NCBI GenBank assembly: GCA_947259215.1
Contig: CAMYLJ010000020.1
Span: 1-64,000, forward strand
Origin: an uncultured delta proteobacterium
Lineage (GTDB): Bacteria; Myxococcota_A; UBA9160; JAFDET01
DNA: 64,000 bases
Reading direction: 5' to 3'
Notes under the pieces: generated by a model
Told to the model about the DNA's origin: nothing
Databases searched by the model: none
The model's input: the letters and a program-made list of their open reading frames with translations, nothing else
Made by a program: the position numbers and the translations under genes
Shown here: piece after piece, positions 1-64,000 of the stretch
Layout of the letters: each line of letters begins with the position of its first letter
How positions within the stretch are numbered: the stretch's first letter is position 1

Positions 1-436
1 GGAGTCCATCAGCGCGCTCCACTCAGTCGTCGCTCCGCGAGCCCCCGCTCCGCCCTCGACTCCGAGTCCCGGACGCCGACGCCCCCGACACCGCGCGACG
101 CAGAAAGACAAGAACTTGCCGCCCCCGGGACAGAACACGCCACCGGACCCTGCGGCCGCAAGCCCAGCGCCCCGCAGCCCGCGCGGGCCCCGGGGTGACC
201 GCCGGGCGCGCAGCGGTCTCAGCGACAGCGCCAAGCAGGCTCGGAAGTCGGCTGAAGCCGACTTCCCAGCCTTCTCTCCCCGAGGGCGAGCGAAGTCACG
301 ATAAATGAGAGCCACCGCGCTCGCGCGCGACGACGAACGCGGACGCCACGCAAGCGCGGCGCCCGGCGCCGCGCGCGCAGCGAGCCGGAGGCGAGCGAAG
401 GCCGAGCCGCCGGGCGGAGCCCGGCGAAGGCTCGAA
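1..436 (+). repeat. Dispersed GC-rich repeat, copy A (left end outside window)
   Basis: No credible gene. Positions 1-58 match 22581-22638 with only about four differences. The phrase agtcacgataaatga at 291-305 recurs at 22771-22785. Positions about 330-430 are closely similar to the reverse complement of about 20205-20315. The module is therefore modular and found in three places. It abuts the stop codon of the pal gene. A perfect 11-bp stem (243-253 with 256-266, 2-nt spacer) lies inside. The short open frames here look like composition artefacts. Confidence 0.7.
243..266. repeat. Perfect 11-bp hairpin within repeat copy A
   Basis: GGAAGTCGGCT (243-253) and its exact reverse complement (256-266) are separated by two bases. 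No T-tract follows on either strand, so it is not a standard intrinsic terminator. Confidence 0.6.
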
Positions 437-922
437 CTAGCGGGGCAGGCCGAATTCGACGCGGCGGTTGAACTGCCAGGACGACTCGTCGTGGCCGGGC
501 TTCGCCGGACGCGACTCGCCGTAGCTGACCGCCGTGATCTCGTCCTTCGGGACGCCCAGGCTCGTCAGATAGCGCTTGACCGCCACGGCGCGGCGCTCGC
601 CGAGAGCCAGGTTGTACTCCTCGCTTCCGCGCTCGTCGCAGTGGCCCTCGAGCACCACGTGATCCCAGTCGCGATCGCCGATGGTCTCGGCGTTCTGCTG
701 CAAGGTCGGCCGGGCTTCGGACCGGACCTCCGCACGGTCGTAGTCGAAGTAGACCGTCTCGAGACCCGGCGCCGGCTTGGTCGCGATCGGCTGGCCGATC
801 CCCGAGCCCTCACTGAACTCGCCGCGAGCACCTGCGTCTTCCTTCGGCGTCGACGCGCACGCCACGGCCAGCAGTCCGGCAGCGGCGAGAGCGATCGACC
901 CCTGCGTGAACGAACTTCGCAC
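437..922 (-). CDS. pal: Peptidoglycan-associated lipoprotein (Pal, OmpA-like)
   Basis: 161-residue lipoprotein. The signal peptide is followed by a lipobox with Cys22 as the lipidation site. A low-complexity linker leads to an OmpA-C domain: VYFDYD at 57-62 and GHCDERG at 93-99 are the hallmark Pal segments that contact meso-diaminopimelate of peptidoglycan. Family knowledge: Pal anchors the outer membrane to the wall and works with Tol-TolB in envelope constriction. No tol genes are visible in this window. The start is GTG, with GGAGG about 7 nt upstream. The stop directly abuts dispersed repeat copy A. Confidence 0.92.
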   Translation of the reverse strand: MRSSFTQGSIALAAAGLLAVACASTPKEDAGARGEFSEGSGIGQPIATKPAPGLETVYFDYDRAEVRSEARPTLQQNAETIGDRDWDHVVLEGHCDERGSEEYNLALGERRAVAVKRYLTSLGVPKDEITAVSYGESRPAKPGHDESSWQFNRRVEFGLPR

Positions 923-1088
923 GATTGGATCCCTCCGGCTGAGTACGAGCCTGCGATGCCTCTGGCGGGCCCCATTTCCCGCACGGGCGCGCCGGCAGGC
1001 TCGGCTGCGCCGCGCTCTGGCTTGTTCGGCAGTTCAGTATGAAAACTCAAGCCCCGAAACGCAATTTCGGAGCAGCGGCGGCTCCAAT

Positions 1089-1109
1089 TCCCTCTCGAAG
1101 CGAGGGTTT
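1089..1109 (+). terminator. Weak terminator-like hairpin, CCCTC/GAGGG plus T5
   Basis: CCCTC, a 7-nt loop and GAGGG are followed by TTTTT on the plus strand. No plus-strand gene ends here; the neighbouring asd and pal are both minus. It may block antisense transcription or be fortuitous. Confidence 0.3.
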
Positions 1110-1113
1110 TTCG

Positions 1114-2202
1114 CTACGCCAAGCCTTGCTGGACCAGATGCTCCGCCAGCAGGGTCGCACCCTTGGAGGCTCCCATCTTGGTGTTGTGGGAGAGGAGCAC
1201 GAGCTTGATGCCGTGCGGGAGGGCGCGGTCCTCGCGCACGCGACCGACGACGGTGGTCATCCCGCCGTTCAGGTCCCGGTCGAGACGCGGCTGCGGACGG
1301 TAGGGGTCTTCGAGCACCCGGATCAGCTCCGAAGGCGACGAGGGCAGGCCCAGGTCCGTGAACTCGCGGCCGAAGGAGCCCAGCGCCTCGCACACCTCGG
1401 CGGGCGAGGCGGCACGCTCCAGGCTGACGGACACGGACTCGAAGTGCCCATCGCGCACGTTGACGCGGGTGCAGGTGGCCGAGACCGGCAGGTCGAGGGG
1501 CTCGATCCGCTCGCCGGCCAGGCTGCCGAGCACCTTGCGCGTCTCCTTCTCCACCTTCTCCTCTTCGCCCGGGATGTATGGGACGACGTTGTCGAGGATG
1601 TCCATCGCTGCGACGCCCGGGCTCTTGCCCGCACCGGAGAGTGCCTGGAACGAGGTCATCACCACCGCCCGCAGCCCGAAGGCGCGCGCCAGCGGCGCCA
1701 GCACGATCACGAGACCGATGGCGGTGCAGTTCGGCTGGGGGGCGACGAAGCCTTTCCAGCCGCGCTCACGCTGCTGCCTCTTCAGGAGCGCGGCGTGCTC
1801 CAGGTTCAAGCCGGGCACGAGAATCGGAACGTCGTCCTCGTAGCGGAACGCCGAGGCCGTAGAGATGACCGGCACCTCTTCCGCGTAGATCGGCTCGAGC
1901 TGGCGCGCGGCGTCGCTCTCCACAGCGGAGAAGACCAGGTCGACGCCGGAGAGGTCGAGCCTCGCCGCCTCCACGACCGGCATCTCGGCGAGGCGCTGCG
2001 GGAAGGGCTCGTCGCACAGCCAGGAGGAGGAGCCGTCGCTGCGGGTGATGGCCGCGGCGTAGGGCTTGCCGGCGCTGCGTTCGCTGGCGGCCAGGGCCAC
2101 CAGCTCGAACCACGGGTGGTCCGCCAGCGCGACCAGGAACTGCTGTCCGGCCAGGCCCGTGGCGCCCACCACGGCGACGCGGCGTCGGAACTCCGATGAC
2201 AT
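1114..2202 (-). CDS. asd: Aspartate-semialdehyde dehydrogenase
   Basis: 362 residues. Reduces L-aspartyl-4-phosphate with NADPH to aspartate semialdehyde, the branch point to lysine/diaminopimelate, methionine, threonine and isoleucine. The N-terminal Rossmann motif GATGLAGQ is at 13-20. The catalytic cysteine is Cys159 in PNCTAIG. The downstream segment SGAGKSPGVAAMDILDN and the PNCT signature place it in the archaeal/fungal-like ASADH branch rather than the E. coli type. The start ATG at 2202 is preceded by GAGGAG at good spacing; longer open reading upstream is ignored. Monocistronic; divergent from the next gene. Confidence 0.95.
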   Translation of the reverse strand: MSSEFRRRVAVVGATGLAGQQFLVALADHPWFELVALAASERSAGKPYAAAITRSDGSSSWLCDEPFPQRLAEMPVVEAARLDLSGVDLVFSAVESDAARQLEPIYAEEVPVISTASAFRYEDDVPILVPGLNLEHAALLKRQQRERGWKGFVAPQPNCTAIGLVIVLAPLARAFGLRAVVMTSFQALSGAGKSPGVAAMDILDNVVPYIPGEEEKVEKETRKVLGSLAGERIEPLDLPVSATCTRVNVRDGHFESVSVSLERAASPAEVCEALGSFGREFTDLGLPSSPSELIRVLEDPYRPQPRLDRDLNGGMTTVVGRVREDRALPHGIKLVLLSHNTKMGASKGATLLAEHLVQQGLA

Positions 2203-2291
2203 GGAGAGACTCCTCGACGGGGAGGTACCGAATTCGTAGGCCGGCGACCACGGCCGCGGGCCCCGGGCCGCTGGGGTAGGATGCCCCGCGG

Positions 2292-2915
2292 ATGGCGCCG
2301 GAACTCGTCGAGCTCCGGGGCTCCGACGCCCCGGACGCCGCTGCAAGCGCAGCCGCCCGCACCGACACGCTGCTGCGCTGGAGCCTGGCTGCGGCCTGGG
2401 CGGCCGCTGCCGTGGCGGGCCCCGAGCCGTGGCTGCTGCCGGCGCCCGTGGCGCGGGTGGCGCTGGGGGCGTGCGCCGCGCTCGCCGCCCTGGACCTGTG
2501 GCCTCGCGCCTCGGCGGTCGCGGGCCTGGCGGCTTCGCTCGCCGCGCTTCCGACGGGCGTGGCCCTGGCGCCCTGGCTGGCCGTGCTCGGGGCCGCCGCG
2601 GCGCGGGTGGGACTGCGCCTGGGTCCGTCGGGCGAGCGCCTGACCCGGGTGCGCGAGGCGCGCCTCCGGCGCAGCCAGGCGCTGCTGGCCAGCGAGCTCC
2701 ACCGTCGCCGCTCGCAGCGCCTGTCCGAGCCGGCCCGCAGCAGCGAGCTCGCGCGCGCGGGAGACGCCTTCGAGCGCGCCGGCCGGGCGCGCGCGGAGCT
2801 GCGCGCCCTCGGCGTCGAGCGCGGCGCCCGCCCGCTGGCCGCGCGGCTGGCCGCTGCCCTCACACCCCCCGCCCTGGCCGAGCCCCTGGCCCGCCACCTC
2901 GACCGCGGAGACTAG
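2292..2915 (+). CDS. Hypothetical membrane protein
   Basis: 207 residues, not recognised. The N-terminal half is very rich in Ala/Leu and contains three to four likely transmembrane helices (about residues 30-110). The C-terminal half is a charged Arg/Glu/Ala-rich helical tail. A TAGGAT box ends 9 nt before the ATG with no Shine-Dalgarno sequence, so translation is probably leaderless. Its TAG stop overlaps the stop of the convergent CoA-transferase gene within the tetranucleotide CTAG (2912-2915). Confidence 0.55.
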   Translation: MAPELVELRGSDAPDAAASAAARTDTLLRWSLAAAWAAAAVAGPEPWLLPAPVARVALGACAALAALDLWPRASAVAGLAASLAALPTGVALAPWLAVLGAAAARVGLRLGPSGERLTRVREARLRRSQALLASELHRRRSQRLSEPARSSELARAGDAFERAGRARAELRALGVERGARPLAARLAAALTPPALAEPLARHLDRGD

Positions 2916-4096
2916 GAAACGATTTCGCTGCTGCGGAGGGCGCTGATCTCGGCGTCGGCGAGGCCGCACTCGCGCAGGACCTCGTCGGTGTGCTCGCCGA
3001 GGAGGGGCGGGCGGCGTTCGATGCGGCCGGGGCTGGACTCGAGCTTGACCGGGATGCCGGTCGTTTCGAAGGTCCCCACCTCCGGATGCTCGAGCGCCAC
3101 GCGCATGCCGCGCGCCAGCACCTGCGGGTCGGAGAAGACCTGCGCCAGGTCGAGCACGGGACCGGCGGGCACGCCGGCCTCGTTGATCACCTCCACCCAG
3201 TGGTCCACGGACTGGGCCGCCAGCGCCGCCTCGATCTCCGCGCTGAGGGCGTCGCGGTTCGCCACCCGCGCCACGGGGTCGGCGAAGCGCGGATCGGCGA
3301 GCCAATCCTCGTGCCCCAGTGCACGGGCGAGATTCTCGAACATGCTCGGGCGCCCCGCGGCGATGTTGAGGTAGCCGTCCTGGGCCCGGAAGCGCCCGTA
3401 GGGCGAGGCCAGCGGATGGTGCTGGCCGGCAGGCCCGGGGGCCTGCCCGCTCTCGAAGAACATGCCCGCACTCCAGGACATCACGCCCACCAGCCCCTCG
3501 AGGAGCGACGTGTTCACCACCTGCCCGCGCCCGCTGCGCTCGCGCTCGAAGAGCGCCAGCGCGATCCCCTGGGACGCGAAGATCCCCGCCAGCAGGTCCC
3601 CGATCGCGATGCCCGCGCGGGTGGGGCCGCTCTCGGGCGTGCCGGTGACGCTCATGAAGCCACTCATGCCCTGGGCGATCTGGTCGAAGCCCGGGCGATC
3701 GCGGTAGGGCCCGTCGGGGCCGAAGCCCGAGATGGCGCAGTAGACGAGCCGTGGATGGCGGCCGAGCAGCGCGTCCGCGCCGAGGCCGCGCGACTCCATC
3801 ACGCCGGGCCGGAAGTTCTCCACCACCACGTCGAAGTGCGGCAGCACGCGCCGGAAGAGCTCGCGGCCGCCCTCGGCGCGCAGGTCACAGGCGAGCGAGC
3901 GCTTGCCGCGGTTGCTCGAGAGGAAGAAGTACGAGTCCCGCTCGGCCCCGGGCGGGCGGAACTCGCGGCCTTCCGGCGACTCGAGCTTCACGACGTCGGC
4001 GCCGTGGTCCGAGAGCAGCATCGTGCAGAAGGGACCCGCCAGGTAGCGGGTCAGGTCGAGGACGCGGATCCCGGCAAGGGCCGGGGGCCGCCCCAT
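2912..4096 (-). CDS. CaiB/BaiF family (class III) CoA-transferase
   Basis: 394 residues, the usual length for the family. Transfers CoA between carboxylic acids through an aspartyl-CoA intermediate. Seen: the N-terminal family signature GIRVLDLTRYLAGPF, KLESPEG, NRGKRSLACDL and NFRPGV, and the catalytic aspartate near residue 167 in AIGDLLAG. The start lies 2 bp after the stop of the upstream crotonase gene, so the two are cotranscribed. The pairing with a crotonase-fold protein suggests degradation or activation of an organic acid; the substrate cannot be read from sequence. Confidence 0.93.
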   Translation of the reverse strand: MGRPPALAGIRVLDLTRYLAGPFCTMLLSDHGADVVKLESPEGREFRPPGAERDSYFFLSSNRGKRSLACDLRAEGGRELFRRVLPHFDVVVENFRPGVMESRGLGADALLGRHPRLVYCAISGFGPDGPYRDRPGFDQIAQGMSGFMSVTGTPESGPTRAGIAIGDLLAGIFASQGIALALFERERSGRGQVVNTSLLEGLVGVMSWSAGMFFESGQAPGPAGQHHPLASPYGRFRAQDGYLNIAAGRPSMFENLARALGHEDWLADPRFADPVARVANRDALSAEIEAALAAQSVDHWVEVINEAGVPAGPVLDLAQVFSDPQVLARGMRVALEHPEVGTFETTGIPVKLESSPGRIERRPPLLGEHTDEVLRECGLADAEISALRSSEIVS

Positions 4097-4098
4097 GA

Positions 4099-4884
4099 CT
4101 AACGGCCCCGGAAGCGGGGCGGCCGCTTCTCCAGGAAGGCGCGCACGCCTTCCTGGTAGTCCTCGCTCTCGAAGCAGGCGCGCACCACCTCGGCCACCGC
4201 GGCGTGGTCGCGCGCCTCCGGGTCCCGGCCCAGCTCGAGGATCGAGCGCTTCACGGCGCGCACCGTGAGGGGCGCGTTGGCCGCGATCTGCTCGGCCAGC
4301 TTGCGCACGTGGGCCTCGAGCTCGGCCTTGGGCACGACGGCGTTCACGAGTCCCATGGCGAGGGCCTCGTCGGCCGCGAAACGGCGGGCCGTGAAGAAGA
4401 TCTCCTTGGCGCGCGAGGGACCCACCACGTCCACCAGGGCCTTGATCCCGAGCATGGCGTAGCCGAGGCCGAGGCGCGCCGCTGGGATCGCGAAGACCGC
4501 GTCGTCGGCCGCGAAGCGCAGGTCCGCGTTCAACGCGATCGCGCAGCCTCCCCCCACGCAGAAGCCGTGGATCAGCGCCAGCAGCGGCTTCTCGAGCTGG
4601 GCCAGCGCCACGAAGGCGTCCGCGTTGCGGCGGTCGTAGCTCTTCGACGCGTCGGCCCCGGTGCGCGTCTCCTCGAACTCGGAGATGTCCGCACCCGAGA
4701 CGAAGGCCACGTCGCCTTCGCCGCGCAGGATCACGACGCGCACGGCGTCATCCGACGCCAGGTCCTCGACCGCGGGCGGGATCGCCTGCCACATCTCGAC
4801 CGAGATGGCGTTGCGCCGCTCCGGGTGGTCGAAGACGATCCACCCGAGCGCACCGTCCTTCTCGACGCGCACCCGTCCGGCCAT
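4099..4884 (-). CDS. Enoyl-CoA hydratase/isomerase (crotonase) family protein
   Basis: 261 residues. Crotonase-fold acyl-CoA enzyme: RNAIS near the N-terminus, the oxyanion-hole loop SGADISEF, and HGFCVGGGC. Both glutamates that activate water in canonical enoyl-CoA hydratase are replaced: the motif reads GGGCAIA instead of GGGCELA, and FAIPAARLG instead of FGQPEILLG. It is therefore unlikely to be an ordinary hydratase and may be an isomerase, hydrolase or decarboxylase-type crotonase. ATG at 4884; a TACCCT box (minus strand, 4893-4898) ends 8 nt upstream. First enzyme gene of the pair with the CoA-transferase. Confidence 0.9.
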   Translation of the reverse strand: MAGRVRVEKDGALGWIVFDHPERRNAISVEMWQAIPPAVEDLASDDAVRVVILRGEGDVAFVSGADISEFEETRTGADASKSYDRRNADAFVALAQLEKPLLALIHGFCVGGGCAIALNADLRFAADDAVFAIPAARLGLGYAMLGIKALVDVVGPSRAKEIFFTARRFAADEALAMGLVNAVVPKAELEAHVRKLAEQIAANAPLTVRAVKRSILELGRDPEARDHAAVAEVVRACFESEDYQEGVRAFLEKRPPRFRGR

Positions 4885-4904
4885 GGCGACCCAGGGTAGC
4901 CGAA

Positions 4905-5321
4905 CTAGCGGTAGCGGATGGCCTCGAGCGCGGCCTCGCCGAAGGTGTCGTGGTCGCAGTGCGCGCGGGAGGGCCAGCCGTCGATGGCCGTGGCCCGCAG
5001 CGAGGCGTCGCAGACCGCTTTGCCGGCGCCGAGCTCGATGGCCAGCGCCCAGGCGCGGGCGGCCGGACCCGGCTCGGCCTCGAGCCGGCAGGCGACGCAC
5101 TCGGGCCCGTCCACCTGAACGGCCAGGTCGAAGACCGCGCGCCGCGGAGCGCCGCGCTCTCCCACCTCGGCCGCCAGGGCTCGCTTCACCTGGCCCCACT
5201 CCAGCAGGAAGCGCTGCTCGCCGCGGCGGTAGAGGATCCCGCGCTCGGTGGGCTTCGGGTCCGCGAGGAGATGCACGCGGTAGCGCGAGGGCACCTCGGG
5301 CGCGTGCAGGGGGTCTACCAT
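4905..5321 (-). CDS. Hypothetical protein upstream of crotonase gene
   Basis: 138 residues, not recognised. Soluble and charged, with two Trp and several Cys (an ECVACRL segment, VCDAS, HCDHDTF near the C-terminus), and no signal peptide. I chose the ATG at 5321 because upstream extension runs into the divergent phosphatase gene. It ends 20 bp before the crotonase start and is probably part of that acyl-CoA operon. Confidence 0.6.
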   Translation of the reverse strand: MVDPLHAPEVPSRYRVHLLADPKPTERGILYRRGEQRFLLEWGQVKRALAAEVGERGAPRRAVFDLAVQVDGPECVACRLEAEPGPAARAWALAIELGAGKAVCDASLRATAIDGWPSRAHCDHDTFGEAALEAIRYR

Positions 5322-5427
5322 GCCTTGCGAATCGGCTGGGCCGGCCGGCAGCTTGAAGGCCCCCGCGCCGGCTCGCGCCCCCCCGGGCGATTGGTAAGCT
5401 CGGCCGCTCCGATCGGGAGACTCCTGC

Positions 5428-6168
5428 ATGCCTGCGAAGCCCGGCCCGGCGGCCCAGCGCGAAGCCCAGGTCCGCGCCGAGCCCCACGCCCGCATCACCC
5501 TGCTGCGCCACGGCGAGCCCGACTGGGTGCCGCGCGGCGGCTCGACAGTCGGCGACCCCGGCCTGACGCCCTTCGGCCGCGACCAGGCGGAGGCCGCGGC
5601 CGGCGCCCTCACTGGCGAGCGCATCGACGCCATCTACGTGAGTCCCTACCAGCGGGCGCAGGAAACCGCGGCGCCGCTGGCCAAGGCCACCGGGGTGGAT
5701 CCGGTGACGGTGGACGACCTGGCGGAGATCGGCATCGACTTCGAGGGCCTGTCCCAGGAGCAGGTCGACAAGACCTTCGTCGAGGCGTCGCGGCGCCCGC
5801 TCGAGGAGCACTGGGACGGCTGGCCCGGCGGGGAGAGCTTCACGGACTTCCACGCTCGCGTGACCCGCGGCATCGTGGACGTCCTCGGCCGCCAGGGGAT
5901 CCGCGGCACCCGCGACAAGGACTTCACGGTCTGGAGCATGCCCGAGGAGCGCCCGTCCATCGTGATCGTGGCCCACGGCGGCACCAACTCGGTGCTGCTG
6001 ACCCACCTGCTCGACGTGCGGCCGGTGCCCTGGGAGTGGATGCGCTTCGAGAGCGCGCTCTGCGCCTTCTCGGTGGTGCAGGCGCGCCCGCTCGGCGACC
6101 GCGGCCACGTGTGGTCGCTCCAGAACTTCAACGAGATCGACCCGCAGCGCGCGGCGGGGCTGCTGTAG
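5428..6168 (+). CDS. Histidine phosphatase (phosphoglycerate mutase-like) family protein
   Basis: 246 residues. The LRHGEPDW motif contains the phospho-accepting His28. A second catalytic-core histidine is near residue 183 (VAHGG), and SPYQRAQETA carries the conserved Arg. These are the residues of branch-1 histidine phosphatases, which act on phosphoesters through phosphohistidine. Substrate unknown. ATG preceded by GGGAG; a TAAGCT -10-like box at 5395-5400 leaves a leader of about 20 nt. Only 13 bp separate it from the following MFS gene. Confidence 0.88.
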   Translation: MPAKPGPAAQREAQVRAEPHARITLLRHGEPDWVPRGGSTVGDPGLTPFGRDQAEAAAGALTGERIDAIYVSPYQRAQETAAPLAKATGVDPVTVDDLAEIGIDFEGLSQEQVDKTFVEASRRPLEEHWDGWPGGESFTDFHARVTRGIVDVLGRQGIRGTRDKDFTVWSMPEERPSIVIVAHGGTNSVLLTHLLDVRPVPWEWMRFESALCAFSVVQARPLGDRGHVWSLQNFNEIDPQRAAGLL

Positions 6169-6181
6169 AGCGCGCTCTCCC

Positions 6182-7447
6182 ATGTCCCCCGTCCCTCTTT
6201 CCGACGGCGCGCCCCTCGACGAGCGTGAGCGCGCGCGCGGACGCCGGCTGGCCATCACGAGCCACCCGGCGGGGATGACCCACCGCATGGTCTTCACCGA
6301 GCACCTGACCACCCTGGCGCTGCTGGCCCTGGGCGCGGGCGAGGCGCTGGTGGGGCTCCAGCGTGGCGTGGTCTACCTGTCGGTGCTGCTCCAGCTCCCG
6401 ATCCTGCGGCTGGTGGGCCGCGTCTCGAAGCGGCGGCTGCTGGTGGCGGGGCAGTGCGTGGCGCTGGCCGGAAGCGTGCCGCTGCTCTTCTTCGGGGGCC
6501 TCGCGGCCCTGGAGCCGCCGCGCGGCGTGGTGGTGGCGCTGGTGGCGTTCGCCGTGGCCGCGGCGGGCTTCTCGATTTCGGAGACGGTGTGGTTCCCACT
6601 CCTCCACGGCTACCAGGAACGGGCGCGCATCGGGCGCTTCTTCGGGACCCTGCGCACCGGCTGGCACCTCAGCCTGATCGTCTACTTCCTCGGGGCACAG
6701 CGCTGGCTCGAGGCCCACCCGGGCGATTTCGCGCCGCTCTTCGGGCTGGGCTTCGCCCTTGGTCTCGTGCGCGTCGTGCTGATCGCGCGCCTGCCGGAGC
6801 GCAGCGAGCGGACGGGAGCCGTCATCCACGTGCGCGAGGCGGTGGCCCTGCTGCGCGCCCAGCCGCTCCTGCGCCGCTACCTGGCCGGGATCGCCACCGC
6901 CGGCGCGGTGCGCTCGGTGGTCTTCACGTTCGCGGTGGTGATGATGCGCAGGGTCGTGGGATTCAGCGAGGGACAGATCCTGTACACGACGGTGGCCATC
7001 TTCACCGGCGGGCTGGCGACCCTGCTGCTGTGGGGACGGGTCGTGGACCGCGTGGGCCCCTACCCGGTGTTCCGCTGGGCCGCGCTGGGACAGGCGGCAC
7101 TGATCCTGGGCTTCCTGTTCGTGAGCGAGAGCGACACAGCGAGCCTGACGCTCGCGGTCGCGCTCTTCTTCGGGCTGTGGGCGCTCGGCGCCGGCTTCGA
7201 CGTGGCCGACACCCACGTGATCTTCCAGCTCGCGCCCGAGGACGCGCCCGCCCGCACGCTCGTGGTGGCGCGGGTCACCGAGACCACCTTCCGCGGGGCG
7301 GCTCCCCTGCTGGTAGGAGCCGGGCTGGGCTGGCTGCTGGCGACGCAGCTCGATCCGCTCTCGGTCTACCGCGCACTCTTCGTCGCCTGCGCCGTCGTCC
7401 AGATCCTGGCGATCTGGCCCCTGCGGGCCTTCCGGGGCTCGCTGTAG
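6182..7447 (+). CDS. MFS-type membrane transporter
   Basis: 421 residues with about 12 hydrophobic segments. Two six-helix halves are separated by a cytoplasmic loop near residues 200-220. RLVGRVSKRRLL between helices 2 and 3 resembles the MFS loop 2-3 signature, and LWGRVVDRVG is the equivalent in the second half. The residues around SISETVWFPLLHGYQERARIG are similar to those seen in MFS proteins of unknown substrate. Cotranscribed with the histidine phosphatase. Substrate not predictable. Confidence 0.8.
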   Translation: MSPVPLSDGAPLDERERARGRRLAITSHPAGMTHRMVFTEHLTTLALLALGAGEALVGLQRGVVYLSVLLQLPILRLVGRVSKRRLLVAGQCVALAGSVPLLFFGGLAALEPPRGVVVALVAFAVAAAGFSISETVWFPLLHGYQERARIGRFFGTLRTGWHLSLIVYFLGAQRWLEAHPGDFAPLFGLGFALGLVRVVLIARLPERSERTGAVIHVREAVALLRAQPLLRRYLAGIATAGAVRSVVFTFAVVMMRRVVGFSEGQILYTTVAIFTGGLATLLLWGRVVDRVGPYPVFRWAALGQAALILGFLFVSESDTASLTLAVALFFGLWALGAGFDVADTHVIFQLAPEDAPARTLVVARVTETTFRGAAPLLVGAGLGWLLATQLDPLSVYRALFVACAVVQILAIWPLRAFRGSL

Positions 7448-7480
7448 CACGAGCGACCGAGCGCTCGAGACGCACGCCGG

Positions 7481-8221
7481 CTAGCGCTCCAGCAGCTCGG
7501 CCAGCTCGCGCAGCGAGCCCACGCGGTGGAAGGCCCGCGGCGCCGGCTCCGGCGGCTCGCCCGCCTCGTGCAGGTCGATCCAGGCGGCGTGCATGCCCGC
7601 CGCCAGGGGGCCGAGCACGTCGCACTCGAAGTTGTCGCCCACCATCAGGGCCTCGTCCGCGCGCGCGTCGAGCACCTCGAGCGCGTGCTCGAAGGCGCGG
7701 GTCTCGGGCTTGCCGACGCCGAGCTCGCCCTCGATCTGCACGTGGTCGAAGAAGCGCGCCAGCCCGAAGCGCTCCACCTTGGCGCGTTGCGGACGCGCGG
7801 CGCCGTTGGTGACGAGCGCCATCCGGGGCACTCGCGCGCGCAGGCCCTCGAGCACCTCGAGCACGCCCGCCTCCAGGCACAGGCTGGACTCCCGGTGCTC
7901 CGTGTAGAAGAGGGCGGCGCGCTCCACCAGGGCGGACTCCTCGCGCTCGAAGGCCGCCAGCACGCGCGTGAGGATCACCCGCCGCGCGGCCACGAGATCG
8001 AGCCGCCCCGTGCGATGGCGCTCGGGGTCGGACCAGAACCAGTCGGTCACCCGATCGATCTCGACGCGCACGTCCGCGGCTGCGAGCCCGAGCTGCGCGT
8101 CGGCGACGAACGCCGATACCGCGTCCCAGGCCTCCGCCACGCCGCTCCGCCCGTCGAGGATCGTGTCATCCAGGTCGAGCAGCAGCGCGCGGATCCCGCT
8201 TCCGTCGGGCAGGCTCGGCAT
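7481..8221 (-). CDS. HAD family hydrolase (YjjG-like)
   Basis: 246 residues. Motif I DLDDT (nucleophile Asp16, acid/base Asp18), motif II VTNGA, the motif III lysine in GVGKPETRAF, and motif IV VGDNFECDVLG are all present. Family role: phosphate ester hydrolysis, often of nucleotides or sugar phosphates. I place the start at ATG 8221: a TACCCT box on the minus strand (8229-8234) ends 7 nt before it, and the longer GTG/ATG at 8260 would run into the divergent thiI promoter. Divergent from thiI with back-to-back leaderless-type promoters. Confidence 0.9.
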   Translation of the reverse strand: MPSLPDGSGIRALLLDLDDTILDGRSGVAEAWDAVSAFVADAQLGLAAADVRVEIDRVTDWFWSDPERHRTGRLDLVAARRVILTRVLAAFEREESALVERAALFYTEHRESSLCLEAGVLEVLEGLRARVPRMALVTNGAARPQRAKVERFGLARFFDHVQIEGELGVGKPETRAFEHALEVLDARADEALMVGDNFECDVLGPLAAGMHAAWIDLHEAGEPPEPAPRAFHRVGSLRELAELLER

Positions 8222-8228
8222 GCGGCGC

Positions 8229-8271
8229 AGGGTAGCGCCCCGGAGCGACGCGGGGGGCACTTCGGTAGCCT
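8229..8271. promoter_or_regulatory. Divergent leaderless-type promoter pair (HAD / thiI)
   Basis: On the minus strand TACCCT (8229-8234) ends 7 nt before the HAD start. On the plus strand TAGCCT (8266-8271) ends 9 nt before the thiI ATG. Neither gene has a Shine-Dalgarno sequence. -35 hexamers are not obvious. Confidence 0.5.
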
Positions 8272-8280
8272 CGACCCCGG

Positions 8281-9783
8281 ATGCCCGCCGAACGGCCCCA
8301 CCTCTTCCTCGTGCGCCTCTCGGGCGACCTGTCCACCAAGGCCTCCTGGACGCGCAGCCGCTTCGTGCGCCGCCTGCGCGACAACCTGCGGGACGCCCTG
8401 GAGAGCGAGGGCATCGCGGCCCGCGTGCGGCTGACGAGGACGCGCCTGTTCGTCGACGCCGACGACGCCCGCGCGGCCGCGGTGCTCGCCCGCGGCTTCG
8501 GCGTGCAGTCGGTCTCGCGCGCGGAGCGCAGGCCGGCGCCGAGCCTGGACGCGGTGGTCGAAGCGGGAGCGGAGCTCTTCGGCGAGGCGGTGCGGGGACG
8601 CCGGTTCGCGGTGCGCGCCCGGCGGGTGGGCGATCGCGACCGCATCGCCATTCGCGCGCGCGAGGTGGAGCGCGAGCTCGGGACGGCGCTGCTCCCGAAC
8701 GCCGCGGGCGTGGACCTGGACCACCCCGAGGTCACCGCGCACGTGGAGCTGATGGAAGACGGCGCCTACTTCTTCGCAGAGCGGCTGGCCGGGCCCGGCG
8801 GCCTGCCCGTGGGCGTCGAGGGACGCGCGCTGGCCCTGGTCTCCGGCGGCTTCGACTCGGCGGTCGCCGCCTGGCACCTGCTGAAGCGGGGCGTCGGGCT
8901 CCACTACCTCTTCTGCAATCTCGGCGGCAGGAGCCACGAGCTCGGCGTGCTGAAAGTGATGCAGGTGGTCGCGCAGCGCTGGTCCTACGGCTCGCGGCCG
9001 AAGCTCTTTGCCGTGGACTTCGACGCGGTCACGCACGAGCTGCGCGAGCGCACGCAGACGCGGTACTGGCAGGTGATCCTGAAGCGGCTGATGCTGCGCG
9101 CGGGAGAGCGCGTGGCCGCCGAGATCGGCGCGGCGGCGCTCGTCACGGGCGAGGCCCTGGGCCAGGTCTCGTCCCAGACCCTCGCCAACCTGGCCGTGAT
9201 CGCGCGGGCCACGGAGCTGCCGGTCCTGCGCCCGCTGGTGGGCTTCAACAAGGACGCCATCATCGCCGACGCGGGCCGGGTCGGCACCGCGGAGCTCTCG
9301 GCCGCGGTGGCGGAGTACTGCGCCATGGTTCCGCGCAGGCCCGCCACGGCGGCGACGCGGGAGGCGGTGGAGCGGGAGGAAGCCAAGCTCGACCCGGCGA
9401 CCCTGGAGCGCGCGCTGTCCGACCGCACGGTCTTCGACCTGCGCGCGCTCGACCCGGACAAGATCTCGATCCCCGAGCTCGAGGTGGACGCGGTGCCCGA
9501 CGGCGCCACCGTGATCGACCTGCGCTCGCGCGCGGCGTTCGGCGGCTGGCACTGGCCCGGCGCGCTTCAGCTCGACCTGGACCGCGCCCTGGCGTCCTAC
9601 GCCAGCTTCGCACGCGACGCCCGCTACGTGCTGGTGTGCGAGTTCGGTCTCAAGAGCGCGCACCTGGCCGAGCGCATGCGGCGCGACGGATTCGACGCCA
9701 GCAACTTCCACGGCGGGCTGCGCGGGCTCCTGGCGCACGCCGAGCAGCGCGGGCTCGCGAGCCGAGAGCTGCTGGGCCTGTAG
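8281..9783 (+). CDS. thiI: tRNA uracil 4-sulfurtransferase ThiI with rhodanese domain
   Basis: 500 residues, full length for the long form. The N-terminal ferredoxin-like and THUMP region (about 5-175) binds tRNA. It is followed by an ATP-pyrophosphatase domain with PP-loop SGGFDS at 188-193 and a C-terminal rhodanese domain with the persulfide Cys453 in LVCEFGL. The conserved partner Cys347 (EYCAMVP) matches the E. coli disulfide cysteine. Makes 4-thiouridine-8 in tRNA and can relay sulfur for the thiazole of thiamine. A TAGCCT box ends 9 nt before the ATG, so the transcript is probably leaderless. Confidence 0.95.
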   Translation: MPAERPHLFLVRLSGDLSTKASWTRSRFVRRLRDNLRDALESEGIAARVRLTRTRLFVDADDARAAAVLARGFGVQSVSRAERRPAPSLDAVVEAGAELFGEAVRGRRFAVRARRVGDRDRIAIRAREVERELGTALLPNAAGVDLDHPEVTAHVELMEDGAYFFAERLAGPGGLPVGVEGRALALVSGGFDSAVAAWHLLKRGVGLHYLFCNLGGRSHELGVLKVMQVVAQRWSYGSRPKLFAVDFDAVTHELRERTQTRYWQVILKRLMLRAGERVAAEIGAAALVTGEALGQVSSQTLANLAVIARATELPVLRPLVGFNKDAIIADAGRVGTAELSAAVAEYCAMVPRRPATAATREAVEREEAKLDPATLERALSDRTVFDLRALDPDKISIPELEVDAVPDGATVIDLRSRAAFGGWHWPGALQLDLDRALASYASFARDARYVLVCEFGLKSAHLAERMRRDGFDASNFHGGLRGLLAHAEQRGLASRELLGL

Positions 9784-9799
9784 CGGCGACCGTCGCCCC

Positions 9800-10204
9800 T
9801 CAGGCCTCCACGATCCGCACCACGAGCCTCCGCCGGCGCGGCCCTTCGAGCTCCACCAGCATGATTCCCTGCCAGGTGCCGAGCTGGAGGTCGCCCTCGT
9901 CGATGGGGACCGTCTCCGACGGGCCCAGGATCGCGGCCTGGATATGGGCGTGGGCGTTGCCGTCCACGCGGTCGTGGAGCCAGCCGCCACCCTTGGGAAC
10001 CAGGCGCTCGAGCGCGTCCACGAGATCGACCCCGATGTTGGGATCGTCGTTCTCGTTCACGACGACCGCCGCGGTGGCATGCAGCACCATCACGTGGCAC
10101 AGCCCGTCCCGCACGCCCGACGCCTTCACGACGCGCCGGACCTCCTCGGTGATGTCCCGCGTCTCGCGCGTCTCGCGCGTCTCCACCACGAAGCTCTCCG
10201 CCAT
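9800..10204 (-). CDS. YjbQ/UPF0047 family protein (secondary thiamine-phosphate synthase-like)
   Basis: 134 residues, typical family length. Conserved features: HATAAVVVNENDDPN, the segment GNAHAHIQAAILG with clustered histidines, and LQLGTWQGIML near the C-terminus. E. coli YjbQ has weak thiamine-phosphate synthase activity; the physiological role is unsettled. A threefold 9-nt tandem repeat (about 10158-10183) encodes ETRETRET at the N-terminus. A TAAGCT box (10212-10217, minus) ends 7 nt before the ATG, giving it its own start even though it sits 10 nt after the DUF3106-like gene. Confidence 0.9.
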   Translation of the reverse strand: MAESFVVETRETRETRDITEEVRRVVKASGVRDGLCHVMVLHATAAVVVNENDDPNIGVDLVDALERLVPKGGGWLHDRVDGNAHAHIQAAILGPSETVPIDEGDLQLGTWQGIMLVELEGPRRRRLVVRIVEA

Positions 10205-10214
10205 CCCCGAGAGC

Positions 10215-10850
10215 TTAGCGGGGACCGGGAGACTGGAGACGCTGGCGCAGAGCCCGGCGCTCGGCGGGCGGGAGCTGCTGGTAGCGCTGCCAGCGCTGGC
10301 GGAGCGCGTCGCGCTCGGCCGGGGTCTTGCCCCGCCAGCGGTCGGCGTTGCGTTCGAGGCGCTGGCGCTCGGCAGGCGGGGCGTCGTTCCAGCGCCGCAG
10401 CCGCTCCTGCACCGCCTCGCGACGCTCCGGCGGAAGCTCGTCGAAGCGCCGGCGCAGCTCGCCGCGCAGCTGACGGCGCTCCTCCGGCGACGCGTCGCGC
10501 CAGCGCCGACGCAGCTCGCGCCGCTCGTCCGCGGGCACGTCGCGCAGGACCTCGCGGGCCGCCGCCCGCTCGCCGCGCTGGCGCCGCTCGCGAAGCTCGC
10601 GCTGGCGCTCCGGCGGCAGGTCGCGGTAGAAGCGCTCGCCCACCTCCCGGCGGATCTCCCGGCGCTCATCCGGAGAGGCGTCGCGCCAGCGCCTGCGGAG
10701 CTCGCGCCGCTCCTCGGCCGGGAGCTGGCGCAGGCCCTCGCGGAACTCGCGGCGCAGATCGGCGTCGCCCGGGTCGTCGGCCCGGGCCGCTGCGGCGAGC
10801 GGCCCGGCGAGACAGGCGAACGCCAGGGCGATGCGCAGGATGCGCGCCAC
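10215..10850 (-). CDS. DUF3106-like exported helical-repeat protein
   Basis: 211 residues. Signal peptide (cleavage after about residue 24, ARA-D). The rest is almost entirely Arg/Glu/Leu-rich helices built from repeats of about 20-30 residues of the form LPAEERRELRRRWRDASPDE, repeated near-identically as VPADERRELRRRWRDASPEE. This is the DUF3106 pattern (periplasmic proteins often found with ECF sigma operons). GTG start 2 nt after the stop of the anti-sigma gene, so translation is probably coupled. Likely an envelope-stress effector or partner of the sigma/anti-sigma pair (inference from position). Confidence 0.8.
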   Translation of the reverse strand: MARILRIALAFACLAGPLAAAARADDPGDADLRREFREGLRQLPAEERRELRRRWRDASPDERREIRREVGERFYRDLPPERQRELRERRQRGERAAAREVLRDVPADERRELRRRWRDASPEERRQLRGELRRRFDELPPERREAVQERLRRWNDAPPAERQRLERNADRWRGKTPAERDALRQRWQRYQQLPPAERRALRQRLQSPGPR

Positions 10851-10851
10851 G

Positions 10852-11394
10852 CTACCCCCAGTCCTCCAGCTCGCCGAGCTGCTCCAGCAGCTCGAGGTTC
10901 TCCAGCAGCTCGAGGTCGTCCAGCGACTCGACGCTGACCGCCAGTGCGACGTCCTCGTCCGAGAGATCGGGCGTCAGGGCCACCTCCACCGCGGTCGGCT
11001 CCGGGGCCGGCGTGCGCGCGATCGGAGCACGCTCCTCGGCGCTGCGGCGATCGCCGAGGGACGCGATCCAGAGCGCCAGCGCGGCCACCGCCGCCACCAG
11101 GGCGGCGTTGCGCAGCCAGCGGCCGCGGCGCGGCGGTGTCGCGCGGGCGACCGAACCGACGCCGCTCGCGCGCGCAGCCGCTTCCCGCACGCGCGCCAGC
11201 AGTGCGGCGGGAATCGCCGGCTCCGGGACCGCGCGGAGTGCGGCGTCCACGCCGCGCAGCGCCTCGAGCCGGGCCGCCACCTCGGGTCGGGCCAGCAGCG
11301 CGGCGAGCCGACGCTCCGCCTCGGCGTCGAGCTCCCCGTCCAGGTGCGCCGAGAGCAGCGCGTCCAGCTCCTCGGGCGCGATCGGCTCGCTCAT
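10852..11394 (-). CDS. Anti-sigma factor (membrane-anchored, Cys-less zf-HC2-like)
   Basis: 180 residues. The N-terminal 70 residues resemble the anti-sigma zinc-finger domain in outline (AHLDGELDAEAERRL) but lack the zinc cysteines. One transmembrane helix lies at about 98-115. The periplasmic tail ends in an acidic leucine-rich repeat (LDDLELLENLELLEQL). Its ATG overlaps the sigma-factor stop as ATGA (11391-11394), the classic arrangement for a sigma/anti-sigma pair. Presumed to hold the ECF sigma factor at the inner membrane until a signal arrives. Confidence 0.82.
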   Translation of the reverse strand: MSEPIAPEELDALLSAHLDGELDAEAERRLAALLARPEVAARLEALRGVDAALRAVPEPAIPAALLARVREAAARASGVGSVARATPPRRGRWLRNAALVAAVAALALWIASLGDRRSAEERAPIARTPAPEPTAVEVALTPDLSDEDVALAVSVESLDDLELLENLELLEQLGELEDWG

Positions 11395-12014
11395 GCCTCT
11401 CCTCCCGCGGGCAGGCGCTGTGCCAGCGCGCTGCGCGCGCGGTGCACCAGCGCCTTCACCGACTTCTCGGTCGTGTCCAACGCCGCGGCGACCTCCGCGT
11501 ACGAGAGGCCCTCCACCGCCGCCAGCCAGAGGGCGCTCCGCTGCCGCTCCGGCAGCTCCGCCAGCTCGCGGTCGAGCGCCTCGCCGAGATGACGCGCGTG
11601 GGCCACGTCGTCGGCGGCCGGCCCCTGTGCGGCGAGGGCCAGGGGCGGCCCGTCGTCCGCGTCGGTGCTTTCGTGGGGGTTCCGCCGCCGGGGGCGGCGC
11701 AGCTCGTTCAGCGCCAGGTTGGTGGCGATGGTGTAGAGCCAGGTCGAGAAGCGCGCGTCGGGCCGGTAGCGCTCGCGAGCCTTGAAGACCCTCACGAAGA
11801 CCTCCTGTGCCAGCTCCTCCGCGCTGGCCGCATCGCGCAGCATGCGTTCCAGGTACCGCATGACGCGCCCCGCCCAACGGCCGAAGAGCGCGTCGAAGGC
11901 GGCGGCGTCGCCATCCCGAAACGCGAGCATGAGCCGGACGTCTTCGTCCTGCGACTGCGCGCGCGCCTCCACGGAAGGTTCAACCGTCCGCGATGCCGAA
12001 GGTTTCGCAGGCAC
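11391..12014 (-). CDS. ECF (sigma-70 family) RNA polymerase sigma factor
   Basis: About 207 residues from the GTG at 12014. Region 2 (LMLAFRDGDAAAFDALFGRW, then AEELAQEVFVRVFK and FSTWLYTIATNLALNELRR) and region 4 (LPERQRSALWLAAVEGLSY, VAAALDTTEKSVKALVHRARSAL) are clear. Sigma-3 is absent, so it is ECF. The exact start is uncertain: a TTG at 12044 is also open, and neither has a good Shine-Dalgarno sequence. Upstream lies a 65-bp palindrome that separates it from the alpha/beta hydrolase. Cotranscribed with the anti-sigma gene. Confidence 0.9.
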   Translation of the reverse strand: MPAKPSASRTVEPSVEARAQSQDEDVRLMLAFRDGDAAAFDALFGRWAGRVMRYLERMLRDAASAEELAQEVFVRVFKARERYRPDARFSTWLYTIATNLALNELRRPRRRNPHESTDADDGPPLALAAQGPAADDVAHARHLGEALDRELAELPERQRSALWLAAVEGLSYAEVAAALDTTEKSVKALVHRARSALAQRLPAGGEA

Positions 12015-12050
12015 AAGACAATTGACGTCCCCACGGGGCGGCAACTTGAG

Positions 12051-12115
12051 AGGGGACGTTGGTTCAGAAGTTTAGAAACTGCCGCAGTTTCTAAACTTCT
12101 GAACCAACGTCCCCT
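12051..12115. repeat. 65-bp near-perfect palindrome (32-bp arms, 1-nt centre)
   Basis: Positions 12051-12082 and 12084-12115 are exact reverse complements around a single C. The ends are AGGGGACGTT and AACGTCCCCT. The sequence is much more AT-rich than its surroundings. The right arm supplies the last seven codons and the TAG stop of the alpha/beta hydrolase gene (12091-12930, minus). The left arm ends just upstream of the sigma gene. The same terminal motif bounds the element at 35421-35511. Confidence 0.9.
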
Positions 12116-12930
12116 CCGCTCAGCTGGCGCAGGAAGCTGAGGAGGGCGGCGTTGAAAGCCGACTCGGCCTCGAGGTTCACGATGTGGCCCGCGCCCGGGA
12201 TGACGACGTGGTGGGCCTTGGGGAGCTTCGCGGCCATCACCTCGGCGGCCCGCAGGTAGGGGCGATCCTCCTCGCCGACCAGCACCAGGGCCGGCACCTC
12301 GATCCGGTCGAGCTCGTCGATCACCGGGGGCGCGGGTCCCGACACGCGGCGACCGAACTCGCCCACAGCCAGCGGGTCCTGGGCTTCGATGGCCCGGGCC
12401 GCTGCCCTGGCGGCGGGCCGCTGCGGGTCGCGGCCGACCGTGGTGGCCGCGGCGCGGCCCGAGGTGAGGGCCCCCATCCCGCGCTCGGCCAGGATCTCGG
12501 CGGTGCGCTCCACCTGGGCCTGCCAGCGCGCGGCCGCCTCCGGGTTCTTGAAGCCGGGGCCGCTGTCGATCAGGAGCAGCGCGCGCACGCGGCCCGGGTG
12601 GGCCAGGGCGAAGTGCAGGGAGACGAGCCCCCCGAGCGAGAGGCCCCCCACGACGGCGGGTTCGCCCGGCGCGGCGAAGTCCAGCACCCGCGCCAGGTCG
12701 TCCACGACCTGGTCCAGCCGGTAGCCGTCGGGGTCGGCGGGGGCACCCGAGCGGCCGTGCCCGCGGAAGTCCCACAGCACCACCCGCCAACCGGCGGCGA
12801 CCAGCGGCTCCACCTGGGGCCGGAAGTTCTCGTGGGTGGTCGCCAGCGCGCAGGAGAGGACCAGCGGCGGTCCTTCGCCGTGGGCTTCCGCGTAGAGCCG
12901 GACTCCGTCCGAGGCGACGACCTCGCTCAC
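12091..12930 (-). CDS. Alpha/beta hydrolase, 3' end supplied by palindromic element
   Basis: 279 residues from GTG 12930. Nucleophile elbow GGLSLGG with the catalytic Ser, an acid near VLVGEEDRPY, and the C-terminal catalytic His in GAGHIVNLEAE. WDFRGHGRSG is a typical alpha/beta hydrolase segment. Substrate unknown; it resembles 3-oxoadipate enol-lactonase/esterase relatives. The start overlaps the stop of the SRPBCC gene as GTGA (12927-12930). The last residues GDVGSEV and the stop codon are encoded by the palindrome, implying that insertion replaced the original C-terminus. Confidence 0.9.
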   Translation of the reverse strand: MSEVVASDGVRLYAEAHGEGPPLVLSCALATTHENFRPQVEPLVAAGWRVVLWDFRGHGRSGAPADPDGYRLDQVVDDLARVLDFAAPGEPAVVGGLSLGGLVSLHFALAHPGRVRALLLIDSGPGFKNPEAAARWQAQVERTAEILAERGMGALTSGRAAATTVGRDPQRPAARAAARAIEAQDPLAVGEFGRRVSGPAPPVIDELDRIEVPALVLVGEEDRPYLRAAEVMAAKLPKAHHVVIPGAGHIVNLEAESAFNAALLSFLRQLSGGDVGSEV

Positions 12931-13349
12931 GCGCTCTCCAGCACGCTGCGCAGCGCGCGGGCCATGCCCTCGATCTGGTCCTTCATGGGGCCCTTGATGG
13001 TGAACTCCGGGACCAGCGGCTTCGTGCGGCCCTCCATCGCGATCCGCACCCACGTGTCCGCGCCCTGCTCCTCGAACGAGAGCTCACCGCGCAGCTCCCG
13101 CCAGACGTTCCCGTCGCACACCTTCTCGAAGCGCACGTTCCCGTCCATCAGGAAATCGAAGTGGAAGGTGGCCGTCCCCTCGCGCCCCAGGGCGGTGTAG
13201 TGGGAGCGGGCCGTCTTGCGATCGGCGCCGCTCTCGATGATCTCGGTCCGCGTGTCGGGGAAGAGATCGACCAGCGTCTCGTCCCGCGCGATCACCGCCA
13301 CGGCGAGGTCGCGGGCCACCGCCACCTCGAAGCTCTTCTCCAGGTGCAT
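12927..13349 (-). CDS. SRPBCC (START-like) superfamily protein
   Basis: 140 residues. Pattern of a helix-grip protein: an N-terminal strand LEKSFEVAV, a central antiparallel sheet (TARSHYTALGREGTATFHF, ADTWVRIAMEG) and a long C-terminal helix (IEGMARALRSVLESA). No catalytic motif is visible; SRPBCC proteins bind hydrophobic ligands. Starts 1 nt after the sppA stop and overlaps the next gene, so it lies within the sppA-hydrolase-sigma run. Confidence 0.75.
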   Translation of the reverse strand: MHLEKSFEVAVARDLAVAVIARDETLVDLFPDTRTEIIESGADRKTARSHYTALGREGTATFHFDFLMDGNVRFEKVCDGNVWRELRGELSFEEQGADTWVRIAMEGRTKPLVPEFTIKGPMKDQIEGMARALRSVLESA

Positions 13350-13350
13350 C

Positions 13351-15060
13351 TCAGCGGACCTCCAGGGCCAGGGTCGGCAACAGGACCGGCCCGACCGGAG
13401 GCAGGCTCTCGAGCCAGGCGGCGACGCGGCGGACGGGCGCCGGAAGCGGAAGCGGCAGGGCGCTGCGCAGTCCCACGCCCTGGAGCAGGTCGCGCAGCTC
13501 GGCCGCCAGCGGGCGCGGCGGCGGGTAGACCACCACCTCGACGTCCGCGTCCGGCGCCAGCTTCAGCATCTCGCGCAGGCGGGCCACGGCCGTGTGGATG
13601 CCGCCGAGCTCGTCCACCAGACCGCGCTCCAGGGCCTGCTCGCCGGTCCAGACGCGGCCGCGCGCCACCGGTTCGAGCGCCGCGCGGTCGATCTCGCGGC
13701 CGGCCACCACCCGGTCCAGGAAGAGCTGGTAGGTGCGTTCCACCTCCGCACCCAGGCGCTTGCGTGCGTCGTCGTCCAGCGGCTCGCTCAGGGTGTAGAG
13801 CTTCGCGTGGGGCCCGCGGTACAGAGCCTCGACGCCGATGCCGAGCTTCTCGTACAGGCGCCGGATGACGGGCCGGATCGTCACCACCCCGATGGAGCCG
13901 GTGATGGTGCCGGGTTCCGCCACGATGGCGTCGGCTCCGCAGGCCACGTAGTAGCCGCCCGAAGCCGCGACGTCGGAGAAAGAGACCACCAGCGGCTTCT
14001 CGCGCCGGGCGCGCTGGGTGGCGTGCCAGACCAGGTCCGAAGCCAGCGCCGACCCGCCGGGGCTGTCGACGCGGAACAGGATGGCGTCCACGTCCTCCGC
14101 CTCGGCCGCGTCCGCGATGGCCTTGGAGACCGTGGTCGACGCCAACACGGGATTTCCGCTGCCGCTGCGATCTGCCTCGCCGGTCACGACGCTGCCGGTC
14201 CCGTAGACCACCGCCACCCGCGCCACGGGTTCGAAGCCGACGCTCGCGCCGTCGACGGCGGCCCAGGTCTTGTGCTCGATCCGCGTGCGGTCCTCGCCCA
14301 GGTCGTCCAGGACGTCAGCCAGGTAGGCGCTGCCGTCGATCAGACCCACCTCCACCAGGTCTTCCGCATCCGAGAGGCCGTCCGCGATGGCGGCGCGCAC
14401 GGCTTCCTCGGGAATGCCGCGTCCGGCGGCCACGCCAGCGACGAACTGGGCGTCGATCGAGTCGAGCAGCCAGTTGGCCATCTCCCGGTGAGCCTCGCTC
14501 ATCTCGCGCCCGGCCAGGAAGTCGGCGGCGGTCTTGTGGGGACCGACGCGCTCCACCTCGAGGTCGATCCCGAGCTTGTCCCACATGCCGCCGAGGAAGA
14601 GATACTCGGCCGCCAGACCCACGAACGGGATGCTCGTGCCCGGCGCCAGATACACCTTCTCGGCCGCGCTGGCGATGTAGTACTCGATGTTGGCGCCAAT
14701 CGGCTCCACCTCCAGGTAGGCGATCGTCGGGAGGCCGGCCTCGCGCATGCGCAGCAGCGATGCGCGGATCTCCTGGGCCTTGGCCCAGCCGAGGCTGGAG
14801 CGCTGGATGCGCAGCACCACCGCGTGCAGGCGGTCGTCACGCTCCGCCTTGCGCAGCTGCGAGTAGAGCCCGAGGAACGAGCGGGGCACGTCGCCGAAGA
14901 CACGGGCGATCAGGGGCGAGCGGGCGGCCTCCACGTACTGGCCCTGGATGTCGAGCACCAGCACGCTGCCGCGATCCACGTCGACGCCGCGTGGCGCCAG
15001 CCACAGGTAGACCAGGCCGAGCACACCGAGCAGCACCAGGACCCGCAGAATCCTGCGCAT
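13351..15060 (-). CDS. sppA: Signal peptide peptidase SppA (67K type)
   Basis: 569 residues. One N-terminal transmembrane helix (about 5-23) and two tandem ClpP-fold domains. The catalytic lysine (Lys176, in GPHKTAAD) is in the first and the nucleophile serine (Ser367, in DVAASGGYY) in the second; the 191-residue separation is close to that in E. coli SppA. Degrades cleaved signal peptides in the inner membrane. ATG preceded by AAGGAGG. On the minus strand TAGCCT (15093-15098) is a possible -10 giving a leader of about 30 nt. Heads a run of minus-strand genes down to yjbQ-like. Confidence 0.95.
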   Translation of the reverse strand: MRRILRVLVLLGVLGLVYLWLAPRGVDVDRGSVLVLDIQGQYVEAARSPLIARVFGDVPRSFLGLYSQLRKAERDDRLHAVVLRIQRSSLGWAKAQEIRASLLRMREAGLPTIAYLEVEPIGANIEYYIASAAEKVYLAPGTSIPFVGLAAEYLFLGGMWDKLGIDLEVERVGPHKTAADFLAGREMSEAHREMANWLLDSIDAQFVAGVAAGRGIPEEAVRAAIADGLSDAEDLVEVGLIDGSAYLADVLDDLGEDRTRIEHKTWAAVDGASVGFEPVARVAVVYGTGSVVTGEADRSGSGNPVLASTTVSKAIADAAEAEDVDAILFRVDSPGGSALASDLVWHATQRARREKPLVVSFSDVAASGGYYVACGADAIVAEPGTITGSIGVVTIRPVIRRLYEKLGIGVEALYRGPHAKLYTLSEPLDDDARKRLGAEVERTYQLFLDRVVAGREIDRAALEPVARGRVWTGEQALERGLVDELGGIHTAVARLREMLKLAPDADVEVVVYPPPRPLAAELRDLLQGVGLRSALPLPLPAPVRRVAAWLESLPPVGPVLLPTLALEVR

Positions 15061-15111
15061 CGCAAGCCTCCTTCGAGGGGAAGCCGGAACGCTAGGCTAT
15101 CATGCTCCCCG

Positions 15112-16710
15112 ATGCCCAAGGAGGTCTACGTCGCCGGCGTCGGCCTGACGAAGGTCGACCTCACGGGACGCAGCTTCGCGACGGTCTTCGACCTGTTCGG
15201 GGAGGCCTGCCAGCGCGCCCTCCAGGACTCGCCGGTCCGCTCCTTCGACGCCCTCCAGATCGGGATCATGGGCACCGAGGAGTTCGAGAACCGGGCCAAC
15301 ATCGCCGCCAAGGTGGCCGACCGACTGGGCCTGACGGGCGTTCCTGCCATCCGCAGCGAGACCGCGTCGTCCTCGGGCGCCGCCGCCTTCCACGAGGCCT
15401 ACTACAAGGTGGCCTCCGGCGAGTGCGAGAGCGTGCTGGTGCTGGCGGGCGAGCGCATGAAGACCGTCACCACCCAGGTGGCCACGACCATCATGTCGAA
15501 GACGGTGGATCCCGTGGAGCGGCGCTTCGGCTTCACCATGCCGGCGCTGATCGCGCTGGTCACCCAGGCCTGGTTCCGCGACCGCAAGCTGCGCGGCGAC
15601 CGGGTGGCGGAGATCTGCTCGCGTCTGATGGTGCGCGCCCACGCCCTCGGCGCCGAGAATCCGCTCGCCGCCTTCTACGGCCGGCCCGAGCCGCCGGAGG
15701 CCTACTTCGACGAGGCCAGCAATCAGCCCGTGGCGACGCCGCTGACCAAGAAGGACTGCTCCCCCATCTGCGACGGCGCCGCGGCGGTGATCCTGACCGC
15801 GCGCCCGCAGGCGATCCGGGTCGCCGGGCTCGGCTCGGCCACCGAGACCTCGTCGATCCTCGACCGCGAAGAGCTCGGCTGCCTGGCCGCGACCCGGCAT
15901 GCGGCGGAGGTGGCCTACTGGCGCGCCGGCATCGCCAATCCCCGCGAGCTGGAGGGCCTGGTGGTCGAGGCCCACGACGCCTTCAACAGCCTGCTCCCGA
16001 TCAGCCTCGCGGACCTGGGCCTGGTGGACGCCGACGCGGCCTGCGAGGCGCTGGTCGGCAGCCTGAAGGCCCACCCGGGCGATCCCCTCGCGCACGCCAT
16101 CACCGGCGCCCGCGGACCGCTGCCGACGAACCTGTCCGGCGGGCTCAAGGCCCGCGGTCATCCGGTGGGCGGAACCGGTCTCTTCCAGATCGCCGAGACC
16201 TTCCTCCAGATCAGCGAGCGCTTCCCCAATCCGCGGGCGCAGGTGCGCGGGGCGCGCCTGGGCCTGGCCCACTCGATCGGCGGCCCCGGCAACAACGTCT
16301 ATGTGACCCTGCTCGAGGCCACCGGTAGCCGCCGCCGCCGCGAGCGCGTGGCGCCCCCGCGCATCCACTTCCAGCCCGCGGTAAAGAGCGACGACGCCGA
16401 CGAGGCGAGCCTCCACGGCGCGCGTGCCGTGGTCGAGGGTGCCACCTCGATCCACGTGACCGGCAGCGAGGGTGCCGAGCCGGTCCACGTGGCACTGCTG
16501 CGGATCGGCGGTCGCCGCGTGTTCGCCAAGCTCGACCACCCCCCCGCCGAGGACGAGCCCCTGGAGGACCTGCTGGCGGGGCGTCGCGTGCGCCTGCTGG
16601 TGAAGGACGATGGCGGCCACTACTTCCAGATCCCGCGCGAGCGCGGCTTCGACGTGGGGCGCATCGTGAAGGCCATCCGTCAGCGCGTGCGAGGCGGCGA
16701 GGCCGCTTGA
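15112..16710 (+). CDS. SCP-x/thiolase-like protein fused to C-terminal OB-fold (DUF35-like) domain
   Basis: 532 residues. Residues 1 to about 400 form a thiolase of the SCP-x/Ltp2 branch: DCSPICDGAAAVI, AHDAFNSLLPI, and GGLKARGHPVGGTG with the conserved His. The position of the nucleophilic cysteine is serine (Ser86 in SETASSSG), so a normal thiolysis mechanism is unlikely. Residues about 410-525 look like the OB-fold half of DUF35, without a zinc ribbon. Family knowledge: Ltp2-type thiolase-like proteins with DUF35 partners are retro-aldolases in sterol side-chain degradation; here both would be one chain. TATCAT (15098-15103) ends 8 nt before the ATG. Confidence 0.85.
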   Translation: MPKEVYVAGVGLTKVDLTGRSFATVFDLFGEACQRALQDSPVRSFDALQIGIMGTEEFENRANIAAKVADRLGLTGVPAIRSETASSSGAAAFHEAYYKVASGECESVLVLAGERMKTVTTQVATTIMSKTVDPVERRFGFTMPALIALVTQAWFRDRKLRGDRVAEICSRLMVRAHALGAENPLAAFYGRPEPPEAYFDEASNQPVATPLTKKDCSPICDGAAAVILTARPQAIRVAGLGSATETSSILDREELGCLAATRHAAEVAYWRAGIANPRELEGLVVEAHDAFNSLLPISLADLGLVDADAACEALVGSLKAHPGDPLAHAITGARGPLPTNLSGGLKARGHPVGGTGLFQIAETFLQISERFPNPRAQVRGARLGLAHSIGGPGNNVYVTLLEATGSRRRRERVAPPRIHFQPAVKSDDADEASLHGARAVVEGATSIHVTGSEGAEPVHVALLRIGGRRVFAKLDHPPAEDEPLEDLLAGRRVRLLVKDDGGHYFQIPRERGFDVGRIVKAIRQRVRGGEAA

Positions 16711-18581
16711 CCGAGGACCGGGTCCGCCGTCTGCGTGCGATCCTGACGCTGGCGGCGCTGGCGCTCGCCGCGCGGCTGGTCTTCGGGGACGATCCCTGGA
16801 CCGGCGGCATCGCCGAGCGCGAGGCCGAAGGCCACCCGCTGCGACCGGTGGACTTCGCGCGCACCTGGCGCTGGTGGGCGTCGGCTGCGGGACTGGTCGC
16901 GACCGGACTCGCGCTGGTGACGGTGCGCCGCTGGCTCGGACCCGGCGAGCCCGTGGTACGGCCCGAGCTGGCGCCAAGCCCGCGCCCCCGCTGGCTCGTG
17001 CCGGCGCTCGTCGCAGCCATGCTGGCCGCGGCGTTCGGCGCCGCACCGCGGCTCGACCACAGCCTGTGGGACGACGAGGAGTACACCGCCCGCAAGGCGG
17101 TTCACGGCTACTACCGCGAGGGGCCGGATGGCGATCCGATCTTTCTCGCGGTCCGCTGGCGCGACACCTTCCTCTACAACCTCGGCCGTCCCAACAACCA
17201 CGTCCCCTTCAGCGTGCTGGCGCGGATCTCGGTAGGCGCGTGGGAGTCGCTGACGCGACCCGCCTGGCGCCACGTGGACGAGCGCGCGCTGCGGCTCCCC
17301 GCCTACGTCGCGGGAATCCTGGCGGTCGGCGCCCTGGGCGCGCTCGTCACGCGGCTCGGGAGCGCCCGCGCCGGCGTCTTCGCCGCCTGGCTGCTGGCGT
17401 TCCACCCCTGGCTCCTGCGCTACGCGTCGGAAGCACGCGGCTACGCGCAGGTGTTGCTGCTCGTTCCGCTGGTCCTGCTCGGAGCCATCGCCGTGCTGCA
17501 GCGCGGGAGCTGGCGTCGCTGGCTCGCCTTCGGCGCCGCGGAGGTGGCGCTGCTGTGGACGTACCCGGGCTGCATCGCATTCCTGCTGCTCGTGAACGCG
17601 GGCCTCGTGGCCGAGATCGCGCGCGCCCACGGGCGCTCGCCGGAGGGCCGGCAGCAGGCGACTCGCTGGCTCGTGAGCGGCGTCGCGGCCGGCGTGGTCT
17701 TCGGACTGCTGATGGCGCCGAACCTGGCGATCTTCCTGCTCCACAGCGAGTCGACCCGCGAGGTCCTGAAGACCCGCTTCTGGCTCGACACCGCGAGCCA
17801 CCTGTGGAGCGGCATGGCGTGGACCCACGGTGGGCGCGGCGAGCCGTACGTCGAGCTCGGCGACGCGGCGCGCGCCGCGCCGCTCCTCTTCCGCGCGATG
17901 CTCGGCGTCAGTCTGCTGGGCGTCGTCGCGGGAGCGCTGCGGCTGGTCGCCGGCGGCGGCGTCCGCGCCTGGCTCGTGCCCGCACTGCTGCTGCCCGGCC
18001 TGCTGACGGCGCTCGGGGTGGTCGCGCGCGAGTCGCTGGTGCACGAGTGGTACTTCCTGTTCGCGCTGCCGGGCCTGGCGACGCTCCTGGCCCTGGGCCT
18101 GGACGCGCCCTTCGCTCGCGCGCGTTTTGGATCGCGGACGGCCGCGGTCTCCGCCGGTCTCCTCGTCGCGTACCTGGCGGGCTACGCCTGGCTCACCCAC
18201 GACATGCGCGCCAGCCTGCGCGCCGATCCGGTGCAGCCGCTGCGCGACGTGGTGCGGCTCGCGCGCCCCGTCGCCGACCCGTTCGACCCGGCGAACGCGC
18301 AGATCCTGACTGCATCCTGGGGCCTCACTCCCCGCTACTACGATCCGCTGGTGCATCTGGTCGGGAAGCCGGAGGTGCTGCGAGCGCTGATGCGCGACTC
18401 CGCAGCGACAGGGCGCCCGCTCTTCGCATCGGTGGGACGCCCCCAGCTGGCGCGGCGACGACACCCCGAGCTCTGGGAGCTGGTGCAGCGCGAGGACCTC
18501 TTCGAAGAGGTCGCGCACTTGCGAGGCTCCGAGCCTCGCGGCGAGTTCCTCGTCTTCCGATACCGCGGTGCGACGCCTTAG
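16707..18581 (+). CDS. GT-C type glycosyltransferase-like multi-pass membrane protein
   Basis: 624 residues with about 11-13 transmembrane segments. A first extracytoplasmic loop has WDDEEYTARK, matching the acidic loop motif of the PMT/ArnT (GT-C, family 39/83) superfamily, which uses polyprenyl-phosphate sugars on the periplasmic face. Start TTG at 16707 overlaps the thiolase stop (TTGA), implying translational coupling although the functions look unrelated. The C-terminal domain after the last helix is soluble. Convergent with ppx/gppA through TTAG. Confidence 0.75.
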   Translation: MTEDRVRRLRAILTLAALALAARLVFGDDPWTGGIAEREAEGHPLRPVDFARTWRWWASAAGLVATGLALVTVRRWLGPGEPVVRPELAPSPRPRWLVPALVAAMLAAAFGAAPRLDHSLWDDEEYTARKAVHGYYREGPDGDPIFLAVRWRDTFLYNLGRPNNHVPFSVLARISVGAWESLTRPAWRHVDERALRLPAYVAGILAVGALGALVTRLGSARAGVFAAWLLAFHPWLLRYASEARGYAQVLLLVPLVLLGAIAVLQRGSWRRWLAFGAAEVALLWTYPGCIAFLLLVNAGLVAEIARAHGRSPEGRQQATRWLVSGVAAGVVFGLLMAPNLAIFLLHSESTREVLKTRFWLDTASHLWSGMAWTHGGRGEPYVELGDAARAAPLLFRAMLGVSLLGVVAGALRLVAGGGVRAWLVPALLLPGLLTALGVVARESLVHEWYFLFALPGLATLLALGLDAPFARARFGSRTAAVSAGLLVAYLAGYAWLTHDMRASLRADPVQPLRDVVRLARPVADPFDPANAQILTASWGLTPRYYDPLVHLVGKPEVLRALMRDSAATGRPLFASVGRPQLARRRHPELWELVQREDLFEEVAHLRGSEPRGEFLVFRYRGATP

Positions 18582-20134
18582 CGCGTTGCGCGGAGTGGGA
18601 CGCCGAAGACCGCCTCGAAGAGGTCGGCCCTCTCCTGGGCGGCTTCGAGCTCGATCAGGGGGGTGTCGAGCGCGGGGGCGGCGGGAGTCAGGCGCAGCTC
18701 GACGACCCCGGGACCCGGCTTCACCTCGAGCGCCGCGACCGCGCCCCGGTGCTGGCGGTCCAGGCCCTCCGCGATCCGCAACAACGCGGCCAGCACGCAC
18801 ACCCGGGCACGGTCCTCGGCGCCGAGACTCGCGTAGCCGGGATCGCCGTCGTGCGGACGCGGGCCCCGGTGGTAGCGCGCCACCAGCGCCACCAGATCCC
18901 GGTCCTCGGCCGCCACCCCCACCAGCTCGCTGGCGCGGATCAGGTAGGCGCTGTGCTCGTGATGGCGATCGCCCGAGATGAAGCGTCCGGCGTCGTGGAG
19001 GAGGGCCGCCGCTTCCAGCAGGCCGCCTTCCGTCGGGCCGCGACCGTGCAACTCCGTCGTCTGGGCGAACAGGCTGAGCGCGTGGCGGCGCACGCACTCG
19101 GCGTGGGCGGGATCGCAATGGAAGCGGTCCGCCAGCGCCCGGGCCGAGGCGAGCAGCTGCTCGCGCCAGTCGTCGTGGACCTCCGCCTCGGTCCCCGAGA
19201 GCACGTCGCGGAGCAGCGCGTCGCGCAGCGCCACCCGCGGCACCAGGATCCGGCGCGCGCCCGACAGCACGGCCAGGTGCTGGTAGACGACGGCGGCCGG
19301 CAGGATCACGTCCGCGCGGTCCGGCAGCAAGCCGAAGCGGCGGCTGCGTTCGTTCGGCGACAGGGCCGCCAGCTCGCCCATCCAGCGCTCGAGGACGCGC
19401 ACGTCCAGCACCTCGACGCCCGCCTCGCTGCGGCGCCCGCGCCCGTCGGCCTCGAGATCGGCCAGGGCCTCGATGTTGCCGCCGGTCGCCACGAAACGGT
19501 CGACGGGCTGAGAGCCCAGGCGATCGGCGATGCGGTAGTCGCAACGACCGGCGTGCTGGGAGACCAGCGCCAGGAACGCGTCACCCTCGACGGCGCCGCT
19601 CTCGCGCCGCGCGGCCTCCAGCAGGCGCACCGCGCCGAGCGGATGCGAAGCGGCCGCCACCGCGTGGCCGTCCTCGACGAGCGTCACCTCGGCGCTCCCG
19701 CCGCCGACGTCCACCAGCAGCGAGCGCCCGCGACGGGTGTCGATCCGCACCTCCACGGCCCGCGCCAGCAGCCACGCCTCCTCGGTGCCGGAGAGCACCC
19801 GCACCGGGGCCGGCGCCGCCTCGGAGAGGAGCGCCACCACCTCGTCCCGGTTGGAGGCCTCGCGCACGGCGGAGGTCGCCACCGCGCTCACACGTTGGGC
19901 GCCGTACTGGGTGCAGAGCTTGGCGAAGCCGGCGAGGGCCGCCGAGGCCGCCTGGATCGAGGCCTCCCCGATCCGCCCCTCCCGAAAGACGTCCTCGCCC
20001 AGCCGGACGGGAACGCGGTCGCGGGTCAGCAGCACCGGCTCGCTGCCGTCGGCTTCCACGATCTGGAGGCGGAGCGCGTTCGACCCGATGTCGATCACCG
20101 CTCCCCGCACCGGCCGCTCGCGTCGACGCGCCAT
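18578..20134 (-). CDS. Ppx/GppA family exopolyphosphatase / pppGpp phosphohydrolase with HD domain
   Basis: 518 residues. Actin-like ATPase fold: IDIGSNALRL, ATSAVREASN, LSGTEEAWL, DVGGGSAEVTL and ATGGNIEAL. A C-terminal HD-type helical domain follows with HDAGRFISGDRHHEHS. Hydrolyses polyphosphate and/or pppGpp; which of the two cannot be settled by sequence, so no symbol is given. TAAGCT (20143-20148, minus) ends 8 nt before the ATG, with no Shine-Dalgarno sequence. Stop overlaps the convergent glycosyltransferase stop. Confidence 0.92.
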   Translation of the reverse strand: MARRRERPVRGAVIDIGSNALRLQIVEADGSEPVLLTRDRVPVRLGEDVFREGRIGEASIQAASAALAGFAKLCTQYGAQRVSAVATSAVREASNRDEVVALLSEAAPAPVRVLSGTEEAWLLARAVEVRIDTRRGRSLLVDVGGGSAEVTLVEDGHAVAAASHPLGAVRLLEAARRESGAVEGDAFLALVSQHAGRCDYRIADRLGSQPVDRFVATGGNIEALADLEADGRGRRSEAGVEVLDVRVLERWMGELAALSPNERSRRFGLLPDRADVILPAAVVYQHLAVLSGARRILVPRVALRDALLRDVLSGTEAEVHDDWREQLLASARALADRFHCDPAHAECVRRHALSLFAQTTELHGRGPTEGGLLEAAALLHDAGRFISGDRHHEHSAYLIRASELVGVAAEDRDLVALVARYHRGPRPHDGDPGYASLGAEDRARVCVLAALLRIAEGLDRQHRGAVAALEVKPGPGVVELRLTPAAPALDTPLIELEAAQERADLFEAVFGVPLRATR

Positions 20135-20154
20135 CTCGGGGGAGCTTAGCGGCC

Positions 20155-20345
20155 GGCCGGGATGAAACCCTTAGCTACGCCGGGGCGACGCGAGGCGGAC
20201 ATCCTTAGCCTTCGCCGGGCTTCGCCCGGCGGCTCGGCCTTCGCTCGCGTGCGGCTCGCTGCGCGCGCGGCGCTCTGCGCCGCGCTTGCGTGGCGTCAAC
20301 CTCCGTCGTCGCGCGCGGGCGCGGAGGCTCGCTCTCTCGGCGCGG
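20155..20345 (-). repeat. Dispersed GC-rich repeat, copy B
   Basis: Positions about 20205-20315, read on the minus strand, closely match about 330-430 of copy A, including gacgccacgcaagcgcggcg and the end gccgagccgccgggcg. It fills the gap between ppx/gppA and adh and abuts the adh stop codon. No gene is visible in it. Confidence 0.7.
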
Positions 20346-21455
20346 TTAGAGAACGATTACGCCGCGGGCGTTGACTCCCTTTTCCAGGTCGTCGAAGGCG
20401 CGCTGGGCGTCGTCGATGGAGTAGGTCTGGGTGATCAGCTCGTCGAGCTTCAGGCGGCCGCGCTGGTAGAGCCTGATCAGCTTCGGGATGTCGTTCTTGG
20501 GTGCGCCGGAGCCGTAGGCCGAGCCCAGGATCGCCTTCTCCTCCATCCACATCATGGCGGCGGGGAACGTGGCCGTGGCGTCGAACTTGGGCACGCCGAT
20601 CATCACGGCGGTGCCGCCCTTGCGCACGCTGTTGTAGGTCTGGACGATCGTCTCGCCCAGGCCGATCACCTCGAAACCGTAGTCCGCGCCGAGCCCGCCG
20701 GTGATCTCCTTCACCTTGGCCACCGCGTCGCCGTCGTTCGTGGGGTTCACGGTGTGGGTGGCACCGAACTGCTGGGCGTACTCCAGCTTCTTGTCCACCA
20801 GGTCCACGGCGATGATGGTCTCGGCGCCAGCCAGCGCGCAGCCCTGGATCACGTTCAGACCCACGCCGCCAGCTCCGATCACCACGCACGAGGAGCCGGG
20901 TACGACCTTGGCGCGGTTGATGGCCGCACCCACGCCGGTCATGACGCCGCAGCCGACCAGGGCCGCCTTGTCCGCGGGAGTGTCCGGATCGACCTTGATC
21001 AGGTTGTCCACATGCATGGTGGAGTACTCGGCCATGACCCCGACGCCGGAGAACGCATTGAGGGTGTTCCCGTCCTTGTCCCGGCGCGGCATCGTGCCGT
21101 CCTTCGGCCCCACGAAGCCCTTGGCCCAGTCGTCGCAGAGGGTGGTGCGGCCTTCCTGACAGAAGCGGCACTGGCCGCAGATCGGGATCCAGCAGGGGAT
21201 GATCTTGTCGCCCACGGCGAAGTCACGGACACCCTCGCCCACCTCGACGATCTTGCCGCAGGCCTCGTGGCCCAGGACCACCGGCGGCGGGATCGGCATG
21301 GTGCCATTGGTGGCAGAGAGGTCGCTGTGGCAGACGCCGATGGCCTCCATCTTGATGGTGACCTGGTTGGCGGCCGGGGAATCGACCTCGATCTCTTCGA
21401 TGCTGACGGGCTGGTTCCACTGGCGGACGACGACCGCCTTTCCGTGGTAGGCCAT
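20346..21455 (-). CDS. Zinc-dependent alcohol dehydrogenase (class III-like MDR)
   Basis: 369 residues. Medium-chain dehydrogenase: catalytic zinc ligands in GVCHSDL, GHEACG and the later Cys (GCGVMTGVGAA). Structural zinc cysteines CGQCRFCQEGRTTLC. Rossmann motif GAGGVGLNVIQG with an Asp (AVDL) favouring NAD. Close in type to NDMA-dependent/S-(hydroxymethyl)thiol dehydrogenase relatives; substrate uncertain. A good promoter is visible on the minus strand: TTGACA (21531-21536) and TAGACT (21507-21512), 18 nt apart, giving a leader of about 45 nt with GGAGATC before ATG. Confidence 0.9.
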   Translation of the reverse strand: MAYHGKAVVVRQWNQPVSIEEIEVDSPAANQVTIKMEAIGVCHSDLSATNGTMPIPPPVVLGHEACGKIVEVGEGVRDFAVGDKIIPCWIPICGQCRFCQEGRTTLCDDWAKGFVGPKDGTMPRRDKDGNTLNAFSGVGVMAEYSTMHVDNLIKVDPDTPADKAALVGCGVMTGVGAAINRAKVVPGSSCVVIGAGGVGLNVIQGCALAGAETIIAVDLVDKKLEYAQQFGATHTVNPTNDGDAVAKVKEITGGLGADYGFEVIGLGETIVQTYNSVRKGGTAVMIGVPKFDATATFPAAMMWMEEKAILGSAYGSGAPKNDIPKLIRLYQRGRLKLDELITQTYSIDDAQRAFDDLEKGVNARGVIVL

Positions 21456-21506
21456 GGGGGATCTCCTTCGCCCGCCGCGCGGGGGGTTCTCCAGACAGGC
21501 TGCGAA

Positions 21507-21536
21507 AGTCTAGGAAAGCGTCGATTCCGGTGTCAA
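21507..21536 (-). promoter_or_regulatory. Sigma-70-like promoter of the alcohol dehydrogenase gene
   Basis: TTGACA (complement of 21531-21536), an 18-nt spacer and TAGACT (complement of 21507-21512), pointing at the adh gene. On the plus strand TATACT (21574-21579) serves the divergent GNAT gene. Confidence 0.65.
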
Positions 21537-21602
21537 ACGAGACCGGGCACACAAACGCCGGGCCGCAGCTGCCTATACTGACTGCGACCCGGAGGTGCCC
21601 CC

Positions 21603-22490
21603 ATGTCCGTGCGCCCGTTCCGCCCCGAAGACGCCCCCGCGCTGGCCGCCCTGTCGGCGGCCTGTCTGCGCGCCGAAGCGGACTTCGTGCTGAACCCGCT
21701 GTGGGAGAGCCCGGCCGAGCTCTTCGCGGAGTTCGCGCGCCACGGGATCGACCCCGAGGAGCACATGCTCGTGGACGAGGCGGGCGACGGCACCCTGGTG
21801 GGCCTGTCGGGATTCCTGCGGCGCCCGGGTGCCAACCTGGCGGGCCTGCTGTGCCCCGTGGTGGACGCCCGTGATCGCGGCCAGGGCCACGGCGGCACGC
21901 TGCTGCGCGCGGCGCTCGACCACGGCGCGCGCGAGCTCGGCCTCAAGCTCGTGGTGGCGGGGATCGGGACCCGCAATCGCGCCGGCTACTCGCTGCTCAC
22001 GAGCCAGGGCTTCCGTCCCGTGCGCCAGCACTTCCTGATGCGCTGCGAAGCGGCGCCGGAGCCCGTGCCGTCGCCCGTGGCCGACGTGGCCTTCGAGGAC
22101 GCGACCGCCGAGGACGCGGAAGCGATCCACGCCATCTACGAGGCCTGCGGCTTCGAGCCCCGCAGTGCCGAGCAGATGACCGCCGCCATCGCCCACGCCG
22201 GCCGCGCCCACGCCGTGGCCCGCCACGGCAAACGCGTCGTCGCATTCGCCGAGATCGAGACCCACTGGCCCGCGCGGGTCTGGGTGGCCTACGTCGGCGT
22301 GGCCCCGGAGCTGCGCGCCCGGGGCCTCGGCTCCGCCCTCACCGCCTGGGCGGTCCGCCAACGTTTCGAGGATGGCGCGAAGAGCGCACTGCTGATGCTC
22401 TCCCCCGCCAACCGCACCGCCTTCCGCGCCTACGAAAAAGTAGGCTTCCGCCGCCACCGCACCTTCGACGTCCTCGAGCGCGGGTTGTAG
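21603..22490 (+). CDS. Tandem GNAT acetyltransferase
   Basis: 295 residues made of two GNAT domains. The first (about 1-145) has DARDRGQGHGGTLLRAAL as its acetyl-CoA loop. The second (about 155-295) has APELRARGLGSALTAWAV and ends NRTAFRAYEKVGFRRHRTF. The layout resembles mycothiol-synthase-like double GNATs, but there is no reason to assign that reaction here. ATG preceded by GGAGG; TATACT at 21574-21579 gives a leader of about 16 nt. Confidence 0.88.
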   Translation: MSVRPFRPEDAPALAALSAACLRAEADFVLNPLWESPAELFAEFARHGIDPEEHMLVDEAGDGTLVGLSGFLRRPGANLAGLLCPVVDARDRGQGHGGTLLRAALDHGARELGLKLVVAGIGTRNRAGYSLLTSQGFRPVRQHFLMRCEAAPEPVPSPVADVAFEDATAEDAEAIHAIYEACGFEPRSAEQMTAAIAHAGRAHAVARHGKRVVAFAEIETHWPARVWVAYVGVAPELRARGLGSALTAWAVRQRFEDGAKSALLMLSPANRTAFRAYEKVGFRRHRTFDVLERGL

Positions 22491-22841
22491 GGGCGGCTTG
22501 GCCCTCGGGGCGGGGGCGGAGCGGGGGCTCGCTGCGCTCCTCCGGGGTTCCGCGCGCAAACGGAGTCCCGAGCCAAGGGAGGAGTCCGTCGGCGCGCTCC
22601 ACCAAGTCGTCGCTCCGCGAGCCCCCGCTCCGCCCTCGCGACGACGGGGAAGCGCGCACCCCGACTGCTACGCGGGACGACGAAGCTTGCCCTGACCGCT
22701 CCATGAACACCACCGGAGGCCGAGGCCGCAAGCGCCGCTTCTAGCGGCGCGCGCAGCGAGCCAAAGGCGAGCGGAGTCACGATAAATGAAGAGCCACCCG
22801 AGCCCCGCGGACGCCGAGGCGCCGCGCGGCCCGACGAAGAG
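22491..22841 (+). repeat. Dispersed GC-rich repeat, copy C, between convergent genes
   Basis: 351 bp with no gene. Contains an 18-bp perfect inverted repeat (22515-22532 with 22617-22634) flanking about 84 bp. 22581-22638 matches 1-58 of copy A. The block agcgagcc(n)4gcgagcg followed by agtcacgataaatga (about 22745-22785) is shared with copy A. It lies downstream of both the GNAT and metallophosphoesterase genes. No T-tract terminator is seen. Confidence 0.75.
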
Positions 22842-24068
22842 TCAAACCAGTTCGATCGTCGCGATCTCGCGCGGGCAGTACACGCGGATCGCGGGCCCGG
22901 CGACGCCGAAGCCGCGGTTCACGTAGAGGGTCGAGCGGTTGGCGTGGTAGAGGCCGCTATTGAAGCGGGTCAGGAACCGCGCCAGGTTGAGGCTTCCGCC
23001 CGGCAGCGCGAGCTGGCCGCCGTGGGTGTGCCCGGCCAGCACCAGCTCGAAGCCCAGGCGCGAGGCCTGGGGAAAGAGCTGGGGCCGGTGCACCAGCAGG
23101 ATCACGGGGCCGTCGTGGGGACGCTGCTCCGCCAGGTCCTGGAGCTCCGGCACGGCGACCTCCTGGTCCGTCCACGCCGCGAGCCGGCCCGGGTCGTCCA
23201 CGCCCGCCACGTACAGAGGCGCATCGACGGGCAGCCGCGCGAGCTCGCCTCGCAGCAGACGGATGTTGGGGGCGAAGCGACCGAGCCCCTCCACCACCAC
23301 GTCGACGCCGGTGTAGGTGTCGTGATTGCCGAGCACGGCGAAGACGCCGTGGCGTGCGCGCAGCCCCGCCAGACCCTTGGAGCCCTCCTCCACGTAGCGC
23401 GGGTCGAAGTCGAAGATGTCGCCGGTGAGCGCGATCAGATCCGGCTCCAGGGCGTTGGCCGCATCCACCATCCGAGCCAGCCACGGGCCCTCCATGCCGT
23501 TTCCGATGTGCAGGTCGCTGAGCTGCACGATGCGCAGGCCGCGCAGGTCTTCGTGCAGCCCCTCCAAGGGAACGCGCAGGTGCGTGTGCTGGACCTGGCG
23601 CTGGCCGCCCGTGAAGCCCCAGACGAGGAGCAGCGCGAGCGCCCCCACCACGGGGATCGTGGCCACCCGGAAGGCCTGGAACAGCGTCTCGCCTCCGACG
23701 CCCAGCGCGTTCAGCAGCCCCGCCAGTGGCAGGAACCCGACCCACGTCAGCACGATCAAGCTCCCGACGAGAAGCGTCCCGAGTCCGAGGGCGATGTAGG
23801 CCTGCGCGACGGCACCCCCCCAGCCGCCTTCACGCCGAGCGTTGCGCAGGACCGGGATGGCGAACGCGTTGGCGGCCACCAGCGCGGCGGCCAGAACGAG
23901 GCCCACGGCCAGCCCCGGACCCGGGCGCCCGGCCAGCACCACCGTGATCCAGTGTCCCACCACGACCTGCATCACGCCGAGCAGCAGACCCAGGGTGACG
24001 AAGAACCGGTTGAAGAGCCGGGCGCGGATGCGTCGCCAGAGGGGTGTGATGATCTGAGCGAGCGTCAC
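22842..24068 (-). CDS. Membrane-anchored calcineurin-like metallophosphoesterase
   Basis: 408 residues. The N-terminal half has four or five transmembrane helices (about 15-170). The C-terminal phosphoesterase domain has the full metal-binding set: SDLHIGN, GDIFDFD, GNHD and AGHTHGGQLALP. Same overall type as YkuE/YaeI proteins; the substrate could be a phospholipid headgroup or other phosphodiester. GTG start with GAGGACG upstream; TACCTT farther upstream gives a leader of about 30 nt. Confidence 0.9.
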   Translation of the reverse strand: MTLAQIITPLWRRIRARLFNRFFVTLGLLLGVMQVVVGHWITVVLAGRPGPGLAVGLVLAAALVAANAFAIPVLRNARREGGWGGAVAQAYIALGLGTLLVGSLIVLTWVGFLPLAGLLNALGVGGETLFQAFRVATIPVVGALALLLVWGFTGGQRQVQHTHLRVPLEGLHEDLRGLRIVQLSDLHIGNGMEGPWLARMVDAANALEPDLIALTGDIFDFDPRYVEEGSKGLAGLRARHGVFAVLGNHDTYTGVDVVVEGLGRFAPNIRLLRGELARLPVDAPLYVAGVDDPGRLAAWTDQEVAVPELQDLAEQRPHDGPVILLVHRPQLFPQASRLGFELVLAGHTHGGQLALPGGSLNLARFLTRFNSGLYHANRSTLYVNRGFGVAGPAIRVYCPREIATIELV

Positions 24069-24104
24069 GGGGCGTCCTCGCGGGTGCGCGGAGAAGGTAG
24101 CGGT

Positions 24105-25088
24105 CTAGAAGCGGTCGGCCGACCAGAAGAGGCAGCGATCCGGCGGCAGGACGCGGCGCAGCAGCTCCGCGTCGCTCTCGCCCGCGACGGGCTCGAGACC
24201 GGCCGCCTGGCAGAGCGCGGTCGCGTCGAGGCAGCGGAGCATGGCATTGGGATCGCCCAGCGGATGCAGCGCGACGCCCTCGGGCGCCAGCGCCTTCTCC
24301 AGAGCCGCGTCGGCGGGCGCGGCGCCGAAGGCGCCGCCCTCGGCGAACAGCGCGGCGAGCAGCGCGGCGAGGTCGTCGGCCGCGTCGGGACGGCGACCGA
24401 ACTCGGCCAGGATCGGATGCTCGGAGAGCGTGATGAGGCGCGCGTACGCCACGGCCTCGCCGCCTCGCAGTGCGACGCGGAAGTCTTCGCCCGGGTTTCC
24501 GGTGAGGCGCAGGCTTCCCTCCCAGTCCTCGTCCCCCTCGCGCACCACGGTGCACGAACGCGACGCGGAGTAGTCGGCGTGGATCGCCACCACGGCTTCC
24601 AGGTCGCGCGCTCGCTCGAACGCGGCGATCTCGACCTCCGACGCGCCGGCCCCCGCCGCGTCGGCGCGCGTGTAGATGGCCCGCGCGAAGGGCCAGCTGT
24701 GCCAGCCGAGGCGCTCGTACCAGGGGATGGGCCCCGCGAAGAGCATGCCCAGGGCGAGCCCGCGCGCGCGCATGGCGTCCTCGGCGGCACGCAGCAAGCG
24801 GCTCCCCACGCCGCCCTTGCGTGCGTCGGCGCGGGTGTAGACCGACCCGATCCCGCCCAGGGGGAGCACCGCGTCGCCCGCCCGCAGCCGGCGCGGAAAG
24901 ATCTGCACGCAGGAGAGCAGGCGACCGTCTTCCTCGGCCACCCAGAAGTTCTCGTCGCGGTAGCTCGGGTCGTCCTCGACGTAGCGGCGGAAGAAGTCGC
25001 GCCCGCGCCAGCCGTCACCCACGTCCCAGGGGTCCAGCAGCTCGAGCACGGCTTCGCGCTCGCCTTCACGCAGGGTCCGGATCTCCAC
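24105..25088 (-). CDS. Eis-like GNAT N-acetyltransferase
   Basis: About 327 residues. The N-terminal GNAT domain is recognised by GGIGSVYTRADARKGGVG (acetyl-CoA loop) and FAGPIPWYERLGWH. A second degenerate GNAT segment and a C-terminal sterol-carrier-like domain complete the Eis arrangement. Family members acetylate amines or lysines. I chose GTG 25088 over the ATG at 25112 because a TATACT box (minus, complement of 25097-25102) ends 8 nt before the GTG, which would put the ATG upstream of the transcript start. Shares a self-complementary -10 with the divergent TPR gene. Confidence 0.82.
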   Translation of the reverse strand: MEIRTLREGEREAVLELLDPWDVGDGWRGRDFFRRYVEDDPSYRDENFWVAEEDGRLLSCVQIFPRRLRAGDAVLPLGGIGSVYTRADARKGGVGSRLLRAAEDAMRARGLALGMLFAGPIPWYERLGWHSWPFARAIYTRADAAGAGASEVEIAAFERARDLEAVVAIHADYSASRSCTVVREGDEDWEGSLRLTGNPGEDFRVALRGGEAVAYARLITLSEHPILAEFGRRPDAADDLAALLAALFAEGGAFGAAPADAALEKALAPEGVALHPLGDPNAMLRCLDATALCQAAGLEPVAGESDAELLRRVLPPDRCLFWSADRF

Positions 25089-25096
25089 GGCGGCCG

Positions 25097-25104
25097 AGTA
25101 TACT
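25097..25104. promoter_or_regulatory. Self-complementary -10 element serving two divergent genes
   Basis: AGTATACT is a perfect palindrome. Plus-strand TATACT (25099-25104) ends 6 nt before ATG 25111. Minus-strand TATACT (complement of 25097-25102) ends 8 nt before GTG 25088. One duplex element thus appears to fire leaderless transcripts in both directions. Confidence 0.6.
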
Positions 25105-25110
25105 CCCCCC

Positions 25111-25446
25111 ATGCCCGACGACGACGCCAAGGCCCTCTACAAGGAGGGCTTCGACCACTTCGTGAACGGCCGCCTCGGCGACGCCGTCGCCTGCTACCGC
25201 CGCGCCCTCGACGCCCAGCCGGAGCTGGCGATCGCCTGGAACGCCCTCGCCATGGCGCTGCAACGCCAGGGCGACCTCGACGGCGCCGTCGAGGCCGCGC
25301 GGAAGCTCGTCGAGCTCGAGCCGGACGAACCGCTGGGGCACACGAGCCTGTCCATGATCTACATGGAAAAGGGGATGATTCCCGAGGCCGAGGACGAGAA
25401 GGCGGTGGCGATGCGGCTCCAGATGAAGAAGCAGGGAGGCGGGTAG
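25111..25446 (+). CDS. Small TPR protein
   Basis: 111 residues with two to three tetratricopeptide repeats (ALYKEGFDHFVNGRLGDAVA, AWNALAMALQRQGDLDGAVE, then GHTSLSMIYMEKGMIPEAED). No signal peptide and no other domain; a protein-interaction module of unknown partner. Likely leaderless from the shared palindromic -10. The following 158 bp up to tpx hold no recognisable feature. Confidence 0.85.
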   Translation: MPDDDAKALYKEGFDHFVNGRLGDAVACYRRALDAQPELAIAWNALAMALQRQGDLDGAVEAARKLVELEPDEPLGHTSLSMIYMEKGMIPEAEDEKAVAMRLQMKKQGGG

Positions 25447-25604
25447 GTCTCCTTGTGCGCGCGCCGAGGGGGGCTGGGGTCCTTCGCGGACTCGGACGCG
25501 CGGGACGCATTCGTCTTCGCGAGGCGCGGCTCGCGGCCTCGATCTGCGGTGGATGGATGGGTGCGGCGCGGAGATGGTGGCGCCCGGCCGCCCCGGCGGG
25601 CGAG

Positions 25605-26129
25605 CTAGCGGCCCGCCGCCTTGCGCGCGGCCTCCAGGGCGGCGTCGTAGTCGGGGTGGTCGGCGATCTCGCCGACGTACTGGGCGTGCACGATCTTGTC
25701 GCTCGCGTCCACCACGAAGACCGCCCGCGCGTCCAGGCGCAGCTCCTTCACGTGCGTGCCCCAGGCGTCGCCGAAGGACATGCTGCGGTGGTCCGAGATG
25801 CACTCCACCTGGTCCACGCCCGCCGCGCCGCACCAGCGGCCGGCGGCGAACGGCAGATCCGCGGAGATCGTGTAGATCGCGACGCCGTCGCCGAGCTTCG
25901 CGGCCTCTTCGTTGAAGCGGCGGGTCTGCTTGTCGCAGACCGGCGTGTCGAGGCTCGGGATGACGCTGAAGATCCGCACCTTGCCCTTGGAGGACGCCAG
26001 GGTCACGTCCTGGAGCTTGGTGTCCACAGCCGTGAAGTCCGGGGCATCGTCGCCCACCTGGAGCTCGGGGCCGATCAGGGTCAGGGGGTTGCCGCGCATG
26101 GTGACTGCGCCGCTGCGCTCGCTGGGCAT
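25605..26129 (-). CDS. tpx: Thiol peroxidase Tpx (peroxiredoxin)
   Basis: 174 residues, family length. Peroxidatic Cys65 in PSLDTPVC and resolving Cys100 in GRWC, 35 residues apart as in Tpx (34 in E. coli). Reduces hydroperoxides using thioredoxin. The longer N-terminal reading MPSERSGAVT before MRGNPLTL makes the start slightly uncertain. Confidence 0.94.
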   Translation of the reverse strand: MPSERSGAVTMRGNPLTLIGPELQVGDDAPDFTAVDTKLQDVTLASSKGKVRIFSVIPSLDTPVCDKQTRRFNEEAAKLGDGVAIYTISADLPFAAGRWCGAAGVDQVECISDHRSMSFGDAWGTHVKELRLDARAVFVVDASDKIVHAQYVGEIADHPDYDAALEAARKAAGR

Positions 26130-26164
26130 GGGGGTGTCCTCCTTGCTGAATGGGGTGGACCAGT

Positions 26165-27109
26165 CTAGTGGACCGGAGCGCCCCTGGCTCTCACCCGCGC
26201 CCGGAGCAGCCGTGCGAAGCCCAGGAGCAGGAACAGCGTCACGCCCGGCGCGGGGACCGGAACCGCCAGGATCGGCCCGCGGCTCCCCAGCGCCACGATC
26301 ATCGACTGGGCGCCGCTCGTCGGATCGAGGGCGATGAGCTCGTCCTCGCGGATCGTCGCCAGGCGTCCGTCCGGCAGCACCTCGAGCTGGAAGTACGCGT
26401 CGCCGGTGTTGAGTGCGATGTAGGTGAGCGCGCCGTTGTCCGCGACGCGGGCCACGCCCGCGCCGGGGATCGTGAGGTACAGCTCCTCCTCCAGGAACAC
26501 GGCGTCGTCCATCACGATCCGGTCGGCGTAGACCTGCTCCATCGTGAGGAAGCCCGTCGTCGTCTCGAAGCTGTGGATCCAGAGCGCGCCGGGAAGCCAG
26601 AGCTCCTGCTCGTTCCGGGCCACGATGTCGCGCGGGGTGCGGCCGAACAGGATCCGCGGCTCCAGCTCGAAGATCAGGTCCCCGGTCTCGATGTCGAAGG
26701 CGAGGATGAAGGAGCTCGAGCCGGAGAGGAAGTTCGAGGTGGCCCAGAGAGTGCCGCCGATGCGCTCCAGGCCGTCGAAGAAGCCGAAGTCGCGGCCCTG
26801 CTCGAAGAAGAGGCTCTGGTCTCCGGTGTCGCCGTCGATCCGGACGATCCGGCGCACCCCCTGGATTGGCGAAGGGTCGGTCGTCACCGACGCGAAGATC
26901 GAGCCGTCGGCGTCGAGGGCCAGCGCTTGGACCCCCACCAGCAGATCGCCCTTGGCGATGAGCTGGGTGTCGCCCGTCGTGGGGTTCACCCGGTGAATCT
27001 CATCGCCGCGCCCGAAGAGCACGTCGCCCGGGGCGTAGAGCGAGACGGCGCCGGCAGGAGCCGCCAGCGCCAGCAGCGAGACCAACGCGACGGATAAGGC
27101 GGGATGCAT
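26165..27109 (-). CDS. Exported beta-propeller-like protein with PEP-CTERM-like tail
   Basis: 314 residues. N-terminal signal peptide (MHPALSVALVSLLALAAPAG). The middle is a repeated pattern of short strands (DGSIFASV, IGGTLWATSN, LPDGRLATI) that reads like an NHL/YVTN-type propeller. The C-terminus VPVPAPGVTLFLLLGFARLL followed by an Arg cluster has the motif-helix-basic layout of PEP-CTERM sorting signals, with PAP in place of PEP. Such proteins are processed by an exosortase, none of which is in the window. ATG 27109 with GGAGG upstream. Confidence 0.78.
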   Translation of the reverse strand: MHPALSVALVSLLALAAPAGAVSLYAPGDVLFGRGDEIHRVNPTTGDTQLIAKGDLLVGVQALALDADGSIFASVTTDPSPIQGVRRIVRIDGDTGDQSLFFEQGRDFGFFDGLERIGGTLWATSNFLSGSSSFILAFDIETGDLIFELEPRILFGRTPRDIVARNEQELWLPGALWIHSFETTTGFLTMEQVYADRIVMDDAVFLEEELYLTIPGAGVARVADNGALTYIALNTGDAYFQLEVLPDGRLATIREDELIALDPTSGAQSMIVALGSRGPILAVPVPAPGVTLFLLLGFARLLRARVRARGAPVH

Positions 27110-27203
27110 GGGGACCTCCGCCTCACCCCCTTTTTTGAAGTGGCCGGAATCACGCCCGCGTGTCACGTGGTCCACGCCCCGGGGGCTCGACTAGACTCCC
27201 CGG

Positions 27204-27866
27204 ATGGCCCAGCGACCGAAATCCTTCCAGCTGTCCCCTGACGTCCACGCCTACCTGGTCGAGCACGGCACACCCCCCGACGCCATCCAGAGCGAGCTGA
27301 TCGAGGAGACCCGCGCCCTCGGCGGGATATCGATCATGCAGGTGGCACCCGAGCAGGGCGCCTTCCTGACGATCCTGACCCGCATGCTGGGCGTCCGGCG
27401 TGCGGTCGAGGTGGGAACCTTCACCGGCTACTCGTCGCTCTGCATCGCGCGCGGCCTGCCCGAGGACGGACGGCTCACCACCTGCGACATCAGCGAGGAC
27501 TGGACCTCGATCGCACGCAGGTACTGGGAGAAGGCCGGCGTGGCCGACCGCATCGAGCTGCGGATCGGGCCGGCCATCGATTCGCTGCGGGCGCTGCCCG
27601 AGGACGAGCCGCTCGATCTCGGCTTCATCGACGCCGACAAGCTCGGCTACTCGGACTACTACGAGGAGATCCTGAAGCGCCTGCGCCCCGGCGGCGTGAT
27701 CCTGGTGGACAACGTGCTTTGGTCCGGCAGCGTGGTGGACCCGTCGCAGACCGACCCCAACACCGAGGCCATTCGCGGCTTCAACGACATACTGGCGGCG
27801 GACGAGCGCGTGGACCGCGTGATGCTCCCGATCGCCGACGGCCTCGCGCTGGCGCGCAAACGCTAG
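27204..27866 (+). CDS. Class I SAM-dependent O-methyltransferase (CCoAOMT-like)
   Basis: 220 residues. SAM-binding motif VEVGTFTGYSS, then TTCDISEDW, and the metal-binding LGFIDADKLGYSDYYEE and ILVDNVLWSG. These are the Mg2+-dependent catechol/caffeoyl-CoA O-methyltransferase signatures. Substrate unknown. TAGACT (27192-27197) ends 6 nt before the ATG with no Shine-Dalgarno sequence, so it is predicted leaderless. Stop shared as CTAG with the convergent flavodoxin-like gene. Confidence 0.92.
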   Translation: MAQRPKSFQLSPDVHAYLVEHGTPPDAIQSELIEETRALGGISIMQVAPEQGAFLTILTRMLGVRRAVEVGTFTGYSSLCIARGLPEDGRLTTCDISEDWTSIARRYWEKAGVADRIELRIGPAIDSLRALPEDEPLDLGFIDADKLGYSDYYEEILKRLRPGGVILVDNVLWSGSVVDPSQTDPNTEAIRGFNDILAADERVDRVMLPIADGLALARKR

Positions 27867-28405
27867 CCAGGCGTCTCCCCGCGCTGCCAGCGTGCGGCGC
27901 ACTCTACCACCCAGCGCGCGTGGGAGCGGACGGCGACTAGGTGCTCCGGAGTGGGCCCGGGCACGCGCTCGCGCGGGTTGGTCCACGCCAGGGGACCCCA
28001 GTGGCAGCCGGCGTGGCCGAAGCCCTCGAGCCGGTTATGCATGGGCACCATCAGCAGCCCGTGCTCGGCCAGGTTCGCCCACAGGGAGATCAGGGCCAGC
28101 TCACCGCCGCCGCGGCCGCCGGCGCCCGCCGACACGAAGGCCGCTCCCACTTTTCCGACCAGGGCGCCCCGCATCCAGGCGGGCGAGAGCCGCTCGCAGA
28201 AGGCCCGCATGGACGACTCGACGCCCGCCATGTGAACGCCGCTTCCGAGGACCAGCGCGTCGGCCTCGAGGACGTCCTGCTCGCCCGCCTCCTCGGCGCT
28301 CCGCACGGCGGCGTCGGCACCCGCTTCGCTCGCGGCCTCGGCGAAGACCTCGGCCATGCGGGCGGTGCGACCGGTCTGGGAGGCCACGACGACGAGAACG
28401 CGCAT
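27863..28405 (-). CDS. Flavodoxin-like NAD(P)H oxidoreductase family protein
   Basis: 180 residues. N-terminal FMN loop VVASQTGRTARMAEV, then DALVLGSGVHMAGV and a glycine-rich loop (GAGGRGGGELALIS), as in WrbA-like/flavodoxin-fold proteins. PMHNRLEGFGHAGCHWGPLA matches the WrbA-type region. Probably an FMN-dependent quinone or nitro-compound reductase. TACACT (28414-28419, minus) ends 8 nt before the ATG. Confidence 0.85.
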   Translation of the reverse strand: MRVLVVVASQTGRTARMAEVFAEAASEAGADAAVRSAEEAGEQDVLEADALVLGSGVHMAGVESSMRAFCERLSPAWMRGALVGKVGAAFVSAGAGGRGGGELALISLWANLAEHGLLMVPMHNRLEGFGHAGCHWGPLAWTNPRERVPGPTPEHLVAVRSHARWVVECAARWQRGETPG

Positions 28406-28430
28406 GCCGCGCCAGTGTATCCGCTAGCTG

Positions 28431-28490
28431 ACGGAGCCCAAGGGCTCCGTTTGCGGCGCAAGCCGACCCAGGACCTCGTCCTGGGTCGGC
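28431..28490. repeat. Two consecutive perfect hairpins between rluA-like and flavodoxin genes
   Basis: Stem 1: ACGGAGCCC (28431-28439) with GGGCTCCGT (28442-28450). Stem 2: GCCGACCCAGGAC (28462-28474) with its exact complement (28478-28490), loop CTC. Together they fill most of the 88-bp gap. No T-tract follows on either strand, so if they terminate the rluA-like transcript it is not by the standard intrinsic mechanism. Confidence 0.7.
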
Positions 28491-28493
28491 CTG

Positions 28494-29435
28494 CTAGCCC
28501 GCGCGCAATCGATCGAGCGTGGCCCGGAAGTCGGCCGGGTCGTGGCTGTCGGCAACCACCTCCTGGTAGGCCAGGTGCGCGGCGTGGAGCATCTGGCGCG
28601 GAGCGCCGGAGCGGTCGTCGGGTCCGGGGCCGTAGACGGGATCGCCGGCCACCGGAGCACCGAGCCAGGCCAGCGTCGCGCGCACCTGGTGCAGGAAGCC
28701 CGTCTCGAGGTCCACCTCCACCAGGCAGGCGTCGCCCAGGCGCTCCGCCACGCGCCACTCGAGCCGGCCCGTGCGCGCGCCCGCCCCGGCGGCGGCGACG
28801 TCCGGGAAGACGCGCACCCGCGCGGGCCGGTGCTGCGTCACCACGAGACCGACCTCGGCGCGCCCCGTGTCGGGGAGCGACCCCAGCGCGATGGCGCGGT
28901 AGCGCTTGTGCACCCGGTGGCGCCGGAAGGCGTGGCGCAGCCGCCGCCAGGCGTCGTCGCGGGTGGCGAGCACCACCGCGCCGGAGGTGTCCACGTCCAG
29001 GCGGTGCACGACCCCGCTTCGCAGCCCGCCTTCGCCCACCCCGTGGATCTCCGGCGCGCGCGCCACGGCGAAGTTGAGCAGCGTGCCGGTCTCGCCTTCC
29101 TCCAGGGGATGCACCGGCACGCCGGCGGGCTTGTCGAGGACGAGCCAGCCGTCGCCCTCGGCCAGGACGGGGAACGCAGGCTCGGGCTGCGGCACGGCGT
29201 GCAGCTCGGCGCGCGGCGTGAACGGCTCCACCTCCACCCGCGCACCCGCGGAGAGGCACGCGCCCTTGTCGCCGGGACCGACCTCGCGTCCGTCCACGCG
29301 CACGCCGCCCCGGGCCAGCAGCCAGCGCACGTCGGCGCGCGACAGGCCGAGGCTCCGGGCCAGCAGCACGTCGAGGCGCGCGCCGGCGGCGTCGGCGTCC
29401 ACCTCCAGGATGCGAGCGGTGACAACGTGGGGCAC
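28494..29435 (-). CDS. RluA-family pseudouridine synthase
   Basis: 313 residues. N-terminal S4 RNA-binding domain (ARLDVLLARSLGLSRADVR). Catalytic domain with HRLDVDTSG, nucleophile Asp147, and a C-terminal HQVRATLAWLGAPVAGDPVYG. Isomerises uridine in rRNA or tRNA; the exact target (RluC/RluD-like) is not decidable. GTG start; TAGAAT (29442-29447, minus) ends 6 nt upstream, with no Shine-Dalgarno sequence. Divergent from the cimA leader. Confidence 0.92.
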   Translation of the reverse strand: MPHVVTARILEVDADAAGARLDVLLARSLGLSRADVRWLLARGGVRVDGREVGPGDKGACLSAGARVEVEPFTPRAELHAVPQPEPAFPVLAEGDGWLVLDKPAGVPVHPLEEGETGTLLNFAVARAPEIHGVGEGGLRSGVVHRLDVDTSGAVVLATRDDAWRRLRHAFRRHRVHKRYRAIALGSLPDTGRAEVGLVVTQHRPARVRVFPDVAAAGAGARTGRLEWRVAERLGDACLVEVDLETGFLHQVRATLAWLGAPVAGDPVYGPGPDDRSGAPRQMLHAAHLAYQEVVADSHDPADFRATLDRLRAG

Positions 29436-29448
29436 GCGGGCATTCTAC

Positions 29449-29476
29449 TTGACATCGAGATCCCCGCGGGTAGGAT
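29449..29476 (+). promoter_or_regulatory. Sigma-70-like promoter of the cimA leader
   Basis: Consensus TTGACA (29449-29454), a 16-nt spacer and TAGGAT (29471-29476). The predicted start of transcription falls at or next to the ATG at 29484, the first codon of the leader peptide. Confidence 0.7.
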
Positions 29477-29483
29477 GGATGCC

Positions 29484-29564
29484 ATGTCCGGCGACCACCC
29501 CCGCCTCCGCGCGCGCAGCATCGCGTCGATTATTGGCCGGGGGCCCGGGTCCGCCGGACGCTGA
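29484..29564 (+). CDS. Putative isoleucine leader peptide of cimA
   Basis: 26 codons plus TGA: MSGDHPRLRARSIASIIGRG then PGSAGR. Three Ile codons lie within five codons (ATC 29520-29522, ATT 29529-29531, ATT 29532-29534). ATT is rare in a genome this GC-rich. It starts directly at the predicted transcript start (7 nt after the -10) and is followed 25 nt later by a terminator hairpin, then by citramalate synthase, the first committed enzyme of an isoleucine pathway. This is the layout of a transcription attenuator of the ilv/leu type. Inferred; never seen as a protein. Confidence 0.6.
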   Translation: MSGDHPRLRARSIASIIGRGPGSAGR

Positions 29565-29589
29565 CGCGAAGGCACAGCGGAGTTCGGCA

Positions 29590-29620
29590 GGCCGCGGGCA
29601 ATCAGGCTCGCGGCCTTTTT
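29590..29620 (+). terminator. Intrinsic terminator (attenuator) before cimA
   Basis: Stem GGCCGCGGGC (29590-29599) with GCTCGCGGCC (29606-29615), one G-T wobble, 6-nt loop AATCAG, then TTTTT (29616-29620). The cimA ATG follows at 29635, so it must be read through for expression. A competing upstream structure (GCCG and CGCTG at 29553-29563 with CAGCG and CGGC at 29575-29588) is visible, but I could not resolve a clear antiterminator. Confidence 0.75.
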
Positions 29621-29634
29621 CGTTGGGGCGAAGC

Positions 29635-31173
29635 ATGGCGGCGCACACCGATCCGAATCGCATCCAGGTGATGGACACGACCCTGCGCGACGGGGAGCAG
29701 ACCCCGGACATCGCGTACACGCCCGAGGAGAAGCTCCAGCTGGCGCGGATCCTGCTCGGAGAGGTGAAGGTCGACCGGATCGAGATCGCCCAGGTGAAGG
29801 TGTCCGAGGGCGAGGCTGCGGCCGCGCGCCGCATCACGAGCTGGGCGCGCAAGCAGGGCTGGATCGACCGGATCGAGATCCTGGGGCTGGCCGACGGCAC
29901 CTCGTCGGTGGACTGGATCGCGAGCGCGCGCGGGAAGGTGCTGAACCTGCTGGTCAAGGGATCCGAGGCCCACTGCCGCGGCCAGCTCGGCGTCGCGCCG
30001 AAGACGCACCGAGAACGCGCGGCCGAGACGGTGGGGTACGCCCGCAAGCGGCGCATGACGGTGAACGCCTATCTCGAGGACTGGTCGAACGGCGTGCGCG
30101 ACTCCTTCGACTACGTCTTCGCCATGGTGCAGTGCCTGGCGGAGGCGGGCGTCGCGCGCATCTATCTGCCCGACACCCTCGGCATCTTCTCGCCGCCCCA
30201 GGTGCAGCGCTACGTCGAGCTCATGACCGCCACCTGGCCCGACGTGCACTTCGAGTTCCACGGTCACAACGACTACGGCCTCGCCACCGCCAACTGCCTG
30301 GTGGCCGTCGAGTCGGGAGCTCGCGGCGTGCACACGAGCGTGAACGGCCTCGGCGAACGCGCCGGCAACGCGCGCCTGGCGGAGGTGGTGGCCGCGCTGC
30401 ACGACCAGACCGGCTACCGCACCGGCGTGGACGAATCGCGCCTCGGCACGGTCTCGAGCGTGGTGGAGAGCTTCAGCGGCAAGGACATGCCCGGCAACAC
30501 GCCCATCGTGGGACGCGACGTCTTCACCCAGACCGCGGGCATCCACGCCGACGGCGACGTGAAGGGCGAGCTCTACCACAGCCGGCTCGCGCCCGAGCGC
30601 TTCGGACGCCGCCGCCGCTACGCCCTCGGCAAGCTCTCGGGCAAGGCGTCCCTGAGCCAGAACCTGAAGGACCTGGGCATCGAGCTGGCGGACACCGACC
30701 GCGACCTGGTGCTGCGGCGCATCGTCGAGCTGGGCGACAAGAAACACACCGTCGTGCCCGAGGATCTGCCCTACATCATCGCCGACGTGCTCCAGACGCC
30801 GAGCGAGCAGCGCCTGCGGGTGCACTCGTACCGGGTCAGCGTGGCCACCGGCGAGCTGCCACTGGCCGAGGTGGTGATCGCCTACCAGGGCAAGGAGGCC
30901 AAGGCGCAGGCCCAGGGCGACGGCGGCTACGACGCCTTCATGAACGCCCTGAAGAAGGCGCTGCGCGGCTTCCGGATCGCGGTGCCTCGCCTGGTGGACT
31001 ACCGCGTCCGCATCCCGCCCGGGGGGCGCACGGCGGCCCTGGTCGAGACCGTGATCTCCTGGGAGGGCGGCTTCAGGACCCTCGGGGTGGACTCGGACCA
31101 GATGGGCGCCGCCGTGATCGCAACTGAAAAAATGCTGAACCTGGTGGCGGACGGGCGCACGGCGTCCGATTGA
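29635..31173 (+). CDS. cimA: (R)-Citramalate synthase (Leptospira-type CimA)
   Basis: 512 residues. Condenses pyruvate and acetyl-CoA to (R)-citramalate, opening a threonine-independent route to isoleucine. HMGL-like TIM barrel: TTLRDGEQT, EIAQVKVSEGE, VYLEDWSNG-type segment AYLEDWSNG, FEFHGHNDYGLATAN and the metal-binding HADGD region (QTAGIHADGDVKG). The C-terminal LeuA-type regulatory domain (about 390-510) ends RIPPGGRTAALVETVISW. The pattern follows the Leptospira CimA sequence closely as I recall it, rather than LeuA or homocitrate synthase. Preceded by an apparent isoleucine attenuator, which supports the isoleucine assignment. Confidence 0.85.
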   Translation: MAAHTDPNRIQVMDTTLRDGEQTPDIAYTPEEKLQLARILLGEVKVDRIEIAQVKVSEGEAAAARRITSWARKQGWIDRIEILGLADGTSSVDWIASARGKVLNLLVKGSEAHCRGQLGVAPKTHRERAAETVGYARKRRMTVNAYLEDWSNGVRDSFDYVFAMVQCLAEAGVARIYLPDTLGIFSPPQVQRYVELMTATWPDVHFEFHGHNDYGLATANCLVAVESGARGVHTSVNGLGERAGNARLAEVVAALHDQTGYRTGVDESRLGTVSSVVESFSGKDMPGNTPIVGRDVFTQTAGIHADGDVKGELYHSRLAPERFGRRRRYALGKLSGKASLSQNLKDLGIELADTDRDLVLRRIVELGDKKHTVVPEDLPYIIADVLQTPSEQRLRVHSYRVSVATGELPLAEVVIAYQGKEAKAQAQGDGGYDAFMNALKKALRGFRIAVPRLVDYRVRIPPGGRTAALVETVISWEGGFRTLGVDSDQMGAAVIATEKMLNLVADGRTASD

Positions 31174-31225
31174 CGCCAGCGGCCCCGTCTCCCTACCCTC
31201 CGGCAAACCGTCGAGGACGCGCTCG

Positions 31226-32188
31226 TTGGCTCTCCCCCGCGCCCTCATTTCCGCGATCGTCTGGGTCCCGCTGCTGGCCTGCTCCAGCACACCGGCCCCG
31301 GACCCCCAGTACCGGCCGACGGAGTCGGTGCTGGAAGTGGTGGCCGTGCTGCGAAGACACATCCCGGACGACACCTACCGCTTCCCGCCCGCACTCGACT
31401 TCACGGGTCGCAACGTCTACCGCTCCTCCCTGATCCGGCTGGAGAACCTGGAGCAGGTCCACGCCGACGCGCTCCGCTCGGGCTACATGGACGAGGTGAT
31501 CGCCTTCGCCAAGGGACGCGCCCTCGAGCGCATCCGGGCCTTCGCGCTGGCCGCGGAGGCCTACCGCAAGGCCGCGCTGCGCCAGGGGAGCCTCGAGATG
31601 GAGGCCCTGCGCAGCGCCTCGCTCTGCGACACCCTGGAGGAGTCCGCGAACCTCGGCTACGACCCGGACCGCCCGCCCGAATCCGAGGGGGACGAAACCC
31701 CGCCGCCCGGCGAGTCCCAGCTGCTGGCGGGGTACGAGCAGCGCGTGACCCTGCTGGAGGCCCTGGAGGACGAGGCGACGGAGACGCACTATCAGTTCAT
31801 GATCCTCGAGGAAATCGAGCGTGCCGACGCCGCCCGCGCGCGCTGGTTCGCGTCCGTGCGGCTGCTGTCCGCCGACGGCAACGTGCGCGCGCTGGCCGAG
31901 CGCCAGCGGCTGGTGGTGCGGCACCGCGAGAGCAAGAATGCCAACCGGCACATGCTGGCACTGGCCGACCTCTACGCGGACATGGCCGACGAGTACGTCC
32001 AGTCGAACCCGCCGGAAGGCCTGCGCTTCGACCCGCCCACCTTCCAGGAGCTGGTGGACGCGGCGGCGCGCCTCTACGAGGCGGTCGCCAACCAGGACGG
32101 CTCGACCGAGAAGCTCCAGGCCCAGCAGCGGCTCGAGGCCTTCCTCGCCTTCACCTTGCAGGTGGACCGTGATCGCTTCACCCAGTAG
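31226..32188 (+). CDS. Hypothetical lipoprotein
   Basis: 320 residues, not recognised. Signal peptide with lipobox VPLLACSS (lipidation Cys near residue 19). The rest is predicted helical with many Ala/Glu/Arg, as in TPR-like solenoids (for example MLALADLYADMADEYVQ). TTG start with GAGGA 8 nt upstream; a TACCCT box at 31192-31197 supports it. The next lipoprotein gene overlaps it by 20 bp, so the two are coupled and probably act together at the outer membrane. Confidence 0.75.
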   Translation: MALPRALISAIVWVPLLACSSTPAPDPQYRPTESVLEVVAVLRRHIPDDTYRFPPALDFTGRNVYRSSLIRLENLEQVHADALRSGYMDEVIAFAKGRALERIRAFALAAEAYRKAALRQGSLEMEALRSASLCDTLEESANLGYDPDRPPESEGDETPPPGESQLLAGYEQRVTLLEALEDEATETHYQFMILEEIERADAARARWFASVRLLSADGNVRALAERQRLVVRHRESKNANRHMLALADLYADMADEYVQSNPPEGLRFDPPTFQELVDAAARLYEAVANQDGSTEKLQAQQRLEAFLAFTLQVDRDRFTQ

Positions 32189-34514
32189 TCGCGCGCGGGC
32201 CAGGGGCCCGCTGGGGCGCGCACGCGCCACGGGCCTGCTGCTGGCATTCGCGGCGCTCCTCGGCGCCTGCGCGTCGCCGGCCCCGCCGCCGGTGGGCTCG
32301 CCGCTCGAGCCCCTGGGCAGCGTGGGGAGCCGGGTGCCGGACGATCCGGACCTGCTGGGCCGCGACCTGGCGCTGGCCGCCCTGGGAGGCACGCGACGGG
32401 AGAGCGCGCCGCTGCTGGCGGAGCTCGAGGCCTTCGACGCCGAACGCCTGGCCGCCGGCCAGCGACCCAGCGGGCTCGTCCCCGCGGCCCAGGACCTGGT
32501 GAACGCCACCCTGGACGACGGGGTGGCCTACCGCCGCGCCAGCCGCGAGCTGCTGGATCGCGACGACGTCCACTTCGACGACGCCTTCAAGCACCGGCTC
32601 GAGGCCTCGGTGAAGGACGACCCGCTGGCGCTGGCGAACCGCCGCCTGCGGGACGAGCTGGTGAAGGACACCGCCCAGATCGTGAACGCGCTCGTCGCAC
32701 CGGTGATGAAGGCCGCCATGACGCCCGCCCTCTTCGGCATTCGCGGCGGCTGGGCGCTCTTCCGCTCGATCGTCAACCTGGCCGTGGCCGAGGCCATGGA
32801 GGACGAGCTCGAGCTGCGCGAGCGCCAGGCCCTGGCGCACTGGAAGCAGTTCCTCGACGAGAACCCCGACGCGCCCGAGGCCGCGGAGATCGTGCGCCGC
32901 ACCGAGGAGACCCAGGTGCGCTGGAACCGCACCCGCCGCGATCGCGCCATGCGGGTGGCCCAGAAGGCCGCGGACCGCAAGCAGTGGGCGGCGGCCCTGA
33001 TCTTCGCCAGCCAGGCGGAGCGCTATTCGCCCGAGGACGGCGACGCGGAGAAGCTGCGCGAGCGGGCTGCGCGCGAGCTCGAGCGCGAGCGCGCCGAGCG
33101 GGCGCGCAGCCTGTCCGCGGACCCCACGACGGCGTTCCTCGACGCGGACCCCGAAGCCCAGGCGCTGGCGCTGGCGCTGCTCTCTCCGGCGGGCCAGCTG
33201 GAGGAGACCGCCGACGAGATCCTGGCGGACGATCCGCAGGGCGCATTCGCGGGCGAGGCGGCCTACGCGCTGGCGCTGGCGGAGTCCGAATCCCGGGACG
33301 ACCCGGACGAGGACGACCACTGGAAGATGTTCGCGGACGTGGCCGACGACGACAAGGCCCAGGAGAACATGGCGCGCCACGCGGACGCCCTGGTCGGCAA
33401 TCCGCGCCTCAACCCCTACAGCGCCTTCCGGGACGCGCGCAGCGCGGACCGCCGGAGTCGCTTCTCCTGGATCCTCTTCGGCCCCCTGTACAAGGGCCCC
33501 CAGGACCGCAACCTGCCGGGCGGTCTCGAGTGGCTGCTCGACGCTCCGAGCTACCTCCAGATGGTCACGACCTTCCCCAGCCGGCTGGTGCAGTACCGCT
33601 GGATGAAGCAGTGGCCCTTCGGGCGGGGCGCCGCCCGCCACGCGCGCCAGTACCTTGCGACGAACCCGGACGGCGAGCACGTCCCCGAGGTGGCCGACTG
33701 GCTCGGGGACTGGGAGCAGCGCCGGGGCAATCACCTCGCTGCCTGGCAGTTCGCCGAAGCCGCGGGCGAAGACGAGGACGAGCTCGCGGATCTGCGCGAG
33801 CGCGCGTCGGAACAGGCGCTCCAGTCCGCGCTGCACCAGAGGCGCCCGGACCTGCGGCTGCGCATGCTGCGCCAGATCGTGCAGACCTTCCAGGACACCG
33901 AGGCCGGCGCCGAGGCGGGCATGCTGGCCCGCGAGGAGCTCCGCCACGCGAGCTACCAGCGCATACGCATCAGCCGCCAGTTCCTGCGCGAGAACCCGGA
34001 GGTGGCGGGTCCCGACGGCATCGGCCTCGTGCCGGGCCTGCTGGACGGCGAGAAGGACAACGGCGAGCTGCACCCCGACGGCGTCGTCCTGACCGGCGGA
34101 CGCGTGCTCGAGTTCAACTTCATCGGCGAGAGCGGCCGCGAGCGCGGGGAGCCCGTGCAGCGGCGCAAGCGCATCTCCGACGAGCGGCTGGCGCGGCTGG
34201 TGACGAAGCTCGACGAGACCACCATCGAGAACCAGGCCGAGGACCCGGACGACTTCGTGGGGGCGGACCCGGACCGCGACCTCTTCTTCGAACGCGCGCG
34301 CCTCGGTGTGGCCGACGCGCCGGACCGGCGCGCGGGCGCGCGCTCCGACTACACCTTCCTCGGCATGCGCGAGCGCTACGGCCTCGTGCGCAGCCGCGAG
34401 TCGATCCTGCCCTTCGAGCTCGTGCTGCAGGCCTCGCTGCCGGACCTCTCCCTCGGCGCCTTCCCGCGCATCCGCACGCCGAAGGAGACGCCGGACGCCA
34501 TGCTCTTCCGCTAG
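32169..34514 (+). CDS. Large helical lipoprotein, partner of the preceding gene
   Basis: 781 residues from GTG 32169, inside the end of the previous gene, with AGGTGG upstream. Lipobox LLGACAS. The body is rich in helix pairs (for example YLATNPDGEHVPEVADWLGD, QFAEAAGEDEDELADLRERA), suggesting a TPR/SEL1-like solenoid; a hydrophobic/Gly-rich stretch near 175-205 may insert in or contact membrane. The C-terminal 150 residues are mixed and lack repeats. No known family recognised. Convergent with arsI. Confidence 0.75.
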   Translation: MIASPSSRARARGPLGRARATGLLLAFAALLGACASPAPPPVGSPLEPLGSVGSRVPDDPDLLGRDLALAALGGTRRESAPLLAELEAFDAERLAAGQRPSGLVPAAQDLVNATLDDGVAYRRASRELLDRDDVHFDDAFKHRLEASVKDDPLALANRRLRDELVKDTAQIVNALVAPVMKAAMTPALFGIRGGWALFRSIVNLAVAEAMEDELELRERQALAHWKQFLDENPDAPEAAEIVRRTEETQVRWNRTRRDRAMRVAQKAADRKQWAAALIFASQAERYSPEDGDAEKLRERAARELERERAERARSLSADPTTAFLDADPEAQALALALLSPAGQLEETADEILADDPQGAFAGEAAYALALAESESRDDPDEDDHWKMFADVADDDKAQENMARHADALVGNPRLNPYSAFRDARSADRRSRFSWILFGPLYKGPQDRNLPGGLEWLLDAPSYLQMVTTFPSRLVQYRWMKQWPFGRGAARHARQYLATNPDGEHVPEVADWLGDWEQRRGNHLAAWQFAEAAGEDEDELADLRERASEQALQSALHQRRPDLRLRMLRQIVQTFQDTEAGAEAGMLAREELRHASYQRIRISRQFLRENPEVAGPDGIGLVPGLLDGEKDNGELHPDGVVLTGGRVLEFNFIGESGRERGEPVQRRKRISDERLARLVTKLDETTIENQAEDPDDFVGADPDRDLFFERARLGVADAPDRRAGARSDYTFLGMRERYGLVRSRESILPFELVLQASLPDLSLGAFPRIRTPKETPDAMLFR

Positions 34515-34565
34515 CGCACCTGGCTCCACACGAAGCCCCGGAAGGGCACCGTGAAGCCCGCCCGC

Positions 34566-34973
34566 CTAGGCCTCGGGCTGCGCCTCGGGCGCCGGCACCT
34601 CGCCGAAGCCCTCGGAGTCCTCGATCACGCGGTACCACTCCCAGCGCGAGCCGTCCGGGTCGCTGGCCCAGACCTTGTTCTGCTTGGCGTAGCAGCAGGT
34701 CTTCTCGTCCTCGACCAGGTGGTCGAGCCCGGCGCCCCGCAGGCGCTCGCTGGCGGCGGAGACGTCCTCGTCCTCGAAGACCTCGACGCCCAGGTGGTTC
34801 AGACGCTCCGGCGCGTCCGGCGCCTCGAAGAGCACGAGCTTGAGCGGCGGAGCGTCGATGGCGAAGTTGGCGTAGCCCGGCTTCCGCTTGTTGGGCGCGA
34901 TGCCGAACATCGCGGAGTAGAAGGCCACGGCGGCCTCGAGGTCGCGGACATTCAGGGCGAGCTGGAGACGCAT
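34566..34973 (-). CDS. arsI: ArsI-type C-As lyase (VOC/CadI family dioxygenase)
   Basis: 135 residues. Vicinal-oxygen-chelate protein with the ArsI signature TCCYAKQNKVWASDPDG: the cysteine pair Cys93-Cys94 binds trivalent organoarsenicals. Iron ligands by position are Gln4, His60 (NHLG) and Glu112 (WEWY). ArsI cleaves the carbon-arsenic bond of methylarsenite and aromatic arsenicals using Fe(II) and O2. ATG 34973 with GGAGG upstream; a strong promoter at 35026-35054 overlaps an inverted repeat. Divergent from an ArsR regulator carrying a Cys-Val-Cys metal site, which supports the arsenic role. Confidence 0.88.
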   Translation of the reverse strand: MRLQLALNVRDLEAAVAFYSAMFGIAPNKRKPGYANFAIDAPPLKLVLFEAPDAPERLNHLGVEVFEDEDVSAASERLRGAGLDHLVEDEKTCCYAKQNKVWASDPDGSRWEWYRVIEDSEGFGEVPAPEAQPEA

Positions 34974-35015
34974 GCTGGATCCTCCGGGGTCCTGGGGTGC
35001 CGAACCCATCGATCA

Positions 35016-35047
35016 ATTTCGATGCATTCTAGACATCGCATCGAAAT
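35016..35047. promoter_or_regulatory. ArsR operator: inverted repeat ATTTCGATGC / GCATCGAAAT
   Basis: Perfect 10-bp arms (35016-35025 and 35038-35047) with a 12-bp spacer, in the 90-bp space between arsI and arsR and overlapping both promoters. Fits autoregulation and arsI repression by the adjacent ArsR. Confidence 0.8.
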
Positions 35048-35054
35048 CTGTCAA
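35026..35054 (-). promoter_or_regulatory. Consensus promoter for arsI
   Basis: Minus strand TTGACA (complement of 35049-35054), a 17-nt spacer and TAGAAT (complement of 35026-35031). On the plus strand TAGACA (35030-35035), 16 nt, CAATAT (35052-35057) ends 6 nt before the arsR ATG. Confidence 0.75.
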
Positions 35055-35063
35055 TATGTTTTC

Positions 35064-35414
35064 ATGCCCGCCCGAGCCGCCCGCACCCGCCCCGAGGGGT
35101 GCTGCCCCCTCCAGCCCATCCGACCCCTGGCGGCCCGCCAGCGGGAGCGGCTGGTGCGCGTCTTCAAGGCCCTGGCCGACCCCACCCGGCTGGAGATCCT
35201 GCGCCTGGTGGCGGCCCAGCCCGCCCCGACCTGCGTCTGCGACGTGGTGGACCACTTCGACCTCGCCCAGCCCACCATCTCGCACCACCTGAAGGTGCTG
35301 CGCGAGGCGGGCCTGCTGCAGACCTCGAAGCTCGGGATCTGGTCCTTCTACGCCTTGGCCCCGGACGCCGAGGACCTGTTGGCCCGGGGCAGCGAGCTGC
35401 TGCCGACCCGCTAG
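35064..35414 (+). CDS. arsR: ArsR/SmtB family transcriptional repressor
   Basis: 116 residues. Winged-helix protein: FKALADPTRLEILRLVA, recognition helix segment LAQPTISHHLKVLREAGLL. The metal site is Cys57-Val-Cys59-Asp, as in the As(III)-sensing ArsR of E. coli type, and there is an extra N-terminal pair Cys13-Cys14 that could add ligands. Expected to leave the operator when arsenite or an organoarsenical binds. ATG 35064, probably with a leaderless or very short leader. Confidence 0.9.
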   Translation: MPARAARTRPEGCCPLQPIRPLAARQRERLVRVFKALADPTRLEILRLVAAQPAPTCVCDVVDHFDLAQPTISHHLKVLREAGLLQTSKLGIWSFYALAPDAEDLLARGSELLPTR

Positions 35415-35420
35415 CAGAGC

Positions 35421-35511
35421 GGGGACGTTCCTCGGAATTTCCGTCGCGTGCCAGACCTCGGAGACGCCAGGGCAGGAATGTCCCGAGATGCAAGACTCGA
35501 GCAACGTCCCC
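35421..35511. repeat. 91-bp palindromic element bounded by GGGGACGTT / AACGTCCCC
   Basis: Terminal inverted repeats GGGGACGTT (35421-35429) and AACGTCCCC (35503-35511). The same ends bound the 65-bp palindrome at 12051-12115. Inside, CAGGAATGTCCCG is nearly complementary to the left end, so nested hairpins can form. Lies between arsR and a VOC gene, with no ORF. Confidence 0.7.
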
Positions 35512-35569
35512 TCGCGGGCGTGGATCCGATCGCCCTCTTCCGCAGCCTGGCTGTCGGAGGACGCCGTCC

Positions 35570-35968
35570 CTACTCGATCGTGAAGTGAGGGTTCCAGGCC
35601 ACCTCCCACAGGAAGCCATCGGGATCGGCGAAGTAGCCCGAGTAGCCGCCCCAGAAGACCTTCTGGGGCTCCTTCACCAGGCTGGCGCCGGCGTCCACGG
35701 CGCGCTTCACCAGGGCGTCCACCTCTTCCGGGCTCGCGACGTTGTGGGCGAGGGTGAAGCCGCGAAAGCCGCTGCCCTCGGCGGACACGCTGGCGTCCTC
35801 GGCCAGGGCCTCGCGCGCGTAGAGCGAGAGCCAGGTGCCCCGCAGCACGAAGAACGCGATGCCCTCCGGCCCGTCGCGCTGGGGCAGGCCCAGGCCGTCG
35901 CGGTAGAACGCGACCGACGTTTCGAGATCGGCGACACCGAGGGTGACGAGCGAGATGCGCGGATCCAC
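35570..35968 (-). CDS. VOC (glyoxalase/bleomycin resistance) family protein
   Basis: 132 residues. Two beta-alpha-beta-beta-beta modules: LVTLGVADLETSVAFYRDGLGL in the first, and GYSGYFADPDGFLWEVAWNP with a C-terminal Glu ligand in the second. Metal ligands and substrate are not certain. GTG start with GGAGG upstream. Followed 14 bp later (upstream on this strand) by a membrane protein gene. Confidence 0.88.
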   Translation of the reverse strand: MDPRISLVTLGVADLETSVAFYRDGLGLPQRDGPEGIAFFVLRGTWLSLYAREALAEDASVSAEGSGFRGFTLAHNVASPEEVDALVKRAVDAGASLVKEPQKVFWGGYSGYFADPDGFLWEVAWNPHFTIE

Positions 35969-35982
35969 GGAGGTCCTCCGGA

Positions 35983-36555
35983 CTACAGCCACACGATCAC
36001 GGCGAAGGCGATGAAGCCGAGGTAGCACGCCAGGGTGACGAGCCCCACCGCGCGCCAGCCGCGCGGCTCGTCCCGCCGCGCCAGCACGAGCGCGCCCGCC
36101 AGGGTGCCGAGCAGCTCCAACGCGACGAAGAGCCTGCCCCCGTGCCGAGGGTCCCAGTAGGAGACGGGACTGACGAAGCGCCAGTCGGAGAACGGCAGGA
36201 GGTGGGCGTGGGCGTCCTCGCGATGCAGGGGCAGGTCCGTCAGGCAATGGAGCGCGGCGGCGGCGAAGAACGCGAGGGCCGCGCTCGAGCCGAGCCGCCA
36301 GGCGACGAGCGCGAGGAGCGCGAAGAGCGGCAACGAGTTGAAGACGTCGAACAAGCCCTGCCAACCCGGATCGAAGTAGAGCTCCGACCAGATCCGGCGC
36401 TCGGGCGCGCCGCGCCCGAGCCGCTCCACCAGGTAGAAGAGCAGCATCGGCGCGTCCGGGGCCAGCGCGCCACCACTGATCGCGAGCCAGTGGCGTCGCC
36501 AGGCGCCGTGTCCGAGCACGACGCCGCCGAGAACCACGTGGGCGGGAGTGTTCAC
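35983..36555 (-). CDS. Multi-pass membrane protein with His/Asp-rich motif
   Basis: 190 residues with four transmembrane helices. Conserved-looking residues: NTPAHVVLGG at the N-terminus, GGALAPDAPM, then HCLTDLPLHREDAHAHLLPF and SPVSYWDPRHGG. This is the arrangement of small inner-membrane proteins often labelled metal-dependent hydrolase (YdjM-like), whose activity is unproven. GTG start 13 bp after the stop of the DUF6010-like gene, so probably cotranscribed. Confidence 0.75.
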   Translation of the reverse strand: MNTPAHVVLGGVVLGHGAWRRHWLAISGGALAPDAPMLLFYLVERLGRGAPERRIWSELYFDPGWQGLFDVFNSLPLFALLALVAWRLGSSAALAFFAAAALHCLTDLPLHREDAHAHLLPFSDWRFVSPVSYWDPRHGGRLFVALELLGTLAGALVLARRDEPRGWRAVGLVTLACYLGFIAFAVIVWL

Positions 36556-36568
36556 GGAGGAGCGACCC

Positions 36569-36997
36569 TCAGGCCGTTGCCGGCTCCCGCGCCCCCGGCG
36601 CCCGCAGCCAGCCGACGAGGACCGCAGCCACGTAGAGCGCCACCAGCGCGTCGAACCCGACGCAGGCCATGGCGTACCAGGGCGGCACGTAGGCCGCGTC
36701 GGCCACGGCCGGGAGCACGAAGTCCCAGGCCGCGTGCAGCGCCCAGCCCGCCGCCAGGAACCAGGGCGAGCGGGCGATGCCGAGCAGGGCGAAGACGCCG
36801 AACAGCGCCGTCCCGAGCCACTCAGCGGTCAGCGCCGCCGCGCTGCGGGCGCCGAGCCCCATGCCGGGATACGCCAGGGCCGCCAGCAGGAGCCCCACGC
36901 CGATCCACCCCCACTGGGTCCTCGGCGCGGTCCGGCAGAGCGCCACGAAGACCAGCGCGGCCAGCGCCCCGAGCGCGAAGCCCATCAGGTCGAGCAC
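36569..36997 (-). CDS. DUF6010-like membrane protein
   Basis: 142 residues, four hydrophobic helices, with the family-like segment HAAWDFVLP...PPWYAMACVGFDALVALY near the C-terminus. Function unknown. GTG start; TACCCT (37004-37009, minus) ends 6 nt upstream with no Shine-Dalgarno sequence, so leaderless. Confidence 0.75.
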   Translation of the reverse strand: MLDLMGFALGALAALVFVALCRTAPRTQWGWIGVGLLLAALAYPGMGLGARSAAALTAEWLGTALFGVFALLGIARSPWFLAAGWALHAAWDFVLPAVADAAYVPPWYAMACVGFDALVALYVAAVLVGWLRAPGAREPATA

Positions 36998-37026
36998 GCG
37001 CGCAGGGTACCACGCGCACCCACGCG

Positions 37027-37500
37027 TCAGTCGAAGGAGACCACCAGGTAGCGCTGGCCGACGTCGGGCGTGCCCTCGTACTCCTCGCCCCAGGCTTCGG
37101 TCAAGAACTCCGCCTCGACCTCGAACAAACGGTCGCGCGCGGTGCCGGGCTCGGGCAGCTCGACGGCGATGCTGTCCGAGAGCACCACCTGGCCGAGCTC
37201 CTCGACGCCCACCATGTAGACGTTCTTTGCGCCCGCAGCGTGAAAGCTCGCGATCAGGTCACGCAGGGCCGCGGGGTCAGCCTCGAAGGTCCCGTGCCCG
37301 GGCTGGTCGAGCCAGCCGCGGGCGGGGACGGCGCTGCCCTCGCGCAGCTCCTCCTCGACCCACGCGTTGTCCTCGGCCACCCACTCGGTCGCGTCGCCCT
37401 CCAGCGTGTACACCGCCTCGGTGGCCACCGTGTTGAAGCCGAACTTCAGCGCCCCGATGCAGACGAGCGCGATGAGCCACGACCCGACCTTGCGACCCAT
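37027..37500 (-). CDS. Hypothetical membrane-anchored protein
   Basis: 157 residues. A single N-terminal hydrophobic helix (about 6-22) acts as anchor or signal; the remainder is acidic (many Glu/Asp), with short strands near NVYMVGVEELGQVVL. Not recognised. ATG with AGGTGG upstream. Separate from the DUF6010-like gene by its promoter. Confidence 0.65.
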   Translation of the reverse strand: MGRKVGSWLIALVCIGALKFGFNTVATEAVYTLEGDATEWVAEDNAWVEEELREGSAVPARGWLDQPGHGTFEADPAALRDLIASFHAAGAKNVYMVGVEELGQVVLSDSIAVELPEPGTARDRLFEVEAEFLTEAWGEEYEGTPDVGQRYLVVSFD

Positions 37501-37594
37501 GAGCCACCTCCCGGTTGCACCGGGTATCGACGGGTCGCGGAGCGGCCTTGAGGATTCAGGGGCCGCCGAAGATCCAGCCGTAGCGTGCCCGGGG

Positions 37595-37999
37595 CTAGCG
37601 AGGCCGGTGCTGCGTGCCTTCGCCCGCAGTGATGAAGAGCCCGGCGCTGGGGGCGTGGACGCTCGCCGTGTGCCAGGTCCCGCGCGGCACCACGACGAAC
37701 GCGCCCGGCTCGCGAAGCTCGACGATCTGCTCTCCGGGGTCCAGTTCGAGCACGAAGTCCACGGAGCCGGACATCAAGCACACCAGCTCGTCGCCGTCCG
37801 GATGCATCTCCCAGCTGTCCCAGCTCTCCGCGAACTCGATCCAGGCCACGAGTCGTCCGGGTCCGAGGTGATCGTACTTCCCGTCGATCAGGTCGGGCCA
37901 GAAAGAATCCGTCACCTCGAGCGGCACGACGCTGCCGTCCTCTCCGAGATGGGCGTAGCTGGCGGGGAAGCGCTGGACGGGCGGGGGGGACGAGGACAT
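37595..37999 (-). CDS. Cupin domain protein
   Basis: 134 residues. Cupin motif 1 around SWEMHPDGDELVCLMSG (one His plus Glu) and motif 2 PRGTWHTASVH give a metal-binding beta barrel. Ligand or reaction unknown. ATG 37999, GGAGGAG upstream. Confidence 0.85.
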   Translation of the reverse strand: MSSSPPPVQRFPASYAHLGEDGSVVPLEVTDSFWPDLIDGKYDHLGPGRLVAWIEFAESWDSWEMHPDGDELVCLMSGSVDFVLELDPGEQIVELREPGAFVVVPRGTWHTASVHAPSAGLFITAGEGTQHRPR

Positions 38000-38111
38000 G
38001 GCGCGGTCTCCTCCCACGCATCGTTTCACGAACCTCGCACCGCTGGCAAGCTCGAGCCGACGCTCGGGCAGCGCCCGGGGCGTCCCGGGCCCGCGGCAGG
38101 ACGCCGGCGGA

Positions 38112-38603
38112 ATGGGGTACGCTGGAGGCGCAGCTCGCGGAGGGTCGTCCCTGCCCGAATCGCCCACAGGCGTACCCCAGCTCTATCCCCGGCTCGCCTA
38201 CCGCGACGTGGATGCGGCGGTCGCCTGGCTCTCACGCGCATTCGGACTGCAAGAACGCGAGGCGGCGCGCTTCTTGGCGCCGGACGGCCGCCGGCAGATC
38301 GCGGAGATGCAGCTCGGGGCGGGTCTCGTGATGCTCGGACGCGCCGGCGTCCACGACCTCCAGAGCCCCGTGGACCTCGGCGGGCGCAACCAGATGGTGA
38401 TGGCGTACGTCGACGACGTGGACGCACACTTCTGCCGGGCGCAGGCCGAGGGTGCGCGGATCCAGATGGAGCTGGCGGACATGCCCTGGGGCGATCGCCG
38501 CTACGAGGCCCTCGACGCCGAGGGCCACCGCTGGTACTTCGCCACGCGCGTGCGCGACGTGGCGCCCGAAGACTGGAAACAGGCGGTCGGCGGCTCCGGC
38601 TAG
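38112..38603 (+). CDS. VOC family protein (PhnB/glyoxalase-like), start uncertain
   Basis: Up to 163 residues. Paired VOC modules: PRLAYRDVDAAVAWLSRAFG, then MVMAYVDDVDAHFCRAQAEG and DAEGHRWYFATRV. ATG 38112 is the only standard start, but the -10-like TACGCT (38116-38121) lies inside the resulting coding sequence. A CTG at 38151 has GGAGGG 6 nt upstream and directly precedes the conserved domain, so CTG initiation giving 150 residues is a serious alternative. Confidence 0.8.
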   Translation: MGYAGGAARGGSSLPESPTGVPQLYPRLAYRDVDAAVAWLSRAFGLQEREAARFLAPDGRRQIAEMQLGAGLVMLGRAGVHDLQSPVDLGGRNQMVMAYVDDVDAHFCRAQAEGARIQMELADMPWGDRRYEALDAEGHRWYFATRVRDVAPEDWKQAVGGSG

Positions 38604-38628
38604 TCGCCGACATCAAGGGGGAAAGAGC

Positions 38629-39108
38629 ATGTCCGACGACTACGCCACGGCCATCCGCAAGGCGTTCCAGGGCGAGGTGTATGGCGAAGCGCTCTTCCGC
38701 GGGCTCGCCGAACGCACCACCGACGCCACCCGCGCCCACAAGTGGCGCGCGCTCGAGCGACTCGAGACCGAGACGAAGGAGCGCATCCGGCCGCTGGCCG
38801 AGCAGATCTGCGGCGAGATCCGCGAGGACGCCTCCGAACGCGAGCGCGGCGAGAAGGACGCGGCGAAGTTCTCCCCGATCCCGTGGCCGAGCCTGATGGG
38901 GGCCTTCCGGAACGAGCTGCTGAACTTCGTCGCCGGCTTCGAGGAGCTGGAAGCCGAGGGTCCGGACGAGGATCGCGCCCTGCTCCAGCAGATCACCGCC
39001 CACGAGCGCGCGCTGCTGGCCTTCGCCGAGCGGGAGGTCGACGGGCGAGGCGACGTCTCGCTGGAGCCTGTGCTCGACCTCCTGGCCGAGCCCCCGCCCC
39101 GCTCCTGA
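38629..39108 (+). CDS. Ferritin-like helical protein of unknown function
   Basis: 159 residues, all helical. Glu/His spacing in GEVYGEALFRGLAE, HKWRALERLETETKERI, NELLNFVAGFEELE and QQITAHERALLAFAERE resembles a four-helix ferritin-like bundle that could bind a di-metal centre. No closer family recognised. ATG preceded by GGGGGAAAGAG. Confidence 0.65.
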   Translation: MSDDYATAIRKAFQGEVYGEALFRGLAERTTDATRAHKWRALERLETETKERIRPLAEQICGEIREDASERERGEKDAAKFSPIPWPSLMGAFRNELLNFVAGFEELEAEGPDEDRALLQQITAHERALLAFAEREVDGRGDVSLEPVLDLLAEPPPRS

Positions 39109-39116
39109 CGGGGCGC

Positions 39117-39671
39117 TCAGGCCGAAGCGGTCTGCCGCGCAGCCAGCGCCAGCATCAACAGCGTGGTGCCGCTGAAGAGCAGGTTGACGCCGAGCATGAG
39201 CCCGATGGCCCAGATCGCCGAGGAGGGCCATTGCATCCAGATCAGCAGCCCGAGCAGCCCGCCCAGCAGTCCGCCCAGCAGCATCATGGGCCAGCCCGGC
39301 ACGTGGTCGCGCACCTGAAACGCGAGAATCATCCGCGACACGCCCTCCACCAGCAGGAACGCGGCCAGGATGAGGGTCAGGGTCAGGGCACCCGCCATGG
39401 GTCGCGTGATCACCAGCAGCCCCGCCACCACATAGAGGATCGCGCCCAGCAGGTGCAGCAGGAAGCCGGACCAGGCCCGCACCTGGAAGCTCTCCACCAC
39501 GTGCACTACGCCCGAGAAGAGCAGCAGCCAACCCAGCACGACTGCGGAGGCGAGCGTCGCCACGTACGGCGACCCGATGGCCAGCACTCCCACCACGATC
39601 TGCACGATCGCCAGTACCAGGACCCAGCCCGAGCGCGCGCGAATCGCCTCCAGGGAACCCGTTGCCGGCAT
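39117..39671 (-). CDS. HdeD family (DUF308) membrane protein
   Basis: 184 residues with six transmembrane helices in three pairs of a repeated unit (GWLLLFSGVVHVVESF, FLLVEGVSRMILAF, MLGVNLLFSGTTLLML). HdeD is linked to acid resistance at high cell density in enterobacteria; elsewhere the role is unknown. ATG 39671 with GGGAGGATC upstream. Confidence 0.88.
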   Translation of the reverse strand: MPATGSLEAIRARSGWVLVLAIVQIVVGVLAIGSPYVATLASAVVLGWLLLFSGVVHVVESFQVRAWSGFLLHLLGAILYVVAGLLVITRPMAGALTLTLILAAFLLVEGVSRMILAFQVRDHVPGWPMMLLGGLLGGLLGLLIWMQWPSSAIWAIGLMLGVNLLFSGTTLLMLALAARQTASA

Positions 39672-39739
39672 GCCTGATCCTCCCGACGTGATGGGGCTCG
39701 CGTGCCGGCAGCCTACCACGCAGGCGGCGCGCCGGCGGC

Positions 39740-40156
39740 TCAGCCGGTGAGCTGGCGCAGGATCGTGGCCGAGTCGAAATACACCCGCTCACATACCAGC
39801 TCCGCGCCCTCGAACACGAAGAACGCGGTCATGCGGCAACGGAAGCTGCGGCCCGTGGGCTCGAGCGGGCCGAGCGGGCCCTCGTGGGTCCCGAGCAGCC
39901 AGAACTCGCTGATCACCGCGTCGTCCGCGTGGTGCAGGGCGATCAGCTCGTTCCGCTGGTCGGGGAAGGCGGTGCGGGTCTCGCGGAAGTACTCGCGCAC
40001 CTCGGCCTCGCCGTCGTGGACGCGATCGGTGGCGATGAGTTCGTAGCGCGGGTGTCCGAACGTAGCGATGGTGGTGTCGAAGTCGTGGACGTTCTCGCTC
40101 TCCATGTGCCGCCGCACGATCTCCTCGCGCGTCTTGCGCAGCTCGGCATCCAGCAC
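39740..40156 (-). CDS. SnoaL-like (NTF2-fold) protein
   Basis: 138 residues. Conserved pattern EEIVRRHMESENVHDFDTTIATF, EVREYFRETRTAFPD, then REFWLLGTHEGPLG-like SEFWLLGTHEGPLGPLEPTG. Typical of SnoaL polyketide-cyclase/ester-cyclase relatives of unknown substrate. GTG start with AGGAGG at ideal distance. Probably cotranscribed with the cupin and TfoX-like genes upstream. Confidence 0.85.
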   Translation of the reverse strand: MLDAELRKTREEIVRRHMESENVHDFDTTIATFGHPRYELIATDRVHDGEAEVREYFRETRTAFPDQRNELIALHHADDAVISEFWLLGTHEGPLGPLEPTGRSFRCRMTAFFVFEGAELVCERVYFDSATILRQLTG

Positions 40157-40166
40157 GGGGATCCTC

Positions 40167-40589
40167 CTATCCGGCCTGGGGCTCTGGGAAGCGGTACTCC
40201 ACCTGGTCGAACGCGTCGACCGGAAACACGTAGAGCAGGCGCAGCACCACGCTGCCCGTGTTGCACACCACGTGCTCCGCATTGCCCGGGATGAAGACGG
40301 CGCTCCCCGCGCGCACGGCGTGCTCGCGTCCGGCGATCTCGACGAAGCCCTCGCCCTCCAGGATGTAGTACGCCTCCACCGGCTCGTGGCAGTGGAGGCG
40401 GACCGGCGCGTCACCGGGCGGGATCTCGGCGACGCCCACGGTCAGGGACGACGTCGGCGTCCGATCCCCGGAGAGCAGCGTGCGCCAGCGCACGCCGACC
40501 CGGCCGCCCTCGCTCCAGCGCTCCTCCGGACTGTCGGACTCGTGCACGACGGTGGGCTCGCTCTTCACGACGACATCCCTGGCGCTCAT
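40167..40589 (-). CDS. Cupin domain protein
   Basis: 140 residues. Motif 1 RLHCHEPVEAYYILEGEG (His, His, Glu) and motif 2 FIPGNAEHVV are intact, indicating a bound metal. Start ATG overlaps the TfoX-like stop as ATGA (40586-40589). Function unknown; it lies in a three-gene run with the SnoaL-like protein. Confidence 0.87.
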   Translation of the reverse strand: MSARDVVVKSEPTVVHESDSPEERWSEGGRVGVRWRTLLSGDRTPTSSLTVGVAEIPPGDAPVRLHCHEPVEAYYILEGEGFVEIAGREHAVRAGSAVFIPGNAEHVVCNTGSVVLRLLYVFPVDAFDQVEYRFPEPQAG

Positions 40590-40915
40590 TTCGCCGGCAG
40601 GCTGCGCGCGTGGGCCACGCCCCGCTCGACCCAGGTCTTCAGGTCCGCGTCGGAACGGATGCCCTTCGTCGAGACGTACACCATGCCCCGCAACGGCTTG
40701 CCCGTGAAGTCCATCTCGCGAGCGTGGGGATGGGCGAGCGCCGTCTCGTAGGCGTCCGGTCCGACCCGCACGAAGATCTCCTTCCCCAACACCCCACACG
40801 CCATGTTGCCGGACACGAGGAACGAGAGGCCGCCGAACATCTTCTTCTCCGAAACGCTGCGGCGGCGCTTCAGCACGCGCCGCATGCGATCCGCGAGCTC
40901 TTCATCGTAGGCCAT
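40586..40915 (-). CDS. TfoX/Sxy N-terminal domain protein
   Basis: 109 residues containing only the TfoX N-terminal domain: EKKMFGGLSFLVSGNMACGV and the C-terminal DFTGKPLRGMVYV. Full-length TfoX induces competence, but stand-alone N-domain proteins are widespread and of unknown role, so no competence function is assigned. ATG 40915; TAGGGT (40948-40953, minus) as -10 gives a leader of about 25 nt. Confidence 0.88.
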   Translation of the reverse strand: MAYDEELADRMRRVLKRRRSVSEKKMFGGLSFLVSGNMACGVLGKEIFVRVGPDAYETALAHPHAREMDFTGKPLRGMVYVSTKGIRSDADLKTWVERGVAHARSLPAK

Positions 40916-40998
40916 CGAAGACCCCCAGGCGTTCCGCCCGCAACCCCACCCTACCACGCAGCCCGGCGACGCTTCGATCGCTGGTACCCTGGCCCGGG

Positions 40999-41418
40999 TT
41001 GCCTGTCACCTCCTTCGATCACGTCGCGATTCCCAGCGAGAAGCCCGAAGAGCTGCTGCGATTCTACCGGGCGCTCGGATTCTCCGCGCCGGAGCCCGGC
41101 GCCTGGCGCGCCAGCGGCGTGCCCTTCTTCTCCCTGGTCTTCGGCGACCAGAAGATCAACGTGCACGCCCCGGAGATGTGGCGGAACCCCGCGTTCAGCC
41201 TGCGCGGCCCCGCCGCCCGGCCCGGGTGCGGCGACTTCTGCTTCGTCTGGTCGGGCAGCCTCGAGGAGCTGCGCGCGACGCTCGCGCAGGCCGGGGCGGC
41301 CATCGAGGCCGGTCCGGTCGAGCTGGCGGGCGGGCGGGACCTGGGCCGCGCGCGCGGGACGAGCGTGTACACGAGGGACCCCGATCGGAACCTGCTCGAG
41401 TTCATCCTGTACGAGTAG
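40999..41418 (+). CDS. VOC family protein
   Basis: 139 residues. FDHVAIPSEKPEELLRFYRALGF opens module 1 and SVYTRDPDRNLLEFILYE closes module 2 with the Glu ligand; INVHAPE carries a His. TTG start; TACCCT (40985-40990) ends 8 nt upstream and there is no Shine-Dalgarno sequence, so translation is predicted leaderless on TTG, which is notable because leaderless genes usually use ATG/GTG. Confidence 0.85.
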   Translation: MPVTSFDHVAIPSEKPEELLRFYRALGFSAPEPGAWRASGVPFFSLVFGDQKINVHAPEMWRNPAFSLRGPAARPGCGDFCFVWSGSLEELRATLAQAGAAIEAGPVELAGGRDLGRARGTSVYTRDPDRNLLEFILYE

Positions 41419-41439
41419 CGACCTGGGGGAACGTCGCCC

Positions 41440-41883
41440 TCAGGTGGCTTCGGCGCGCGGCTCTATGGCGAAGACCGGGAACTTCTCCACGAGGGTCTGC
41501 ATGTGCTCGAGGCTCGGGGACTCCGTCCCGAAGTAGAGCCGGGCCGCACGCCCGCGCGAGCGCGTGAAGGCTCGCTCGCCGACATAGGCCAGCAGGATGG
41601 GCGCGCGCTCCTCGGGGGGCAGCTCGCGGAGATGCACGGGGGTGCGCCCAGCGTGGAGGATGCAGGCGTCGCCCTTCGCTGCGCGCACGTTCTTCACCCA
41701 GCTCCGCTCGCCGGCCAGCGACACCAGGTAGCGCCTGCCTTCGTACCGCGCCGGGGACATGGACAGGCGGACGGGCCTGCCGGACCGTCGGCCGCGGACC
41801 TCCAGGGTCACGCTGCGGGGCGTGATCCCGAGCGCGGTGATCCGCGGTGCGACCCGGCGGTTGAGCCAGTCCACGAGGCCCAT
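41440..41883 (-). CDS. Deazaflavin-dependent nitroreductase (DDN-like) family protein
   Basis: 147 residues. Split beta-barrel protein with TLEVRGRRSGRPVRLSMSPA and RYLVSLAGERSWVKNVRAA, the signature of the Ddn/F420H2-dependent quinone and nitro reductase family. Implies, but does not prove, that the organism makes coenzyme F420 (no F420 genes in the window). TAGCCT (41890-41895, minus) ends 6 nt before the ATG. Confidence 0.88.
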   Translation of the reverse strand: MGLVDWLNRRVAPRITALGITPRSVTLEVRGRRSGRPVRLSMSPARYEGRRYLVSLAGERSWVKNVRAAKGDACILHAGRTPVHLRELPPEERAPILLAYVGERAFTRSRGRAARLYFGTESPSLEHMQTLVEKFPVFAIEPRAEAT

Positions 41884-42000
41884 CGCCGGAGGCTACAAGT
41901 CGGGGAGATGCTCGCCTGTCAGCCAGCAGACGTGAGGAGCGTGAACCGATCCGGGTCCTGGTGCGTATGCCCGGGTGGATTGATCCATCGAGGTGCTGCG

Positions 42001-42252
42001 ATGCTCGCCCACTTCGCCGTGCTCGTCGCCATGGAGGCGGCGTCCGCCGTGACCTCCCGCTACGTCCTGCCCGCCTTCACGCGACGGCTCGAGCGCGCCA
42101 GCGTGCCGGGCCGGATCGCGCTCTGCGGGGCCGCGGCGGCCGTGGGGCTGTCGGCCCTGGCCACCCGACCGACCTTCGCGCGCGGAGTCGTGCAATCCCT
42201 CGCGCTCTCCCAGGCCGGGCGAGCGGTCACGTCCCTGCGCAAGACAGCCTGA
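42001..42252 (+). CDS. Small hypothetical membrane-associated protein
   Basis: 83 residues, not recognised. Hydrophobic start (MLAHFAVLVAMEAASAV) and a second hydrophobic segment near 38-58 (IALCGAAAAVGLSALA). ATG with GAGGTG upstream. Composition matches neighbouring genes. Confidence 0.5.
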   Translation: MLAHFAVLVAMEAASAVTSRYVLPAFTRRLERASVPGRIALCGAAAAVGLSALATRPTFARGVVQSLALSQAGRAVTSLRKTA

Positions 42253-42315
42253 ACCAGAGGCGCTTGCCGGGGGCGGCTCCGCGCCCGACGTGGCAGACTA
42301 CTCGCGGAGCCCCGG

Positions 42316-43146
42316 ATGACTCACCCGCGACCCACGACGACGCTCGGCATGCTGGCGCTGCTGTTCGCCCTCGCGGCGGGCGGCGGCGCAACCGGAGAGG
42401 AGCAGGAGCGTCCGAAGCCTGCGCCCGGGGAGCATGCGCACTGGGGCTACGGAGCGGAGGACGGGCCCGCAGCCTGGCCGAAGCTCAGCCCCGAGTGGCG
42501 CGTGTGCGGCTCGGGCCGCTCCCAGTCCCCGATCGACCTGGTCCCGACGCGCGCAGACACCGGGGAAGCCGCCATCTCGCTCGACTACCGTCCGGCCTCC
42601 CTGCGCATCGCCCGCAAGGGGTACGTGACGGAGGTCCTGAACAACGGTCACACCATCCAGGTCGACGTCGAGGAGGACAGCGAGCTGCGCACCGCAGGGC
42701 GCAGGTACCAGCTGCTCCAGTACCACTTTCACGCCCCCAGCGAGCACGCGGTCGCGGGCCGCCGCTTCCCCATGGAGATGCATCTGGTGCATCGCAGCGA
42801 CGACGGCGAGCTCGCCGTGGTGGGGGTCTTGATCGAGGAAGGCGCCATGAATCCGGCGGCGAGAAAGATCTGGGAGAACCTGCCCGCCCAGGAGGGCGAG
42901 CGGGCGCACTACGAGAACCTGGAAATCGACCCCTCGGACCTGATTCCGCCGCAGCACCGCTGGTATCACTACCGGGGATCGCTCACCACCCCTCCGTGCA
43001 CGGAGGGCGTGGAGTGGTTCGTGATCGCGGATCCGATCTCGCTCTCGAAGGAGCAGATCCGGAACTTCACGGCGCTCTACTCGGGCAACGCCCGTCCGCT
43101 CCAGCCGCGCAACGCCCGCGAGATCTTCTTCGAGCGCTTCGATTGA
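42316..43146 (+). CDS. Alpha-type carbonic anhydrase, exported
   Basis: 276 residues. Signal peptide of about 27 residues, then an alpha-carbonic anhydrase domain. Zinc ligands His137 and His139 (YHFHAPSEH) and His156 (MEMHLVH). QSPIDLV and GSLTTPPCTEGVEW are conserved, and Cys64 with the Cys of PPCTEG can form the usual disulfide. Interconverts CO2 and bicarbonate in the periplasm. Followed 10 bp later by the GFA gene. Confidence 0.94.
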   Translation: MTHPRPTTTLGMLALLFALAAGGGATGEEQERPKPAPGEHAHWGYGAEDGPAAWPKLSPEWRVCGSGRSQSPIDLVPTRADTGEAAISLDYRPASLRIARKGYVTEVLNNGHTIQVDVEEDSELRTAGRRYQLLQYHFHAPSEHAVAGRRFPMEMHLVHRSDDGELAVVGVLIEEGAMNPAARKIWENLPAQEGERAHYENLEIDPSDLIPPQHRWYHYRGSLTTPPCTEGVEWFVIADPISLSKEQIRNFTALYSGNARPLQPRNAREIFFERFD

Positions 43147-43156
43147 GGAGAATCCC

Positions 43157-43600
43157 ATGTCGGATCCGACCGTGTCCGGAGCGTGCCTGTGCGGAACGGT
43201 CCGCTTCCGCGCGCGCATGCCGAGCCTCTTCTGCGGTCACTGCCACTGCACGATGTGCCGCAGGAACCACGGGGCCGGCTTCGTCAGCTGGTTCGCCGTA
43301 CCGGACGAACAGTTCGCGATCGAGAAGGGCGAGTCCGAACTCGTGCGCTTCGCATCCTCGGACCACGGAACGCGGTCGTTCTGCGGACGCTGCGGCAGCT
43401 CGCTCTTCTGCGAGTCCAGCCGGCACCCCGGCAAGATCGACATTGTGCTCGCCAACATGGACGGCCCGATCGACCGCCCGCCCCAGGTCCACGTCTACTT
43501 CGACGACCGGGCCGACTGGGTCTTCGCGGAGGACGGTCTGCCACGGCTCGGCGGCGAAACCGGGCTCGAGCCCCTGAAGCCCGACAGCGAAGCCGACTGA
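43157..43600 (+). CDS. GFA/CENP-V family zinc protein
   Basis: 147 residues. Zinc-binding cysteines GACLCGTV, CGHCHCTMCRR and CGRCGSSLF, the pattern of the glutathione-dependent formaldehyde-activating enzyme family (now CENP-V/GFA fold). Enzymatic role uncertain in most members. ATG preceded by GAGGAG. Likely cotranscribed with carbonic anhydrase. Confidence 0.92.
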   Translation: MSDPTVSGACLCGTVRFRARMPSLFCGHCHCTMCRRNHGAGFVSWFAVPDEQFAIEKGESELVRFASSDHGTRSFCGRCGSSLFCESSRHPGKIDIVLANMDGPIDRPPQVHVYFDDRADWVFAEDGLPRLGGETGLEPLKPDSEAD

Positions 43601-43636
43601 CGCGAGTCGGATGCCGGCGCGCCATAGGAAAGACCC

Positions 43637-44320
43637 ATCGCGGAGCCGCTCCGGACCCTGTGGCGCCTCCTCTCGTTTCGCGCGACTGCCGCGGAGCTCG
43701 AGGGCCTGGATCGCCGCCACCTGCTCCTCGGGGTCGCGTGCGTCTGGCTGGTCGGAATCGGTCGCTACTGGGACAACCCGCGCGTCAGCCTCGCCGAGCA
43801 CACCGGCGTGGGACCGATCGTCTACGTCTTCATCCTGGCGGCGCTCCTGTTCTGGAGCATCCGGCCGCTTCGGCCCCAGCACTGGTCCTACGCCCACCTC
43901 TTCACGTTCATCGCGTTGACTGCCCCGCCGGGCCTCCTCTACGCCATCCCGGTGGAGCGCCTGTCCGACCTCGCGACGGCGCGCTCGCTGAACGCGGCCT
44001 TCCTCGCGGTCGTCGCGACCTGGCGCGTCGCTCTCTTGTTCCGGTACCTGCGAGTGCACGCGCGGCTCGATCGGGGCGCCGTCCTCGTGGGAGCACTGCT
44101 CCCCCTCTGCCTGATCGTGACCGTGCTGTGGTTCCTGAACCTCGACCGGGTCGTCTTCGACATCATGTCCGGCAACCGGGACGACGACTCCGGGGACACG
44201 CTTGCCTACGTCGTGCTGACCTGGATCACGCTGTCGGCCGTCGCGGCCTTCCTGCCCCTGGCCTGCGCCTACGGCCTGCTCTGCTACCGGGCCCGGGTGC
44301 TGGCCCGCCCTAGTTCGTGA
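43637..44320 (+). CDS. Membrane protein with no canonical start codon (ATC proposed)
   Basis: About 227 residues with five or six transmembrane helices; a SFRATAAELEGLDRRH segment precedes the first. Not assigned to a known family. The reading frame is open from a TAG at about 43625 and contains no ATG/GTG/TTG before 43808, although the intervening 57 codons look coding and include the first helix (LLLGVACVWLVGIG). ATC at 43637 has AGGAAAG upstream at good spacing. Either ATC (or a CTG at 43655) is used, or one base differs from the true sequence. Overlaps the convergent zinc-ribbon gene by 11 bp. Confidence 0.65.
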   Translation: MAEPLRTLWRLLSFRATAAELEGLDRRHLLLGVACVWLVGIGRYWDNPRVSLAEHTGVGPIVYVFILAALLFWSIRPLRPQHWSYAHLFTFIALTAPPGLLYAIPVERLSDLATARSLNAAFLAVVATWRVALLFRYLRVHARLDRGAVLVGALLPLCLIVTVLWFLNLDRVVFDIMSGNRDDDSGDTLAYVVLTWITLSAVAAFLPLACAYGLLCYRARVLARPSS

Positions 44321-44534
44321 ACAGGTCGAAGATGCTGCCGAGCTTGCTGCTGTCGGCGCGGAAGAGCTCGGTGTGCTGGCAGTGCTGGCAGGTCACCGTG
44401 GTGAACTTCTTGTTCTGCACGTCGAAGATCTTCGCCAGCATGCCTCCCGTGACGCGGATCTGACCGACATCGTACTGGTTGTGGCTGCAGCGGATGCAGC
44501 GGTAGCCCGCCGCCATGGGATCGGTCGCGGTCAT
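44310..44534 (-). CDS. Zinc-ribbon nucleic-acid-binding protein (DUF2082/COG3478)
   Basis: 74 residues. Two CxxC knuckles (CIRCSHNQYDVG and CQHCQHTELF) surround the family segment ATGGMLAKIFDVQNKKFTTV-like VTGGMLAKIFDVQNKKFTTV, with SKLGSIFDLFTN at the end. Matches the YpzJ/DUF2082 family. Function unknown. ATG with GGAGGTG. Confidence 0.88.
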   Translation of the reverse strand: MTATDPMAAGYRCIRCSHNQYDVGQIRVTGGMLAKIFDVQNKKFTTVTCQHCQHTELFRADSSKLGSIFDLFTN

Positions 44535-44604
44535 GACTCACCTCCATCGATCAGTCTAGAGAGCGAACGTGCGCCCCGTCGAGCCTCTCGAGGCTCGCCA
44601 CCCG

Positions 44605-45294
44605 CTACTCGAGCTGGATGCGGGCGTGCACGTGCACGAACACGTCGCTGAAGCCGCCTTCGAGAACGGGCGGAGCGACGGCGGCGCCGTCGGCCATGAT
44701 CATTCCGTAGTTCCGCCGTGCCTGGGGATCCTGGGTCGACGCGATCAGCTGAAGCTCCACGATGGCGTAGCCGGAAGCGCCCAGGCTGGTGCGGATCAGC
44801 TCCGCGTCCTCCCGGAACGCCGCGAGCGCCTGCTTCACCAGGTCGCGTTCGATCTCGATCCGGCTCTCTGGCGTGAGCGCGAAGCCCACGGACTGGAGGT
44901 TCACGCGCGTTTGGAGCGTCCCAACCAGTCTGCGGAGCGCCTCGAAATCCTTCGACGAGACGATCAGCTGCTGCTCCGCACGCCAGCGCTTCTGTTTCTG
45001 GGGCGTCAGCGTCTGCTGCGTGGTGTAGGACCCCGTGCGGACACGGAACCCCTCGCGATCGCTGATCTGATCCGCGGCCCATGCGATCTCCTGGTTCACC
45101 TGGTTGGCCGCCTCGGCCGCCTCCATGGCCGTGTGGGTAGCCGCCAGGACCACGGTCATCTCGTCGTTGGCCACCTTCGTCCCACGGCTCACGCGGAAGG
45201 TCACGTGGTCCCTCATGTCGGGATCGATCTCCGCAGCGGCGGCTCCCCCGGCCAGCAGGACAACGCCCAGGGCGAGGACGAAACAGATCTTCAC
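44605..45294 (-). CDS. SIMPL (DUF541) domain exported protein
   Basis: 229 residues from GTG 45294 (GGAGGAA upstream). Signal peptide (VKICFVLALGVVLLAGGAAA), then a SIMPL domain: VSRGTKVANDEMTVVLAATH, a long helix, and a C-terminal VFVHVHARIQLE strand. Periplasmic proteins of this family (BP26/YggE) are linked to oxidative stress. Only 22 bp follow the glcF stop, so read-through from the glc operon is possible. Confidence 0.87.
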   Translation of the reverse strand: MKICFVLALGVVLLAGGAAAAEIDPDMRDHVTFRVSRGTKVANDEMTVVLAATHTAMEAAEAANQVNQEIAWAADQISDREGFRVRTGSYTTQQTLTPQKQKRWRAEQQLIVSSKDFEALRRLVGTLQTRVNLQSVGFALTPESRIEIERDLVKQALAAFREDAELIRTSLGASGYAIVELQLIASTQDPQARRNYGMIMADGAAVAPPVLEGGFSDVFVHVHARIQLE

Positions 45295-45316
45295 GCTCGC
45301 TTCCTCCGCACGGCTT

Positions 45317-46582
45317 CTAGCCGGACAACAGCTCCACCGGATGCGCGATCTGCACATCCCAACCGATCTCCCTCGCCCCCCGCTGAAGCTGGATCAGACA
45401 TCCAGGATTTCCGCTGACGACGACGTCCGGGCTCGCGTCGCGCAGGCTCCGGATCTTGCGCCCGAGGACGGCGGCGCTCATCTCCGGCTGGGTCAGGTTG
45501 TAGGTCCCGGCCGCCCCGCAGCACGACGTCGGGTCGGCGTGCTCCACCAGCTCGACGCCGGGGATCTGCTGGAGCAGCCGCCGCGGCGCCGCGGAGACAC
45601 CCTGACCGTGGACCAGGTGGCAGGGGTCGTCGTACGCGACCCGGAGCCTGCGCTCCGGCGCCGGCGGGCGCATGCCCACCGCGTCGAGGAACTCGCACAC
45701 GTCGCGCACGTGCCCGGCGAACTCCTCGCCGCCGGCGATCCCGTGGTCGCCCGCCTCGCGCAGGAAGGCGCCGCAGCCGGCGGAGTTGCTGACTACGGCG
45801 TCGAGGCCCTCGCCGCTGAAGGCCTGGACGTTGCGGTCGAGCAGCTCGCGCGCCAGCTCCGCCTGACCCGCGTGGGCCTGGAGGGCGCCGCAGCAGCCCT
45901 GGCCCGGGACCACGTGGACCTCGAAGCCGTTCTTCGCCAGGAGGCGCACCGTGGCCTGGTTCACGGCGCCGAAGATCTCCGGCATCACGCAGCCCACCAG
46001 GAAGCCGACGCGGCCACGCGTCTCGCCCTCGGCCGGGACGACGGACGGGAGCGGGCGGCGCTGGCTGCGCGACGGGACCCGGGGCGCGCCGTCGGCCAGG
46101 TGGCGCGCGCCAGCGGGAAGCAGCCTCGCAGCGAGCCGGTCCAGGCGCAGCTGCTGGGCGACGCGCAGCAGACTCAGCGCGGCGCCCAGGCGACGCGGCT
46201 TCGGGACGAGCTCGCGCAGCAGGAAGCGCTCGAGCTTCGGGCCCGGGCCGCCGCGGATGCCCGCGTCGGCGACGGCCGCGCGCGTCTCTTCCAGCAGCGC
46301 CCCGAAGCGCACGCCCGACGGGCAGGCCGTCTCGCAGGCCCGGCAGCCGAGGCAGAGCTGGGCCTCCTCGGCGACGACCTCGCCCAGCGGGATCCTGCCC
46401 TCGGCGACCCCGCGCATGAGGTAGACGCGGCCGCGCGGGCTCGAGGTCTCGCGGCCGGTCTCGCGGTAGGTGGGGCACACCGGCAGGCAGAGACCGCAGT
46501 GCACGCAATCCAACGTCTTGGGGTAGAGCTCGCGCGGGATGCTCGGCGCCGGGGGCTCTCGCGTCGCGGGTGCCTCCCACAT
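45317..46582 (-). CDS. glcF: Glycolate oxidase iron-sulfur subunit
   Basis: 421 residues. Two ferredoxin-type clusters, CVHCGLCLPVCP and CLGCRACETACP, followed by two CCG domains (PGQGCCGALQAHAG with DPCHL...; ADPTSCCGAAGTYNL). Passes electrons from the flavin subunits to the respiratory chain. ATG overlaps the glcE stop as ATGA (46582-46584 region). Confidence 0.94.
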   Translation of the reverse strand: MWEAPATREPPAPSIPRELYPKTLDCVHCGLCLPVCPTYRETGRETSSPRGRVYLMRGVAEGRIPLGEVVAEEAQLCLGCRACETACPSGVRFGALLEETRAAVADAGIRGGPGPKLERFLLRELVPKPRRLGAALSLLRVAQQLRLDRLAARLLPAGARHLADGAPRVPSRSQRRPLPSVVPAEGETRGRVGFLVGCVMPEIFGAVNQATVRLLAKNGFEVHVVPGQGCCGALQAHAGQAELARELLDRNVQAFSGEGLDAVVSNSAGCGAFLREAGDHGIAGGEEFAGHVRDVCEFLDAVGMRPPAPERRLRVAYDDPCHLVHGQGVSAAPRRLLQQIPGVELVEHADPTSCCGAAGTYNLTQPEMSAAVLGRKIRSLRDASPDVVVSGNPGCLIQLQRGAREIGWDVQIAHPVELLSG

Positions 46583-47844
46583 CACAGGCCCCCTGCGAAG
46601 CGGCCCGGGTTGAGGGTGCCCCTGGGATCGAACTGCTGCTTCAGCGCGCGGAAGAGGGGGGTCGCCTCGCAGGGCTCGCCGAAGACGTCGCCGGCGCTCT
46701 TGGCCCAGCCCGGGGCGGACTCCAGCAGCGCGCTCCCGCCGCCCGCGCGGGCGGCTTCGCGGACGGCGCGCCAGGCGGAGTCCACCAGATTGGAATCGGC
46801 GGCCGCGTGGAGCGGGAAGCCGGCGAAGAGGAAGCCGGCGCCCGGGTAGCCGAGGAGTGCAGCGCCCGCGCGTGCCAGCGGCACGGCGGCCGCGACGATG
46901 CGCGCCGGCTGCACCACCAGCCGGAAGCGGAGTCCGCTCTCCGGAGGCGGGCCGCACTGGACGCCGCGCAGCCGCGCCATCAGCTCCGGGCCGTGCTCCA
47001 CCGCGCCGGCCAGCCCGAGACCCTCCCGGGCACGCTTCACCTCGGGCTCGGCGCCAGCGAGCTCGACGACCGCGAGCCACTGTCCGGACTCCGGGCCGCT
47101 CGCGTCGACGCGGCCCGCGAGGTGCGGGTCCACCAGCGCGAGCGCGCGCACGGCGGGCAGCTCCGCGATGCGCGCAGCGTGGCGGAAGCCGGCGTCCGCG
47201 CCGTCGATCCACGCGGACAGGAGCAGGCTCGTCTCGGGCAACGGCCGCAGGCGAAGCCAGGCGGACTCGATCACCCCTAGGGTCCCGCAGCCACCGACGT
47301 GGAGCTTCGCCAGGTCATAGCCGGTGACGTTCTTCACCACGCGACCGCCGCAGCGGGTGCGCTCGCCCGAGGCCAGGGCCACGCCCAGGCCGAGCACGTG
47401 GTCGCGCGGCGGGCCGAAGCGGTGGACGCGCGGGCCGAGCGCCGCGCGCGCCAGGGCGCCGCCCAGCGTGGCGGCCTCGTCCGGTGCCTCGATCGGGAGG
47501 TCCCAGCCCACGCTGGCTGCCCGCAGGCGCAGCTCCGCCAACGGCGCGCCCGCCTGCGCGTGGGCGACCCCCTCGTCCGCGTCCAGCACGTCGACGTCGC
47601 TCAGGTGTTCGGTGGAGAGCCAGACGTCGGCGCGCCGCGGCGGATTGCCGAATGCCAGTCCGCTGCCGGCGCCGCGGACGATGGCCGCAGCGTCCGACTG
47701 GGAGAGGACGCGCAGCGCCTCGGCCAGCGCGTCCGCGTCGGACGGCCTCACGCTCGCGGGAACCGGTACGCCGTCGAGAGACGCCTCCGGATGCTCCTGC
47801 ACCGCGTCCGCTCCGAGGGCACCGCGCAGCGCCTCCAGGCTCAC
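46582..47844 (-). CDS. glcE: Glycolate oxidase FAD-binding subunit
   Basis: 420 residues. FAD-binding type 4 domain: VRGAGSGLAFG, GVAHAQAGAPLAEL, ATLGGALARAALGPR, and VVKNVTGYDLAKLHVGGCGT. Shorter than GlcD and lacking its C-terminal catalytic half, as expected for GlcE. GTG start overlaps the glcD stop as GTGA (47841-47844). Confidence 0.92.
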   Translation of the reverse strand: MSLEALRGALGADAVQEHPEASLDGVPVPASVRPSDADALAEALRVLSQSDAAAIVRGAGSGLAFGNPPRRADVWLSTEHLSDVDVLDADEGVAHAQAGAPLAELRLRAASVGWDLPIEAPDEAATLGGALARAALGPRVHRFGPPRDHVLGLGVALASGERTRCGGRVVKNVTGYDLAKLHVGGCGTLGVIESAWLRLRPLPETSLLLSAWIDGADAGFRHAARIAELPAVRALALVDPHLAGRVDASGPESGQWLAVVELAGAEPEVKRAREGLGLAGAVEHGPELMARLRGVQCGPPPESGLRFRLVVQPARIVAAAVPLARAGAALLGYPGAGFLFAGFPLHAAADSNLVDSAWRAVREAARAGGGSALLESAPGWAKSAGDVFGEPCEATPLFRALKQQFDPRGTLNPGRFAGGL

Positions 47845-49283
47845 AGCGGCACCCTCTCGTAGCCGCGGGCCTTGGGGTCGCTCTCCCTGCAGAAGCGGGT
47901 GGTGGGAAAGATCTTCCCCGGGTTGCAGACGCCGTCGGGATCGAAGGCGGCGCGCAGGCGGCGCATGGCGTCGAGATCCGCCTCGTCGAAGAGCAGGCCC
48001 ATGTAGTCCTGCTTCTCGGTGCCGATGCCGTGCTCGCCGGTGATGACGCCGCCCGCGGCGACGCAGGTGCGCAGGATCTCCTCGCCGGCCTTCACGACCC
48101 GGGCCAGCTCGTCTTCGTCCCGGCGGTCGAAGGAGATGTTCGGGTGCAGGTTGCCGTCGCCGGCATGGAAGACGTTGGAGAGCTTCAGACCGTGGCGGTC
48201 CCCGATCGCGCAGACCTCGGCGATCACCTCGGGCAGCTTGGTCCGCGGCACCACCGCGTCGTGCACGTAGAGATCCGGCGCCAACCTTCCCATGGCACCG
48301 AAGGCGCCCTTGCGCGCGCGCCAGAAACGCTGGCGCTCGGCTTCGTCCCGCGCGAGCTCCACGCGGGCGGCGCCGTCCTCGGCGCAGAGCTTCTTCACCC
48401 GGTGCACGTCCTGGTCCACCGCCTCGCGAGCGCCGTCCAGCTCCACGATCAGCACGGCGCCCGCGTCGGTGGGAAGTCCCGCGGCGTAGACGCTGGCCTC
48501 CACGGCCTCGATGGTGCGGCGGTCCACGATCTCCAGCGCCGCCGGCACGAGCCCACCCCGGATCATGGCGCCGACCGCCCGGCAGGCCGTCACCACGTCC
48601 GGGAAGATCCCGAGCAGGGTCTCCACCGCCTCCGGCAGCGGCGTCAGCCGGACCGTCGCCTCGGTCACGACGCCGAGGGTGCCCTCGCTTCCGACGACCG
48701 CGCCCACCAGGTCGTAGCCCGGCGCCCAGCCCGCCGCCGAGCCCAGGCGCATCACGTCGCCGTCGGGCAGCACGAGCTGGAGGGCCAGCACGTGGTTGGT
48801 GGTGGTGCCGTGCTTCAGGGTGTGGGGGCCGCCGGAGTTCTCGGCCACGTTGCCGCCGATCGTGCAGGCGAGCTGACTCGACGGGTCCGGCGCGTAGTAG
48901 AGCTGCTGGGGCCGGGCCACGTCCGAGAGATGCGCGTTCACCACGCCCGGCTGCACCCGGGCCCAGCGCTCCTCCGGACAGAGCTCGAGCACCGCGTCCA
49001 TGCGCGAGCACTCGATCACGACCCCGCCCTCGAGCGCCACGGCACCGCCGGAGAGGCCCGTCCCCGCGCCGCGGGGCACGAAGGGGACGCCGCGCGCGCG
49101 GCAGGCCTTGACCACCCGCGACACCTCCTCGGCGTCGCGAGGCAGCACCACGGCCGCCGGCGTGGCGCTGTGGAGCGTCAGCCCGTCGCACTCGTAGACG
49201 AAGAGCTCCTCCGGACGCCACAGGCAGGCGTCCCGTCCGACGATGGCGGCCAGCGCGTCGGTGAGCTGCGGATCGGGGCTCAC
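47841..49283 (-). CDS. glcD: Glycolate oxidase catalytic subunit (FAD-linked)
   Basis: 480 residues. FAD-binding type 4 domain: FVPRGAGTGLSGGAV, CTIGGNVAENSGGPHTLKHG, and GSEGTLGVVTEATV. The C-terminal cap/catalytic domain has FHAGDGNLHPNI and GEHGIGTEKQDYM. With glcE and glcF in the same overlapping operon, the glycolate (or D-2-hydroxyacid) oxidase assignment is secure. GTG start; TAGACT (49291-49296, minus) ends 7 nt upstream, so the operon mRNA is predicted leaderless. It lies inside the end of the upstream gene. Confidence 0.95.
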   Translation of the reverse strand: MSPDPQLTDALAAIVGRDACLWRPEELFVYECDGLTLHSATPAAVVLPRDAEEVSRVVKACRARGVPFVPRGAGTGLSGGAVALEGGVVIECSRMDAVLELCPEERWARVQPGVVNAHLSDVARPQQLYYAPDPSSQLACTIGGNVAENSGGPHTLKHGTTTNHVLALQLVLPDGDVMRLGSAAGWAPGYDLVGAVVGSEGTLGVVTEATVRLTPLPEAVETLLGIFPDVVTACRAVGAMIRGGLVPAALEIVDRRTIEAVEASVYAAGLPTDAGAVLIVELDGAREAVDQDVHRVKKLCAEDGAARVELARDEAERQRFWRARKGAFGAMGRLAPDLYVHDAVVPRTKLPEVIAEVCAIGDRHGLKLSNVFHAGDGNLHPNISFDRRDEDELARVVKAGEEILRTCVAAGGVITGEHGIGTEKQDYMGLLFDEADLDAMRRLRAAFDPDGVCNPGKIFPTTRFCRESDPKARGYERVPL

Positions 49284-49293
49284 GGAAGGGAGT

Positions 49294-50334
49294 CTAGCCG
49301 AGGCCGAGACGCTCGAGATCGTCCTCGGAGAGGCCGAGATAGTGGCCGATCTCGTGCTTCACGGTGACCTGGATCTGCTCCACCAGATCCTCCTCGCTGC
49401 GGCAGACCTTCTCCAGGTTCTTCCGGTAGAGGATCACCCGGTCCACGTCGGGGTTCGGATGCGTGACGCTGGCCTCGGTCCGGGGCACGCCGATGAAGAT
49501 CCCCAGGATCTGGGGCGAGACGTTCTCCTCGTCCACCAGCTCCGGCCTGGGGAAGTCCTCCATCAGCACCGGCACGTCCTGGACGTAGTCGCGGATGGAG
49601 CGCGGCAGGTCGGCGATGGCCGCGGCGGCAGCGCGCTCGAAGGCATCGGCGTCCATCTCGGCGGGAAGCGGGTAGTGGTCCGGGTCGAGGGCGTCCGCAC
49701 GCTCGAAGCAGCGCCGCACCTCGACCGGATCGCCGTCCGAGCGCTCCAGCACCAGCCCCAGGTGGTAGACCGCGTGGCTCGACTCCGGGTCCATGGCGAC
49801 GGAACGCTCCAGCGGACGCTGGGCGTTCTCGAAGCGGCCCATCTCGAACAGGATCTGGCCCTCGAAGGCGCGGTAGATGGCCTGCTCGCCGCCGGCCTTC
49901 AGGGCCCGGCGCACCAGGAACAGGGCGCCCTCCAGGTCGTCCAGGTAGAAGAGGGCCTTCGACTTCAGGTAGTGGATCTCGGCCTCGGTGGGCCGGTCCG
50001 GGCGCGGCAGCTCCTCGCCGCCCGCCAGCAGCTCGTCGCAGTGGCGGAGCGCCTGCTCGTGCTCGCCGAAATCCTCCACCAGCAGCTCGGCCCGGTTCAG
50101 GTGGGCGGTCAGGAACTTCGGGTCCGCCGCCAGCGCCTGCTCGAACTCGAACAGCGCCTCCTCCACCTTGCCCTCGTCCCACAGGATCTCGCCGCGGCCG
50201 TTGTGGGCCTCGGCGCCCGCCGGATGGGACTGGAGCGCCTTGTCCAGGTACACCAGCGCCTCGTCCGTCCGCCCGTGGTGGGCGGCGTCCATGGCCCGGT
50301 CCAGCCAGTCCCAGTACTGATCGTTGTCACGCAT
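49294..50334 (-). CDS. TPR protein with C-terminal minimal metallopeptidase domain
   Basis: 346 residues. Six to seven tetratricopeptide repeats (about 1-230) are followed by a compact zincin domain with VTKHEIGH-type motif VKHEIGHYLGLSEDDLE; HEIGH is the zinc-binding HExxH and the downstream Glu/Asp could be third ligand. Such minimal metalloproteases are common as stand-alone proteins of about 120 residues; here the TPR array presumably selects the target. No signal peptide. Confidence 0.85.
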   Translation of the reverse strand: MRDNDQYWDWLDRAMDAAHHGRTDEALVYLDKALQSHPAGAEAHNGRGEILWDEGKVEEALFEFEQALAADPKFLTAHLNRAELLVEDFGEHEQALRHCDELLAGGEELPRPDRPTEAEIHYLKSKALFYLDDLEGALFLVRRALKAGGEQAIYRAFEGQILFEMGRFENAQRPLERSVAMDPESSHAVYHLGLVLERSDGDPVEVRRCFERADALDPDHYPLPAEMDADAFERAAAAAIADLPRSIRDYVQDVPVLMEDFPRPELVDEENVSPQILGIFIGVPRTEASVTHPNPDVDRVILYRKNLEKVCRSEEDLVEQIQVTVKHEIGHYLGLSEDDLERLGLG

Positions 50335-50544
50335 CGGGTCGCAGCTCAGGGGGCCCGACAGGGTGAACGCGGGCCGCGGAATCAGAGCGAGGATAGCAGA
50401 AGCCGGTTACACATTTAGGTGTCTAGCCTCGACGGAACAAGCCCCTAACTAGCTGGAATTGAACAACAAAACACAGTTTTGCCAGAGACTGGGCCCCGCG
50501 GGGTTCGGATCCGCGGGACGCGAGGAAGAGCCCGGCCGGCGCGC
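50335..50544. other. AT-rich intergenic region with two hairpins
   Basis: 210 bp gap between two minus-strand genes; 50395-50485 is strikingly AT-rich for this chromosome. Hairpin CAAAAC/GTTTTG (50467-50472 with 50476-50481). Hairpin CCCGCGG/CCGCGGG (50495-50501 with 50511-50517). Possibly a terminator for the zinc-ribbon gene plus a promoter for the TPR-peptidase gene, or a small RNA. No ORF and no tRNA, tmRNA or RNase P RNA signature that holds on one strand. Confidence 0.5.
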
Positions 50545-51282
50545 CTATTCGGCGGAGACCGGGACGGCTTCGCCGGACAGCATTGCCTTGTGGATGAGGA
50601 TGCGTCGGCAGCTCCCGCAGACCTCGATGGTCTTGCCGGAGATCAGGTTCACGAAGGCCTGCGGCGGGATGCCCACCCGACAGCCCGAGCAGAGCTCCGT
50701 CGAGACGACGGCGACGCCGGGGCGTCGGCGCTCCACCACCTTCTGGTACGTCCGGAGGAGATCCGGCGGCAGCTTGGCGGCAGCCTCGTCCCGGGCCACG
50801 GTCAGCCGCGCCTGCTCGCCGGTCAGCTCCTGCTCCCGGGCGTCGAGGCGCTTTCTGAGGACGTCCACCCGCGCACCCACCTCCCGAGCCTTGTCCTCGG
50901 CGGCCGAGAGGGCCTCACGGGCCTCGTCCACGCGTTCCATGGCCTCCAGGATCGCGGTCTCCAGATCCCCCTCGGACTGCTTCAGACCGTCGATCTCGGC
51001 CAGCAGGGCCGTGTACTCCTCGTTGGTCTTCACGACCGCCGTCTTGCCCTCGCGGTCCTTGCGGCGCTCCTCGGTGCTGGCCAGCTCGCTCTCCTGCTCG
51101 CGGCGGGCCAGCTCCACCTCCTCGACCCGGGTGCGGGCGGCGGCCAGCGTCTCCTCGGCCTTGGCGCGGTCGGCATCGGCGGCCTGGCGCAGCCCCGGAA
51201 GGCCCGACACCTCGGCCTCGACGCCCGCCAGCTCGTCGTCCACCTGCTGGAGGGCCACGAGCTGTCGCAGGGTGTCGCGCAA
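50545..51282 (-). CDS. Coiled-coil protein with C4-type zinc ribbon (zf-RING_7, DUF164)
   Basis: 245 residues. A long antiparallel coiled coil (about 15-170; for example ARTRVEEVELARREQESELA) is followed by a zinc ribbon with CSGCRVGIPPQ and CGSCRRIL. Family proteins (such as HP0958 relatives) bind RNA or assist flagellar/translation processes in some bacteria; role unknown here. The start is TTG 51282 with GAGG upstream; TACCCT (51315-51320, minus) suits the leader. Confidence 0.88.
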   Translation of the reverse strand: MRDTLRQLVALQQVDDELAGVEAEVSGLPGLRQAADADRAKAEETLAAARTRVEEVELARREQESELASTEERRKDREGKTAVVKTNEEYTALLAEIDGLKQSEGDLETAILEAMERVDEAREALSAAEDKAREVGARVDVLRKRLDAREQELTGEQARLTVARDEAAAKLPPDLLRTYQKVVERRRPGVAVVSTELCSGCRVGIPPQAFVNLISGKTIEVCGSCRRILIHKAMLSGEAVPVSAE

Positions 51283-51381
51283 GGGAGGGACCTCGGAGGT
51301 AAAAGGCGAGCGGGAGGGTAGCGCGCGCCCGGGCCGGCGCGCGGGGTATCCTCTGGCTCGGGGGAGCCAGCAGGAGGCCCG

Positions 51382-51774
51382 ATGGCAGGCATGGAATGGG
51401 TGGCGGTCGTGACGCTTCTCGTGCTGGCGGAGTACCTGTACTTCGCCATGCAGGCAGGGATGTCCCGGGGCCGCTACGAGGTGCCGGCACCCGCCACGAC
51501 GGGCAATGAAACCTTCGAGCGGGTCTTCCGGGTCCAGGCCAACATGCTGGAGCAGCTGATCGCCTTCCTGCCCTCGCTCTGGCTGTTTGCGTACTACGTG
51601 CACCCGGGCGTCGCCGCGCTCCTCGGGCTGGTCTTCGGGGTCGGACGCTTCCTCTACGGACGCGGCTACGTCGAGAGCCCGGAGAAGCGCGGGCCCGGCT
51701 TCCTCACGAGCTTCGCCGCCACGCTGGTCCTGCTGCTGGGCGGCCTCTGCGGAGCGGTGATTCGGGCCCTGTGA
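51382..51774 (+). CDS. MAPEG family membrane protein
   Basis: 130 residues, four transmembrane helices. Family segment ERVFRVQANMLEQLIAFLPSLW and FGVGRFLYGRGYV match MAPEG (membrane-associated eicosanoid/glutathione metabolism) proteins. Glutathione-dependent activity is possible but unproven. GGAGG before ATG. Stop overlaps the next start as GTGA. Confidence 0.9.
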   Translation: MAGMEWVAVVTLLVLAEYLYFAMQAGMSRGRYEVPAPATTGNETFERVFRVQANMLEQLIAFLPSLWLFAYYVHPGVAALLGLVFGVGRFLYGRGYVESPEKRGPGFLTSFAATLVLLLGGLCGAVIRAL

Positions 51775-53159
51775 GCGAGCCCCAGCTGTCTCCGCTCGAG
51801 CGCTTCCTGCGCATCTTCACGGACGTGCGTCCGGGCGAGGGCCCCACCGCGCTCGTGCTCTTCGCCAACGTCTTCCTGGTGCTCTGCGCCTACTACCTGG
51901 TGAAGCCGCTGCGCGAGGGCTGGATCTCCATCTCGGACGTGGGCGACCTCAGCAAGATGGAGGTGAAGGCCTACTCCGCCTTCGGGCAGAGCCTGCTGCT
52001 CGTCCCGATCGTGCAGTGGTACGGCAAGCTTTCGGCGCGTGTCCCGCGCGCGCGGCTGATCGCAGGCGCCACCCTTTTCTGCATGACGAACCTGGTGGCC
52101 TTCTGGTTCCTGCAGCCGGACTTCTTCTTCGAACACCTGCCGGGGACGGGCGTCGTCTTCTACCTCTGGGTGGGGATGTTCGGGGTCTTCGTGGTGGCCC
52201 AGTTCTGGGCCTTCGCGGCGGACCTCTACAGCGACGGGCCTGGCAAGCGCCTGATTCCGCTGATCGCGATCGGCGCCACCGCCGGCGCGGCCGCCGGCTC
52301 CTCGCTGACCGGCGTGCTGGTGGAGTCTGAAGAACTGGTGAAGCGTTCGTTGCTGCTGGTTGCGATCGTGCCGCTCGGCGCTTCTATAGGACTCACGTGG
52401 TGGGCGGACCGGCGCGGCCCCCTGGGGCAGGGATCTCCCCCGCGCGCGCCGACTCCCCCGGACGACCCCGGGCGCCGCAGCGGGGCCATCCGGCTGGTCA
52501 TCGCCAGCAGCTACCTGCTGCCGGTGGCGCTGATCACGTTGCTGATGAACTGGGTGAACACCAACGGAGAGAACGTGCTCTTCCGCGTGGTCCAGGAATC
52601 GCTGTCGCAGCAGGCCGCGGGCCTCGGCATCGCCGATCCGGAGGCGCTCGACCGCTTCCGACAGGACGGAACGACGGCCTTTTACGGCAACTTCTTCCTA
52701 TGGGTGAACGCGATCGCATTGCTGCTCCAGGCCCTCGTGGCATCGCGTCTGTTGAAGTATGGGGGCTTCGGCGCGATCCTCATGCTGATGCCGGCGATCG
52801 CCCTCCTGGGCTACGCCGTGATGGCCCTGCTGCCCGTCCTGGCCGTGATCAAGGTGATGAAGATCGCCGAGAATTCGACCGATTACTCGATCAACAACAC
52901 GGCCCGGCACGTGCTCTGGCTACCGGTCTCCGCGGAGACCACATACAAGGGGAAGCCCACCGTGGACACCCTGTTCGCACGCCTCGGCGACTTCTTCGCC
53001 GCCCTGACGGTGGCGGTGGGCGTGCAGGTGCTGGCGCTGTCGACGGGCGGCTTCCTGGCCTTCACGGTCGCGCTCGTGGTCGCGTGGATGGTGCTCGGTG
53101 TGAATGTGGTGCGCGAGAACCTCCGCCTCACCCAGGAGGCAGAGCCCGATGCGGCGTAG
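51771..53159 (+). CDS. NTP/NDP antiporter-like (ADP/ATP translocase or MFS type) membrane protein
   Basis: 462 residues, about 11-12 transmembrane helices. YYLVKPLREGWI at the N-terminus and KIAENSTDYSINNTARHVLW plus PVSAETTYKGKPTVDTLFAR near 360-400 are hallmarks of the bacterial nucleotide-transporter (Npt/NTT-like) group seen in many free-living bacteria. The true substrate in such bacteria is not established. GTG start overlaps the MAPEG stop; its own end overlaps the next gene by 11 bp. First half of the locus described in the findings. Confidence 0.85.
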   Translation: MSEPQLSPLERFLRIFTDVRPGEGPTALVLFANVFLVLCAYYLVKPLREGWISISDVGDLSKMEVKAYSAFGQSLLLVPIVQWYGKLSARVPRARLIAGATLFCMTNLVAFWFLQPDFFFEHLPGTGVVFYLWVGMFGVFVVAQFWAFAADLYSDGPGKRLIPLIAIGATAGAAAGSSLTGVLVESEELVKRSLLLVAIVPLGASIGLTWWADRRGPLGQGSPPRAPTPPDDPGRRSGAIRLVIASSYLLPVALITLLMNWVNTNGENVLFRVVQESLSQQAAGLGIADPEALDRFRQDGTTAFYGNFFLWVNAIALLLQALVASRLLKYGGFGAILMLMPAIALLGYAVMALLPVLAVIKVMKIAENSTDYSINNTARHVLWLPVSAETTYKGKPTVDTLFARLGDFFAALTVAVGVQVLALSTGGFLAFTVALVVAWMVLGVNVVRENLRLTQEAEPDAA

Positions 53160-54171
53160 CGCGGCCCTGCTCGCGGCCTTGGCGCTCTGCCTGCCTGTCC
53201 TGTCCGCCCGCGCGGATGACGTGGACGGCAAAGACGGGCCCAAGCTGCGCCAGCGGCGTCCTCCCCGGACCCGCGTGGCCCCGATCTTCGAAGACCCGGT
53301 GCTCCAGCGCATGTGGGACCTGGACCGGATCGCGCCCTTCGAGGACAAGGCCCCGCTCTGGAGCTACGCGGACCGCGGTCTCGAAGCGGAGGTGCTCGGC
53401 GCCCTGCGCGAGCTGAAGCTGCTGGACGCCGTGCGCCGCAAGAAGCTGGCGGTGGTGCTGGTGGAGATCTCGGACGTCGAGCGCCCGAGGGTCGCCAACA
53501 TCAACGGCGACGTGATGCTCTACGCCGCAAGCCTGCCCAAGATCGCCATCCTGCTCGGCGCCTTCGAGAAGATCGCCGAGGGCAAGCTCCGCCTGGACGC
53601 CGAGACCGAGCGCCAGCTCGAGGACATGATCCGCGTGTCCTCGAACACGGCCGCCACCGCCATGGCCCGCAAGGTGGGCAAGCGGTACATCGCCCGCACC
53701 ATGCTCTCGCCGCGCTACCGCCTCTACGACCCCGAGCACAACGGCGGCCTCTGGGTGGGGAAGGACTACGCCAAGAAGGGCCTGTGGAAGCGCGACCCGC
53801 TCCACAACCTCTCCCACGGCGCCACGGCCATGCAGGTGGCGCGCTACTACTACCTGCTGCAGACCGGGAACCTGGTCACGCCCGCGTACTCCCGGAAGAT
53901 GAAGCAGATCCTCTCCAAGCCGGCGATCCAACACAAGTTCGTGAGCGGGCTCAACATGGTGAACCCGGCGGCGCTGCTCTTCCGCAAGTCCGGAAGCTGG
54001 CGCACCTTCCACTCGGACAGCGTGCTGGTGGAGCGCGATGGACGCGCCTACATCGCCGTGGCGCTGGCCGACAGCCCGGACGCCAAGCGCTGGCTCGGGC
54101 CCATCATCGTGTCCCTGGACTCCATCGTGTTCGGGAAGTCCTGGCTCCACGGCCTGGCCGGCGTGAACTAG
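53149..54171 (+). CDS. Exported class A beta-lactamase-fold serine hydrolase (A)
   Basis: 340 residues, signal peptide of about 22 residues. The three active-site motifs of the penicillin-recognising fold are visible: SxxK at Ser128-Lys131 (ASLPK), SxN as SSN 164-166, and KSG 280-282. The usual Glu166 omega-loop motif is not evident, so it may be a peptidase/esterase or non-catalytic binder rather than a beta-lactamase. Overlaps the transporter gene end by 11 bp (GGAGG upstream), so the two are coupled. Convergent with its paralogue through CTAG at 54168-54171. Confidence 0.87.
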   Translation: MRRSAALLAALALCLPVLSARADDVDGKDGPKLRQRRPPRTRVAPIFEDPVLQRMWDLDRIAPFEDKAPLWSYADRGLEAEVLGALRELKLLDAVRRKKLAVVLVEISDVERPRVANINGDVMLYAASLPKIAILLGAFEKIAEGKLRLDAETERQLEDMIRVSSNTAATAMARKVGKRYIARTMLSPRYRLYDPEHNGGLWVGKDYAKKGLWKRDPLHNLSHGATAMQVARYYYLLQTGNLVTPAYSRKMKQILSKPAIQHKFVSGLNMVNPAALLFRKSGSWRTFHSDSVLVERDGRAYIAVALADSPDAKRWLGPIIVSLDSIVFGKSWLHGLAGVN

Positions 54172-55541
54172 GAGCCCGTCGGCTCCGGGAACTCGTCCGG
54201 CGACGCGTCCGGGATCGGCCGCGCCGGGACGTTCGACCAGGGGAGGACCTCCTCCGGCGGCGGCGGATGCGCGACCTCCCACGCCTCCAGGCGATCGATC
54301 AGGATCCGCTGCACCTCCGCACCGACGTCGCGGTGGAGCTCCGCCGAGTTCTTGCGCAGCACGTTGGAAAGCATGACGGCGATGTAGTCGAGCTTCTTGT
54401 GGGTCTCGACGCCCTCCACCACCGCGATGGAGTTCATGTAGTTCATGCGGTTGCCGAGGTACTTGCCGCACTCGAAGCCCTTCTCCGGCTTGCAGCCGTA
54501 GAGCGAGCCCGACTTGAAGTAGACCGCGAAGTCGTAGAGCGCGCGCGAGGACGCGTAGCGGATGCGTCCGTCGGTCAGGTAGAGCAGCCGCTTGATCTCC
54601 AGGCTCGACCACACGTCCACGAGCTTGCCCTGCTCCATGAACAGCAGGTAACGCATCAGCTCGCCCGCCGTGGAGACGCTGTTGGTGCCGGGCACGCGCC
54701 CCTTGCCGGTGCGGGTAAAGAAGCTCCCCTGGCGCAGCTTCTCCGGGTCGAGGCCGTTGCGCGCGATCGGCTCGATCATGGCCTCGCGGTAGAGCTTGCC
54801 GAGCTGGCTCTTCGGGGTGTTCTTCAGGAAGGCGTCCGCTTCTTCCCGAGGCACCGGGTAGCGCGTACCGAAGTGCTTGAGCAGCAGCAGCTCGGACTGG
54901 AGCTTCCCGGCCGCGGCGTTGGAGCTGGCGGAGGCCATCCAGTCGAGCCAGGTGTACAGGTTGGCGGCGTCGCCGATCGCGATGGGCCGCTTCTCGTAGG
55001 CCGGCTCGCCGGGCGTCCAGAAGGGGACGTCGTGGCTGTCGAACTTGATCCAGTCGTCCGCCACCACCCGCGTGTCCCGCAGGATGCGGTGGCGGGCGTC
55101 CTTGTCCTCGGGGTAGACGTCGGCCAGGGCCTGGAACCAACCCAGCAGCACCAGGATCTTCCCGACGCTCCCCGGGTTCTGGACCTTGTCCGGGTTGTGG
55201 AGCACCAGGCGCGGCTCGCCGTCGATGGAGATGTCGAGGACGACGAGGCCGTAGTCGTCGGCGTCCTCCCCCAGCATCGCGACCACCCGCTCGGTCAACT
55301 CCGGATCGGGCTCGGGCAGCACGAAGTCGTGCTGGTCCAGCAGGCGCAGCGTCACCTCCTTCAGGTAGAGCTGACCGCCCCAGGGCAGGATGCGGCCCTG
55401 CATCTCGCCTTCCTGCACCAGGCGGTAGGCCTCGAGCCGCGGGATCCCGGTCTGCGGGTAGGCGTCGATCGGGTAGGCGCCGGCGCTAGCGGCCAGCAAC
55501 GCGGCAGCGCAGAGCAGGGCGAGGCGCGCGGCTCTCATCAC
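54168..55541 (-). CDS. Exported class A beta-lactamase-fold serine hydrolase (B)
   Basis: 457 residues (GTG 55541; ATG at 55538 equally possible). Signal peptide. Active-site motifs: Ser125-Lys128 (PGSVGK), SSN 206-208 and KSG starting at Lys343 (YFKSGSL). The same three-motif layout as the convergent neighbour but a longer insert between motifs 2 and 3 and an acidic N-terminal region. Start overlaps the stop of the dikinase-like gene, so it is translated with it. Function unknown; paralogous to 53149-54171 in fold. Confidence 0.86.
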   Translation of the reverse strand: MMRAARLALLCAAALLAASAGAYPIDAYPQTGIPRLEAYRLVQEGEMQGRILPWGGQLYLKEVTLRLLDQHDFVLPEPDPELTERVVAMLGEDADDYGLVVLDISIDGEPRLVLHNPDKVQNPGSVGKILVLLGWFQALADVYPEDKDARHRILRDTRVVADDWIKFDSHDVPFWTPGEPAYEKRPIAIGDAANLYTWLDWMASASSNAAAGKLQSELLLLKHFGTRYPVPREEADAFLKNTPKSQLGKLYREAMIEPIARNGLDPEKLRQGSFFTRTGKGRVPGTNSVSTAGELMRYLLFMEQGKLVDVWSSLEIKRLLYLTDGRIRYASSRALYDFAVYFKSGSLYGCKPEKGFECGKYLGNRMNYMNSIAVVEGVETHKKLDYIAVMLSNVLRKNSAELHRDVGAEVQRILIDRLEAWEVAHPPPPEEVLPWSNVPARPIPDASPDEFPEPTGS

Positions 55542-58495
55542 TCCACCTCCTTGGGGACGCCGTTCAGGTCCACCCAGTTGCTCCCGCGGTCGCCGAGGCG
55601 GGCGTCCAGGGAGAGCAGGTACTCGTTTCGCTGGGCGCTCTTGCTCTCGACGAAGGGCCGCAGCTGGAGCAGCGCCAGCTTGCCGCCCTTGAACGCGAAC
55701 TCCACGTCCGCCGGCTTCGGCGGGCCCGCCTCCTCGCGCAGCGACGGGAACTGGTCGGGCGCGGTCTTCGCGAAGGCCACCAGCTGCTGGATCTCACCCG
55801 GCCGGAGCACCTGCTGGGTGCCGCTCGCGGGCACGTGGTCGACGCCCCCGGCCAGGGTGACGATCGCCTTGTCGGGCGCCGTGGCCTGGGCCAGGAAGCG
55901 GGTCTCGGAGCCATCGGCGCGCACCAGGAGCGACTCGGTGGCCTGCCCCTCCACGGCCCCGCCGACGCCCTCGGAGACCGCGATGGAGAGCCAGTTGGGA
56001 TCGCCCGTGTCCACGTCGGCCGTGACCATCACGCCCGACTTCTCCGCCGGGAAGGCAAGCTGCACCACCACGGCGGGGAAGACGTACTCCGGGCCCTCCA
56101 TGTTGTTCTGGCGCCAGCTGTAGGCGCGCTCGGTGAAGGGCGAGGCCCAGACCTGGCGCACGGCGCGCTTGATCTCGTCCTTGCCCACCACGTTCGGCAG
56201 GGTCAGGTTGAGACCCGCGCCGGTGAAGCCGGCCAGGTCCTCCACGTTGGTGTCGCTGCGCACGAAGACGCCGTAGGTCCCGTCGGCGCCGAAGGTCTCG
56301 TCGAGGGCACGCGAGAGCTCGGCGTCGAAGTCCGGCGGGAAGCCGGTGGTCTCGATCCAGCTGCGCAGGCGGGTGAGGAACTCCCGCACCGCCTTTTCCT
56401 GCGCCTCGGACTGCCCGTCCAGCGCGGCGATGGCCGCGTAGCGCGCGCGCATCCAGTCCCAGACCGACGGGCCGCCGGGCTCGAGCGGGCGATCGAGCTG
56501 CTTGCGGAAGACGCCGAAGGGGATCACGAAGCCCGGCGGCACCGCGGCGCCGAAGTGGTGCTTCAGCTCGCCCAGGTTGGCGCCCTTCGGACCGGAGAGG
56601 CGCCCCGAGTCCGCGGCGCGGAGCGTCGTCAGCGGCACCACGTGCACCTCGGAAAGGTCGAGCTTCACCAGGTCCGGGCGGATCACCACGTCGCCGGCCG
56701 CGGCCGCGCCCCCGCCGCGCGGTCCGAAGACGGCGTCCCAGGAGGGTCCGTCCTCCGCCAGCTGCACCACCCCGCCCGGGCTCACCGCCAGCACCGCGGG
56801 CTGGCCGATGCGCTGTTTCACCGCGGGCAGCGCCAGCTCACCCACCACGACGTTCGGGATGCCGAGGTTGCGGGCCAGGAGCTGCACGTGGGAGAGGGAG
56901 CTGCCCTCGCCCAAGGTCAGGATGCCGGCCACGGGCGGCAGCTCTGCCACGGTCTCGGGCAGCAGGTAGATGCCGTCGCGCCGCAGGCCGTGGAGCTCGC
57001 CGTCGGGGGCCAACAGCGCGCCCCGGGCCAGGCCCGGGTTCAGCGCCCGCAGGCCCGCGCCGCGGGTCACGCCGAAGAGCTGGTGCTCGATCCCGCCCAC
57101 GCGGTTGGCGTCGTTTCCCAGGTCGTCGACGATGGCGCTGTAGAAGAGCAGCGGGCTCCCGCGCACGCGGAACTGCGGGTAGAGCCGGGCCTCCGGGTCG
57201 AGGACGGCGAAGCGCTCCACCTGCGGCGCGAAGTTGAACTCGATCCAGCGCCCGGCCCACTCCGGGACCCGCGCCAGGTAGCGGACCTCTTCGCGCCAGA
57301 CGTCCACGGTGAGGGGCGCGGCGGCTTCGATCCGCGCCACGCTGGAGCGCACGCCCTGGACGCCGCGCTCCGAGACGAGACCCGTCCCGTAGAGCGCCTC
57401 GATGGCGCGCTCGACCCAGAAGAGGCGCTCGAGGCGGGTCGCCTTCGCGAGCTCCGGCAGCAGGGCGTTGCCCGCGGCGTAGGCCTCGTCCTCCAGCACC
57501 AGGCTCGCCTCGAGCAGCGAGCGCCGGCCGGCGGGCGTCGTCGACTCCTTGTCGAAGAGGTCGCGGTAGTAGGCCAGGTAGCGGGCCGCCAGCACGAAGC
57601 GGTCGCCCGTGGATTCCGCCGCGCGCAGCTTCTCGGCGTGGCGCACCAGCATGGCGCCGACGCGCTCGTCCGCACTCGCCTCGCCGATGGCGGTCAGCGC
57701 GTCTGCCGCGCCGCGCCCGGCGTAGAGTCGGTCGATGGCCGCGGCCAGCTCCTCGTACAGCGGCCGTGCGGCATCGCGGCCCTTCTCCGCGTCGTACGCG
57801 CGCACGCGCGCCGCGTCCTCGGCGTCGGGTGAATTGTGGATCTTCGCGCGCAGGGCGTTGAAGCCCGGGTCCTCTACGGCCACGTCGATCGCGAGCTGGC
57901 GCACCGCCGCGGCGCTGGTGGCGTCGGTCGTGCGCGGGAGCAGCCGCAGGGACTCGCGCGCGAGGAAGTAGCGCGCGGGGTCGAGCCACTCCGGGTCGGC
58001 GAGGATGGCGTCGACGATCCGGGCCGCGCCCGCCTCCTCGTCTTCGATCTGCAGGGCGCCGCGGTAACGGAGGGCGCCGTGGAAGATCCAGCCCTGGTCC
58101 ACGCCCATCATGAAGCGCTCCAGCAGGATCTGGCGCAGGCCGTCGAGATCCGGCGAACCACCGCGGAACGTGTCGCCCGAGAGGTCGGCGAGGACGTTGC
58201 CCACCCGGTAGCCGCCATCCCGCAACGCCACGGTGCGCGCGTTCCACTCGCCGTGCTGGATGCCCCCGCCGCGCTTCTCGCACGGATAGGGCTTCGGCGG
58301 GTGGACGGTACCGTCGGCGCAGAACCAGCGGATGCGCTCGAAGGGGCCCTTGGGCGAACCCTTCATCTCCACGATCCAGCTGCGCAGGGTGGCCTCGTCC
58401 GGTAGCGCCGCCGCGGCCGGGGCCGCGAGCGCGAAGACCGCGAACCATGACAGAAGGGTGGGGAGGCGTGAAGCCTGACGTCTGGGGGGCGACAT
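55538..58495 (-). CDS. Exported pyruvate phosphate dikinase/PEP synthase-like protein
   Basis: 985 residues. Signal peptide (LSWFAVFALAAPAAA), an N-terminal helical region without recognised domain (36 to about 480), a phosphohistidine swivel domain with His536 (GSSLSHVQLLARNLGIPNVV), then a C-terminal PPDK ATP-grasp domain from about 632 (GPKGANLGELKHHF; FVRSDTNVEDLAGFTGAG; ending LLQLRPF). The swivel-before-ATP-grasp order is that of glucan water dikinases, not PEP synthase, and no pyruvate/PEP TIM barrel is present. An exported ATP-using dikinase is unexpected. TATGCT (58505-58510, minus) ends 9 nt before ATG. Confidence 0.85.
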   Translation of the reverse strand: MSPPRRQASRLPTLLSWFAVFALAAPAAAALPDEATLRSWIVEMKGSPKGPFERIRWFCADGTVHPPKPYPCEKRGGGIQHGEWNARTVALRDGGYRVGNVLADLSGDTFRGGSPDLDGLRQILLERFMMGVDQGWIFHGALRYRGALQIEDEEAGAARIVDAILADPEWLDPARYFLARESLRLLPRTTDATSAAAVRQLAIDVAVEDPGFNALRAKIHNSPDAEDAARVRAYDAEKGRDAARPLYEELAAAIDRLYAGRGAADALTAIGEASADERVGAMLVRHAEKLRAAESTGDRFVLAARYLAYYRDLFDKESTTPAGRRSLLEASLVLEDEAYAAGNALLPELAKATRLERLFWVERAIEALYGTGLVSERGVQGVRSSVARIEAAAPLTVDVWREEVRYLARVPEWAGRWIEFNFAPQVERFAVLDPEARLYPQFRVRGSPLLFYSAIVDDLGNDANRVGGIEHQLFGVTRGAGLRALNPGLARGALLAPDGELHGLRRDGIYLLPETVAELPPVAGILTLGEGSSLSHVQLLARNLGIPNVVVGELALPAVKQRIGQPAVLAVSPGGVVQLAEDGPSWDAVFGPRGGGAAAAGDVVIRPDLVKLDLSEVHVVPLTTLRAADSGRLSGPKGANLGELKHHFGAAVPPGFVIPFGVFRKQLDRPLEPGGPSVWDWMRARYAAIAALDGQSEAQEKAVREFLTRLRSWIETTGFPPDFDAELSRALDETFGADGTYGVFVRSDTNVEDLAGFTGAGLNLTLPNVVGKDEIKRAVRQVWASPFTERAYSWRQNNMEGPEYVFPAVVVQLAFPAEKSGVMVTADVDTGDPNWLSIAVSEGVGGAVEGQATESLLVRADGSETRFLAQATAPDKAIVTLAGGVDHVPASGTQQVLRPGEIQQLVAFAKTAPDQFPSLREEAGPPKPADVEFAFKGGKLALLQLRPFVESKSAQRNEYLLSLDARLGDRGSNWVDLNGVPKEVE

Positions 58496-58504
58496 AGGGG
58501 GCAG

Positions 58505-58543
58505 AGCATACCCCAGGGTTCGCAGCTGTCGGGGTGGTATGGT
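58505..58543. promoter_or_regulatory. Divergent leaderless-type promoter pair
   Basis: Minus TATGCT (58505-58510) ends 9 nt before the dikinase-like ATG (58495). Plus TATGGT (58538-58543) ends 9 nt before the transporter-fusion ATG (58553). No Shine-Dalgarno on either side. The two genes are thus launched from a 57-bp gap. Confidence 0.5.
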
Positions 58544-58552
58544 GGCCCCGGC

Positions 58553-61500
58553 ATGTGGCGACGACTGGGAATCGAGCCCGGCGAAGGCCGGCTCTTCGCG
58601 TGGGCCGCAGCGACCCTCTTCCTGTTGGGGTGGGCCTACGTCTCGGTCACGAACGTGTCCGAGGTCTTCTTCATCAAGCGGATCGACGTCCGCTACCTGC
58701 CCCTGGCCTTCCTGGCGAGCTCCGCCGTCCTGGTGGTGACGACACTGGCCCTCGGCCGCTTCGCGGTGAACCGCAACCGGGTGCGGCTGCTGCCCGCGGT
58801 GCTGCTGGGCCTCGGCCTCGTGCTGATACCCCTGTGGCTGGCAGTGGGGAGCGACCTCACGCCGGTCCTCGGGCTGCTGGTGATCGTGTCGAAGCAGATC
58901 CAGGCCCTGGGCCTGCTGATCTTCCTGCTGGCCCTGAGCGACCTGCTCCACCCGCGCCAGGCCAAGCGTCTATTCGCGCCACTGATGGCCGGCATGACCC
59001 TCGGCACCATGCTCGGGAGCTTCGCGTCGGAACCCCTCGGACGCTGGCTCGGCATCGACGCCCTGCTGCCCATCTCGACGGCGGTGCTGGCGGGCTCGGC
59101 CCTGATGGCGATCCCGCTGCGCCGCGGCGTGCGTCGGCGCCTCGGTGGACGCGGCGAGGGCGACGAGGTGATACCCACGCCCGTAGCCACGACGACGCCG
59201 AGCGAGGAGGCCGGGTTCGGGAGCCTGTGGCGCGAAAGCCGACTCTTCCGCCTGCTGGCGCTGACGACCCTGGCCTCGGGGCTCCTCGGCCCGATGCTCT
59301 ACTTCCAGTTCCAGTACGTCGCGGACCTGGCCACCCGGGGCGAGGGCGGCGAGGGCGCCCTGCTGCGGATCCTGGCGTGGTTCCGCGGCTCGGTGAGCTT
59401 CTTCATCCTCTTCACGCAGCTCGGCCTGACGGGCGTGATCTACCGACGCATCGGCCTCCCCCTGGCCGCCGCCATCTCACCGGGCGTGTACCTGCTCGGG
59501 TTCGCCGGAGTGGCGGTGAACCAGTCGCTGCCCGCGGGCGTCGGTGGACTCGCGGGCGCCAAGTTCGTGGACAACGCCATCTACGACCCCGCCCTGCGCG
59601 TTCTCTACAACCTCTTCCGGGAAGGCGTGCGCTCCCAGGCGGTGGCGTTCCTCGAGGGCCCGGTGAAGCGCGGCGGCGGGGTGCTCGGGAATCTGCTGAC
59701 CCAGGCGCTGATCCTGGTGGTGGGCCCGTTCCTCGTGCCCTGGGTTGGGCTCGCGCTGGCGGGAGGCTGGCTGGCGGTGGCGCTCGTCCTGTGGCGACTC
59801 TACCCGGAGCTCCTGATGGGTGCGGTCAACGCCCGGGGCCCCCGCAGCTTCGACCAGCTGCCTCTGGACGAACTCCTCGACCCCTCCACCGAGCGCGTGC
59901 TGGCGCGTCAGCTCCTGAGTCCCGATCCGCAGGTCGTGCGCCTGGCCATCGACCTGTGCAGCGAGGGAAGTCCCGAGCGGGCCGTGGCCGCCCTGGCCGA
60001 GGCCGTCCGGGAAGCACCGGGCGACACGCGATCCCTGCTCGTGGACAGCCTGGACCGGTTGCTCGAAGCATCGGTCGTGACGAGCGCCGTGACCCACGCG
60101 AAGGCGGCCCAGGACCTGGCCGACCTGCTGGCCCAGCCGGGCAAGCTGGAGGGCATCGACCGCGCCAACGTGGTGCAGGCCTACGGCCGCCTGACCGAAG
60201 GCGCCCCGAGCGAGGACGACCGCGCCCTGCTCGAGCGCGCCCGTGCCGAACGCAGCCCGGGCGTGCGGCTGGCGGCGCGGGTCGCGCTGGCGCGGCGCGG
60301 CGATCTGCAGGCCGGGGATCTGCTGCCGGAGCTGGGCGAGGCCGCGACCGGGCCGGACCCCGTCGCGCGCCAGATCGCGCGCGAGGAGCTCCGGGCCCTG
60401 CTCGTGCAGGGCGATCCCGAGACGGATCCAACGGAGTGGGCACAGACCCACGAGGTCCTGCTGCGGGGCCTCGCCCGCGCCGACGAGCGCGCGACGACCG
60501 CCGAGGCCCTGGCGGACGTGGCGGAGCAGCATCCGAACTGGACCGCCGCGGCCCGCGAGCCGATGCTCGCGCTCCTCGAAGACCCGGATTCCGCAACGCG
60601 GGCGGCGGCCATGCGCTTCGTCGGGGCGGCGGGGATGGCGGAGGTGGCGAAGCGACTGGTCGGAGCCGTCGACGCGGAGGATGCGGACGAGGCGATCGCA
60701 GCCTGCCGCAGCCTGCGGGCGCTCGGCCCCGCCGCGGCCGACGTGCTGCTGGTGGAGCTCTCCTACGGCCGCCGCAGCCGCCGCGACACCTTGCTGCGTC
60801 TGGTGGGCGAGCTCGAGGTGGAAGAGCAGACGTTGCTCACCCTCTACGAGCGCGAGCTGGACGCGCTCCACCGCACGGTCCTCAACTGCTCGGCCCTGCG
60901 CTCGCGGGCTTCGTCCATCGTGATCCAGCGCCTGGAGGAACGAATCGGCGAAGGCACGCACACGACGTTGTTGCTGCTCGCCGCGCTACACCATGAAGAG
61001 TCGATCGCGCAGCTGGCGGAACACCTGAAGCGCACTCCCGACCCGCGGCGGCGCGCCATCCTGCTCGAAGCCCTGGAGGCGTTGCTCCAACCCGAGGAGA
61101 AGCGGCTGCTGCTGCCGCTGCTCGAGGACAGCTCCACCCAGCACAAGGCGACGCGCGCCGCCGAGCGGCTCGGCATCCCGATCCCGAGCAGCGAGATCGC
61201 GGCGCGCGATCTGGAGGCGGATTCCGACGAGCTGACGCGCATGCTCTTCGCAGCCACCGGCCTGTCCCAGGACGGCGAAGTGGCCGGAGTGGCGGTTCTG
61301 GACGATGCTAGAGGCACCTTGAAGCCCGTCGAGATCGCCCTCTCCCTGCGCCGGACGCCGCTCTTCGAGCGTCTCTCGACCCGGCACCTGGTGGACATCG
61401 CCGGGGTGGTGCACCAGGAGCGCCATTCCGCCGGGACCGTGCTCTTTCACGAGGGCGATCTCGGCACCAGCATGTTCCTGATCGTCGAAGGTCGCATCCG

Positions 61501-61741
61501 CATCCGACGCGGCAGCCAGGACATCGGGGTGCTCGGGCCGGAGGAGTTCTTCGGTGAGATGGGCCTGCTGGAGGCGGCCCCGCGCACGGCGACCGCGCTC
61601 TGTGACTGCGACGTGCAGCTGCTGCGCCTCGAGCGCGACGAGCTGCTGGCCCTGATGGAGGAGCTGCCGGCCATCGCGATCGGCGTGGCCCAGGAACTCT
61701 CCCGCCGCTACCGGACCGTGCTGGAGCAGATTCCCGCATAG
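58553..61741 (+). CDS. Transporter-like / HEAT repeat / cyclic-nucleotide-binding fusion
   Basis: 1062 residues. Residues 1 to about 420: 10-12 transmembrane helices of nucleotide-transporter/MFS type (SDLLHPRQAKRLFAPLMAG, KFVDNAIYDPALRVLYNLF). About 430-880: HEAT-like helical repeats. About 920-1050: a cNMP-binding domain (FHEGDLGTSMFLIVEGRIRI, PEEFFGEMGLLEAAPRTATA) with the PRTATA phosphate-binding cassette intact. Suggests transport or signalling gated by a cyclic nucleotide through a HEAT linker. Known architecture in deltaproteobacteria, but function unproven. Divergent from the dikinase-like gene; ends 17 bp from the convergent NYN gene. Confidence 0.85.
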   Translation: MWRRLGIEPGEGRLFAWAAATLFLLGWAYVSVTNVSEVFFIKRIDVRYLPLAFLASSAVLVVTTLALGRFAVNRNRVRLLPAVLLGLGLVLIPLWLAVGSDLTPVLGLLVIVSKQIQALGLLIFLLALSDLLHPRQAKRLFAPLMAGMTLGTMLGSFASEPLGRWLGIDALLPISTAVLAGSALMAIPLRRGVRRRLGGRGEGDEVIPTPVATTTPSEEAGFGSLWRESRLFRLLALTTLASGLLGPMLYFQFQYVADLATRGEGGEGALLRILAWFRGSVSFFILFTQLGLTGVIYRRIGLPLAAAISPGVYLLGFAGVAVNQSLPAGVGGLAGAKFVDNAIYDPALRVLYNLFREGVRSQAVAFLEGPVKRGGGVLGNLLTQALILVVGPFLVPWVGLALAGGWLAVALVLWRLYPELLMGAVNARGPRSFDQLPLDELLDPSTERVLARQLLSPDPQVVRLAIDLCSEGSPERAVAALAEAVREAPGDTRSLLVDSLDRLLEASVVTSAVTHAKAAQDLADLLAQPGKLEGIDRANVVQAYGRLTEGAPSEDDRALLERARAERSPGVRLAARVALARRGDLQAGDLLPELGEAATGPDPVARQIAREELRALLVQGDPETDPTEWAQTHEVLLRGLARADERATTAEALADVAEQHPNWTAAAREPMLALLEDPDSATRAAAMRFVGAAGMAEVAKRLVGAVDAEDADEAIAACRSLRALGPAAADVLLVELSYGRRSRRDTLLRLVGELEVEEQTLLTLYERELDALHRTVLNCSALRSRASSIVIQRLEERIGEGTHTTLLLLAALHHEESIAQLAEHLKRTPDPRRRAILLEALEALLQPEEKRLLLPLLEDSSTQHKATRAAERLGIPIPSSEIAARDLEADSDELTRMLFAATGLSQDGEVAGVAVLDDARGTLKPVEIALSLRRTPLFERLSTRHLVDIAGVVHQERHSAGTVLFHEGDLGTSMFLIVEGRIRIRRGSQDIGVLGPEEFFGEMGLLEAAPRTATALCDCDVQLLRLERDELLALMEELPAIAIGVAQELSRRYRTVLEQIPA

Positions 61742-61758
61742 CCGCGTGCGGGCTTTCT

Positions 61759-62514
61759 CTAGCCCGTCACCCGCACCAGGTAGTTGCCGCGCGACTCGTC
61801 GTAGTCGAGCTCTACCAGGTCGCGCTTCTCCAGGTCCTGGAGGACCGCGGCGAAGGAATCGTAGCCGAAGGCCTGCTCGTTGAAGCCCGGATCCACGCGG
61901 CGCACGGTCTGCTTCACCATCGAGCCCCAGATCTGGTCGTAATCGCGCTCGAGCGAGCGGATGATCTCCATCACCGTGTCGCTGGCCTCGTCCTTCTTGG
62001 AGACCTTGGCCGTCGTCTTGCGCCGGGTGGGGCGGGGCTTCTCCGCGGCAGTGACGAGGTCGTCGTAGTAGATGAACTCGTCGGAGGCGTTCACGAGCAG
62101 ATCCGACGTGGAGGACTTGACGCCGCAGCCGATGACGCGCTTGTCGTTCTCCTTCAGCTTGGCCACGAGCGGGGAGAAATCGCTGTCTCCGGAGACCAGA
62201 GTGAAGACGTCGATGTGCTGCTTGGCGTAACAGAGGTCCAGGGCGTCCACGACCATGTGGATGTCGGCGCTGTTCTTGCCGGAGACGCCGGTCTGCGGAA
62301 TGTCCACCATCTCGACGCCGTGGCGGTGGAAGGTCTCGGTCTGCTTCCGGTAGCCGCTCCAGTCGCAGTAGGCGCGCTTGTAGACGATCCGCCCCTTCTC
62401 GAGCAGGCGCTTCAGCACCAGCTCGATGCGGAACGCACCCCACTTCATGCGCCGGGCGCCGATGGCGAGGTTCTCGAAATCGATGAAGACGGCGATCCGC
62501 GGTTCGTCAGCCAC
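61759..62514 (-). CDS. NYN domain (LabA/DUF88) PIN-like RNase with C-terminal winged domain
   Basis: 251 residues. N-terminal NYN domain with the acidic site: FIDFENLAIG, GKNSADIHMVVDALDL, and LVSGDSDFSPLVAKLKEND. A basic linker (about 160-180) leads to a C-terminal OST-HTH/LOTUS-like domain (LERDYDQIWGSMVKQTVRRV...). Predicted metal-dependent RNase of the PIN-like superfamily. GTG start; TATGCT (62521-62526, minus) ends 6 nt upstream. Confidence 0.9.
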   Translation of the reverse strand: MADEPRIAVFIDFENLAIGARRMKWGAFRIELVLKRLLEKGRIVYKRAYCDWSGYRKQTETFHRHGVEMVDIPQTGVSGKNSADIHMVVDALDLCYAKQHIDVFTLVSGDSDFSPLVAKLKENDKRVIGCGVKSSTSDLLVNASDEFIYYDDLVTAAEKPRPTRRKTTAKVSKKDEASDTVMEIIRSLERDYDQIWGSMVKQTVRRVDPGFNEQAFGYDSFAAVLQDLEKRDLVELDYDESRGNYLVRVTG

Positions 62515-62579
62515 GCGCGCAGCATAGCAGAGGCGTCCGCGCCGGATTGCACTACCTTGCGAGACCGGAGGCAGGACTC

Positions 62580-62825
62580 GTGACGCAAAGACTCGCCGTT
62601 GCGATCAGCGCCGTGCTGCTCGCCGCCTGCGCGTCGAACGCAGGGCCCGCCTGGGAGAGGCCGGAAGGCACCGCCGAACAGCGCGACCGCGACGAGGGAG
62701 ACTGCATGACCCGCGCGCTCAGCATGGGCAACACCTCGCCCCCGGGACCCGGCAACCGCGCGCGCATCGACCGCGAGTTCGAGCGCTGCATGCAGCAGCG
62801 CGGCTGGACCCGCAGCGAGAACTGA
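62580..62825 (+). CDS. Small lipoprotein
   Basis: 81 residues from GTG 62580 (GGAGG 8 nt upstream). Signal peptide with lipobox LLAACAS. Mature part of about 65 residues has two Cys (GDCMTRA and ERCMQQRGW), likely a disulfide. No known family recognised. Convergent with the transglycosylase. Confidence 0.75.
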   Translation: MTQRLAVAISAVLLAACASNAGPAWERPEGTAEQRDRDEGDCMTRALSMGNTSPPGPGNRARIDREFERCMQQRGWTRSEN

Positions 62826-62860
62826 GGCTCGCCCCGGTCTCCCGGGACCGCCCCCGCTCC

Positions 62861-63427
62861 TCAGTGCGGGGGGCTCCAGAGGGCGAGGACGCGGGCCACG
62901 TAGGCGCGGGTCTCGGCGGGGACGCGCTCGTGCCGCACCGCGCCGGGGCCGGCGTGGTAGCCGGCGAGGGCGCGCGGCCAGCTTCCGAGACGGTCGTACA
63001 GGCGTCGCAGGTAGCGCGTCCCTGCCAGCACGTTCTCCCGCGGGTCGAAGACACAGACGACGCCCAGCTGACGGGCCGTGGCGGGCATGAGCTGCATCAG
63101 CCCCTGAGCTCCCGCGTGCGAGACCGCGTCGTGGCGGCCGGCGCTCTCCACCCGGATCACGCTGCGCAGGAGCGCCGGATCCACGCCGTAGCGCAGGGAC
63201 GCGTCGCGGACGGCCTGGCGGGTGCGCGTCCGCAGGCCGTAGTCGCTGGCCGCCCACCAGGGATGGGGCGGGCACGGGGCTGCGACCGTAGGTCGGACGT
63301 CGGGCGCCGTCTCGCGCGGCTCGAGCGCGCGCAGCGCGGCCAGGCGGCGTCCCAGGGCCTCGTCCCCTCGCGCCGGCTCCGCGGCCAGCGCCGCCGCGAG
63401 CGCGAGTGCGCCCCCGACACGCCTCAC
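62861..63427 (-). CDS. Lytic transglycosylase (SLT domain)
   Basis: 188 residues, signal peptide. SLT/goose-lysozyme-like domain: SVIRVESAGRHDAVSHAGAQ with catalytic Glu, then GLMQLMPATA, NVLAGTRYLRRL and ALAGYHAGPGAV. Cleaves peptidoglycan to 1,6-anhydromuropeptides. GTG start overlaps the upstream gene stop as GTGA (63424-63427), so translation is coupled. Confidence 0.93.
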   Translation of the reverse strand: MRRVGGALALAAALAAEPARGDEALGRRLAALRALEPRETAPDVRPTVAAPCPPHPWWAASDYGLRTRTRQAVRDASLRYGVDPALLRSVIRVESAGRHDAVSHAGAQGLMQLMPATARQLGVVCVFDPRENVLAGTRYLRRLYDRLGSWPRALAGYHAGPGAVRHERVPAETRAYVARVLALWSPPH

Positions 63428-63972
63428 GTCGGACCCCCAGCCAGCGCAGCCAGGTCGAAGACCAGCTCGAACGCCTCCTCGGCTCCGTCCAGGCGCTGGG
63501 CACCCAGGACGTGCAGGCGCACGCCGCCGTCCGGCGCACGCTCGTAGCGGCCGCGCACTTCGCTGTAGCCGGTGTGCCCGGGGCCACGTTCGTCCAGGGC
63601 GCGCGCGATCCCGCCGAAGAGGCCCGCGTCCACGCGCCGCGGCATCAGGAGCATGACCTCCGCGTCGTCGCCGAAGCGCGCGCGGGCGGTGCCGGTGACG
63701 CCGGCCAGGGCCGGCTCCGCGCTGTAGTCGCGCGCGCGGGGCGAGAAGCCCGCTTCCAGGCGCGCGTCGCCCAGATCGCCGCCCTCGAGATCGACGCCCG
63801 CCACGATGGCACGCCGGCTCACCACCACGAAGCGCGCTCCCAGACTCTCCATGGACGCGGCGTAGGCGCGGAAGGACGGAAAGCTCTGGTAGCTGAAGGA
63901 GAGCGCGGGGAAGCCGTCCCCAGCGGCCAGCAGGTCCTCGCCGCGCGCGACCTCGGCGCCTCCCACGTCCAT
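63424..63972 (-). CDS. Hypothetical protein, 5' end possibly beyond the window
   Basis: At least 182 residues, not recognised. Alternating strand pattern (RFVVVSRRAIVAGVDLEG, DDAEVMLLMPRRVDAG, GVRLHVLGAQRLDG). ATG 63972 has no Shine-Dalgarno or TAnnnT box, and the frame stays open to the window end (64000), so the real start is probably upstream. It precedes and overlaps the lytic transglycosylase gene. Confidence 0.6.
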   Translation of the reverse strand: MDVGGAEVARGEDLLAAGDGFPALSFSYQSFPSFRAYAASMESLGARFVVVSRRAIVAGVDLEGGDLGDARLEAGFSPRARDYSAEPALAGVTGTARARFGDDAEVMLLMPRRVDAGLFGGIARALDERGPGHTGYSEVRGRYERAPDGGVRLHVLGAQRLDGAEEAFELVFDLAALAGGPT

Positions 63973-64000
63973 TGGCCGGGGCGCAGAAGGCGCTGGTGCC

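Follow-up and report, generated by a model that had tools for sequence, protein, structure and literature searches.

The citramalate synthase gene cimA of this bacterium is very probably controlled by an isoleucine attenuator, in which a ribosome translating a short leader peptide senses the supply of charged tRNA-Ile. The case was computed from a promoter, a conserved leader frame, an enrichment of Ile codons and of the codon ATT, two mutually exclusive RNA folds and conservation in several families. We judge the leaders in front of cimA to be a genuine and new attenuator family, with a predicted ribosome-mediated mechanism of the known, classical kind. An earlier note on this DNA had proposed that charged tRNA-Ile controls read-through into cimA. 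As a predicted mechanism, this proposal is supported by the conserved unit and by the antiterminator that we found.

Promoter, leader frame and regulated gene

The element lies on the plus strand of the window, the 64,000-nt stretch of DNA that was analysed. It fills the gap between cimA (29635–31173) and a divergent minus-strand gene for an RluA-like pseudouridine synthase, which starts at 29435. Because the gene upstream is divergent, the terminator in this gap belongs to the leader and is not the end of an upstream plus-strand gene. The promoter (29449–29476) has the −35 hexamer TTGACA at 29449–29454, a 16-nt spacer and the −10 hexamer TAGGAT at 29471–29476. It matches the consensus at 10 of 12 positions and is the only sigma-70-type site in 29000–30200 (shuffles: 0.0). 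The leader ORF, MSGDHPRLRARSIASIIGRGPGSAGR, follows at 29484–29564 with 26 codons and TGA. Its ATG at 29484 is placed 7 nt after the −10 hexamer and coincides with the predicted transcript start (about 29482–29485). The earlier note had described this promoter and a 26-codon frame with ATC, ATT and ATT in front of cimA, and both were confirmed.

The spacing of the promoter suggests that the leader ORF is leaderless, which we consider probable. Among the 14 homologous leaders that were compared, the −10 hexamer ends 6–9 nt before the leader ATG in 13, so close that no Shine-Dalgarno site would fit into the RNA. The exception is L033, with 16–17 nt from −10 to ATG. Counted from the −10 hexamer, the leader ORF opens at the first ATG in 13 of the 14; the window leader has two more ATGs, 5 and 9 nt upstream of 29484, the 9-nt one in frame. 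A promoter scoring at least 8 of 12 and placed 5–10 nt before the ATG was found for 7 of 14 leaders, versus 0.9% of background ATGs. A good −35 hexamer is present in eight leaders, L033 among them.

The strict pattern TTGACA-15..18-TANNNT-5..9-ATG occurs three times in the whole 5.7-Mb genome, and the reversed-pattern control gave 0. The other two sites, G000:C1:13324 (L257) and G000:C17:110113 (L258), coincide exactly with the first codon of an 87-codon and a 116-codon ORF, respectively. By our reading of its sequence, the 116-codon ORF apparently encodes an ArsR-type regulator. Since both sites are at ORF starts, this promoter-ATG layout marks genuine gene starts in this genome.

Alternatively, the element could be a classical attenuator that is not leaderless, with a transcript that starts further upstream or downstream and another type of initiation. 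A AGGATGGATG stretch in the window could serve as a weak ribosome site, and L033 has space for a 10-nt 5′ UTR. We consider this reading unlikely, given the short distance from −10 to ATG in nearly all leaders, the good −35 hexamer even in L033 and the position of the two other genomic matches. Under the preferred leaderless reading, the leader peptide would be translated from the very 5′ end of the RNA. The earlier note regarded such a leader peptide as a new twist, but leaderless leader peptides have already been published for Streptomyces lividans (PMC8079986) and for Sinorhizobium meliloti trpL (PMC7298713).

The 512-aa product of cimA was assigned as a Leptospira-type citramalate synthase. 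It contains the Pfam domains HMGL-like and LeuA_dimer, the latter an allosteric domain. Its best NCBIfam match is NF042433, (R)-citramalate synthase CimA, with 633 bits, and isopropylmalate synthase models trail far behind with at most 315 bits. The best solved structure is 3ble, the citramalate synthase of L. interrogans (E=4.6e-104). Leu83, Leu106 and Tyr146 of the product align with Leu81, Leu104 and Tyr144 of 3ble, which, with this numbering, we take to form the pyruvate pocket. In the bypass route to isoleucine that does not need threonine, of which cimA is the first gene, the product is predicted to catalyse the committed step.

The NF042433 score is below the cut-off of that model (950 bits), which we guess was set for Leptospira itself, so that the regulated gene might encode another alpha-isopropylmalate-synthase-like enzyme. 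This is quite unlikely in view of the best NCBIfam and PDB matches and of the pocket residues. Furthermore, a true LeuA is encoded separately on another contig (C3:54856, 716 bits with a cut-off of 599), about 5 kb from ilvB. Control codons for Ile only also suit a citramalate synthase, and they back this call for a gene that is easily misnamed LeuA.

Control codons and alternative folds of the leader RNA

The control codons of the window leader, ATC GCG TCG ATT ATT (29520–29534), hold three Ile in five codons (codons 13, 16 and 17 of the ORF). We calculated codon statistics on 13 non-identical leaders, taking the pathway enzyme genes of the respective genomes as background. Ile accounts for 52 of 360 leader residues versus 3.5% in the background, a roughly fourfold excess (p=1e-17, a nominal value, as is that for ATT, because the common descent of the leaders means that independence is overstated). 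Leu (5.8% versus 11%) and Val (2.2% versus 10.6%) are depleted, and Thr showed no enrichment in the same comparison. Within the control stretch, 22 of 47 Ile codons (47%) are ATT versus 5.3% in the genes cimA, ilvB and leuA of this genome and its relatives (nominal p=4e-16); the description of ATT as rare here in the earlier note was correct. The distance from the last control Ile to the stop is 7–11 codons in every leader. The frame is maintained despite changes in length, as in L001, L002 and L004 (81, 84 and 78 nt).

Between the leader ORF and cimA is an intrinsic terminator with 11 pairs (29589–29616) and T5 (29616–29620), the only one in 29000–30200 (shuffles: 0.1). Its 5′ arm, region 3, is AGGCCGCGGGC at 29589–29599. 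Region 4 and the U tract occupy 29606–29620, where the 3′ arm GCTCGCGGCCT is followed by T5. The terminator and its T5 had been noted before with a stem of 10 bp, which is corrected here to 11. Across 13 sequences the helix is 96.9% paired, and 3 pairs have double-sided changes (1/500 shuffles). The T tract is weak in several homologues (GGCCTTCG...), so the efficiency of termination is uncertain there. The GGCCGCGG hairpin by itself was rejected as a diagnostic: it has 15 sites in the genome of the window versus 13 in the reversed control and is therefore uninformative.

To find the antiterminator, which the earlier note had been unable to resolve, we folded the RNA as it would be just before synthesis of region 4, with a ribosome placed at the Ile codons. 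Region 2 (29543–29563), within the leader ORF and directly 3′ of the Ile codons, then forms the 5′ strand of an antiterminator, and region 3 is common to this fold and to the terminator. In the window, 29543–29551 pairs with 29590–29599, and 29553–29559 pairs with 29582–29588. An antiterminator made of the sequence after the Ile codons and the 5′ arm of the terminator is present in all 14 predicted pre-terminator folds. The fold energy is −19 to −45 kcal/mol for a ribosome placed at the Ile codons. For a ribosome at the stop it is −1 to −6: the antiterminator pairing is gone, no stable fold remains, and the terminator can form.

For comparison, dinucleotide shuffles were made of the stretch from the Ile codons to the terminator, with region 3 kept. 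The window antiterminator has an energy of −37.8 versus −28.7 +/- 2.9 in the shuffles, and the combined energy test over the leaders gave p=3.8e-10. The number of region-3 bases that reach region 2 in MFE folds, a weaker test than energy, gave p=2e-4. In the equilibrium fold of the full leader, the finished terminator dominates and the antiterminator is hidden. It becomes visible when the RNA is truncated before region 4. The models thus indicate that the terminator usually wins at equilibrium and that the switch would need co-transcriptional folding.

The 5′ strand of the antiterminator starts 5–15 nt beyond the final Ile codon of the control stretch (24 nt in L082). In a few leaders region 2 is only 5–6 nt past this codon and inside the footprint of the stalled ribosome, so that stalling at an earlier Ile codon would be needed there. 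The untranslated RNA has a further predicted pairing: region 1, GTCCGGCG at 29486–29493, would act as an anti-antiterminator by pairing with 29552–29559 of region 2. A counterpart is predicted in L002–L004 of the same family, and in L034 and L040 different upstream pairings also keep region 3 free. These pairings would favour termination.

We propose the following mechanism. RNA polymerase would initiate on or close to the A of the leader ATG, and a ribosome would bind straight to the 5′ end of the RNA. When Ile-tRNA is plentiful, the ribosome would reach the stop and cover region 2, the 3:4 terminator would form and transcription would stop at about 29620. With Ile-tRNA in short supply, the ribosome would stall on ATC or ATT, and region 2, left free, would pair with region 3 while region 4 is still to be transcribed. 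Once the 2:3 pairing has formed, polymerase would continue into cimA. If the leader is not translated, the 1:2 pairing, in the family of the window leader and in some others, would lead to the terminator by default.

A strong GC hairpin such as this one could also be a constitutive terminator, or one tuned by a protein, Rho or a metabolite riboswitch, with the Ile-rich ORF incidental. We regard this as very unlikely. The Rfam covariance models gave no match to a known leader, riboswitch or T-box. An incidental ORF would not be expected to have Ile and ATT enriched at a constant spacing to region 2 and the stop in several families, to keep its frame through changes in length, or to be followed by an antiterminator stabler than its shuffles. 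The GPRPGSAG-like C-terminal residues recur among the leaders and the S. meliloti peptide peTrpL acts in trans (PMC7298713), yet a peptide that is itself functional, in trans or as an arrest peptide, in place of a sensor of codon supply is hardly credible here, since region 2 encodes these residues and its pairing in the RNA accounts for their recurrence, and the N-terminal half is unconserved in peptides of 23 to 54 aa. Attenuation by codon supply is thus the reading that we retain.

Distribution among relatives and relation to known attenuators

A homologue of the CimA protein was found in 97 of the 98 relatives searched, and the regions 5′ of 85 cimA genes were inspected by reading. In 14 genomes of one order, from seven family groups (f1, f2, f4, f5, f7, f10 and f11), cimA is preceded by a homologous leader. 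These leaders share the layout of −10 hexamer, ATG, Ile-rich ORF, G+C-rich stretch, stop and GGCCGCGG...CCGCGGCC hairpin. A covariance model matched one cimA leader per genome in these 14 genomes (E<1e-12). It found no other site better than about 6e-6, with the opposite strand of the leader hairpin among the next matches. The row of L082 in the alignment for this model has two surplus bases upstream of the terminator; fold and codon analyses were done without them.

In 66 of the 80 genomes of the order, nearly all of which have cimA, there is no confident match to the model, and most are clearly without the element. The earlier note had expected leader codons and terminator to be conserved where cimA is kept. 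This holds in part: in 14 genomes the Ile codons, the position of the stop, the antiterminator and the terminator have been conserved together as one unit, and many relatives with cimA lack the element, which is patchy in the order. On the CimA tree the trait is clustered and requires 9 changes. From the tree and the shared sequence features we infer one old origin and many losses.

Other arrangements were seen upstream of cimA. The attenuator-free relatives L005, L009, L010, L019, L020, L031, L046, L048 and L057 have TTGACA-16..18-nAnnnT about 42–52 nt before the cimA start, and their cimA mRNA may have a very short 5′ UTR. In L023 and L025 (genus g37) a conserved promoter, TCGACA-18-TACCCT, lies about 160 nt upstream of cimA, and behind it comes a long-range inverted repeat that ends in TTTTT. 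This region of L023 and L025 is without an Ile-rich ORF and is perhaps another kind of cimA leader control.

Genus-level group g14 (L052, L072, L076 and L078) has leaderless Ile-rich ORFs of 38–55 codons after TCGACA-17-TAAnCT upstream of cimA. Behind the ORF are two hairpins without a T tract, the second of which ends near the cimA start, and attenuation may be translational there instead of transcriptional. A tentative and rather doubtful idea is that the switch reports charged tRNA-Ile and the capacity for leaderless initiation at once, because the leader would be read only by ribosomes that accept a bare 5′ AUG and the untranslated fold (1:2 plus 3:4) would terminate. In this idea, the sister group g14 would have kept the Ile-rich leaderless ORF, exchanged the terminator for hairpins and so shifted in evolution from transcriptional attenuation to a translational form.

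The enterobacterial thr and ilvGMEDA leaders have Ile among their control codons and use 1:2, 2:3 and 3:4 pairings. The cimA leader shares the Ile control codons and this classical logic. The enterobacterial leaders differ in being led by a Shine-Dalgarno site, in their Thr+Ile or Ile+Val+Leu codons and in the genes that they control.

LeuL, IlvL and TrpL of S. lividans are leaderless leader-peptide attenuators (PMC8079986). Like the cimA leader, they have a short ORF without a 5′ UTR, control codons for the amino acid of the pathway and a terminator before the biosynthetic gene. However, IlvL lies before ilvB and combines Ile codons with Val and Leu codons, whereas the cimA leader has Ile codons only and belongs to another phylum, with no sequence relation shown. 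The trpL RNA of S. meliloti begins at the ATG of the leader ORF (PMC7298713), as predicted for cimA, and it also has a ribosome-dependent switch between antiterminator and terminator. It differs in its Trp codons, its target trpE(G) and its host, an alphaproteobacterium.

The ilvB attenuators of Mycobacterium tuberculosis and Corynebacterium (PMC13236596, PMC1262725) likewise have branched-chain codons in an upstream ORF, a ribosome footprint that masks the antiterminator and a Rho-independent terminator. Their target is ilvB, and in contrast to the Ile-only cimA leader their control codons are mixed branched-chain codons (PMC1262725). The ilvB1 leader of M. tuberculosis is 166 nt long and is not called leaderless in PMC13236596, and that paper cites mycobacterial polycysteine leaderless ORFs.

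We found no report of a cimA attenuator in the open-access papers that were searched, and an older report or one in a subscription journal is possible. Within the scope of that literature and of Rfam, an Ile-only attenuator on cimA in this Myxococcota-type group is undescribed, and the leaders are a conserved RNA family absent from Rfam. Uncultured Myxococcota-type bacteria with the citramalate route may thus tune isoleucine synthesis at its committed step. The family would also add a Gram-negative group to the few in which leaderless translation is tied to attenuation.

No matching leader was found upstream of ilvB in the genome of the window. Genome G026 has a possible leader ORF about 100 nt upstream of ilvB (L218), MFAGRIVDRVATYFRFRNLLVPAISD, whose codons include LLV and I; no terminator was evident there. 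Two Lentisphaerota sequences, L197 (CP071032) and L198 (JAAEMX010000025), have an Ile-rich 26-codon leader, MSKFKYISTLNMTVITIGISSGPFCV and ...ITIGIISGSFCA respectively, less than about 300 nt upstream of a cimA homologue. In both, a T-rich terminator that can adopt competing folds comes after the leader. Here another phylum appears to have an attenuator of unrelated origin on its cimA homologue, which suggests that the cimA step has repeatedly come under the control of tRNA-Ile.

Follow-up and report, generated by a model that had tools for sequence, protein, structure and literature searches.

A compact, widespread and conserved set of NTT-family carriers, a predicted exported dikinase and two predicted exported hydrolases suggests export of ATP or a related nucleotide to power envelope chemistry in some bacteria

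The NTT translocators, among them AtNTT1 and Chlamydia pneumoniae NTT1, have a sequence profile in common with both carriers of the locus described here (denoted A and E) and share the fold of A. PEP synthase, rifampin phosphotransferase (RPH), HpeI and glucan water dikinase combine an ATP-grasp domain with a phosphohistidine domain, both with catalytic residues, as does a third protein of the locus (D); in plant glucan water dikinase the His domain lies N-terminal to a C-terminal ATP-grasp domain. Class A beta-lactamases and the Beta-lactamase2 family have the SxxK, SxN and KSG motifs in common with the two remaining proteins (B and C), of which B matches the family model. No supply of ATP is known outside the bacterial cytoplasmic membrane, and for that reason ATP-dependent enzymes are unexpected there. 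The architecture of E, in which an NTT domain is followed in one chain by HEAT repeats and a domain that binds cyclic nucleotides, has already been published, its function being called unknown there (Major et al. 2017, PMC5381601). Free-living bacteria have many NTT genes for which this 2017 survey gives no explanation, and words starting with periplasm or export are absent from its main text (PMC5381601).

The window, that is, the whole stretch of DNA analysed, comprises 64,000 nucleotides. A sequence-only reading had described five genes there together with their strands and overlaps; ORF and Pfam checks confirmed the coordinates and strands of all five, A to E:

51771..53159, plus strand: A, predicted inner-membrane carrier of the NTT (ATP/ADP translocator) family, 462 aa (Pfam TLC, profile, fold)
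53149..54171, plus strand: B, about 340 aa, predicted to be an exported serine hydrolase and a member of the class A beta-lactamase fold family (Beta-lactamase2, invariant motifs, signal-like N-terminus)
54168..55538, minus strand: C, predicted exported serine hydrolase of the superfamily of B, 456 aa, overlapping D (HMM convergence with B, motifs)
55538..58495, minus strand: D, predicted exported dikinase, 985 aa, in the order signal peptide, helical N-terminal region, phosphohistidine domain, ATP-grasp domain (PEP-utilizers, PPDK_N, AF2 model, signal-like N-terminus)
55628..56593, minus strand: C-terminal ATP-grasp (PPDK_N) domain of D (Pfam, shifted by 2; fold matches)
56843..56965, minus strand: core of the phosphohistidine (PEP-utilizers) domain of D (Pfam, residue numbers moved by 2 to fit the 985-aa start)
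56888-56890, minus strand: codon of the predicted catalytic His536 of D (alignment of 61 rows)
58496..58552, no strand: intergenic stretch of 57 bp from which D and E diverge (sequence)
58553..61741, plus strand: E, 1062 aa, NTT-family carrier extended by HEAT repeats and a domain for binding cyclic nucleotides (HEAT_2, cNMP_binding, HMM)
61421..61660, plus strand: cNMP-binding domain of E, residues 957-1036, including FGEMGLLEAAPRTATA (Pfam)

Inspection of the sequence refined three starts: B is taken from the ATG at 53149, which lies behind AGGAGG and is preferred over the ORF opening at 53104, C from the ATG at 55538, which overlaps the stop codon of D as TGATG, and D from the ATG at 58495. 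The palindrome CTAG at 54168-54171 supplies the stop codons of both B and C. The order A> B> <C <D E> is also found in three relatives with whole loci (L033, L036 and L037), and other phyla have the B-C-D-NTT set as well, which together put this layout far beyond chance. A flanking NYN gene is likewise conserved within the same family.

Co-occurrence was examined in 188 genomes of the phylum, a sample of a larger group. The same 11 genomes contain each of D, B and C, and an A-type NTT in 10 of these 11 and in none of the other 177, with thresholds (E<1e-130 for A-type, E=0 for D) that were set after the gaps were seen and with Fisher tests that ignore kinship. The eleventh genome (G161) carries a different NTT of 772 aa adjoining its D/B locus. 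Among 40 genomes, the window's own and relatives, an A-type NTT is present in 18/20 with D and 0/20 without it. Where D has 5 kb or more of downstream sequence (50 loci), a six-frame HMM search found C at 46, B at 44, an NTT at 41 and all three at 37, leaving 4 without C, 6 without B and 9 without an NTT within 10 kb; with gene calls from GC by codon position (n=51) the counts were 44, 43, 41 and 32, respectively. Ten seemingly NTT-free loci come from nine genomes, eight of which carry an NTT somewhere, and no NTT was detected at E<=1e-10 in the D genome behind L127, for which completeness is not given. Paralogs of D (L046, L051-L055) have a B-like gene nearby, mostly with no adjacent NTT.

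The genes remain linked, though in other orders and on other strands, in loci whose D shows 44-46% identity (L116, L126, L132, L133, L134, L140). In a tree of the carriers, in which the long branches at L105, at L149 and where two groups join are unsure in position, D-linked NTTs spread over several NTT subfamilies and are mixed with unlinked ones, and the NTTs therefore seem to have been recruited repeatedly to the dikinase-hydrolase module. No recurrent extra partner such as an exported nucleotidase or adenylate kinase was seen among neighbour clusters in at least four loci, judged by eye from the sequences. The proposal that these genes form one system was borne out by the neighbourhood and co-occurrence analyses, in which the B-C-D-NTT set, and not just one pair, is conserved beyond this strain. 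Together, these data demonstrate that the five genes represent a real conserved system, of which E is limited to a subset.

The carriers had been read as relatives of nucleotide transporters, and this assignment holds for A by Pfam TLC, profile and fold, and for the carrier half of E through a shared HMM family. A passes the TLC model with 23.5 bits against a cut-off of 21, a model matched at E<=0.001 by 39 of the 59 rows of an NTT alignment (57 NTT matches, A and E; matches of fewer than 330 profile positions were left out). The family profile of A matches NTT1 of Chlamydia (9j3n, E 9.9e-38) and of the chloroplast (9j3j, E 1.4e-33) over its full length, covering positions 7-415 of 418. An AF2 model of A, the only carrier modelled (pLDDT 92.5), has ATP-bound AtNTT1 (9j3l) as its best fold match (Z 36.4, 2.5 A, 418 residues), the next non-NTT row standing at Z 28.0; the NTT1 structures outscore the LacY, AmpG and NupG rows. 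By its full-length profile homology and a predicted 12-helix MFS-like fold closest to NTT1, A belongs to the NTT (TLC) family. The relationship is distant, with about 17-19% identity to NTT1, and A scores 23.5 bits against a cut-off of 387.2 for the NTP/NDP exchange transporter model TIGR00769, for which E is not listed. Of K155, E245, E385 and K527, which we take to be the essential residues of AtNTT1, only E385 is kept in A, as read by eye from a profile alignment with an inferred numbering offset; hence the cargo of A may differ.

E carries the NTT domain, HEAT repeats (HEAT_2) and a cNMP-binding domain (cNMP_binding, E 1e-19) in a single chain, and its carrier half and A converge on one HMM family, sharing 61 of 62 members each. 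An E-sized NTT-HEAT-cNMP protein of about 1000 aa or more is present at just 11 of 79 scored D loci, all 11 labelled Deltaproteobacteria or Myxococcota, with shorter NTTs at the other loci; gating by a cyclic nucleotide, part of the sequence-only reading, thus finds no support as a core feature. A look for an adenylate cyclase beside NTT-HEAT genes met a protein kinase in each of the two neighbours scanned, with a weak match to Cache in one of them.

D matches PPDK_N (E 3e-38) and PEP-utilizers (E 3e-5). In an alignment of 61 rows, comprising the window and 60 of 80 loci (L127 fell out after a stop codon, the others by choice), H536, K637, R746, E752, E932, Q944 and R946 are invariant, as are C59 and C72. 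In its AF2 model (pLDDT 87.4, pTM 0.84) the ATP-grasp half matches the folds of RPH and PEP synthase with Z 30-35; the rows of the fold searches (Foldseek, VIA) span only residues ~540-954, which gives no ground for calling the fold of the N-terminal half new. A signal-like N-terminus is found in 57/60 relatives of D and in 219/563 other ORFs under a similarly lenient test, a home-made heuristic that passes 39% of other ORFs too. In other families of the phylum, distant dikinases that likewise place the His domain ahead of the ATP-grasp domain have signal or lipoprotein-like starts, and one of them (L149) adjoins an NTT. D is thus predicted to be an exported dikinase with the His domain before the ATP-grasp domain and intact catalytic residues.

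The description of D as an exported PPDK-like protein stands for the exported dikinase and fails for the PPDK: the Pfam scan gave no PEP/pyruvate-binding barrel, the protein ending just after the ATP-grasp domain, and the His domain comes first, so that D is neither a PPDK nor a PEP synthase. Glucan water dikinase was also considered. Its domain order fits, but the GWD1_pHisD model (PF22973) has no match at E<=10 in the genome of the window, and Pfam finds no starch-binding CBM45 domain in D.

B matches Pfam Beta-lactamase2 (E 4e-17), has a signal-like N-terminus, and keeps S143xxK146, S179/N181 and K295-S-G in 57/57 relatives (numbering of the 355-aa ORF). C has no Pfam or NCBIfam match and is linked to B solely by convergence of iterated HMM searches on one family; its S125 and K128 are present in 69/69 rows, and S206-S207-N208, K343-S-G and C350/C358 are invariant in 34 rows. 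The reduced alignments hold 30 B relatives from the 57-row set and 33 C relatives from the 69-row set. Profile searches of PDB gave weak TLL2115 matches for B and nothing credible for C, PHROGs gave no match to either, and no clear counterpart of Glu166, the class A general base, was assigned in them. Their intact SxxK, SxN and KSG motifs identify B and C as class-A-beta-lactamase-like proteins, predicted to be exported and to act as hydrolases.

Periplasmic phosphoryl transfer, as had been suggested, is the natural reading of this system. The best explanation, to which we give slightly less than an even chance, is a phosphorylation system in the periplasm that draws on the cytoplasm, in which the carriers supply ATP or another nucleotide, D phosphorylates an acceptor, and B and C act on the same material. 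For such a system we infer the nucleotide cargo, the direction of transport, the acceptor and the roles of B and C as follows. A, in the inner membrane, would send ATP or another nucleotide out of the cytoplasm and take in spent nucleotide in return, and E would be a second carrier in some lineages, possibly tuned by a cyclic nucleotide. Through His536, D would convert ATP, acceptor and water to AMP, phospho-acceptor and Pi (water dikinase chemistry), its N-terminal region holding the acceptor, for which a glycan of the periplasm, a fragment of cell wall or a small molecule is most likely. C and B, as putative exported serine acyl-enzymes, would cut or transfer acyl groups on this acceptor material. 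AMP, the product of a dikinase, is not known to be taken by the best-known NTT1 carriers, which counts against ATP supply.

The changed residues of A bear directly on another possibility, rather unlikely in our view, that the carriers move some other anionic solute that D, B or C uses or makes, for instance a nucleotide sugar, a sugar phosphate or a phosphorylated piece of the wall, for import or recycling and not for ATP supply. Three of the four key residues differ, the MFS fold serves many anions, and NTTs from several subfamilies can stand in for one another at the locus; yet the intact ATP-grasp and His sites of D need nucleotide where D is located, and the structures clearly nearest to A, above LacY, AmpG and NupG, are those of NTT1. 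Scavenging would run the system inward, B and C releasing outside material, D forming ATP or capturing external nucleotide, and the carriers importing nucleotide as in intracellular parasites. We consider this improbable: hosts of D include Mariprofundus, Guyparkeria and Halothiobacillus, lineages of free-living chemolithotrophs, and among the neighbour clusters examined none that recurs beside D is an exported nucleotidase or kinase, even though the characterised parasite NTTs import ATP, according to the 2017 survey (PMC5381601).

The rifampin phosphotransferases among the best folds of the ATP half of D, and the beta-lactamase-like superfamily of B and C, could also be taken to mark an envelope drug-inactivation island, with D RPH-like, B and C beta-lactamases, and A and E efflux pumps. 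This is very improbable, since the domain order of D is the reverse of that of RPH, no NCBIfam model, whether for resistance or otherwise, matches B or C, and the genes stay together as one set throughout whole families instead of being scattered. That the genes are unrelated neighbours, together by chance or shared ancestry alone, has next to no probability left. The NYN gene conserved within the same family speaks for it, but co-occurrence and linkage counts refute the idea: linkage survives rearranged order and strand in loci with D at 44-46% identity, and the partner NTTs come from different subfamilies.

The nucleotide-fed phosphorylation system has a bolder form, which we put forward tentatively and with appreciably less than even confidence: free-living Gram-negatives may run a periplasmic ATP economy, in which NTT carriers export ATP to an exported dikinase that phosphorylates an envelope component. 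If true, the textbook rule of an ATP-free periplasm would be broken, and the many NTT genes of free-living bacteria would in part be ATP exporters, recruited several times to one dikinase-hydrolase module. Through this conserved module, the role of NTTs in free-living bacteria and the supply of nucleotide to the periplasm become testable together. D is found in records titled as isolates (among them Mariprofundus ferrooxydans PV-1, Guyparkeria hydrothermalis R3 and Aestuariicella albida HHU G3-2) and is therefore open to study outside MAGs.

A search of the open-access literature, with most subscription papers outside its scope and hence no proof of absence, found no published description of an exported or periplasmic dikinase or of this gene set. 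Compared with the described NTT translocators, A and E are distant, with most of the key residues changed, and are linked to a predicted exported dikinase and two hydrolases. Unlike the known water dikinases, D is predicted to be exported, has its His domain first and no PEP/pyruvate barrel, and carries an N-terminal region with no identified relative. B and C differ from class A beta-lactamases as two divergent copies tied to a dikinase locus, whose relatives of solved structure are weak for B (TLL2115) and not credible for C.

The five genes A to E fill positions 51771-61741 of the window, with hardly any spare bases between them:

51771-53159, plus strand: A, a 462-aa NTT-family carrier
53149-54171, plus strand: B, serine hydrolase; ATG at 53149 behind AGGAGG, within the 3' end of A
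ATG 55538 to a stop in CTAG 54168-54171, minus strand: C, serine hydrolase; stop shared with B
from ATG 58495, minus strand: D, dikinase; stop overlapped by the start of C
from ATG 58553, plus strand: E, NTT-HEAT-cNMP fusion, divergent from D

The palindrome CTAG at 54168-54171 provides the stops of both B and C. The start of C shares a single base with the stop of D (TGATG, preceded by GGAGG), so D and C are likely translationally coupled; D and the divergent E are separated by 57 bp. The locus is flanked by an NYN-domain protein (61759-62514, minus strand), seen beside E only in same-family genomes (L031-L033), and on the other side by a CT398-like zinc-ribbon coiled-coil protein (50545-51603, minus strand).

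D orthologs (at least 50% identity) were present in 20 of 40 genomes, comprising the window's own and its relatives. An A-type NTT (E<1e-130) accompanied D in 18 of these 20 and was found in none of the 20 lacking D; the complete order A> B> <C <D E> is kept in L033, L036 and L037. In 188 genomes sampled from the phylum, B, C and D (E=0) share an identical set of 11, ten of which carry an A-type NTT, as do 0 of the 177 others. In the eleventh (G161), a 772-aa NTT adjoins B within the gene cluster that includes D. Since 91 of the 188 have an NTT of some kind (E<=1e-30), the co-occurrence with D is specific to the A type. With one named genome per species, 338 relatives of D were found; the best 80 belong, by titles, to Deltaproteobacteria or Myxococcota, Desulfobacterales, Gamma- and Zetaproteobacteria and Nitrospirae. 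Six-frame HMM searches of the 50 loci from these best 80 with at least 5 kb downstream detected C in 46, B in 44, an NTT in 41 and all three in 37. These distributions bear out the sequence-only reading of the five genes as one system. Nine of the 50 loci have no NTT within 10 kb; together with L072, which shares a genome with L073, they represent nine genomes, eight of which encode an NTT somewhere, while the genome search found none in that of L127. In three Mariprofundus loci (L106, L117, L119) B is present as a tandem pair and no NTT lies inside 10 kb, each genome having one elsewhere.

In a 69-row ML tree of NTTs, with weak support at some deep forks and with long branches flagged, D-linked NTTs fall into the A-type clade; a second one, drawn from Pseudomonadota, Thermodesulfobacteriota and Nitrospirota, whose proteins mostly measure 422-443 aa; a single-domain clade (L136, L109) with unlinked L141, L143, L144 and L145, one unlinked member being from the window's own genome; a 660-772-aa clade alongside unlinked L146 and L147; and the E-type clade with unlinked L142. 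Because D-linked NTTs are spread over several clades, some with unlinked members, different NTTs appear to have been joined to the same D-C-B core, the weak forks and long branches leaving the exact number of events loose. Such repeated recruitment makes the strongest case for NTT-type transport being important to D.

A scores above the Pfam TLC cut-off and falls far short of that of TIGR00769. A profile built from 59 rows, comprising A, E and their relatives, matched NTT1 of Chlamydia (E 1e-37) and of the chloroplast (E 1e-33) along the full length. As modelled by AF2 (pLDDT 92.5), A superimposes on ATP-bound AtNTT1 with Z 36.4 and 2.5 A over 418 residues (next non-NTT row, Z 28). Of four AtNTT1 residues that we take to be essential, three are changed in A in the profile alignment, read by eye. 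HMM searches with A and with the carrier half of E end in a single family, having 61 of their 62 matches each in common; in E this half is followed by HEAT repeats and a cNMP domain. Cyclic-nucleotide gating had been proposed for the system as a whole; the cNMP domain is part of E, and proteins of the E size class occur in 11 of 79 D loci, so such control would be a lineage add-on. A 2017 paper describes the NTT-HEAT-cNMP architecture, with function unknown (PMC5381601).

Several unlinked NTTs have neighbors of their own. A second E-type NTT (1067 aa) in the window's own genome directly follows a sodium:dicarboxylate symporter-solute-binding domain fusion (L142 4749-10248, contig C55). A separate cNMP-domain protein lies between two NTT genes, in like order in both genomes, at L143 4878-12032 and L144 5166-10431. 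At L146 5143-9532 and L147 1204-5541 a 725-751-aa NTT gene adjoins one for a membrane Ser/Thr protein kinase, which at one of the two loci shows a weak Cache-domain match; this NTT could possibly be a sensed carrier.

D has a His domain followed by an ATP-grasp domain, and the Pfam scan found no PEP/pyruvate barrel. Its catalytic residues, as well as C59/C72, do not vary across 61 rows, and the ATP-grasp half resembles rifampin phosphotransferase and PEP synthase in fold (Z 30-35); a light search identified no relative of the helical N-terminal half. HMM searches started from B and from C arrive at a single serine-hydrolase family, with 126 matches in common out of 129 and 128. The SxxK/SxN/KSG residues of B are invariant in 57/57 rows and SxxK of C in 69/69; SSN, KSG and the pair C350/C358 of C are invariant in 34 rows. 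Of 60 D relatives, 57 carry a basic n-region and a hydrophobic stretch ahead of the conserved part. A similarly lenient test is passed by 219 of 563 other ORFs, so the signal-like N-termini of D are support, not proof. Starts as called by the gene finder are signal-like in 57/79 D, 59/68 C and 49/55 B proteins, and an oxidising compartment would suit the invariant cysteine pairs of D and C. D thus appears to be exported, and B and C apparently reach the same place, as putative serine acyl-enzymes presumably working on the same material as D.

NTT carriers are known for exchanging ATP across membranes. As the D site needs nucleotide, D appears exported and the partner gene is of the NTT family, the simplest reading is that the carriers would feed nucleotide to the periplasm and return a product. 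The changed residues in A and its distance from the TIGR00769 cut-off hold this nucleotide-supply reading back; cargo, direction and acceptor are proposals, and we give the mechanism, plausible as it is, slightly less than an even chance.

Related dikinases occur elsewhere. D paralogs at 32-36% identity have a B-like serine hydrolase gene nearby in G001, G002, G010, G011, G017 and G038, and shorter proteins share the domain order:

L046 7794-10874, L051 3293-6892, L052 6190-9258: D paralogs with B-like gene
L053 1889-5905, L054 3790-6873, L055 5840-9154: D paralogs with B-like gene
L148-L154 (G109, G063, G093, G176, G060, G157; other families of the phylum): shorter His-then-ATP-grasp proteins

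These paralog loci, most of them lacking an adjacent NTT, represent an alternative form of the dikinase-hydrolase pair; such paralogs, one a fragment, are present in 7 of the 20 D-bearing genomes and in none of the 20 that lack D. A further 11 genomes of the 188 encode proteins matching only the His-then-ATP-grasp half, and nine of these 11 have NTTs. Among seven such proteins from six genomes, several have lipoprotein-like or secreted-like starts, and that of L149 adjoins a 1165-aa NTT. From these paralogs, N-termini and NTT associations, extracytoplasmic dikinases may form a broader class. The gene system is real and widespread and, undescribed in the open-access literature searched, brings known families together in a new combination.
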